Shown here: piece by piece, positions 1 to 32,248 of the stretch
How positions within the stretch are numbered: the first letter of the stretch is position 1
Layout: each line of letters starts with the position of its first letter
Source: Holophagae bacterium
GTDB lineage: Bacteria > Acidobacteriota > Thermoanaerobaculia > Thermoanaerobaculales > Thermoanaerobaculaceae
Length of the DNA stretch: 32,248 nucleotides
Reading direction: 5' to 3'
Assembly (NCBI GenBank): GCA_012516935.1
Contig: JAAYVZ010000190.1
Location: 1-32,248, forward strand
The notes under the pieces: model-generated
Database searches by the model: none
What the model was told of the DNA's origin: nothing
The model's input: only the letters and a program-made list of their open reading frames with translations
Position numbers and translations under genes: made by a program

Positions 1-1
1 C

Positions 2-2137
2 CGCTCGGCCTGGCGCTCGCACCGCCAGGAGGAGCTCGGGCGGCTGTTCGGCCAGGAGACCGCCACCCTCGAGGAAGAGATCCGGCTGGTTGCAGCCAAG
101 CCGCTGCACGACGTGCGGGCCGAGCGGGCGGAGATCGCCGAGCGCCTGGCGCGTATCGAGGCGCAAGCCGCCACCGCCGGCAGCAGCGGGTTCGGGCCCG
201 GGCACTACGCCCTGGCGCGTGGCTTCCTGGCCCTCGGGGATCCCGCCTCGGCGCGAGAGCATCTGCTCGAGGCGTGGGACAGCGGGTACCGCCCCCCCGA
301 GGTGGCGCACGCGCTCGGCCTGGCCCTGGCGGAGATCTACCGCCGAGAGCTGGAGTCGGCGCAGCGGCTCCCCAGTCCCGCGGCCCGGGCGCAGCGACGT
401 CGGGTGCTCGAGCGCACCCTGCGTGACCCGGCCCTGGACTACCTCGCCCAGGGGCGGACCGTGGCGGTCCAGGCGCCGGAACAGGTCGAGGCGCTCATCG
501 CCCTGCTCGAGGAGAAGCACGAGCTGGCGCTCGACAAGGCGAGGGCCGCGGTAGCCCGCATCCCGTGGTTGTACCAGGCGCGCGAGATCGAGGGCGAGGT
601 GCTGGTGGCGCTCGGGCGCGCGGCCTGGGAGAAGGGCGAGCGCGACCGGGCCCTTGCCTGGTTCGAGCAGGCTCGTGCGGCGTACGCCGAGCAGGTGCGC
701 ATGGCCCCCAGCGACCCGGGCGGCTACGGCGGTCTCTGTCTGGCCTGGAGCCGGAGCATGGAGGTGTTGGCCGACACCGGGGCCCCACCGTTCGATGCCT
801 ACAGGTACGCGGTCGAGACCTGTAACCAGGCCCTGATCGCCGACCCCGACGCCTCGGCGATCGTGGTCCGCAAGGCACGGGCGATGCTGCAGTGGAGCGA
901 GGTGCAGCTCGGCCGGGGCGAGGACGCGACGGAGGTCCTGCAGGGAGTCGTCGAGCTCACCCGGGCAGTGCCGCGGGCCAGCCCGGACGAGGTCGGGGCC
1001 CTGACCTACCGGGGCGTCGCCCTGCGCCGCCTAGCCCAGCTCGCCTCCTGGGGTGGCCGGGACCCGCGACCGCATCTCACCGAGGCCGTTGGCTGCTTTC
1101 GCGACGCTCTGCAGCTGTACCCCGACCATGAGACGGCCGCGAACAACCTGGGGCTCGCCCTGCTCGAGCGCGGCCTGTTCGAGATGGAATGTGGCCAGGA
1201 CCCGCGGCCCACGCTCGAGCAGGCGGTGGCGGAGCTCGAGCGCGCCGCGGCGATCACCCCGGGGTTCTCGGTGCTGGGCAACCTGGGCGTCGCGTGGTGG
1301 GCGATCGGCCGTTTCGAGTCCGGGCGCGGGATCGACCCCCGCCCGGCGCTGGGGCGGGCCCGGACGGCGCTCGACAAAGCCCTTGCCGTCAACCCGCAGG
1401 ACTGGTCGGCGCTCAACAACCTGGGGCTCGTCGCCGTCGAGGAGGCAGGCTGGCTCGTCGCCACCGGGGAGCGGGCGGAGCAGGTCCTGGCGCGGGCGGT
1501 CGCCGACCTCGAGCGCTCGCTCGCCCTCAAGCCGGACAGCGGCGGCACCTACGCCAACCTCGGGGCGGCCTGGAAGCTCCGAGCGGCGGCTGCGAAGGAC
1601 CCCGCGGCCGCCGCTCGTGCCCTCGACCAGGCGCACCGGGCGCTCGCCCGCGCCACCGCGATCAACCCCCAGGACGCCGAGGCCTGGCTGGTGGACGCGC
1701 AGGCCTGGCTGGAGGCCGCGGCCGGTGCTGAGGCCCGGCGAGGGTCGCCCGACGAGGCGCTCGAAGCGGCCGAGAAGGCACTGCGGCGCGCCCTCCAGGC
1801 CAACCCGACGTACGCCGAGGCGGAGGCCGAGCTGGGTGAGCTCTGCCTGCGCCGGGCCCGTCTGGCATCCGCTCAGGCCAGGACGGGTCCGAGGGACCTG
1901 TCGCGCGGCATCGAGGCGGCAGACAGGGCGCTGGCCACCAACCCAGGCCTGGCGCGCGCGCACCTGATACGGGCCCGCCTGCTGCTCCTCCAGGCCAGGC
2001 AGGGCCGGGGTCGGTCACGGGAGAGCACGGCCGCCGAGGCCGAGGAGGCAGCACGGCGTGCCGCCGCGATCAACCCGCTGCTCGTCGCTGCGGCAGGTGT
2101 GGTGGAAGGCGAGGCCGCAGCGCTGCGAGACCGCTGA
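2..2137 (+). CDS. TPR-rich protein, C-terminal part (probable Ser/Thr kinase sensor region), 5' truncated
   Basis: The frame is open from base 2 to a TGA at 2135-2137, so the gene starts before the window; 711 residues are visible. A GTG at 113 is only an internal codon. The first visible part (PLHDVR, then GPGHYALARGF, then AWDSGYRPPEVAHALGLAL) resembles the linker that follows the kinase domain in large TPR-containing bacterial Ser/Thr protein kinases. After it come many degenerate TPR units, of the type NNLGLALLERG and LNNLGLVAVEEAG, each ending in an A-x-x-x-N/xP turn. A DPRP motif recurs in three of them. No kinase catalytic motif lies inside the window, so the kinase assignment is inferred from family resemblance. 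TPR arrays bind protein partners, and the target is unknown. A stand-alone TPR protein is the alternative. Confidence 0.8.
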   Translation, partial: RSAWRSHRQEELGRLFGQETATLEEEIRLVAAKPLHDVRAERAEIAERLARIEAQAATAGSSGFGPGHYALARGFLALGDPASAREHLLEAWDSGYRPPEVAHALGLALAEIYRRELESAQRLPSPAARAQRRRVLERTLRDPALDYLAQGRTVAVQAPEQVEALIALLEEKHELALDKARAAVARIPWLYQAREIEGEVLVALGRAAWEKGERDRALAWFEQARAAYAEQVRMAPSDPGGYGGLCLAWSRSMEVLADTGAPPFDAYRYAVETCNQALIADPDASAIVVRKARAMLQWSEVQLGRGEDATEVLQGVVELTRAVPRASPDEVGALTYRGVALRRLAQLASWGGRDPRPHLTEAVGCFRDALQLYPDHETAANNLGLALLERGLFEMECGQDPRPTLEQAVAELERAAAITPGFSVLGNLGVAWWAIGRFESGRGIDPRPALGRARTALDKALAVNPQDWSALNNLGLVAVEEAGWLVATGERAEQVLARAVADLERSLALKPDSGGTYANLGAAWKLRAAAAKDPAAAARALDQAHRALARATAINPQDAEAWLVDAQAWLEAAAGAEARRGSPDEALEAAEKALRRALQANPTYAEAEAELGELCLRRARLASAQARTGPRDLSRGIEAADRALATNPGLARAHLIRARLLLLQARQGRGRSRESTAAEAEEAARRAAAINPLLVAAAGVVEGEAAALRDR

Positions 2138-2192
2138 GCGCGCTGCCTTCAGTCAGCGGCGGCGAGAAGCTGCGGCGCCCGGCGGGTGTACG

Positions 2193-3551
2193 ATGCCGCG
2201 GGTGAGCGCCCCGACGACCGAGACCGCGTCACGTCCAGCCTCGTTTTGGCAGCGTTGGTGGGTGCACACCACCTACTTCGCCGAGGGGATGCCGTACATG
2301 GTGGTGCGCATCCTCTCCTCGGTCTATTTCACCGACATCGGCGCCAAGCTTCGCTACATCGGGTACCTCAACTTCCTGGGCATCCCGTGGAACCTCAAGT
2401 TCCTGTGGGCCCCTCTGGTCGACCTCGTGAGCACGCGACGGCGTTGGCAGGTGGTGATGCAGGCGCTGGTCGGGGGGCTCATGGCGGTGGTGGCGCTTTC
2501 GAACCTGGTCCTGCCGGGCTCGGCCACCCCGGATCGATGGCTCGGTATCGTGGCGCTCGTTTTCGTCATCATGGCGTTCTGTGCTGCCACCAACGACATC
2601 GCCATCGACGCCTACTACATGGAAGGGTTGCCCGACAAGCGCGAGCAGGCCGCCTGGGCCGGCCACCGGGTCCTGGCCTACCGGCTGGCGATGATCTTCG
2701 TTCGCACCGGCCTCGTGGCCTTGGCGGCGCTGGTGGCCGGGAAGGTCGGCACCCACGACCCGTACACGCCGTGGCTGGTCGCGTTCGGGGTCGGTGCAGC
2801 GGCGATGCTCGGGGTCTCCGCATTCCACGCGGCATGGCTCCCGCGTTTCGAGCACGAGCGTACCGGAGCCGCCGTGATAACCCCGCGGGCGGTATGGCGC
2901 GGGTTCGCGCGTGCCTTCGGCACCTACCTCCAGCAGCCACGGGTGGTTGCGGTGCTGACGTTCATTGTCCTTTACCGCGTGGGGGACGAGATCCTGTTCT
3001 CGATGACCACCCCGTTTCTGATGCGCGAGCTCGGCGTGTCCAAGGGGCAGTACGCCTGGCTCGCCGGTATCGTCGGCGCCGCCGGTACGATCCTCGGGAC
3101 CATGCTCGGCGGGCACTGGATCAAGGCCAGGGGGCTGGGCCGCTCGATCTGGCCGATCACGCTGCTGATGAACCTCAACATCTGGGTGTACGTGTGGCTG
3201 GCCTGGGCCAAACCGGATCCCGCGACGGCCCGAGGCCTTACCGCCATCGCTGTCATCCATGGCTACGAGCAGGTGGCTGCGGGGCTCGGCAGCGCGGTGT
3301 TGCTGGTTTTCCTGCTCCGCACCTGCAAGCCGGAGTTCAAGGCCGCACACTACGCCATCGGTTCAGCGATCATGTCGGTGTTCGCGACGTTCTTCGGCGG
3401 CTTCGGCGGACGCATGGTGGAGGCCATGGGCTGGGTCAACTTCTTCGTCCTCGCCTTCGTCGCCTCGCTGCCTGGAATGGCGTTGATCCCGTTGGTGCCG
3501 CTCCACGACGAGCCGGCGGCCGCGGTGGCGAAGGCCGAGGCACACGGTTGA
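2193..3551 (+). CDS. PAT-family (AmpG-like) MFS permease
   Basis: A 452-residue integral membrane protein with about 12 hydrophobic segments. The N-terminal motif YFAEGMPYMVV (about residues 28-38) matches the PAT (peptide/acetyl-CoA/drug transporter) branch of the MFS, which includes AmpG muropeptide permeases. A second-half segment beginning MRELGVSKGQYAWLAG also fits this branch. The ATG at 2193 is preferred because the transmembrane region begins about 20 residues later. The frame is open further upstream, to 2058, but that stretch overlaps the TPR gene. The gene starts 55 bp after the TPR gene. The substrate cannot be read from the sequence; muropeptide or another small solute is possible. 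No clear Shine-Dalgarno sequence precedes the start. Confidence 0.8.
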   Translation: MPRVSAPTTETASRPASFWQRWWVHTTYFAEGMPYMVVRILSSVYFTDIGAKLRYIGYLNFLGIPWNLKFLWAPLVDLVSTRRRWQVVMQALVGGLMAVVALSNLVLPGSATPDRWLGIVALVFVIMAFCAATNDIAIDAYYMEGLPDKREQAAWAGHRVLAYRLAMIFVRTGLVALAALVAGKVGTHDPYTPWLVAFGVGAAAMLGVSAFHAAWLPRFEHERTGAAVITPRAVWRGFARAFGTYLQQPRVVAVLTFIVLYRVGDEILFSMTTPFLMRELGVSKGQYAWLAGIVGAAGTILGTMLGGHWIKARGLGRSIWPITLLMNLNIWVYVWLAWAKPDPATARGLTAIAVIHGYEQVAAGLGSAVLLVFLLRTCKPEFKAAHYAIGSAIMSVFATFFGGFGGRMVEAMGWVNFFVLAFVASLPGMALIPLVPLHDEPAAAVAKAEAHG

Positions 3552-3855
3552 GGGAACCCCGTTCGTCCGGAGAACACAGCTTCAGGGCAACGTGCCGACG
3601 ATCGCGGTCCGAACCCTCGCCGGGCGGAGGTGCGACGGCGTCCTCGGCGCGTTCGGGCGCGGGAGATTGCGGGTCGGCGGCGCGGCCCCGACCTTCGGGG
3701 CAACCGTAGGCTCCCCGGCGCCGCTGCCTGTCCCCACCAGCGATCGCGGGGCGCACCCAGAACGCGTTTTCCGCTACTGGGTTCCGAGCATCCCGGCCTT
3801 TCGGGAGGGCGCAGGCGCCGCGGGTGTCGTCGAGCGTCCAGGATATGATCTGCGG
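3552..3855. other. 304-bp intergenic region upstream of mobA with possible RNA structure
   Basis: No convincing gene is visible. The mobA frame stays open through most of this stretch, but the conserved mobA start lies at its 3' end and the upstream translation shows no family motif. It holds two short inverted repeats: ACCCAG at 3755-3760 with CTGGGT at 3777-3782, and TCCCG at 3791-3795 with CGGGA at 3802-3806. A TATGAT box lies at 3844-3849. No T-tract terminator for the upstream permease is visible. Confidence 0.5.
3844..3849 (+). promoter_or_regulatory. Candidate -10 box for leaderless mobA transcript
   Basis: TATGAT matches the -10 consensus at five of six positions. A start of transcription seven bases later would coincide with the GTG start codon at 3856. 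No Shine-Dalgarno sequence precedes that GTG, which fits a leaderless message. No good -35 hexamer is present at 17 bp. Confidence 0.3.
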
Positions 3856-4437
3856 GTGGACGCAACCGCGGTCATCTTGGCGGGTGGCGGCAGCCGGCGT
3901 ATGGGCCGAGACAAGAGCATGCTCTCGATCGGCTCGCGGCCAATGATCGCGCACATTGCTGAGCAGCTCGCCTTCTTCCCGGAACGACTGGTTGGCGCCA
4001 ATGACCGGGAGAAGTACGCCTTTCTCGGCCTCGAGGTGGTGCCTGACGAGATGCCCGGAGTAGGGCCGCTGATGGGGATCATCTCCTGCGTTGCCCGTGC
4101 CTCGTACGAGCTCAGCTTCGTCACTGGCTGCGACATCCCGGTTCTGGACCGTGCCTTCATCCTCCGTCTGCTGGCCAACGCAACCGGCAACGACATCGTC
4201 ATGGCGCAGCTCCCCGATGGCCGGGTGGAGCCTTTGCTCGCGGTCTACCGCAAGACGGTCGTGCCGGTGGCACGCGAGCTCGTGGCCCGGAGTCGCCGCC
4301 GTATCGTGGAGCTCTTCGACCATCTCAAGGTTCATTTCGAGCCTGCCGAGACGCTCGATTGGTACCGCAACCTCAACACCATGCGCGAGTACCACCAGTT
4401 CATCCAGGGGCGGGGCGACCCCCACGACGAGCGATGA
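3856..4437 (+). CDS. mobA: Molybdenum cofactor guanylyltransferase MobA
   Basis: A 193-residue protein of the usual MobA length. It transfers GMP from GTP to molybdopterin to form the MGD cofactor carried by enzymes such as formate dehydrogenase. The nucleotide-binding signature LAGGGSRRMGRDK (residues 8-20) is intact. GPLMGI (about 70-75) and GCDIPVL with the metal-binding Asp93 follow, as expected in this fold. The GTG at 3856 is chosen because family members begin a few residues before the glycine-rich loop. The gene lies just upstream of the formate dehydrogenase operon and in the same direction, so it probably serves that enzyme. A CTP-using paralogue (MocA) is less likely given the motif pattern. 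Confidence 0.9.
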   Translation: MDATAVILAGGGSRRMGRDKSMLSIGSRPMIAHIAEQLAFFPERLVGANDREKYAFLGLEVVPDEMPGVGPLMGIISCVARASYELSFVTGCDIPVLDRAFILRLLANATGNDIVMAQLPDGRVEPLLAVYRKTVVPVARELVARSRRRIVELFDHLKVHFEPAETLDWYRNLNTMREYHQFIQGRGDPHDER

Positions 4438-4534
4438 CCGGTAGCACGTGTCAGCTCCCGTCGGCATCCGGTGTCCGGCTGCCGGTGCCAAAGCGACGAC
4501 GGCGCTGTCAGGGGCCCGCACAGTCTGGCGAGAA

Positions 4535-4564
4535 TTGACACCAGGCAAGTGTCTCCCCTATCGT
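4535..4564 (+). promoter_or_regulatory. Candidate sigma70 promoter of the formate dehydrogenase operon
   Basis: A perfect TTGACA (4535-4540) is followed after 18 bp by TATCGT (4559-4564). The predicted transcript starts near 4571, giving a leader of about 80 nt before the GTG at 4653. The -10 shares CTATCGT with those proposed for gpmA and ackA. Confidence 0.45.
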
Positions 4565-4569
4565 ACGAT

Positions 4570-4592
4570 TGCGTGTGCGTGGGCCACACGCA
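4570..4592 (+). promoter_or_regulatory. Perfect 8-bp inverted repeat at the fdh transcription start
   Basis: TGCGTGTG (4570-4577) and CACACGCA (4585-4592) are exact reverse complements separated by 7 bp. The repeat sits at the predicted +1 of the fdh transcript. It could be an operator for a dimeric regulator or a 5'-terminal hairpin of the mRNA; the sequence does not decide between these. Confidence 0.4.
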
Positions 4593-4652
4593 GTCAGTAC
4601 CGCTGCGGGCCATATCACGGCTGTGGATCTGCGAGAGTGAGGAGAGCTGATC

Positions 4653-7352
4653 GTGCGCCTGACCATCGATGGACGAAGCGTGGAGGCTGTCCCGGGGCAA
4701 ACCGTGCTGGATGCGGCGCGGGCCGCGGGCATTTATATCCCGGCACTCTGCTACCACCCCAAGACCGGCAAGGCCGGTCGCTGCCGTGCCTGTGTCGTCG
4801 AGGTCGAGGGCATGCGTGGGCTCAAGGAGTCATGCGCCCTGGAAGCGAAGGACGGGATGGTCGTCCACACCGCCACGCCGAAGGTGATGGAGACACGACG
4901 CCTGGTCGTCGACCTCCTGCTCGCTGAAGGCCACCACAACTGCATCTCGTGCCAAGCGAACTCGAGCTGCGAGCTGCAGGACATGGTCTATCACCTCGGT
5001 GTCGAGCGACCGTCGTTCCTCATCGAGTCGGAGCCGACGCCGTTGGATCTCTCCTCGCCCGGGATCGTGCGCGAGGCGGACAAGTGCATTCATTGCGGCC
5101 GCTGTGTGGAGGCGTGCCAAAACGGGGTGGTCAACGAAGTACTTGCGTTCGCCTACCGGGGCAGCCACGCCAAAGTGGTGTGCGACGACGACGTACCGAT
5201 GGGTGAGTCGACGTGCGTGCAGTGTGGCGAGTGCGTTCAGGTCTGCCCGGTCGGGGCGTTGGTGCTCAAGCAGCCACGAGATGTCAGGATTCGGCCGCAC
5301 GAGACGACAGCGACCAAGGTCACCTGTCCGTACTGCGGTGTGGGGTGCCAGATCGATCTGCACACGAAGGACAACCGATACGTCTTCGCCATGGCCCACG
5401 AGGGGCAGTGGGAGAAGCAACCCAACAAGGGGATGCTGTGCATCAAGGGGCGTTTCGGCCTCGACTTCGTGGACTCGCCGGACCGCTTGCGTACGCCGCT
5501 CATCCGCAGGGATGGCGAGCTCCAGGAAGCAACCTGGGACGAGGCGCTCGACCTCGTGGCGGAGCGGCTCAAGGCCACGAAGGAGCAGCACGGAGCCGAT
5601 TCCATCGGGTTTTTCACCTCGGCCAAGGTGACGAACGAGGAGAACTACGCCTTGGGAAGGTTCGCCCGCGCGGTGATCGGGACAAACAACATCGATCACT
5701 GTGCTCGACTTTGACATAGCTCCACCGTGGCCGGTCTGGCCGCGACGCTCGGTTCCGGTGCAATGACCAACAGCATGGAGGAGGTCCTCAAGGCGAAGGT
5801 CATTCTCGTCATCGGCTCCAACACGACCTGGAACCACCCCGTGTTCGGCTCGCTGATCAAGCAGGCGGTGAAGCACCACGGGGCCAAGCTCATCGTCTGC
5901 GATCCCCGCAGGATCGACCTCGTCAAGATCGCCGACGTCTGGCTCCAGCAGCGCAACGGCTCGGACGTGGCGCTGCTGTCAGGCCTGCAGCACATCATCC
6001 TCCGTGAGGGCTGGGAAGCGAAGCAGTACATCCAGGAACGCTGCGAGGGATACGACGAGTATCGTCAGGCGATCGAGTTCTACACCCCGGAGAAGGTCGA
6101 GGAGCTTACCGGGGTCAAGGCCGCCGACCTCGAGGCGGCGGCCCGGCTGTACGCGACCTCGGGGGTCGCCGCCCTCTACTACTGCATGGGGATCACCCAG
6201 CACAGTCATGGCGTGGACAACGTCAAGGCGTGCGTCAACCTCGCACTGATCACCGGCAACCTCGGTGTCGAGGGAGGAGGCGTCAACCCACTGCGCGGGC
6301 AGAACAACGTCCAGGGTGCCTGCGATATGGGTGGTCTCCCCAACGTGTTCACGGGTTACCAGCCGGTCACCAACGCGGCGGCGGTGGAGAAGTTCTCGAA
6401 ATACTGGAACGCCCCGCTGTCGGACAAGGTGGGGTTGACGCTCACCCAGATGATCCCGGCGTGCGGCGAGGCGATCCGGATGCTCTACATCATGGGCGAG
6501 AACCCGATGGTTTCGGACCCCAACCTGCACCACGTCGAAGAAAGCCTGCGCAAGCTCGACTTCCTCGTCGTCCAAGACATCTTCTTGACCGAGACTGCAC
6601 GGCTGGCAGACGTCGTCCTGCCGGGTGTCAGCTTCGCCGAGAAGCTCGGTACCATCAGCAACACCGAACGCCGCGTCCAGCTCTCGAACCCGGCCCTCAC
6701 TCCGCGGGGCAACGTGCGGCAGGATTATGAGATCATCGCCGATCTAGCGACCCGATTTGGACACACCTTCCCGCGCACGCCCGCAGGACTGTTCCAGGAA
6801 ATACGCGATCTCACGCCGTCGTACGCGGGCATCACCTACGACCGCATCCGTGACGTCGGAATCCAGTGGCCCTGTCCGACCACCGAGCATCCCGGCACCC
6901 GCTTCCTGCACGCCGGGAAGTTCGCGCGTGGTCTGGCGCTGCTGACGCCGATCGCGTACAAGCCTCCGGCCGAGGAGCCCGACGGGAAGTACGATCTCGT
7001 GCTCAGTACCGGCAGGATCTACGAGCACTTCCATACCGGTAGCATGACCCGGCGCTCGAGTATCCTCGACGCCGTCGTCAGGACGGGCCATGTCGAGATC
7101 CATCCCGAGCTGGCCTCGAAGCACGGTATCTCCACGGGCGATCAGGTGGCGGTGGCGACGCGGCGGGGGCGGATCGTGACGACAGCCCTCGTCACCGAGC
7201 GTGTCGCCAGAGGATCGATCTTCGTGCCTTTCCATTTTGCCGAGGCAGCGGCCAACACCCTCACCAACGACGCCCTGGACCCTGTCGCCAAAATTCCCGA
7301 GTTCAAGGTGTGCGCGGCCCGGCTGGAGCGCGTCTCGGGATGCGGGTGCTGA
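4653..7352 (+). CDS. fdhA: Selenocysteine-containing formate dehydrogenase, catalytic alpha subunit with NuoG-like N-terminus
   Basis: One gene of 900 codons (899 residues) with an in-frame TGA at 5712-5714 as Sec354; it should not be split there. It oxidises formate to CO2 at a bis-MGD Mo or W site. Domains in order are a 2Fe-2S ferredoxin fold (Cys33, 44, 47, 61), a His-Cys 4Fe-4S segment (His94/95, Cys97, 100, 106), and two 4Fe-4S sites (Cys145/148/151/155 and Cys188/191/194/198). The molybdopterin domain follows, with its own 4Fe-4S (Cys225/228/232/263), Sec354-His355 in HCARL-U-HSSTVAGL, and a C-terminal dinucleotide-binding domain. Length and layout resemble clostridial Sec NAD(P)-linked formate dehydrogenases. 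The GTG at 4653 has a GAGGAGAG ribosome site. It ends 15 bp before the NuoEF subunit. SelA, SelB, SelC and SelD must be encoded elsewhere. Confidence 0.95.
5712..5750 (+). promoter_or_regulatory. Bacterial SECIS element with the UGA(Sec) codon
   Basis: The TGA (5712-5714) is followed by a hairpin with stem CGTGGCC (5726-5732) and GGCCGCG (5738-5744). All seven bases pair, one as a U-G wobble. The loop is GGTCT (5733-5737). The GGU of the loop falls seven codons after the UGA, the same place and loop sequence as in Escherichia coli fdhF, where SelB binds. A weaker lower stem, AGC (5718-5720) with GCT (5747-5749), is possible. Confidence 0.9.
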
Positions 7353-7367
7353 GGGGACGGTGAGATC

Positions 7368-9107
7368 ATGCGAGAAGAGCTGAGCACGGCCATCGAGAGC
7401 ATCGCCGCCCGCTATCCAGAGCGTCGATCGGCCCTGCTGCCGGCGCTGCACCTCGTTCAGCAGCACAGCGGCGGATTTGTGGGCGCCGAGGATCTGGCCG
7501 CCATCGCCGAGGTGATCGGCGTGCCGGTTTCCGAGGCATACGGCGTTCAGACCTACTACACCATGTTCCAGCGGAAAAAGCTGGGCAAGTACCACCTGCA
7601 GGTGGACACCAACATCCCGGCGATGCTCGCTGGTGCCGAGGCGATCGTGAACCACCTGGAAAGAGCACTCGGGATCACGGTCGGCGAGACAACCGCGGAT
7701 GGGCTTTTTACCCTCTCCACGGTGGAGTGTCTCGCCTCCTGCGGCACCTGTCCGGTGATCCAGGTCAACGATCGCTACTACGAGAGCATGACTCCAGAGC
7801 GAACCGACGCCTTGCTGGCGAGCTTGCGGCAGGGAGTGATGCCCGATATGCCGGTGGTGGCCCATTTCCACTCGGAGTGCGGGGTGTTGATGGCGCGTCG
7901 AGGGATGCCCAATGCCACGGATATCGATGTCTACGTGGCGAGCGGTGGGTATAGGGCCATCGACCGGGCGCTCGAGATGGAGCCGGCCAAAGTCGTCGGC
8001 GAGGTCAAGGCCTCGAACCTACGTGGCCGAGGGGGTGCCGGTTTTCCCGCCGGTGTCAAATGGGGGTTCCTCGCCCGCGGTACCGGCAAACCGACCTACC
8101 TGATATGCAACGCTGACGAGGGTGAGCCCGGGACCTTCAAGGACCGGCAGATCATGCAGTTCGACCCGCATCTCCTCATCGAGGGGATGATCATTTCGGG
8201 GTACGCGGTCGGCGCAGCGCTCGGCTTCATTTATATCCGGGGTGAGTTCGCCTGGATCGCCGAGATCCTTGAGCGGGCAATCGCCCAGGCGCGTTCTCGT
8301 GGCTTGCTCGGCACCAATATCAAGGGCACGGGGTTCGACTTCGACATCATCGTGCATCTCGGGGCTGGCGCCTATGTGTGCGGCGAGGAGACGGCACTGA
8401 TCGAGTCGCTCGAAGGCAAGCGCGGCAACCCGCGCCTGAAGCCGCCGTTCCCGGCCGTAGTCGGGGTGTACGGCTGCCCGACGGTGGTCAATAACGTCGA
8501 GACGTTGGCTTCGGTCCCATTCATCATCGAGCACGGCGCCGGTCAGTTCATGCAGTTCGGTACCGCCAACAACTTCGGCCCCAAGATCTTCGGCATTTCC
8601 GGGCACGTCAAGCGCCCCGGCGCCTACGAGTTCCCGCTCGGGACGCCTCTTGCCAGATTGCTCGAGGCGGCCGGTGGTGTCGACGGCGAGCTGAAGGCGA
8701 TCATCGTCGGCGGGCTGTCCGTGCCGATCCTCACCGCTGAGGAGGCCAAGGGTCTCCTCATGGACTACGACTCCTGCCTCAAGTACGGGACGATGCTGGG
8801 CTCGGGCGGGATCATGGTCATGAACGAGACGACCAGCATTCCGAAGGTGGCGCTGCGTGCGATTCGTTTCTACGCGCACGAGTCGTGCGGGCAGTGCACG
8901 CCGTGCCGACAAGGCTCCCACACCGTCGCGATGCTGCTGGAGCGGATCGTGGCCGGGCGCGGCAGCCGCGTGGATATCGACCGGGTGTTGCAGTTGTGTG
9001 CGGCCATCAAGGGCACCACGCTGTGCCCGACCGGGGATGCCTTTGCCGTTCCGATCGAGGCCATGGTCACCAAGTTCCGAGCCGAGTTCGAAGCTCTGGT
9101 GGACTGA
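7368..9107 (+). CDS. Fused NuoE-NuoF-type NAD(H)/FMN subunit of formate dehydrogenase
   Basis: A 579-residue electron-transfer subunit expected to pass electrons between the fdhA clusters and NAD(P)+. Residues 1-150 are a NuoE-like thioredoxin fold. Residues about 180-579 are NuoF-like, with the FMN loop GRGGAGFPAG (220-229), NADEGEPGTFKDR, the NADH-site motif CGEETALIESLEGKRG (338-353), an SLBB region, and a 4Fe-4S motif (Cys507, 510, 513, 553). In the NuoE part the first two 2Fe-2S ligands of the usual C-x4-C are replaced by Asp80 and Ala85. Cys121 and Cys125 remain, with an extra Cys128. The canonical N1a cluster is therefore probably absent or altered. The ATG at 7368 follows a GAGGGGACGGTGAG ribosome site, and the start lies 15 bp after fdhA. 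Confidence 0.92.
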   Translation: MREELSTAIESIAARYPERRSALLPALHLVQQHSGGFVGAEDLAAIAEVIGVPVSEAYGVQTYYTMFQRKKLGKYHLQVDTNIPAMLAGAEAIVNHLERALGITVGETTADGLFTLSTVECLASCGTCPVIQVNDRYYESMTPERTDALLASLRQGVMPDMPVVAHFHSECGVLMARRGMPNATDIDVYVASGGYRAIDRALEMEPAKVVGEVKASNLRGRGGAGFPAGVKWGFLARGTGKPTYLICNADEGEPGTFKDRQIMQFDPHLLIEGMIISGYAVGAALGFIYIRGEFAWIAEILERAIAQARSRGLLGTNIKGTGFDFDIIVHLGAGAYVCGEETALIESLEGKRGNPRLKPPFPAVVGVYGCPTVVNNVETLASVPFIIEHGAGQFMQFGTANNFGPKIFGISGHVKRPGAYEFPLGTPLARLLEAAGGVDGELKAIIVGGLSVPILTAEEAKGLLMDYDSCLKYGTMLGSGGIMVMNETTSIPKVALRAIRFYAHESCGQCTPCRQGSHTVAMLLERIVAGRGSRVDIDRVLQLCAAIKGTTLCPTGDAFAVPIEAMVTKFRAEFEALVD

Positions 9108-9123
9108 GATAGGGGGCGTGATC

Positions 9124-9516
9124 ATGAGTGAGAAGACCAAGGTTCTGGTCATCGACGACGATCCGGACATCCACGCTTTCTGCACCCTGGTGCTCGAGGC
9201 GGCGGGGTATGCCGTGACGGTCGCAGCATCGGCGGCAGAGGGGAGAGCGGCGATGGCTGCGGCTCGTCCGGATCTGGTGATCCTCGACATCATGATGGAG
9301 CAGGCCGACGCCGGATTCGATGCCGCCCAGTGGTTCGCCCGCGAGTACCCGGGGTTGCCGGTGCTGATGCTGTCCTCGATCGCCGATGCGGCCGACTCCC
9401 TGTTCGACACCAGCACCCTCGGCGTCGCTGATCTGGTCAACAAGCCGATCTCCCCGGAGGAGCTGCTGGCCAAGGTGCAGCGCCTGCTGGCGCGGAGGGC
9501 GAGGGCGGAATACTGA
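9124..9516 (+). CDS. Receiver-only response regulator
   Basis: A 130-residue CheY-like receiver with no output domain. The acidic pocket is Asp11/12/13, the phosphoacceptor is Asp55 in VILDIMM, the switch residue is Ser84/85, and the conserved lysine is Lys107 in NKPIS. All residues for phosphorylation are present. It begins 16 bp after the NuoEF-like gene behind a GGGGGCG ribosome site, so it is co-transcribed with formate dehydrogenase. No histidine kinase is seen in the window. Single-domain receivers signal by protein contact; a role in tuning or sensing the enzyme is inferred only from position. Confidence 0.85.
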   Translation: MSEKTKVLVIDDDPDIHAFCTLVLEAAGYAVTVAASAAEGRAAMAAARPDLVILDIMMEQADAGFDAAQWFAREYPGLPVLMLSSIADAADSLFDTSTLGVADLVNKPISPEELLAKVQRLLARRARAEY

Positions 9517-9598
9517 CAGGGCACGTCCGCCTTGGGATCGAGGCAACCGGGTGGGTTGCCTGCAAGGCGTGGACGGCACAGGAATGGACGGTGAGGGC

Positions 9599-10099
9599 AT
9601 GAGCGCAATCGATGCGGCAAAGGTCCTGAGCTATGCGCTCGAGCGTGAGCGCGAAGGTTTCGCCTTCTTCTCGAGTCACGCCGAAAGGGCGCAGCATGCT
9701 GCGGTGGTGGGTATTTTCCGACGCCTGGCCGAGGAGGAGCAAGGGCACATCCGATTCATCGAGCAGCTCATCGCGACCCAAGCCGGTCAGTCGCCTTCAA
9801 CTGCCGAGCCGATGGCCGGAGTCCACGAAAGCAGCTTCTTCACCGCGCGTGCTATCTCGGAGATGATCGAGCAGACGACCACCGAAGCGATGGTCCCCGA
9901 CTTGCCCGTGCTGCGCATGGCGTTTCTCATCGAGCGCGACCTCGCCGAGTTCTACGATTCGATGGCGGCTCGGGCTGAGGGTGGGACGCGGCAGGCCCTG
10001 CAACGGCTCGCTGACTGGGAGCGTGAGCACGAGCGTCTGTTCAGGACCATCCACGACCGTGTGTTCGCAGAGTACTCGGGCATGCCCTGGGGTGGCTGA
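9599..10099 (+). CDS. Ferritin-like (rubrerythrin-type) diiron protein
   Basis: A 166-residue, mainly helical protein with a four-helix-bundle diiron pattern. There is a glutamate in helix 1 (EREREG, residues 15-20), E-x-x-H at Glu47/His50, a glutamate in helix 3 (Glu112 in IERDLAEFY), and E-x-x-H at Glu141/His144. It lacks the C-terminal rubredoxin domain of classical rubrerythrin. It lies 82 bp after the receiver gene and is the last gene of the operon. The ATG at 9599 is chosen because GGTGAG precedes it; an in-frame ATG 15 bp upstream is possible. Removal of peroxide or oxygen around the oxygen-sensitive selenoenzyme is a reasonable inference, not shown by the sequence. Confidence 0.8.
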   Translation: MSAIDAAKVLSYALEREREGFAFFSSHAERAQHAAVVGIFRRLAEEEQGHIRFIEQLIATQAGQSPSTAEPMAGVHESSFFTARAISEMIEQTTTEAMVPDLPVLRMAFLIERDLAEFYDSMAARAEGGTRQALQRLADWEREHERLFRTIHDRVFAEYSGMPWGG

Positions 10100-10158
10100 C
10101 GGCGCCGAGGGTATCCGGCCGGCAGCAGGCGAGCCGTCCACCGTGTCAGACACGAAAA

Positions 10159-10180
10159 GGGGGCAACCGTGGTTGCCCCC
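10159..10180 (-). terminator. Rho-independent terminator of the OFA transporter gene
   Basis: GGGGGCAAC and GTTGCCCCC form a perfect 9-bp GC-rich stem with a four-base loop. Read on the - strand it is followed by CTTTTCG and lies 23 bp after the transporter stop. On the + strand no T tract follows, so it mainly serves the - strand gene, though it may also slow transcription from the fdh operon. Confidence 0.75.
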
Positions 10181-10203
10181 TGGGGTGTACTTGAGGCGGT
10201 GAG

Positions 10204-11589
10204 CTACGCGCTGGCCTTCTTTTCGAACGGCAGGTTGCTGAGGGCGAACGTGATCAGAAAGCCTACGCTGACGAAAGCCAGGCCGGCCAGGAAGCTGTAG
10301 TAGCCAGCCTGGGTGGGCCAGCGGTCCTTGATGATGCCGACCATCTGTGGGCCGACCACGCCGGCCGCGGACCACGCCGTCAGGATCGTTCCGTAGACCA
10401 CCGGCATGAGCTTGGCGCCGAACACATCCAACACGAACGACGGCATGGTGCCGAAGCCGCCGCCGTAGCACAGCAGGATGTAACAGAACAGGGCGGCGAA
10501 GAGCCATGGGCTCTTGTTCCAGGCGAGGACGGCGAACACCACGATTTGGGTGCCGAGCATGATCGAGAACGTCCGCGACCGCCCGATCTTGTCCGAGATT
10601 CCGCCCCAGAAGAACCGGCCGATACCGTTGAACAGGGAGGTTACGCCGATGAGCGTCGCACCCATGGAGGCGAGTGCCGCTGCGGTCAGCGTGGGATCGA
10701 CCTTGTGCCACAGATCCTGGAACAGCGGTGACTGGAAGCCGATGATGGCAATACCCGCCGTGATGTTGCAGAAAAAGACGATCCACATCAAGAAGAAGCG
10801 GCCGGACAGGAGGCAGTCCTTGGCGGTGAGCGCGTCGAATGCGGCGGTCTTGGCGTTAGCCGCCACAACCGGCGGCGTCCAACCGGCCGGCACGTAACCG
10901 GCGGGCGGGTTCTTCAAGAACCAGCCGACCGGTACGGTCAGGACCAGGAAGATGACGCCGAGGCCTGCGAACAGCTTGGTGAGGATCCCCTGCAGCGCCT
11001 CAGGGTTTTGCAGCACGAGGGCGCCATCGACGTTGGCGTACACCAGCTCGACGCCGGTCTTGAAGTAGTTGAAGAGCATCGGCGCGAAGACCTTGGACAT
11101 CACCAGCGCGCCGAGACCGAACCCCATGACGACCAGGCCGGTCGCGAAGCCTTTCTTGTCGGGGAACCACTTGGCGACGGTGGCCACCGGGGTCACGTAC
11201 CCAAGTCCGAGACCGCAGCCACCGACCACACCGTAGCCCAGGAAGAGCATGAGCGGCGACTTCATGGACAAGGCCAGCGCCCCGAGAAGGTAGCCGATGC
11301 CAAAGAGCGTGCCACCGACCATGGCTAGCTTGGTGGGGCCGATCTTCGCCAGGTTCATGCCGCCCCAAGCGGCCGCCAGTCCGAGGAAGCAGATCGCCAG
11401 GCAAAACGCCCACGCGGTCATGCTGTTGGACCACCCGAAAGCGTCACCCAGTGGCTTCTGGAAGTAGGACCACGCATATGCGGTCCCGAGGAAAAGCTGC
11501 AGCAAAGTGCCCATGATGGCGATCAGCCATCGGTTCGTGGTTTTTGGCTCGCTGCCTGGAGCTGTCTTCGTAGTGTCGGTTGCAGTCAT
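10204..11589 (-). CDS. OFA-family MFS transporter (oxalate/formate antiporter type)
   Basis: A 461-residue, 12-segment membrane protein. The first helix motif NRWLIAIMGTLLQLFLGTAYAW and the segment with GLGYVTPVATVAKWFPDKKG are characteristic of the OFA (oxalate:formate antiporter) family of the MFS. The next motif, GFATGLVVMGFGLGALV, also fits. The ATG at 11589 follows a strong GAGAGAAGGGAG ribosome site. The gene stands next to the formate dehydrogenase operon, tail to tail, and has its own promoter and terminator. Formate uptake is therefore the likely job, but OFA members also carry oxalate and other monocarboxylates and the substrate is not proven. Confidence 0.85.
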   Translation of the reverse strand: MTATDTTKTAPGSEPKTTNRWLIAIMGTLLQLFLGTAYAWSYFQKPLGDAFGWSNSMTAWAFCLAICFLGLAAAWGGMNLAKIGPTKLAMVGGTLFGIGYLLGALALSMKSPLMLFLGYGVVGGCGLGLGYVTPVATVAKWFPDKKGFATGLVVMGFGLGALVMSKVFAPMLFNYFKTGVELVYANVDGALVLQNPEALQGILTKLFAGLGVIFLVLTVPVGWFLKNPPAGYVPAGWTPPVVAANAKTAAFDALTAKDCLLSGRFFLMWIVFFCNITAGIAIIGFQSPLFQDLWHKVDPTLTAAALASMGATLIGVTSLFNGIGRFFWGGISDKIGRSRTFSIMLGTQIVVFAVLAWNKSPWLFAALFCYILLCYGGGFGTMPSFVLDVFGAKLMPVVYGTILTAWSAAGVVGPQMVGIIKDRWPTQAGYYSFLAGLAFVSVGFLITFALSNLPFEKKASA

Positions 11590-11769
11590 GGTTCTCCCTT
11601 CTCTCCTCCGATGGTATCCGTGTCGAACTCGAACCCTGCCTCCCATTCCTCATGGCGAGGGAATCAGGCTCCCGGCAACGGGACCGGGTGTGATCGACCG
11701 CACTCCACAGTGGCTAGGCGAACCCAGATGGGCGTGGGCGGAGTGCGATTACCCCTTTCTCGCAGCGAG
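11590..11769 (-). promoter_or_regulatory. Long structured 5' leader of the OFA transporter
   Basis: About 170-180 nt separate the predicted transcription start from the ATG. The leader contains an exact 8-bp inverted repeat, CGCACTCC (11699-11706) with GGAGTGCG (11740-11747), enclosing a smaller CCCA/TGGG hairpin. A palindrome TCTCG-CAG-CGAGA (11758-11770) sits on the predicted +1. It matches no riboswitch class that I recognise. Confidence 0.35.
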
Positions 11770-11797
11770 ATGATAGCGGTCATGAGTGGCCTGTCAA
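11770..11797 (-). promoter_or_regulatory. Promoter of the OFA transporter
   Basis: On the - strand, TTGACA (11797-11792) is separated by 16 bp from TATCAT (11775-11770). Matches are six of six and five of six to the sigma70 consensus. It lies just outside the 3' end of fdhD, so the transporter can be expressed independently of it. Confidence 0.6.
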
Positions 11798-11815
11798 GGT
11801 GCTCCAGGAGCCACT

Positions 11816-12673
11816 TCACCGCACCCGCCAGGCGGCCGAGTAGACCGTCATCGAGCGGCGTCTGACCCGTCCGCACAAGGCAATCTGGCAGCTCTCGGCC
11901 ATCATCGCTGCTTCGTGGGTTGCGGCCGCCGGTGAGATCACGAGCGGTATGCCGACCCTCGCCACCTTCACGACCATGTCGCGCGCGAACCGACCCGAGC
12001 AGAGCAGCACGAGGTCGGAGAAGCACGCGCCAGCACAGAACGCCTGCCCGATGGCCTTATCGACCGCACTGTGGCGCCCGAGGTCCTCGGCGAAATAGAG
12101 GTATCGAGCTCCGTCGCTCAGCGCCGCGGAGTGCACACACTGTGTCTGCTGGTACAGCCCGGGTCGGGTATCGAACTGGTGCCCGAGCTTCATGATCCGC
12201 GCCGCCTCCATGGTCAGCCGGCTGAGGTGCGCCGTGCCAATGGATGTCGAGAGATCCTCCTGGATGAACGGCCGTCCAGGGCCGTTTCGGCGCTGAGCGG
12301 CGGGCGGAGCAGCGGCGCCGAGCTGGCTTGGGCCCCGGTCAAACGGAGCACCGCCTTCGCTGCACTCGCCGAGCGTTTCCACGCGGCCGGCTGGGAGCTC
12401 AGCGGTCACCTCGACCGTCATCGAGTCGGCGTCGACGACGACCTGATGCAGCTCGGCACGGTCACAGACGATTCCAGCGGTCACCAAGAAGCCTACCGCC
12501 AGCTCTGAGAGCCCGTCAGGCATGCACTGTATCCGGGTGATGAGCGCGCCGTTGAGGTGGATGGCCACGGTTGCTTCACGCACGAGGGTGCTTTCACGAG
12601 CCGCAGCCCCGTGCTCGTCGTAGGTCAGAAGCGATACTTGCGCGACACGATGCAGCACGCGGTGGTCTCCCAC
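11816..12673 (-). CDS. fdhD: FdhD, sulfurtransferase for formate dehydrogenase cofactor
   Basis: A 285-residue protein of FdhD length. FdhD moves sulfur from a cysteine desulfurase to the bis-MGD cofactor, which activates formate dehydrogenase. Family motifs seen are the N-terminal TVAIHLNGALITRIQCMPD region, GFLVTAGI, CVHSAAL (179-185), the EDLGRHSAVDKAIG block (196-209), CSGRFARDMV and GIPLVISPAAAT. At the place of the usual CGxC loop it has GECSEGG, keeping only Cys104. The GTG at 12673 is used because it gives the expected N-terminus; no strong ribosome site is seen. It lies upstream of the OFA transporter on the same strand. Its client is almost certainly the Sec enzyme encoded nearby. 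Confidence 0.92.
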   Translation of the reverse strand: MGDHRVLHRVAQVSLLTYDEHGAAARESTLVREATVAIHLNGALITRIQCMPDGLSELAVGFLVTAGIVCDRAELHQVVVDADSMTVEVTAELPAGRVETLGECSEGGAPFDRGPSQLGAAAPPAAQRRNGPGRPFIQEDLSTSIGTAHLSRLTMEAARIMKLGHQFDTRPGLYQQTQCVHSAALSDGARYLYFAEDLGRHSAVDKAIGQAFCAGACFSDLVLLCSGRFARDMVVKVARVGIPLVISPAAATHEAAMMAESCQIALCGRVRRRSMTVYSAAWRVR

Positions 12674-12765
12674 GAGCCGAGGAGCGTACCACGACCCTCG
12701 CGGAGCGTTGGCAGGCTCGTGGTGTGCGGCTGCCGAACCGACGCCACAGGCCGGCGTCAGGTGGG

Positions 12766-12794
12766 GTGCCAGAGCGAGGCACCGCTGCTAGAAT
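12766..12794 (+). promoter_or_regulatory. Candidate promoter of the porin gene
   Basis: TAGAAT (12789-12794) matches the -10 consensus at five of six positions. GTGCCA lies 17 bp upstream (12766-12771) and matches the -35 at four of six. The GTG start at 12847 would leave a leader of about 45 nt. Confidence 0.35.
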
Positions 12795-12846
12795 CCCATC
12801 CACACCGCGTGCCGCCTGCGTGGCGGCGACGCGATCGGAGGGCTTC

Positions 12847-13923
12847 GTGTACCGTAAGATCTTGATTCCACTCACGATTAGCGCCTGTCTCTGGCTGACG
12901 GCAGCACCGATGTCCGGGCAGTTCAACATCGCTTCTCCGGACGGCAAGGCGAGCCTCAAGCTGGGCGTGCTCACCCAGGTTCAGGGCGAGTGGCTCGAAA
13001 ACGCCGACGGCAAGACCACAGCGCAGAACCTGTTCGTTCGTCGCCTTCGTCTGATGTTGGGCGGCAAGATCGGCGACCGCTTCACGCTCTTCCTCGATAC
13101 CGACAGCCCCAACCTCGGCAAGGCCGGCCCCAATGGCATGCGCACCGAGGCCAGCATGTACATCCAGGACCTCGTGCTCACCTACCAGGTTAGCGAGACC
13201 TGGAAGGTCGATGTCGGCAAGCTGCTGGTAGCGCACTCGTACCACTCCGGACAGAGCGCCGGATCGCTGCTTGGCCTCGATTACGGTCCCTATGCGTTCA
13301 TCACCTCGGCGCCCATGGGCATGCAGGCCGGACGCGACTACGGGCTCGCCGGTCGCGGCTATCTGGCCGGCAACCACGTCGAGGTTCGGGCCGGGGTATT
13401 CCAGGGCGTGCGCGGCGCTGGGTCCCGCAACTCGTTGCGGACCGCAGCCCGGGTCGCCTGGTACCCGTGGGACGCGCACACCGACTTCTTCTACCCCGGC
13501 ACCAGCTTGGGCAACAAGCGGGTACTGGGTCTCGGCGTCTCCTACGATCGGCAGAAGGATTTCAGCATCGCCGGGGCCGATGTCTACCTCGATCTTCCGG
13601 TCGGTGGTAACGCCGTCACCGCGCAAGTGGACTTCGCTCGTCTCGACGGCGGCAATCTGCTCCCCTCGCTGGCCAAGCAGGACACGCTCTTCGCCGAAGC
13701 CGGCTATCTCGTCAAGTCGCTGAAGCTCACCCCCTATCTGCAGTACTCGCGGCGCAACTTCAAGGCGCGCGGGGCGGCTGACGAGCAGACCACGCAGGTT
13801 GGCTTGGCCTACTGGTTGGATGGGCACCGGCTGACCTTCAAGCTGGGCATCGGCCAGATCGAACGGGACGGTGCGCCCGACAGGCTGCAGGTTGCGCTGC
13901 AGGCGCAGCTCCTGCTTTTCTAG
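12847..13923 (+). CDS. OprO/OprP-like outer-membrane porin
   Basis: A 358-residue protein with an N-terminal signal peptide (MYRKILIPL, a hydrophobic core, then a small-residue cleavage region near residues 20-25). The mature part alternates polar and hydrophobic residues as in beta strands and ends in phenylalanine, the usual outer-membrane insertion signal. The early segment with VRRLRLMLGGKIGDRFTLFL resembles the phosphate-selective porin O/P family. This supports a Gram-negative-type envelope. The GTG at 12847 is chosen because the signal peptide starts there. The solute is unknown; anions such as phosphate or formate are possible but unproven. It is followed by a strong hairpin before the cysteine desulfurase gene. 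Confidence 0.8.
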   Translation: MYRKILIPLTISACLWLTAAPMSGQFNIASPDGKASLKLGVLTQVQGEWLENADGKTTAQNLFVRRLRLMLGGKIGDRFTLFLDTDSPNLGKAGPNGMRTEASMYIQDLVLTYQVSETWKVDVGKLLVAHSYHSGQSAGSLLGLDYGPYAFITSAPMGMQAGRDYGLAGRGYLAGNHVEVRAGVFQGVRGAGSRNSLRTAARVAWYPWDAHTDFFYPGTSLGNKRVLGLGVSYDRQKDFSIAGADVYLDLPVGGNAVTAQVDFARLDGGNLLPSLAKQDTLFAEAGYLVKSLKLTPYLQYSRRNFKARGAADEQTTQVGLAYWLDGHRLTFKLGIGQIERDGAPDRLQVALQAQLLLF

Positions 13924-13959
13924 GAGCCGGTCGGAGAGCGCAGGCCTTCCCCCTTGTCG

Positions 13960-13986
13960 CCGGGTGCCTCGAGTGTCGGCACCCGG
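13960..13986 (+). promoter_or_regulatory. 9-bp perfect hairpin between porin and cysteine desulfurase genes
   Basis: CCGGGTGCC (13960-13968) pairs exactly with GGCACCCGG (13978-13986) around a nine-base loop. It ends four bases before the ribosome site GGAG (13991-13994) of the next gene. No T tract follows, so it is not a classical terminator. A processing, stability or translation-control hairpin is possible. Confidence 0.45.
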
Positions 13987-14000
13987 TAAAGGAGCATGCT

Positions 14001-15176
14001 GTGCAGCCCGCTCTGCCGATATACCTCGACCACAACGCCACGACACCCCTCGACGCCCGGGTCCTCGAGGCCATGCTGCCGTACCTGACCGAGCACTTCG
14101 GCAACGCCGCGTCGCGCACCCACCCGTATGGCTGGCTCGCCGCTCGGGCGGTCGAGCGCGCACGTCAGCGGATCGGGGTCGGGATCGGCGCCGAGCCTGA
14201 CGAGCTCGTCTTCACGTCCGGAGCCACCGAGTCGTGCAACGCGGCGATCAAGGGGGTAGCGTGGTCGCTGGCGGGTCGTGGGCGCCACCTCGTGACCTGC
14301 GCGACCGAGCACAGGGCGGTGCTCGATCCGCACCGGCGCCTGGAGCGGGAGGGTTGGGAGGTGACGGTGCTGCCGGTGGACGGCTATGGTCGGGTCACGC
14401 CGGAAGCGGTCGAAGAAGCCCTTAGGCCCGACACGGTTCTTGTGAGCATCATGTTGGCGAACAACGAGATCGGCACGCTGCAGCCGGTCGCCCCGATCGC
14501 TGCGCGGTGCCGGGCCCACGGAGTGCTGGTGCACTGCGACGCGACGCAGGCGGTGGGGAAAGTACGGGTCGATATCCGCGAGCTGGGCGTCGACCTGCTT
14601 TCCTTCTCCGGCCACAAGCTGTACGGTCCGAAGGGCGTCGGTGTCCTGGTGGTGCGGCGCCGCACGCCGCGGCTTCGGCTCGCGCCGCTGCTGGACGGGG
14701 GCGGTCACGAGGAAGGGCTGCGGCCCGGCACGCTCAACGTGCCGGGGATTGTCGGGCTGGCGCGGGCCCTGGAGCTGAGCGAAGAGCTTCGCGAGGTCGA
14801 GGCCAGGCGGCAGGCAGCGTTGCGGGATCGGCTGCGCGAGAGGATCCTCTCCGAGCTCGCAGGCGTAGTGGACAACGGGCACCCGACAGAACGTCTCCCC
14901 AACACCCTCAACCTCTCGTTCGAAGGTGTCGACGGCGGCGCCCTGCTGCTCGGGCTCGGGGAGATCGGCGTCTCCTCCGGTTCGGCGTGCAGCTCGGCGC
15001 AGGCAGCGCCCTCGCACGTGCTGCTGGCGCTCGGCCGCAGCCGCCGGCTGGCTTCCGCCTCGCTGCGCTTTTCGCTCGGCCGAGGCACCTCGGCGGCCGA
15101 CGTGGACACGGCCGCAGCCAGCGTGGTACGTGTCGTCAGCACGCTGCGGAGCCAGTCCCGCTGGCAACCGGCGTAG
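14001..15176 (+). CDS. Cysteine desulfurase, NifS/IscS family
   Basis: A 391-residue PLP enzyme that takes sulfur from cysteine, leaving alanine and an enzyme persulfide. It has YLDHNATTPLD at the N-terminus, TSGATESCN for PLP phosphate, the catalytic Lys206 in SGHKLYGPKG, the RPGTLNVPG loop, and the persulfide Cys330 in SSGSACSSA. The GTG at 14001 follows AAAGGAG at good spacing; an ATG at 13996 is in another frame. It lies 14 bp before mfd. Sulfur for Fe-S clusters, tRNA thiolation or FdhD are all possible uses. The nearby fdhD and the many Fe-S sites of the formate dehydrogenase make the last attractive. Confidence 0.92.
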   Translation: MQPALPIYLDHNATTPLDARVLEAMLPYLTEHFGNAASRTHPYGWLAARAVERARQRIGVGIGAEPDELVFTSGATESCNAAIKGVAWSLAGRGRHLVTCATEHRAVLDPHRRLEREGWEVTVLPVDGYGRVTPEAVEEALRPDTVLVSIMLANNEIGTLQPVAPIAARCRAHGVLVHCDATQAVGKVRVDIRELGVDLLSFSGHKLYGPKGVGVLVVRRRTPRLRLAPLLDGGGHEEGLRPGTLNVPGIVGLARALELSEELREVEARRQAALRDRLRERILSELAGVVDNGHPTERLPNTLNLSFEGVDGGALLLGLGEIGVSSGSACSSAQAAPSHVLLALGRSRRLASASLRFSLGRGTSAADVDTAAASVVRVVSTLRSQSRWQPA

Positions 15177-15190
15177 ACTTTCCGCCGGCG

Positions 15191-18100
15191 ATGGACTCGA
15201 GCCCCTTTCACGACGCGGTGGGGCGTCTCAGGCGCCAGCTCGGGACCGGGCGGCGGACGCTCGGCGGCGTCTGTCCAGGGGCTCGTGCGCTGGCGGTGGC
15301 AGCGCTGGCCGGCGAGGCACCGGTCGTGGTCGTCGTCCCAACCCCCCGCGACGCCGACGAGCTGGCGGCCGGTCTCGAGCTCCTTGCGCCGGAGCTCTCC
15401 GCAGGCGTGGTGCCCGCCGAGGCGGTGGAGGTCTACCACGGCCGTACGCCGCCGCTCGGGGCGACAGCGACCGCCAGCCTCGCGCTCTCCAGGCTGGCCG
15501 GTGGCGAGGTGCGGTGCCTGCTCGCTCCAGCTCGGGTGGTGCCGTTCCCGCTTCCCGACCTCGCCACGTTGGCGGCCCGGACGCTTCGGCTGCGGGTTGG
15601 GCAACGGCTCGACCCGCGGCGGCTGGCCAGCGAGCTGGTGGCAGCGGGCTACCGCCGCACCGAGCTGGTCGAGGAGGCCGGCGACTTCGCTCTCCGCGGC
15701 CAGGTCGTCGATCTCGCCACGCCGGCCGTGGCGGTGCGTCTGCTGCTCGACGTCGACCTCGTCGAGAGCATCGCCGAGCTGGACCCGGCGTCCCAGCGCT
15801 CGCGGCTGGCGCACGAGCAGGTCGCGGTGCCTCCGCTGCGGCTGTTCGCGGTCGGCGAGAGCGATCGGCTGGCGGTGGCGGCGAGGCTCGAGGCACACGG
15901 CTGTGGCGCCGCCGCGGCGGCCGCGATCGACGGCCGCGACCCGGAGCTGTGGGAGGGGTTCGCTGGCTGGGTGCTGCCGCATCGCCGCGTCTGGGAGCTC
16001 GCTGCTGACCTCGTGGTGTGCGAGCCGGACGCAGTCCTGGCCGAGGTCGCCAGGCACCTCGAGGCGCTGCGTCGCGCCCGGCTGACCCTGCAGCGAGACG
16101 GCATCTGCACGCCGCCCGTGGAGGCGTGGTTGACGGGCACCCAGACCTGTCGCGAGGCACTCTCTCGCGCGGACGTCGTCGCCGAGCTCGCTCTCGAGGA
16201 CGGGACGCCGTGGGTGCGGGTGCGCACGGCCCCCTCACCCAACCTCGCCTCACGCCCGGCGGCATTGCTCGAGGAGCTGCGGGCGGGTGCCTGGGACGAG
16301 CGCCGGCAAGTGCTGGTGGCAGCGTCGGCGGGCGAGGCGCAGCGGCTGCAGCACCTGCTTGCCGTGGCCGAGCTGCCGGTACGTCAGGGGTGGCCCGAGC
16401 CGCGGGTATGTGGGATCGTGCAAGGCCGGCTCGAGCGCGGCTTCGTGTGGGCCGACGAGAAGCTGGCGGTGTTCGGGCGGGCCGATATCACGACGCTGCC
16501 GCCCCCGGCTCGGCAGCGGCGCACCCTGGCGCGGGTGCTCGCGGACGTGCAAGACCTCAGGCCCGGCGACTACGTGGTCCATGCCGACCACGGCATCGGC
16601 CGGTTCATGGGGTTCCGCTCGCTCTCGCTCGAGGGCACGGCCCACGAATGCGTGGAGCTCGAGTACGCTGGCGGCGGCAAGCTGCTCGTCCCTCTCGAGC
16701 GGGCCGATGTGGTGGAGAAGTACGCCGCGGCAGAGGCCCAAGCTCCCAAGCTCGACCGCTTGGGAGGGTCGACGTGGAACCGCACCAAAAGCCGCGTGAA
16801 GCGGGCGCTCAAGGATCTTGCCGAGGACCTTCTGAAGGTCGGTGCTCAGCGGGAGCTTGCCTCCGGCTTCACGTTCTCCAAAGACTCGCCGTGGCAGCGG
16901 GAGTTCGAGGCAGCGTTCGAGTACGAGGCTACCGACGACCAGATCCACGCCATCGCCGAGACCAAGCGCGACATGGAGTCCGAGCGCCCGATGGACCGCG
17001 TGCTGGTGGGCGACGTCGGCTACGGTAAGACCGAAGTGGCGATGCGGGCAGCTTTCAAGGCGGTGCTGGACAGCAAGCAGGTGGCGGTGCTGGCCCCGAC
17101 GACGATCCTGGCCGAGCAGCACCTGCGTACCTTCACCCGGCGCTTCGCCGGCTTCCCGGTGGAGATCCACTGGCTATCGCGCTTCGTGCCGCTGCCGCAG
17201 CAGCAACAGGTGGTGGCGGGCATCGCGGCCGGCACGGTGGACATCGTCATCGGCACCCATCGCCTGCTGGCAGGCGACGTCCGTTTCCGCGATCTGGGGC
17301 TCGTCATCATCGACGAGGAGCAGCGCTTCGGCGTGGCGCAGAAGGAGAAGCTCAAGGCGTTCAAGGCCTCGGTTGACGTCCTGGCGATGTCGGCGACTCC
17401 CATTCCCCGTACCCTCAACCTCGGGTTGCTGGGGCTGCGCGACGTCTCGGTCATCGAGACCCCACCGCGCGACCGTCTGGCGGTACAGACGCACGTCTTG
17501 CCGTTCCGCCGCGAGGTGCTGCGGGAGGCGATCCTGACCGAGCTGGGACGCGGAGGGCAGGTGTACTTCGTGCACAACCGGGTCGCCTCCATCGAGGCCA
17601 TGGCCGCGTTCATCCGCACGACCGTTCCCGAGGCTTCCGTCGTCGTGGCCCACGGACAGATGGACGAACGGCGGCTCGGCAAGGCGATGGCGGCCTTCAT
17701 CGGCGGGCGGGCCGACGTCCTGCTCGCCACTGCCATCATCGAAAACGGCCTCGACATCCCCAACGCCAACACCCTCATCGTCAACCGCGCCGACCGCTTC
17801 GGGCTGGCGCAGCTCTACCAGCTTCGCGGCCGGGTGGGGCGCTCCGATCGCCTTGCCTTTGCCTACCTGTTCGTGCCCCCGGAGCAGGCGCTCTCCACCG
17901 AGGCGCGGCAGCGTCTGGCGGCGATCGTCGAGTTCGCCGAGCTGGGCGCCGGCTTCCGCATCGCCGCCCGTGACCTCGAGATCCGGGGTGCGGGCAACCT
18001 CCTCGGTGCCGAGCAGCACGGGCATTTGCGTGCGGTTGGGTACGAGACCTACTGTCACCTGCTCGAGGAGGCGGTGGCCGAGCTGCGCGGTCAGGTGCTG

Positions 18101-18544
18101 GCGCCGCCCTCGAGCACCAGCGAGCTATCGCTCGGTCTCGACTACCGGCTACCCGAGTCGTTCATCGCCGAGGAGAGCGTACGGCTGTCCGTCTACCGCC
18201 GGGTGGCGGGGGCGCAGGATGAGCGCCAGCTCGAGCGGGTGGCGGAGGATCTCGTGGACCGCTTCGGGCCGCCGCCACCGCAGTTGACCAACCTGCTCGC
18301 GCACCAGCGCCTGCGCCGGCGGGCCGAGACGGCCGGGGTCATGCGGGTGCGCCGCACGGGGATCGGGTTCGAGCTGACCTTCCAGCTCGACCACCCAGCC
18401 GCTCATCACGTCGCGATGGCGCTGCTGGCGGCCGTACCCACCGCGAGCTTGACACCGGCGGGAGGGGTACGCCTGCCGTATGGCGAGAAGAACGCACTCA
18501 CGGCCGCCCTGTGGCTCGCCGAGCTGCTCGGGCGCTCGGGGTAG
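15191..18544 (+). CDS. mfd: Transcription-repair coupling factor Mfd
   Basis: A 1117-residue protein, close to the usual length of about 1150. Mfd removes RNA polymerase stalled at DNA damage and recruits UvrA. The N-terminal UvrB-like part lacks a Walker A lysine, as normal for Mfd (GGVCPGARALAV). The RNA-polymerase-interacting domain begins near Asp460 with DYVVHADHGIGRF. The RecG-like motor has Walker A GDVGYGKT (607-614), DEEQ (708-711), SATPIPRTL, and QLYQLRGRVGRS. A C-terminal regulatory domain follows. The ATG at 15191 lies 14 bp after the cysteine desulfurase stop and has no Shine-Dalgarno sequence. A TAGACT box overlaps that stop codon. Nothing appears broken. Confidence 0.96.
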   Translation: MDSSPFHDAVGRLRRQLGTGRRTLGGVCPGARALAVAALAGEAPVVVVVPTPRDADELAAGLELLAPELSAGVVPAEAVEVYHGRTPPLGATATASLALSRLAGGEVRCLLAPARVVPFPLPDLATLAARTLRLRVGQRLDPRRLASELVAAGYRRTELVEEAGDFALRGQVVDLATPAVAVRLLLDVDLVESIAELDPASQRSRLAHEQVAVPPLRLFAVGESDRLAVAARLEAHGCGAAAAAAIDGRDPELWEGFAGWVLPHRRVWELAADLVVCEPDAVLAEVARHLEALRRARLTLQRDGICTPPVEAWLTGTQTCREALSRADVVAELALEDGTPWVRVRTAPSPNLASRPAALLEELRAGAWDERRQVLVAASAGEAQRLQHLLAVAELPVRQGWPEPRVCGIVQGRLERGFVWADEKLAVFGRADITTLPPPARQRRTLARVLADVQDLRPGDYVVHADHGIGRFMGFRSLSLEGTAHECVELEYAGGGKLLVPLERADVVEKYAAAEAQAPKLDRLGGSTWNRTKSRVKRALKDLAEDLLKVGAQRELASGFTFSKDSPWQREFEAAFEYEATDDQIHAIAETKRDMESERPMDRVLVGDVGYGKTEVAMRAAFKAVLDSKQVAVLAPTTILAEQHLRTFTRRFAGFPVEIHWLSRFVPLPQQQQVVAGIAAGTVDIVIGTHRLLAGDVRFRDLGLVIIDEEQRFGVAQKEKLKAFKASVDVLAMSATPIPRTLNLGLLGLRDVSVIETPPRDRLAVQTHVLPFRREVLREAILTELGRGGQVYFVHNRVASIEAMAAFIRTTVPEASVVVAHGQMDERRLGKAMAAFIGGRADVLLATAIIENGLDIPNANTLIVNRADRFGLAQLYQLRGRVGRSDRLAFAYLFVPPEQALSTEARQRLAAIVEFAELGAGFRIAARDLEIRGAGNLLGAEQHGHLRAVGYETYCHLLEEAVAELRGQVLAPPSSTSELSLGLDYRLPESFIAEESVRLSVYRRVAGAQDERQLERVAEDLVDRFGPPPPQLTNLLAHQRLRRRAETAGVMRVRRTGIGFELTFQLDHPAAHHVAMALLAAVPTASLTPAGGVRLPYGEKNALTAALWLAELLGRSG

Positions 18545-18594
18545 ACTGTCGTCTCGCCGCGGCGACGGGGGGTCGCGACGGGCTGGAGGTCGGT

Positions 18595-19974
18595 ATGGCT
18601 CTCACTTCTCGGAGGAAGGGACGTCGGAGGTTGGGGCTGGTCGTGCTCGCCCTGAGTGTCGCGGCGGCCGCCGGAGCCATGGTGTGGTGGGGGCTGCGCG
18701 AGGGCCCGCTGGTGGTGGTGGAGATGGAGATCGACCGTCCAGCCGTGGGCGCATCGACCCGTGCGACGGTCCGTTTCTCGGAACCACACGCTGGGCTCGG
18801 GAGCATCCGGCTCGAGCTGCAACAAAACGAGCGTACCGAGCAACTGGCCGCAGCCAGCTTCGTGCGTCCAGGGCCGCTGGGAGGCCCGCGAACCGCCCAG
18901 CATGTGCTCGTGGCCGATCTCGGTACCCGCCATCAGGGATGGCTGGTCGAGGGCGAAGTCACGGTCAGGGCAGTGGCCGATCGGGCGGCAGGGTTTCTCC
19001 GCTTTCCGGCGCCGGTGACGGTGGAGCGCCGTCTGGCGGTGCGGGTGCGGCCTCCCAAGTTGCAGGTCATCTCGACGCAGCACTACCTTCGCCAGGGTGG
19101 GGCCGGTCTGGTACTGCTCGAGGTCGACGAAGACGCCGAGAGATCCGGCGTACGTGCCGGTGACCGCGAGTTTCGTTCGTTCCCGCTCCCGGGTGGGACC
19201 GAGCGTCAGCGCCTGGTGCTATTCGGGGTGCCGCTTCAGGGCGTTGGGGTCGCCGACATCCGCGCCTTCGCTGAGGACGTTGCGGGCAACCGGGTCGAGC
19301 GGGAGTTCGTCAGCCAGATCAAGTCGGTGACGCGGCGCCAAGACGTGGTCGCCCTCGGTGCTGCCTTTCTGGAGCGTGTGGTGCCGGCTATCGCTGCCGA
19401 GACGCCAGGGTTCGACACCTCTGGCTCGCTGCTCGATCAGTACCTGCGCATCAACCGGGACATGCGGCACGCCAACCTGCAGCGCGTGGCCGAGCTGACC
19501 CTGACGAGCGAGCCACGCCTGCTGTGGGAGGGGTCGTTCCTACAGATGGCCAACACCAAGCGCACGGCGGGGTTCGGCGACAGCCGAACCTATCGCTTCG
19601 AGGGCCAGGACGTGGACACCCAAACCCACCTCGGGCTGGACCTCGCCTCCACCGCCCGGGCCGCGGTGCCAGCCGGCAATACCGGTCGCGTCCTGCACGC
19701 CGGCTGGTTCGGGATCTACGGTCGCGCTGTGCTCCTCGACCACGGCTACGGTCTGGCGAGCCTGTACGGACACCTCTCGGACACCACCGTGTCGGCTGGC
19801 CAGATCGTCAGCAAGGGTGAGGTGATCGGCTACAGCGGGATGACCGGTCTAGCTGGCGGCGATCACCTGCACTTCGAGGTGTTCGTCCAGGGTTTGTCGG
19901 TGGATCCGCTCGAGTGGCTCGACGGGCATTGGGTGCAGGACAATGTTCTCGCTCGCCTGCGGTCCGGCGGCTGA
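18595..19974 (+). CDS. Membrane-anchored M23 (LytM-type) metallopeptidase
   Basis: A 459-residue protein with a basic N-terminus, one membrane segment (about residues 13-33), a long extracytoplasmic region without recognised domains, and a C-terminal M23 peptidase domain. The zinc motif H-x-x-x-D is His345/Asp349 in THLGLDLAS and H-x-H is His424/His426 in HLHFEV. Both are intact, so it is probably an active peptidoglycan endopeptidase rather than a degenerate LytM activator. The ATG at 18595 follows GGAGGT at four-base spacing. It lies 50 bp after mfd and converges on the RNase G gene. Its place in division or envelope growth cannot be read from the sequence. Confidence 0.88.
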   Translation: MALTSRRKGRRRLGLVVLALSVAAAAGAMVWWGLREGPLVVVEMEIDRPAVGASTRATVRFSEPHAGLGSIRLELQQNERTEQLAAASFVRPGPLGGPRTAQHVLVADLGTRHQGWLVEGEVTVRAVADRAAGFLRFPAPVTVERRLAVRVRPPKLQVISTQHYLRQGGAGLVLLEVDEDAERSGVRAGDREFRSFPLPGGTERQRLVLFGVPLQGVGVADIRAFAEDVAGNRVEREFVSQIKSVTRRQDVVALGAAFLERVVPAIAAETPGFDTSGSLLDQYLRINRDMRHANLQRVAELTLTSEPRLLWEGSFLQMANTKRTAGFGDSRTYRFEGQDVDTQTHLGLDLASTARAAVPAGNTGRVLHAGWFGIYGRAVLLDHGYGLASLYGHLSDTTVSAGQIVSKGEVIGYSGMTGLAGGDHLHFEVFVQGLSVDPLEWLDGHWVQDNVLARLRSGG

Positions 19975-20077
19975 GCTGCGTCCTTCGACGGCCTATCCGC
20001 GCCGGCACCAACCGGGCGTCCGGCTCGGGCGTCTCCCCTCGACCCTCAGCCCAGGGCTCCCAACCGAACAGAGCAGC

Positions 20078-21538
20078 TCAGGCTCCCAGCTCGAACCTGG
20101 TCGGGTGGAAGCTGGGGGCCTCGAACACCCGCACCGAGAGCCCGTACCGCTCGCGCAGCTCGTCGAGGATCCCCCGCAGCTCGCCGGTGAGCAGCTTGAG
20201 GATCTCGGGGTGGGCCCGGACCGAAAGCTCGTTCGCCTCGGTACGCGCCGCCTCGGCGAGCAGAGCCCGCCGCAACTCGAGGCAGACCGTCTCGGGAGCC
20301 TTGACCCGCCCCAAGCCTTCGCACGTTGGGCAGGCTCGGGTCATGACCCGCTCGAGCGAGCGCTCGGTGCGTTTGCGGGTGAGCTGCACCAAGCCGAAGG
20401 GGCCGACCGGGCCGACGAGCGACCGTGCCCGGTCGCGGGCCAGCTCGGTCCGCAGCACCTCGAGCAGCTGCTCGCGGTGCTCCTCCTTCTCCATGTCGAT
20501 GAAATCGATGACGATGATCCCGCCGAGGTTGCGCAACCGGAGCTGGCGGGCGACTTCCCTGGCGGCCTCGAGGTTGATGAGGCAAACCGTATCCTCGAGA
20601 TCGGCGCTGCCAACGTAGCGGCCGGTGTTGACGTCGATCGCCACCAGCGCCTCGGTTTGGTTGATCACCAGCGAGCCGCCCGAGCGTAGCCAGACCTTGG
20701 GCTGCAGGACCTGCTGCAGCTCCGCCTCGATGCCGAAGGCGTCGAAGATGTCGATCTGGCGCCGGTACAGCTTGACACGGGATGTGAGCTCGGGTTGCAG
20801 ACGGTCGAGGAACTCGACCACCCGCTGATATGCCTCCGGATCGTCGACCCAGAACTCGGCCAGATTGGGCCCCGTGAGGTCTCGCGCGGCGCGCAACACG
20901 AGATCGAGATCGCGGTGGACCAAACAGGGCGCACCGACCTCGTCCGCACGCTTGAGAATGTGCCGCCACATCGACTCGAGCCCCGCGAGGTCGGCCTGAA
21001 AGTCGGCCCGGTCGCATCCCTCGCCCGCGGTGCGGACGATCACGCCGCACGAGTGGGGGATGTCGGCCAGAAGTGCCCGCAGCCGTTCCCGCTCGGTCTG
21101 GTCGGTAATTCGCCGCGATACCCCGATGTGGGAGCTGCCCGGCAGCAGCACGAGGTAGCGGCCAGGTATGGTGACATGCGAGGTAGCACGTGGTCCTTTG
21201 GCGGCACCGAGCTCGCGGGTGACCTGGACGAGGATCTCCTGGCCTTCACGCAGCAGGTCCTGGATCGGTACGCCCTCGACCAGCTCACCGGGCTCGAGGT
21301 CCTCCTCGAGCGCCTCGGCCACATCGTCGACATAGAGGAAGGCATCGCGCTCGAGACCGATGTTGACGAACGCCGCCTGCATGCCCGGTAGCACCCGGGA
21401 GATGCGCCCCTTGAACAGGCTCCCGACCACCGAGCGCTCGCGGCTACGCTCGACCAGCAGCTCGACCAGAGCGCCGCCCTCGCGCACCGCGACGCGGGTC
21501 TCGTATGGGGTGACATTGCAGTAAATGACGGTGGTCAC
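20078..21538 (-). CDS. rng: Ribonuclease G (Rne/Rng family)
   Basis: A 486-residue endoribonuclease, matching RNase G length rather than RNase E. It starts with a VIYCNVTPYETRVAV region, then an S1 domain (GSLFKGRISRVLPGMQAAFV). The catalytic metal aspartates are in VAIDVNTGRYVG and IIVIDFIDM, and the zinc-link CPTC occurs in ACPTCEGLGRV. It processes rRNA and decays mRNA from monophosphorylated 5' ends. The GTG at 21538 with CCGGAGGGA before it is preferred over the GTG at 21586, which lies within the predicted promoter. The gene converges on the M23 peptidase gene without a visible terminator in the 103-bp gap. Confidence 0.94.
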   Translation of the reverse strand: MTTVIYCNVTPYETRVAVREGGALVELLVERSRERSVVGSLFKGRISRVLPGMQAAFVNIGLERDAFLYVDDVAEALEEDLEPGELVEGVPIQDLLREGQEILVQVTRELGAAKGPRATSHVTIPGRYLVLLPGSSHIGVSRRITDQTERERLRALLADIPHSCGVIVRTAGEGCDRADFQADLAGLESMWRHILKRADEVGAPCLVHRDLDLVLRAARDLTGPNLAEFWVDDPEAYQRVVEFLDRLQPELTSRVKLYRRQIDIFDAFGIEAELQQVLQPKVWLRSGGSLVINQTEALVAIDVNTGRYVGSADLEDTVCLINLEAAREVARQLRLRNLGGIIVIDFIDMEKEEHREQLLEVLRTELARDRARSLVGPVGPFGLVQLTRKRTERSLERVMTRACPTCEGLGRVKAPETVCLELRRALLAEAARTEANELSVRAHPEILKLLTGELRGILDELRERYGLSVRVFEAPSFHPTRFELGA

Positions 21539-21558
21539 GGTCCCTCCGGCAACTGTGA

Positions 21559-21588
21559 AGTGTAGCCCTCCCCGCGGCTTGCTCACAA
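21559..21588 (-). promoter_or_regulatory. Candidate promoter of rng
   Basis: On the - strand TTGTGA (21588-21583) and TACACT (21564-21559) are 18 bp apart, each matching the consensus at four of six positions. Transcription would start near 21552, just before the GTG at 21538. Confidence 0.35.
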
Positions 21589-21663
21589 CTTCCGAGGGAT
21601 TGTGTTGATTGGGAACAGCTTGCAGAAGGAGGGCCGGTTCGCACCGAAGCTCCCAGCGTCGCC

Positions 21664-21692
21664 TTGACGCCTTGGGGGGCCTTCGCTACCCT
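21664..21692 (+). promoter_or_regulatory. Promoter of the tRNA-Lys/tRNA-Glu pair
   Basis: TTGACG (21664-21669) and TACCCT (21687-21692) are 17 bp apart. The predicted +1, seven bases after the -10, is the first base of tRNA-Lys. A nearly identical pair, TTGACG and TACCCT, precedes the bacterioferritin gene. Confidence 0.5.
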
Positions 21693-21698
21693 CCACCC

Positions 21699-21774
21699 GG
21701 GTCGTTAGCTCAGCCGGCAGAGCAGCGGGCTTTTAACCCGAAGGTCGTGGGTTCGATCCCCACACGACCCACCA
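21699..21774 (+). tRNA. tRNA-Lys(TTT)
   Basis: A complete 76-nt cloverleaf with encoded CCA. The acceptor arms are GGGTCGT and ACGACCC, the anticodon loop is CTTTTAA with TTT at 21732-21734, and the T loop is GTTCGAT. It reads AAA and AAG lysine codons. Confidence 0.97.
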
Positions 21775-21800
21775 GTGCTAAACTTTCCCGGCTGCGGAGT

Positions 21801-21875
21801 GGCCCTGTCGTCTAACGGTCAGGACACCGGTCTTTCAAGCCGGCAGCACGGGTTCGACTCCCGTCAGGGCCGCCA
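21801..21875 (+). tRNA. tRNA-Glu(TTC)
   Basis: A complete 75-nt cloverleaf with encoded CCA, 26 nt after tRNA-Lys. The acceptor arms are GGCCCTG and CAGGGCC, the anticodon loop is CTTTCAA with TTC at 21834-21836, and the T loop is TTCGACT. A diverged copy lies at 24141-24214. Confidence 0.97.
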
Positions 21876-22215
21876 CGACCAAACAAACACGTACGCCCGG
21901 CAGCCGCCGGGTGTGGCTGTCTCTGGGCAAAAAAGAGAGTCAAAACCTCCAGGGGAACGGGCATCCAGGGGCGATCGGAGGGAGGCAACGAGGCCACCGG
22001 CTCGGGTCGTCGGAGCCGGGAGTATCAGCGAGGAAGGAGGATGGGCGCCGGGTCAGACCCGGGGATGAGGACCTCTCCGGACGTACACCTCGACACCGAT
22101 GGTCGCGAGGATGAGCGTAGCCAAAGCACACGCTCGACCACGGCCCACCACCGGGCTCCGCTCCGACTCCTACCTCCTTCCTCATCAGCAGCCTTGGATT
22201 TCTCGAGGGGCCGAA
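21876..22215. other. 340-bp gene-free region after tRNA-Glu
   Basis: No gene is supported here. A 6-bp hairpin, CCCGGC (21896-21901) with GCCGGG (21906-21911), could help end the tRNA transcript, but only a weak T-containing stretch follows. A palindromic CCGGGT-CAG-ACCCGG lies at 22048-22062. The rest shows no recognisable motif. Confidence 0.4.
22048..22062. repeat. REP-like palindrome CCGGGT-CAG-ACCCGG
   Basis: A perfect 6-bp stem around CAG, in gene-free DNA between tRNA-Glu and the glycosyltransferase gene. It resembles the GGGTCAGACCC-type palindromes dispersed in some bacterial genomes. Only one copy is seen in this window, so repeat status is unproven. Confidence 0.3.
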
Positions 22216-23898
22216 TCACCGCGCAGCGTCGGGCTCGGGAGCGACGCTCAGCTCGACGATGGCGAGCCTACCGTCGACGACGAGCCGGCCCACCCTGACT
22301 CCGGCGAGGCCCCAGAGCTTCCGGGCCTGCGCCTGTCCCTCCTCGGAAAGGAGCGAGGCGTGAGGGTCGCGTTCGGGGAACTGTTTCAGCGCGAAGACCA
22401 CCACCGGGTGCGGTGTGGCGTCTCGTGTGCACCACCGCAGGTCAGCCCCAGCGCGCTCGATCTGATCGTGAATCGACCAGCGAGCCCGATCGCGAAAGAC
22501 CACGAAGGTGCGATCCCCTTTGCTCAGCTTGTAGCGCAGGATCGACCGATTGGTCGGGCAAACGCCGTCGTACCGCCATGCCCAGTCGTGGAACCAGCCG
22601 TAGAAAGCGATGAGGCTGTACTGGTCGAGGTAGACGGCGCTGCCCGGGGTCTTGAGCTCGTTCAGCTTCGCGATCTCGCGGCCGAAGAGCTCGCTCCGAT
22701 ACCAGACAAACGAGCGAGCGCTCACCAGGTGCCCGGCGCCCAGCGCGACGACGATGACGATCAGGACCGACGCCCGCAGCAGGCGCGACCCCAGCCGAGC
22801 GAGCCCCGCGTCCAACGAAAGCGCGGCGAAAAGCACAGCGACCGGAAAGAGGTAGAACTGATGACGCAAGGTGCCGCCGTAGGGATACAGGTCACCAAGC
22901 CCCATTGCGACAGCGATGCTCAGGAGAAGAATTAACAGCGATCCGCTCACGCGGTGCATGGCGGGCCGACCGGGCGGCCGCAAAATCAGCATGGCGAGCC
23001 CGCTGATCACCAGCAGGGCCAGCACGACCAGGAGCTGGCCGCTCATGGTTGAGGGTTTCAGGCGAATGGGGGTGAAGAGATCAACGAGCCAGGTAGTGTT
23101 GCGAAGCACGAACTCGAGCGGACCGCCGGCCGTGCTCGTTGAGAGGTAGAACTCGGGCAGATGATTCATTGGCTCGGTGTGCCAGCGCAGATGCGTCAAG
23201 AAAAGGGCAACTGCCGTGGTGAGGGGAATGGCAACCGGTGCGAGCACCGCCAGGGGTCTTCTGCGCACGACCACGAGCGCCCGCCGGCGAGCGAAGGGTC
23301 GGAACGCCATGAGTGAGGCGAACAGCACGCCCGCAGCGAGCAGGAAGATGACAATCGCGTACTGGGTCAGGAGTGCCAAGGCGCTGGCGACGCACAACGC
23401 CAGAGAGTGTCGCGCCGCGGTGGCATGGCGCGGTGAGACGAGCTCGAGCAAAGAGCGCATGGCGACCACCAACAACAGCGCCATCAGCATGTAGGAACGG
23501 ACCTCGCAGGAGATCACCACCGCGTTCCAGGACAGCGAGACGGTGAGCGCGGTCAGCGCCGGCACGGCCCAGTGACGGCTCCAACGCCCGGCGACCCTAC
23601 CCAGCAGGTAGGCGGTGGCGAGTCCAGCCAGCAACGACACGCTGCGGAAGACGAGGCGCGAGTGTCCGAAAAGCAGTGCCGTCCGCAGCAGCAGGAAGAA
23701 AAGCGGAGGATGTGCCTGGCTCCGAAGCTCCCAGATGAGGTTGGCGACCGTGTCCTGTCCAGCAACGAAAACATGCCACCATCCGTCGTACTCGATGTAC
23801 TGCATGGTCGCGAAGTACAGCCTGGGCAGTGATCCAGCCAGCGTGGCCACGATGACGAGGAAGCTGGTCGTGACGGGGAGGCGGGGGTATCGCTTCAT
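22216..23898 (-). CDS. GT-C fold membrane glycosyltransferase, GT39 (PMT)-like
   Basis: A 560-residue protein with many hydrophobic helices through residue 400 and a soluble C-terminal part. The first loop has EYDGWWH (36-42), with an acidic residue where GT-C enzymes hold their catalytic aspartate. AHPPLFFLLLR (62-72) is the usual second motif of GT39/PMT-like enzymes. Such proteins transfer a sugar from a polyprenyl-phosphate donor to lipid or protein on the outer face of the membrane. Donor and acceptor are unknown. The ATG at 23898 is followed directly by a membrane segment. It lies alone between tRNA-Glu and a tRNA-Glu relic, so it may be an acquired gene. Confidence 0.82.
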   Translation of the reverse strand: MKRYPRLPVTTSFLVIVATLAGSLPRLYFATMQYIEYDGWWHVFVAGQDTVANLIWELRSQAHPPLFFLLLRTALLFGHSRLVFRSVSLLAGLATAYLLGRVAGRWSRHWAVPALTALTVSLSWNAVVISCEVRSYMLMALLLVVAMRSLLELVSPRHATAARHSLALCVASALALLTQYAIVIFLLAAGVLFASLMAFRPFARRRALVVVRRRPLAVLAPVAIPLTTAVALFLTHLRWHTEPMNHLPEFYLSTSTAGGPLEFVLRNTTWLVDLFTPIRLKPSTMSGQLLVVLALLVISGLAMLILRPPGRPAMHRVSGSLLILLLSIAVAMGLGDLYPYGGTLRHQFYLFPVAVLFAALSLDAGLARLGSRLLRASVLIVIVVALGAGHLVSARSFVWYRSELFGREIAKLNELKTPGSAVYLDQYSLIAFYGWFHDWAWRYDGVCPTNRSILRYKLSKGDRTFVVFRDRARWSIHDQIERAGADLRWCTRDATPHPVVVFALKQFPERDPHASLLSEEGQAQARKLWGLAGVRVGRLVVDGRLAIVELSVAPEPDAAR

Positions 23899-23925
23899 GT
23901 TCCAGGGGCTTTCGAGTCCAGCCAG

Positions 23926-23953
23926 AGTATCACCTGCCTTCGACAGCCGTTAA
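23926..23953 (-). promoter_or_regulatory. Candidate promoter of the glycosyltransferase gene
   Basis: On the - strand TTAACG (23953-23948) and GATACT (23931-23926) are 16 bp apart, each matching four of six consensus positions. The ATG at 23898 follows about 20 bases after the predicted start. Confidence 0.3.
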
Positions 23954-24140
23954 TCGGTTTTCGGGCTGCCACCCGCGTCCGCTTCAGTGGCCGATCGATC
24001 TCCATCCACACTGCGCCGACCCATCGGTCTACGCGGGTCTCATGACAGCTGCTGCGCGGCCCTCACGTTACCAAGGTACGACACCGGCCGCGTACGATCT
24101 CGGCTCGGCCCGAGCGCCAACGGCCGCTGTGCCTCCTCGC

Positions 24141-24214
24141 GGCTTTGCGGCCGGTTTGCGGGGTGCTTCGGACTTTCATGCTGGCAGCGCGGGTACGACT
24201 CCCGTCGGGGCCGC
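24141..24214 (+). pseudogene. Decayed tRNA-Glu copy (tRNA relic)
   Basis: The 3' half (24169-24214) matches tRNA-Glu(TTC) at 21801-21875 with about seven differences in 47 bases, keeping the TTC anticodon and the T-stem. The 5' end, GGCTTTG (24141-24147), can still pair with CGGGGCC near the 3' end, using three G-U pairs. The D arm is not recognisable. An A-G mismatch closes the anticodon stem, the T loop reads TACGACT instead of TTCGACT, and CCA is missing. It is therefore unlikely to work as a tRNA. It could be an att-type 3' duplication or a decayed tandem copy. Confidence 0.6.
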
Positions 24215-24220
24215 TACCCC

Positions 24221-25549
24221 CTACCTCCCGCTCTCCGAGTCGGACAACGCCCCCCGCCCGGAAGCCACGGGTGGGCGCGGGAGGCAGCGCGCGGCCATCA
24301 TCGTGACATCGTCGTGCGGGAGGTGATCTCCGAGGTAGGTGGTGAGTGCGGCCGAGACGGCGTCCAGCAGGTCCTGGGGACGGGCAACGTCGCGCACCAC
24401 GGCGGTCAGCCGCCCGACGCCGAACTCCTCGATGTCGAGTTCGGTACCGGCCTCGTTGACGCCGTCGGTGTACAGCAGCAGGAGGTCGTCGTCCGCAAGG
24501 GAGGTGGTTGCGCTGCGCAGTGGCAGACCGGGCATCAGCCCGAGGGGGGCGCCGGTGGAGCCGAGCTGCTCGATCGTCTCTCCCCGCCGCACCAGCACCG
24601 GTGGGTGGCCAGCGTTGACGTAGGTGAGTATGCGCTGGCGGGGGCTCCACTCGGCGAGGACGACCGTGGCGTACTTCTTGCCCTGGGTGAAGTGGTGGAG
24701 CAGCTCGTTGCCCTCGGCCGCAATCCGCTCCAAAGGCCGGCGGTCGAACCTCCGGCTCCACAGGAACGACTGCACATGCGAGGCGATGAGCGCCGCCGGA
24801 ATGCCCTTGCCCGAGACATCGGCCATGACCAGCCAGTAGCGCCCGTGCCGGGCGGGAATGAGGTCGTAATAGTCGCCGCCCACCCCGCGGGAGGGCTGGC
24901 AGCGGGCAGCCAGCTCGAGCCCTGGCACCGTCAGATCCTTGGGGTGGAGGTTGTGCTGGATCGTGCCGGCAACCCGCACCTCTTCGGCGAGCTTCTCGCG
25001 CTCCACGATCTCCGCGTGCAGCCTCGCGGTGGCAAGAGCAACGGCGAACGGCACCCCCAGCTCGGCCAGGAAATCGACGTCGCCGGTGCGGAACCGACCG
25101 TCCCGGTGGTTGAGAAGCTGCAGCACGGCCACGAGCTGCCCGTCGCGGTCGCGCACCGGCACGGTGAGCAGCGAGCGGGTGCGGAACCCTGTCACGGTGT
25201 CGAACCGTCGATCGAACCGACAGTCGCTGTATGGATCGTCGAGGACTACAGGCTGGCCCTCGGCGGCCACGGTGCCGACGATCCCCTCGCCGACTTTGAC
25301 CTGCAGCCCTTCGACGCCGTGGGCGATGAGCGAGCGGAGCACGCCCTGCCGCGCATCGAGTAGGAAGAGGCTGCCCCGTTCGGCGCCGATCAGCCGGGTG
25401 GCGATACCGACGATCGTCTCGGCGATCGCCCGCAGGTCAAGGGTGGAGTTGACCAGCGCTGAGGCCTCGACGATGGCCTCGAGCCGCTGCACCCGGGCCT
25501 CCAGCCCTCCCTCCTGCACCCACCCGCCGCTTGGTTGCCTCCGCTCCAT
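24221..25549 (-). CDS. GAF-domain SpoIIE/PP2C-type Ser/Thr phosphatase
   Basis: A 442-residue protein. A short coiled N-terminus is followed by a GAF domain (about residues 35-190, with ERGSLFLLDARQG and GEGIVGTVAAEGQPVVLDD). A SpoIIE/RsbU phosphatase domain follows (about 225-430). Metal-binding motifs are GVGGDYYDLI, MADVSGKGIPAAL, YVNAGHPPVL, LLYTDGVNEA and HDDVTMM. The acidic residues are present, so it should be active. Such proteins dephosphorylate anti-sigma antagonists or receiver partners in response to a ligand bound by GAF. No anti-sigma or antagonist gene is nearby. The ATG at 25549 follows GAGGAGC. It is divergent from gpmA and ends 6 bp from the tRNA relic. Confidence 0.9.
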   Translation of the reverse strand: MERRQPSGGWVQEGGLEARVQRLEAIVEASALVNSTLDLRAIAETIVGIATRLIGAERGSLFLLDARQGVLRSLIAHGVEGLQVKVGEGIVGTVAAEGQPVVLDDPYSDCRFDRRFDTVTGFRTRSLLTVPVRDRDGQLVAVLQLLNHRDGRFRTGDVDFLAELGVPFAVALATARLHAEIVEREKLAEEVRVAGTIQHNLHPKDLTVPGLELAARCQPSRGVGGDYYDLIPARHGRYWLVMADVSGKGIPAALIASHVQSFLWSRRFDRRPLERIAAEGNELLHHFTQGKKYATVVLAEWSPRQRILTYVNAGHPPVLVRRGETIEQLGSTGAPLGLMPGLPLRSATTSLADDDLLLLYTDGVNEAGTELDIEEFGVGRLTAVVRDVARPQDLLDAVSAALTTYLGDHLPHDDVTMMAARCLPRPPVASGRGALSDSESGR

Positions 25550-25742
25550 GTAAGCTCCTCCCCGCAGATCAGCTTCGCCATGGTACTACCTCCAGCCGAC
25601 CCCACCGGTCGCCAGCCGCGAGCCGAGACTGTTCCCGCGTCCCGAGCCCGCCTTCTCCCGTGTCCCGAGATCGCTCTCAGGCCCTCGGCAGCGCACCTTC
25701 AGGCGCTCGCCTTCGCTTTCCGACCTGCCAGTCGGTGCCGGG

Positions 25743-25772
25743 TTGTGCGGTCCGAGCGGGAGCGGCTATCGT
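25743..25772 (+). promoter_or_regulatory. Candidate promoter of gpmA
   Basis: TTGTGC (25743-25748) and TATCGT (25767-25772) are 18 bp apart. The -35 is poor, but the -10 with its flanking GC (GCTATCGT) matches the one before ackA. The leader would be about 40 nt. Confidence 0.35.
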
Positions 25773-25817
25773 TGACTCACCGGAAGCGCCCAGTTGGCGG
25801 CCCGGAAGGGAGGTCGA

Positions 25818-26564
25818 ATGTACACACTGGTCCTGCTACGGCACGGCGAGAGCACCTGGAACAAGGAAAACCGGTTCACCGGCTGGACTGACGTCGATCT
25901 CTCGGACAAGGGGGTCGAGGAGGCCAGGGAAGGTGGCCGCCTGCTGGCGGCCGAAGGTTTCGATTTCGACCTCGCCTACACCTCGGTGCTCAAGCGGGCT
26001 ATTCGCACCCTATGGATCGCCCTCGACGAGATGGACCGCATGTGGCTGCCGGTGCACCGGCACTGGCGGCTCAACGAGCGCCACTACGGGGCGTTGCAGG
26101 GGCTCAACAAGGCTGAGATGGCTGAGAAGTTCGGTGAGGAGCAGGTGCGCCTTTGGCGCCGCTCGTACGCCACGCCGCCCCCGGCGCTCGAGCGAAGCGA
26201 CCCGCGGTTCCCCGGGTTTGAGCGCCGCTACGCCATGCTGACCCCCGATGAGCTGCCGGTGAGCGAGTCGCTTGCGGACACCGTCGCGCGCGTCCTGCCG
26301 CTGTGGCATCAGACGCTGGCGCCGATCATCCGCTCCGGGCAGCGGATGCTCATTGCGGCTCACGGCAACTCGCTGCGGGCCATGGTCAAGTACCTGGACG
26401 GCATCTCCGAGGACGATATCGTCGGCCTCAACATCCCGACTGGAGTGCCGTTGGTGTACGAGCTCGACGGTGAGTTGCGGCCGATCTCGCACCGCTACCT
26501 CGGCGACCAGGAAGCGATCGCCGCCAAGATGGCCGCGGTTGCGGCGCAAGGCAAGGCGAAGTAG
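25818..26564 (+). CDS. gpmA: 2,3-bisphosphoglycerate-dependent phosphoglycerate mutase
   Basis: A 248-residue glycolytic and gluconeogenic enzyme interconverting 3- and 2-phosphoglycerate in the cytoplasm. The phosphohistidine motif [10 protein letters not shown] has His9, followed by [15 protein letters not shown]. The acid/base glutamate is in [11 protein letters not shown], and His182 is in [10 protein letters not shown]. Length and motifs match the cofactor-dependent (dPGM) family, not the manganese enzyme. The ATG at 25818 follows GGAAGGGAGG. It stands alone between the divergent phosphatase gene and the tricorn protease gene. Confidence 0.95.
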
Positions 26565-26736
26565 CCCCCACCCGTTGTCGGTCGGTGGTCGTTCGTGGGC
26601 CTGGTCGTGGCGGACCGGCGGGGCGGGCGGCAGCGTCGGCTCGCCAGACCATCAGCAGCAAACCGCCAACCGCCTGGATCGCCAGAAGCGTACACAATCG
26701 CCGTCACCTCTGGTATATGGGTGGGCGGAGGTGGCG

Positions 26737-29700
26737 ATGCGACGACATGCTCTCCTTGCTGCCGCGGTGGTCCTTCTTGTCGCCGGTACGGCGACGGCGG
26801 TGGACGTGCACGACACACGGCTGCTGGCGCAGCCGGCGGTGAGCGCGAAACACGTGGCGTTCACCTATGCCGGCGACATCTGGATCGCCAATCTGGACGG
26901 CTCAGGGGTGCGCCGTCTCACGTCTCATATCGGAGTGGAGATGTGCCCGCGGTTTTCCCCCGACGGATCGCTGCTCGCCTTCTCCGGCCAGTACGACGGC
27001 AACACGGACGTGTTCGTGGTGCCGGTGGAAGGCGGCGAGCCGCGCCGGCTCACCTGGCACCCGGGGGACGACCTGGTGCAGGGCTTCACGCCGGACGGGA
27101 CAGCCGTGCTTTTTACCTCGCCGCGCGAGGTCTACACGCGACGCCATACCAAGCTCTACACCGTGCCGGTGGCCGGCGGAATGGAGGCGAAGCTGCCGAT
27201 CCCCCACGCCTTCAAGGCCACCTACTCGCCCGATGGCTCCCACCTCGCGTACGTGCCCTTGTACGAGGCGTTCCGGCAGTGGAAGAACTATCGTGGCGGT
27301 ACCGCCTCGCGGATCTGGCTCTATGACGCGAAGACGCATGCCGTCGAGCAGATCCCACAGCCGGCGGGCCGCTGCAACGACACCGACCCGATGTGGGTCG
27401 ACGGCACCGTCTACTTCCTCTCGGATCGGGCCGGCGAGTTCAACCTGTTCGCGTACGACACGATGGGCAAGACGATCGAGCAGCTCACCCGGTACGAGGA
27501 CTTCCCGGTGATCGCGGCCAGCTCCGGCGGCGGGCGAGTGATCTACGAGCAGGCGGGATACCTGCACCTGCTCGACCTTGCGAGCCGTACGAGCACCCGG
27601 CTCGTGATCGGCGTGACCGCGGACCTCCCGGAGGCCCGATCACGGCTCACGAAGGCGCGGTCGTGGGTTCGCGAGGCGTCGATCTCGCCGTCGGGCGCCC
27701 GCGCAGCGTTCGAGATCCGGGGCGAGATCGTGACCGTGCCCGCCGAGAACGGTGATCCCCGCATCCTCACCAACACCCCCGGAGTGCACGAGCACACCCC
27801 GGCGTGGTCGCCGGACGGCTTTTCGATCGCCTACTTCTCGGATGCCGAAGGGGAGTACCGGCTGCATGTGGCCCCACAGGATGGGAAGGGCGCCGTGAGG
27901 GTCTACACCCTTGGCGGCGCCGGTTTTTACGGTGACCTGCGCTGGGCGCCCGATGGCACCAAGCTGGCCTGGACAGACAACTCTCTCTCGCTTTTCTGGC
28001 TGCAGCTCGCCACGGGGAAGGTCACGAAGATCTCGTCGGAGACGTTGTACAGCCCCATGCCGACCCTCGCCTACGCGTGGGCACCGGATTCGGCGTGGAT
28101 CGCGTACACCCGCAACACGGCCTCGAACCTCCAGCAGATCTGGCTCTACTCGCTCGCGCAGGACCGTTCGTTCCCACTCGGCGACGCCCTCACCGACGTG
28201 GGGCAGCCCGCCTTCGACGCCTCCGGAAAGTACCTCTACGTCGTGGCCTCGACCGACGCGGGTCCGGTGCGCGACTGGTTCGCGCAGTCCAACGCCGACA
28301 TGGAGCTGACCAACGACATCTACCTCGCTGTGCTGGCCAAGGACGTGCCCTCGCCGCTCGCCCGGCAGAGCGACGAGGAGAAGGGGAAGACAGAGGAGAA
28401 GCCAGCGGACGTGGGGAAGAAGGGCGAGAAGACCAAGGGCCAGGCCGGTGAGCCCGGCAAGGGCAGCGCTGCGAAGGCGGTGGCGGTCAAGATCGACTTC
28501 GACGGCCTCGACCAGCGCCTCCTGCCGCTCGGTGTCAAGGGCTCGTACTTCACCTCGTTGGCTGGGGGTGAGGCTGGCAAGGTGTTCTACCTCAAGCACG
28601 AGGAGGGCGTCGGCCGGCGCACCGGCGAGCGTGCCATGACGCTGTGCCGGTTCGACCTCGATACGCGCCAGGAGACGGTGGTCATCGACAAGGTCAGCGA
28701 GTACCAGCTCACCCCCGACGGCAAGAGGGTCCTCGTCCGCCAGGCCGGCGAGTGGGCGATCGGCGATGCCACGGGAAAGCTCGATGCGGGGAAGGGCAAG
28801 CTTGCCGTCGAGGCGGTCCGGGTGCGGGTCGAGCCACGAGTCGAGTGGCGGCAGATCTTCGACGAGGTGTGGCGGATCAACCGCGATTTCTTCTACGCCC
28901 CCAATTTCCACGGTGTCGATTGGGAGGCGATGCGACAGAAGTACGCGCAGTTCCTGCCCGACCTCGCCACCCGCTCGGACCTCAACCGTGTCATTCAGTG
29001 GATGTGCTCGGAGCTGGCGGTGGGGCACCATCGGGGCGGCGGCGGTGACGACGCCAACCAACCGGAGAGGGTGCCCGGTGGGCTGCTCGGCGCCGACTAC
29101 GAGGTGAGCAACGGCCGCTACCGCTTCGCCAGGGTCTTGGGAGGGCTGAACTGGAACCCGGAGCTGCGCTCCCCGCTCACCGAGCCGGGCGTCGACGTCA
29201 AGGCTGGCGAGTACCTCCTGGCGGTGCAGGGCCGTGACCTCGTGCCGCCCGATAACCTATTCGCCCGTTTCGAGGCCACAGCCAGTACGACGGTCGAGCT
29301 CACGGTCGGACCGGACCCGACCGGTGCAGGAGCCCGCACGGTCAAGGTGGTCCCGATCGACAACGAGCTAGCGTTGCGCAACCGCGACTGGGTCGAGGGC
29401 AACATCCGCAAGGTGGCGCAGGCTACCGCGGGCCGGGTGGCCTACGTTCATGTGCCCGATACCGCCGCTCAAGGGCACGAATACTTCAAGCGCTACTTCT
29501 ACCCTCAGGCGCAGAAGGAGGCGATCATCGTCGACGAGCGGCACAACGGCGGTGGCAGCGTTGCCGACTACTACATCGACCACCTCCGGCGGCCGTTCGT
29601 GGCCTGGTGGGCGATGCGCTATGGAGAGGATCTACCGACCCCGCAGGCGGCGATCCACGGTCCCAAGGTGATGATCATCGACGAGACGGCTGGCTCAGGT

Positions 29701-30039
29701 GGCGACCTGTTGCCGTGGATGTTCCGCAAGTTCGGGCTCGGCACGCTGGTGGGCCGGCGTACCTGGGGCGGGTTGGTGGGGATCTTGGGGTTCCCGCCGC
29801 TGGTTGACGGCGGTACCATCACCGCCCCCAACCTGGCGATTTGGACCGAGGACGGTGGCTGGGTGGTCGAGAACGAGGGCGTGCCGCCCGACCTCGAGGT
29901 CGAGCAGCTCCCGGCGGAGGTGATCGCCGGGCGCGACCCGCAGCTCGAGAAGGCGATCGAGGTGGTGATGAAGCAGCTGCCGCCAGCGCCTCCGGCGAAG
30001 CCCACCCGCCCGCCGTACCCCGTGCGCGCCCGGCGGTAG
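26737..30039 (+). CDS. Secreted tricorn protease homologue (S41 family)
   Basis: An 1100-residue protein with a signal peptide (MRRHALLAAAVVLLVAGTATA). Two beta-propellers follow, with repeated FSPDG, YSPDG, WSPDG and WAPDG turns over residues about 35-550. Then come a PDZ-like region and an S41 catalytic core. The predicted nucleophile is Ser987 in TAGSGGD and the catalytic His is His764 in AVGHHRGGGGD. Both match tricorn sites, so activity is likely. A lysine/glutamate-rich linker (about residues 545-580) separates the propellers from the rest. Tricorn enzymes cut peptides to small products; here the signal peptide places it outside the cytoplasm. The ATG at 26737 follows GGAGGT. GGTCGT-rich low-complexity DNA precedes the gene. 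Confidence 0.9.
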   Translation: MRRHALLAAAVVLLVAGTATAVDVHDTRLLAQPAVSAKHVAFTYAGDIWIANLDGSGVRRLTSHIGVEMCPRFSPDGSLLAFSGQYDGNTDVFVVPVEGGEPRRLTWHPGDDLVQGFTPDGTAVLFTSPREVYTRRHTKLYTVPVAGGMEAKLPIPHAFKATYSPDGSHLAYVPLYEAFRQWKNYRGGTASRIWLYDAKTHAVEQIPQPAGRCNDTDPMWVDGTVYFLSDRAGEFNLFAYDTMGKTIEQLTRYEDFPVIAASSGGGRVIYEQAGYLHLLDLASRTSTRLVIGVTADLPEARSRLTKARSWVREASISPSGARAAFEIRGEIVTVPAENGDPRILTNTPGVHEHTPAWSPDGFSIAYFSDAEGEYRLHVAPQDGKGAVRVYTLGGAGFYGDLRWAPDGTKLAWTDNSLSLFWLQLATGKVTKISSETLYSPMPTLAYAWAPDSAWIAYTRNTASNLQQIWLYSLAQDRSFPLGDALTDVGQPAFDASGKYLYVVASTDAGPVRDWFAQSNADMELTNDIYLAVLAKDVPSPLARQSDEEKGKTEEKPADVGKKGEKTKGQAGEPGKGSAAKAVAVKIDFDGLDQRLLPLGVKGSYFTSLAGGEAGKVFYLKHEEGVGRRTGERAMTLCRFDLDTRQETVVIDKVSEYQLTPDGKRVLVRQAGEWAIGDATGKLDAGKGKLAVEAVRVRVEPRVEWRQIFDEVWRINRDFFYAPNFHGVDWEAMRQKYAQFLPDLATRSDLNRVIQWMCSELAVGHHRGGGGDDANQPERVPGGLLGADYEVSNGRYRFARVLGGLNWNPELRSPLTEPGVDVKAGEYLLAVQGRDLVPPDNLFARFEATASTTVELTVGPDPTGAGARTVKVVPIDNELALRNRDWVEGNIRKVAQATAGRVAYVHVPDTAAQGHEYFKRYFYPQAQKEAIIVDERHNGGGSVADYYIDHLRRPFVAWWAMRYGEDLPTPQAAIHGPKVMIIDETAGSGGDLLPWMFRKFGLGTLVGRRTWGGLVGILGFPPLVDGGTITAPNLAIWTEDGGWVVENEGVPPDLEVEQLPAEVIAGRDPQLEKAIEVVMKQLPPAPPAKPTRPPYPVRARR

Positions 30040-30103
30040 AACGCGAGCGTCGACCGGGTCCGTGGTCATCGGGCGGTGGTCGTGTGCCGCCCCACCGATG
30101 GTG

Positions 30104-31312
30104 TCACGCGCGAGAGGCCGTGACGACCGCCTCGGTGTCGAGGGCGATCATGAGCTCCTCGTTGGTTGGCACGACCATGACCTTGACCGGCGCGTCTTCT
30201 GGAGAGATCACGGCTTCCTTGCCGCGCACCCGGTTGCGCTCGGGGTCGATCCGCACACCCATGAAACCGAGTCCCCGGCAGATGCGCTCGCGGATCTCAG
30301 GGCCGTTCTCGCCGATGCCGGCGGTGAAGACCACCGCGTCGACGCGGTCGCCGAGACTGGTGGCGAGAGCGGCAATGTACTTGCGGGTGGCGTGGGCGAA
30401 GATCTCGAGCGCCAGCTCGGCCCGTTCGTGGCCTTTGGCCGCCGCCTCCTCAAGGTCTCGCATGTCGTGCGATACGCCGGAGATCCCCTTGAGACCCGAG
30501 CCCTTGTAGATGAGGTCGCAGACCTGACGCGAGGTCATCCCGAGCTCGTCGATGAGGTGCATGAGCGCGGCCGGGTCAACATCGCCGGAGCGGGTGCCCA
30601 TCGGTACGCCACAGCAGGTGCCGAACCCCAGCGTGGTGTCCATCGACTTGCCACCTTTGACGGCGGTCAGGGAGACCCCGTTGCCGAGGTGGCAGGTGAC
30701 GCCGTTGAAGTCCTCGAGCGGGATGCCGAGGATCTCGGCGGCGCGCAGCGCTACATACTGGTGGGAGGTGCCGTGGAACCCGAACCGACGAATACCGTGC
30801 TTTTCGTAGTACGCGTAGTCGAGAGCGAAAACGAAGGCTGACTTCGGCATCGTGGCGTGGAAGGCGGTATCGAACACGCCGACGTTGGGGACCTGCGGAA
30901 GCAGCTTCTGCATCGCATCCACACCCATGAGGTTGGCGGGGTTGTGGAGGGGTGCGAGGGGCGTGCACTCGTCGATCAGCGCGAGCGATTCCTCATCGAG
31001 CAGCACCGACCGCTGGATCTTCTCGCCCCCGTGGACGATTCGGTGTCCGACCGCTCCCAGCTCGTCGAGGGAGGCGATGACGCCGCGCTCGGGGCTCGTG
31101 ATGGTGTCGAGAACCAGCTTGATCCCGGCCGTGTGGTCGGCGATCGGCAGGATCTGTTTGGACTTCTCGCCGCCGGCAGGCTGGTAGTTGAAGATGGCGT
31201 CGGCGAGGCCGACGCGTTCGACGAGCCCCTTGCACATGACCGTGCGCTCGACGGTGTCGAGGAGCTGGAACTTGATCGATGAGCTTCCCGAGTTGAGGAC
31301 CAGGATCTTCAT
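30104..31312 (-). CDS. ackA: Acetate kinase
   Basis: A 402-residue enzyme converting acetyl phosphate and ADP to acetate and ATP, or the reverse. Motifs are NSGSSSIKF (7-15), GHRIVHGG, FDTAFH, FGFHGTSHQYV, HLGNGVS, GTRSGDVDP and the TAGIGENG loop with the ENGPEIR segment. All fit acetate kinase rather than butyrate kinase. The ATG at 31312 follows GGAAGGA. It converges on the tricorn gene with a 64-bp gap. No phosphotransacetylase gene lies in the window, so the partner enzyme must be elsewhere. Substrate-level ATP formation from acetyl phosphate is the usual role. Confidence 0.96.
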   Translation of the reverse strand: MKILVLNSGSSSIKFQLLDTVERTVMCKGLVERVGLADAIFNYQPAGGEKSKQILPIADHTAGIKLVLDTITSPERGVIASLDELGAVGHRIVHGGEKIQRSVLLDEESLALIDECTPLAPLHNPANLMGVDAMQKLLPQVPNVGVFDTAFHATMPKSAFVFALDYAYYEKHGIRRFGFHGTSHQYVALRAAEILGIPLEDFNGVTCHLGNGVSLTAVKGGKSMDTTLGFGTCCGVPMGTRSGDVDPAALMHLIDELGMTSRQVCDLIYKGSGLKGISGVSHDMRDLEEAAAKGHERAELALEIFAHATRKYIAALATSLGDRVDAVVFTAGIGENGPEIRERICRGLGFMGVRIDPERNRVRGKEAVISPEDAPVKVMVVPTNEELMIALDTEAVVTASRA

Positions 31313-31362
31313 GGGGATGTCCTTCCGGGGCTACGGCGTGAAGAGATTCACATGCCCGCGAG

Positions 31363-31391
31363 ACGATAGCACTGTCGGCCCTCGCCCTCAA
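31363..31391 (-). promoter_or_regulatory. Candidate promoter of ackA
   Basis: On the - strand TTGAGG (31391-31386) and TATCGT (31368-31363) are 17 bp apart. The -10 with its upstream context, GCTATCGT, matches the gpmA promoter. The leader is about 45 nt. Confidence 0.45.
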
Positions 31392-31522
31392 CCCCCAGCG
31401 GGCGGATGCCTGAAGCTGGGGTACGGGGCGTTCTCGCATCGTGCAGCTACGGGCCAGTGCGGGCGCTGGCCCGCTCCGCTGGGAAAGCGGTGGTCCCGGC
31501 CACCGGCGCGGCGGCAGTAGGT

Positions 31523-31993
31523 TCAGTTCGGGAGCTGCTTCGACAGGTAGGTAGGGAGACCCATCTGCTCGATCTGGTCGAGCTGAGCCTCGAGCCAGTC
31601 GATGTGTACCTCCTCGTCCGCGAGGATGCTCTCGAGCAGCTCTCGGGTGCCGCTATCGCCGAGCTCCGCAGTGAGCCGAATCGCGTTGTTGTAGGCGCTC
31701 ACCGCGGCCAGCTCGGAGGCGTGATCGCTGCGGAGCTGCGAGTCCACCTCGGCACCGATAGTGATCGGGCCGAGGCTCGAGACGATCGGCCGTCCCTCGA
31801 GGAAGAGAATGCGCCCGATGAGCTTCTCGGCGTGCTTCATCTCGTCGATAGCGCGCTTCTCGATCGCCGCGTGGAGCTTCTCGTACCCCCAGTCGTCGCA
31901 CATCTCGGAGTGGACCATGTACTGGTTGATCGCCGTCAGCTCGTCCGACAACAGCGCGTTGAGGGTGTCGATGATCTTGTCGTTGCCTTTCAT
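31523..31993 (-). CDS. bfr: Bacterioferritin
   Basis: A 156-residue iron-storage protein aligning end to end by eye with E. coli Bfr. It has MKGNDKIIDTLNALLSDEL at the N-terminus, the ferroxidase residues (Glu18, Tyr25, Glu51, His54, a glutamate in HASELAAV, and DEEVHIDWLE), and the heme-binding Met52 in IDEMKHAEK. It should therefore form a heme-carrying 24-mer that oxidises and stores iron. The ATG at 31993 follows a perfect AGGAGGT. It lies 210 bp upstream of ackA on the same strand, with a separate promoter between them. It is distinct from the diiron protein in the fdh operon. Confidence 0.95.
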   Translation of the reverse strand: MKGNDKIIDTLNALLSDELTAINQYMVHSEMCDDWGYEKLHAAIEKRAIDEMKHAEKLIGRILFLEGRPIVSSLGPITIGAEVDSQLRSDHASELAAVSAYNNAIRLTAELGDSGTRELLESILADEEVHIDWLEAQLDQIEQMGLPTYLSKQLPN

Positions 31994-32015
31994 GACGACC
32001 TCCTGCTCACCCGCG

Positions 32016-32045
32016 AGGGTAGGCCAGCCAGCGGACGAGCGTCAA
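32016..32045 (-). promoter_or_regulatory. Candidate promoter of bfr
   Basis: On the - strand TTGACG (32045-32040) and TACCCT (32021-32016) are 18 bp apart. The hexamers equal those proposed for the tRNA pair. No Fur-box-like palindrome is seen. Confidence 0.35.
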
Positions 32046-32145
32046 CACCACCGGTTGGTGAGAGGCGACGGCATCCCGGACTGATCTTCCCCGGCGGGTG
32101 AGGCGTAGTTTATTGCGCAAGTGGTTGTTGTAGAAGGGGACGGGG

Positions 32146-32248
32146 CTAGTTCTTTGGGCGCTGCGTTCTGCCTACATTCTTGCGCGGGTTCGTCCTGGGA
32201 GGTGTGACACCGAGGGCGTGGAAGATCCCCAGCATCTCGTCGTCGGGC
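32146..32248 (-). CDS. Possible C-terminal end of an unidentified protein, cut by the window edge
   Basis: On the - strand a frame enters at the right edge and runs 33 codons to a TAG at 32148-32146. It contains DEMLGIFHALGV and a basic tail ending QRPKN. The composition is protein-like and the tail resembles transposase C-termini, but nothing is diagnostic. It is too short to name, and chance is possible in GC-rich DNA. Confidence 0.3.
   Translation of the reverse strand, partial: PDDEMLGIFHALGVTPPRTNPRKNVGRTQRPKN

Follow-up and report, generated by a model that had tools for sequence, protein, structure and literature searches.

Why should a receiver-only protein (REC) and a ferritin-like diiron protein (FER) be encoded within a formate dehydrogenase (FDH) locus? 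The ways in which bacteria switch the direction of reversible H2/formate/NAD enzymes and shield them from oxygen are relevant to syntrophy, CO2 fixation, and enzyme engineering. We analyzed a stretch of 32,248 nucleotides (the window) corresponding to contig C130 of a 3.7-Mb genome that is 98% complete. Judged from sequence comparisons, REC and FER are probably dedicated helpers of oxygen-sensitive formate and hydrogen enzymes.

The plus-strand unit comprises FdhA, a fused NuoE-NuoF subunit (NuoEF), REC, and FER, in that order, with MobA upstream (Table 1). FdhA contains an in-frame TGA at codon 354, the selenocysteine (Sec) position, and scores 821 bits against the NCBIfam Fdh-alpha model (cut-off, 666). 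NAD-linked Mo/W FDHs are marked by an FdhA with Sec or Cys plus a NuoE/NuoF diaphorase; both are present here, and the window encodes an NAD-linked selenocysteine FDH consisting of FdhA and the fused NuoEF. The FDH subunits are similar to HydABC, a similarity that by itself does not show electron bifurcation.

The REC gene starts 16 bp behind the NuoEF stop codon (9107 to 9124), as the earlier note on this DNA had reported, and this gap contains a ribosome-site-like AGGGGG. The gap between REC and FER is 67 bp (ATG 9584) or 82 bp (ATG 9599); in the window, tight spacing joins REC to NuoEF only, not to FER. Apart from the site upstream of FdhA, a consensus scan detected no plus-strand promoter-like site across 3300-10099. 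The co-expression that had been thought likely is favored by the spacing, by the lack of an internal promoter-like site, and by a NuoEF/REC overlap in another genome (G648, see below). We take the MFS transporter encoded behind FER to be an oxalate/formate-antiporter-like transporter (OFA). Elsewhere in the window, a tandem pair of tRNA genes (21699-21872) gave the only matches in an Rfam scan.

Table 1. Features of the FDH locus in the window
Feature	Position	Strand	Remarks
MobA-like nucleotidyltransferase (Mo cofactor)	3592..4437	+	Recurs in same neighborhood in other genomes
Promoter-like site TTGACA-18-TATCGT, upstream of FdhA	4535..4564	+	Consensus scan; not proof of function
FdhA, catalytic subunit with N-terminal NuoG/HydA-like Fe-S domains	4653..7352	+	Sec at TGA 5712-5714
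Fused NuoE-NuoF diaphorase subunit, 579 aa	7368..9107	+	Pfam 2Fe-2S_thioredx, Complex1_51K, SLBB, NADH_4Fe-4S
REC, 130 aa, predicted phospho-acceptor D55, subfamily motif DIMMEQADAGF	9124..9516	+	Pfam and family alignment
FER, rubrerythrin-family without rubredoxin domain, diiron, 166 aa	9599..10099	+	Start conserved in congener; 171 aa with ATG 9584
Strong terminator-like hairpin between convergent FER and OFA genes	10158..10181	-	Sequence scan
OFA (presumed), MFS transporter resembling oxalate/formate antiporters	10204..11646	-	Recurs beside same genes in other genomes
FdhD, FDH sulfurtransferase	11816..12673	-	Pfam

REC matches Pfam Response_reg alone (E 2e-21, residues 7-119), with no output domain and no second domain detected by Pfam. 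The acidic pair D11/D12, the phospho-acceptor position D55, and K107-P108 are invariant across 20 aligned family members, and S84 occupies the Thr/Ser position, which bears out the earlier description of a receiver with complete phosphorylation residues and no output domain. The AlphaFold model (pLDDT 80) is a canonical (beta-alpha)5 receiver with a short alpha4. By the features tested, REC classifies as a single-domain response regulator, and it would be phosphorylated as such. The lone receiver domain, the full phosphorylation residue set, and the (beta-alpha)5 model are shared with CheY/DivK/Spo0F-type single-domain regulators, whereas the D-x-M-M-E-x4-G motif with no Pro after the phospho-acceptor, the altered beta4-beta5 segment that characterizes the REC subfamily in the alignment, and the systematic position beside FDH/hydrogenase genes are not. 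More specifically, the subfamily motif (D-x-M-M-[E/D]-x4-G-[F/I/L]) exceeds the usual D-x-M-M-P-x-x-D-G by one residue. REC carries this motif and has an FDH/hydrogenase/NuoEF gene within 6.5 kb, the two features that mark the subfamily.

Two known families were considered and rejected for REC. Against the DVU0259/DivK NCBIfam family (NF045717) it scores 53.7 bits, with a curated cut-off of 160. FixT is an Fe-S-binding single-domain receiver with a 4-Cys motif; its target is the oxygen-sensor kinase FixL, which it inhibits (PMC7078487). FixT shares with REC the single-domain architecture and a redox/oxygen context, but REC lacks the four-cysteine motif (its one Cys is C20) and no kinase adjoins the FDH. 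Neither REC nor FER reached the cut-off of any NCBIfam family. In the open-licence literature, we found no description of an FDH/hydrogenase-linked receiver family or of a REC-FER gene pair, an absence that is weak evidence; the family libraries gave no description of the REC family either.

FER ends at 10099 and begins at ATG 9584 (171 aa) or, more likely, at ATG 9599 (166 aa), since the latter start is kept in a congener. It matches Pfam Rubrerythrin (PF02915; E 1e-13, 52 bits vs. a cut-off of 22.8), and the full E/ExxH sets noticed earlier are indeed there: E22 with E52-x-x-H55 and E117 with E146-x-x-H149 (numbering from 9584) make up both diiron half-sets, and these ligands are conserved down to 22-27% identity. 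The model is a five-helix ferritin-like bundle (pLDDT 84) for which Foldseek gave no PDB match at E<0.001; the top structural neighbors, at weak E-values, were thioferritin/Dps-like and YciF proteins. FER is not a classical rubrerythrin, having neither the rubredoxin Fe(Cys)4 domain nor any Cys. With the rubredoxin-less rubrerythrin-family proteins 1vjx (TM1526) and 2fzf, to which its sequence matches are weak (E 0.0007-0.001), it shares the ferritin-like diiron character, but it has no close relative of known function, and FDH-linked FERs occur in more than one lineage. The encapsulin cargo family (EncFtn/EncB) gave no match for the window FER and weak matches for some relatives.

The earlier note named the lack of a conserved neighborhood as a ground for refuting its idea. 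That ground is excluded: the gene set is found again in the congener, in further families of the Acidobacteriota, and in one genome from beyond this phylum. In the congener (Thermoanaerobaculaceae bacterium Prado014, Acidobacteriota), the order MobA-FdhA-NuoEF-REC-FER-OFA-FdhD is intact, with 85% identity for REC and 79% for FER. The dN/dS values between window and congener are 0.15 for REC, 0.17 for FER, 0.13 for NuoEF, and 0.12 for both FdhA and OFA; REC and FER are under purifying selection like their neighbors. The FER gene of the congener MAG has a short deletion and a frameshift near helix A relative to the window (L050, 8560-8660), which is either real decay to a pseudogene or an assembly fault.

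Using FdhA to search 297 Acidobacteriota genomes, we obtained 19 full-length close loci (47-100% identity) and 10 remote FDHs (41-45%), and read the loci with receiver and ferritin profiles. The REC subfamily is present at 6 of the 19 close loci (G000, G087, G099, G122, G124, and G282) and FER at 11 (G000, G087, G099, G122, G091, G101, G136, G138, G171, G297, and G324); 4 loci have both genes and 13 have either. Neither gene was found at any of the 10 remote FDHs (Fisher test, close vs. remote: either gene, p 0.0004; FER, p 0.003; REC alone, p 0.07). The arrangement varies, with REC-NuoEF-FdhA-FER-FdhD in G122 and OFA-REC-FdhA-NuoE-NuoF plus FER in G087 and G099, and FER lies on the opposite strand in G087, G099, G136, G324, and G091. 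REC is missing at 13 of the 19 close loci, some of them at contig ends, and many of the genomes are fragmented MAGs in which a gene absence can be a contig end. The proposal of a single receiver-ferritin system does not hold at these loci: 7 of the 19 have FER without REC and 2 have REC without FER. Since each occurs alone, they are two accessories and not one system.

Outside the Acidobacteriota, we used NuoEF as the anchor in 318 genomes of the class of G490, which includes MAGs deposited as Deltaproteobacteria and Proteobacteria, and found a close NuoEF in 3 of them. In G490, the order is NuoEF (67% identity)-REC (51%)-OFA, with MobA, FdhD, and FdhA also present and the REC ATG 5 bp past the NuoEF stop. 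G648 has NuoEF (75%)-REC (61%)-OFA on a contig that also carries FdhD and FdhA-FER-MobA, and here the stop codon of NuoEF and the start codon of REC share an ATGA. G749 has a NuoEF 76% identical to that of the window and no receiver. Most likely, then, the gene set passed from one phylum to another with REC attached to NuoEF, and REC is dispensable in some lineages; given its absence from 13 close FDH loci and from G749, REC is not essential to the enzyme. In G749, genes that we name SelB- and SelA-like by inspection of their sequences lie directly upstream of NuoEF (L318, 2517-5929).

The FERs beside FDHs do not form one clade. Most of them are interrelated (G122, G138, G171, G290, G101, and G297, and, by eye, G648), and the window FER stands apart as an outlier. 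It was rejected as an orthologue of the G122 FER, with which it shares 27% identity only and no common clade, a result that points to repeated recruitment or strong divergence. A genome-wide pattern scan for FER orthologues turned up nothing but the congener and remote ferritin-like proteins. Other FERs belong to 2-oxoacid:ferredoxin oxidoreductase-like clusters, in some of which NuoEF is present; the pairing of FER-type proteins with oxygen-sensitive oxidoreductases thus extends beyond FDH.

REC had been taken as tied to FDH, an assumption that proved too narrow: its subfamily adjoins hydrogenases, both [FeFe] and [NiFe], more frequently than FDH. Sequence similarity yielded 101 distinct members, and for 80 of them an FDH, [FeFe], [NiFe], or NuoEF gene is no more than 6.5 kb away. 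REC has diversified together with the enzyme type, as the tree shows 25 changes of context label vs. a shuffled mean of 58.9 (0 of 200 shuffles as low), a statistic that is inflated by related genomes and uses labels from tblastn to reference proteins of a few loci. The FDH-linked RECs of the window genus and G490, of G122, G087, and G099, of G124, and of G282 are placed separately in this tree, and the REC-FDH association therefore arose more than once. The phylum to which G335 belongs has 29 members, of which 22 have a partner at ≤1.5 kb (NuoE-NuoF immediately after the receiver in 11 cases, the sensor kinase in 8, and a [NiFe] hydrogenase in 3), and 10 full loci there have REC directly before NuoE-NuoF-HydA. 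Across four genomes of other groups, 4 motif-bearing receivers lie beside hydrogenase genes, and 4 lower-scoring receivers with the ordinary motif do not. Names such as HydS-like, Hox, and group-4 hydrogenase were given to clusters by similarity and are in part our presumption.

The own genome of the window shows the same pattern. It encodes 42 receivers; the 3 that belong to the subfamily are the very ones adjoining the FDH, the [FeFe] hydrogenase, and the complex-I/group-4-hydrogenase-like cluster, and only 2 of the 39 other receivers are on those redox-cluster contigs (p 0.0009). The best REC paralogues are on C195, in the [FeFe] hydrogenase cluster, and on C78, near the complex-I/group-4-hydrogenase-like cluster. 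The C195 cluster (L017, 3953-11731, minus strand) has in a row NuoE- and NuoF-like genes, HydA, and a hydrogenase-like sensor kinase, and next to these a stand-alone receiver and a receiver-kinase. In such [FeFe] clusters, which we presume to be HydS-like (group C), REC follows a kinase with Fe_hyd_lg_C, FeS, HisKA, and HATPase domains. The C195 cluster and the window FDH locus share the genome, NuoE/NuoF-type subunits, and a receiver of the same subfamily, but in the former the catalytic subunit is a hydrogenase and the receiver stands beside a kinase, and the latter has no kinase. Six genomes that carry REC at an FDH have the hydrogenase-like kinase, but four in which REC accompanies FDH or NuoEF genes (G124, G282, G018, and G020) lack it; the kinase was consequently rejected as a universal REC partner.

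Further arrangements were seen around subfamily members. In L311 (9986-13231), FdhA is followed by a 1082-aa NuoF + NfnB/GltD-like flavoprotein fusion (Complex1_51K, NADH_4Fe-4S, Fer4_20, and Pyr_redox_2) and then by a second subfamily receiver. An FdhA-like gene also occurs in complex-I/group-4-hydrogenase-like clusters (L190, L192, L194, L195, L197, and L202); these are arranged alike and host two different subfamily receivers at a distance of 10-11 kb, one of them with D-M-M-M-E-D-x-D-[AS]-G. Rex-like redox repressor genes adjoin hydrogenase/receiver clusters in L313 (6133-6480), L314 (1353-1652), and L259 (3030-3383).

How might the two accessories work? A redox- or H2-responsive histidine kinase would phosphorylate REC at D55; the candidate in the own genome is the hydrogenase-like sensor kinase of the C195 cluster. 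Phosphorylated REC may then bind the diaphorase end, NuoEF, and either raise or lower electron flow between formate and NAD, while FER would remove peroxide or traces of O2 close to the Sec/Mo enzyme. The action on NuoEF is suggested by the tight NuoEF-REC pairing and overlap, the kinase by the position of REC behind Fe_hyd_lg_C-type kinases, and scavenging by the fold and ligands of FER. We hold this account as a whole, an FDH with two separately recruited accessories, one switching its diaphorase end and one scavenging peroxide/O2, to be the best available, tentative and quite possible. Given the four genomes without the hydrogenase-like kinase, either another kinase serves there or the kinase idea is wrong, and since REC members also sit by complex-I/group-4-hydrogenase-like clusters with no NuoEF nearby, NuoEF may not be the target. 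More doubtful, and still conceivable, is the general case in which these phylum-spanning stand-alone receivers would be a built-in phosphorylation switch of NAD-linked FDHs and hydrogenases, gating diaphorase electron flow on the signal of a redox- or H2-sensing kinase. If true, two-component control would act directly on the activity of a redox enzyme rather than on transcription. Because the receiver family is tied to these enzymes in distant bacteria, the effect of phosphorylated REC on NuoEF-type complexes is directly testable, and the recurrent ferritin-like pairing makes local peroxide defense of the Sec/Mo enzyme testable as well.

It is somewhat unlikely that REC acts on signaling instead of the enzyme, as a phosphate sink, feedback inhibitor, or relay that serves the hydrogenase-like sensor kinase or the receiver-kinase nearby and tunes redox-operon transcription. 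The [FeFe] clusters, where REC is flanked by the hydrogenase-like kinase on one side and a receiver-kinase protein on the other, would fit such a role, as would the nearby Rex-like genes and the precedent of FixT inhibiting FixL (PMC7078487); yet no kinase is adjacent in the FDH loci and most REC-NuoE-NuoF-HydA loci, where the tight partner is NuoEF or NuoE, four REC-bearing genomes lack the hydrogenase-like kinase, and REC lineages track enzyme type. Distinctly improbable, in our view, is that REC and FER ride along in loose, horizontally moved redox islands of anaerobes and have no function for the enzyme. Gene spacing down to overlap, independent repetition of the association, its absence from all 10 remote FDHs, and purifying selection all argue against this, even though rubrerythrin-family genes are many in these genomes, the FERs beside FDHs are polyphyletic, and the FDH has a scattered distribution (3 of 318 genomes of one class have a close NuoEF).

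For FER, the preferred role in scavenging competes with iron storage or supply for Fe-S cluster assembly of the enzyme, which we consider unlikely. The Pfam family and ligand pattern are rubrerythrin-like and a monomer model cannot show a cage, while the ferritin-like fold and the thioferritin/Dps-like and YciF neighbors (weak E-values) are consistent with storage.

In two loci (L163, 2770-6853; L164, 2944-7107), 2-oxoacid:ferredoxin oxidoreductase-like genes precede NuoE, NuoF, an N-terminal part that is HydA/NuoG-like, and a ferritin-like gene. Such a set possibly encodes an oxoacid oxidoreductase that is NAD-linked and has a ferritin-like partner of its own.
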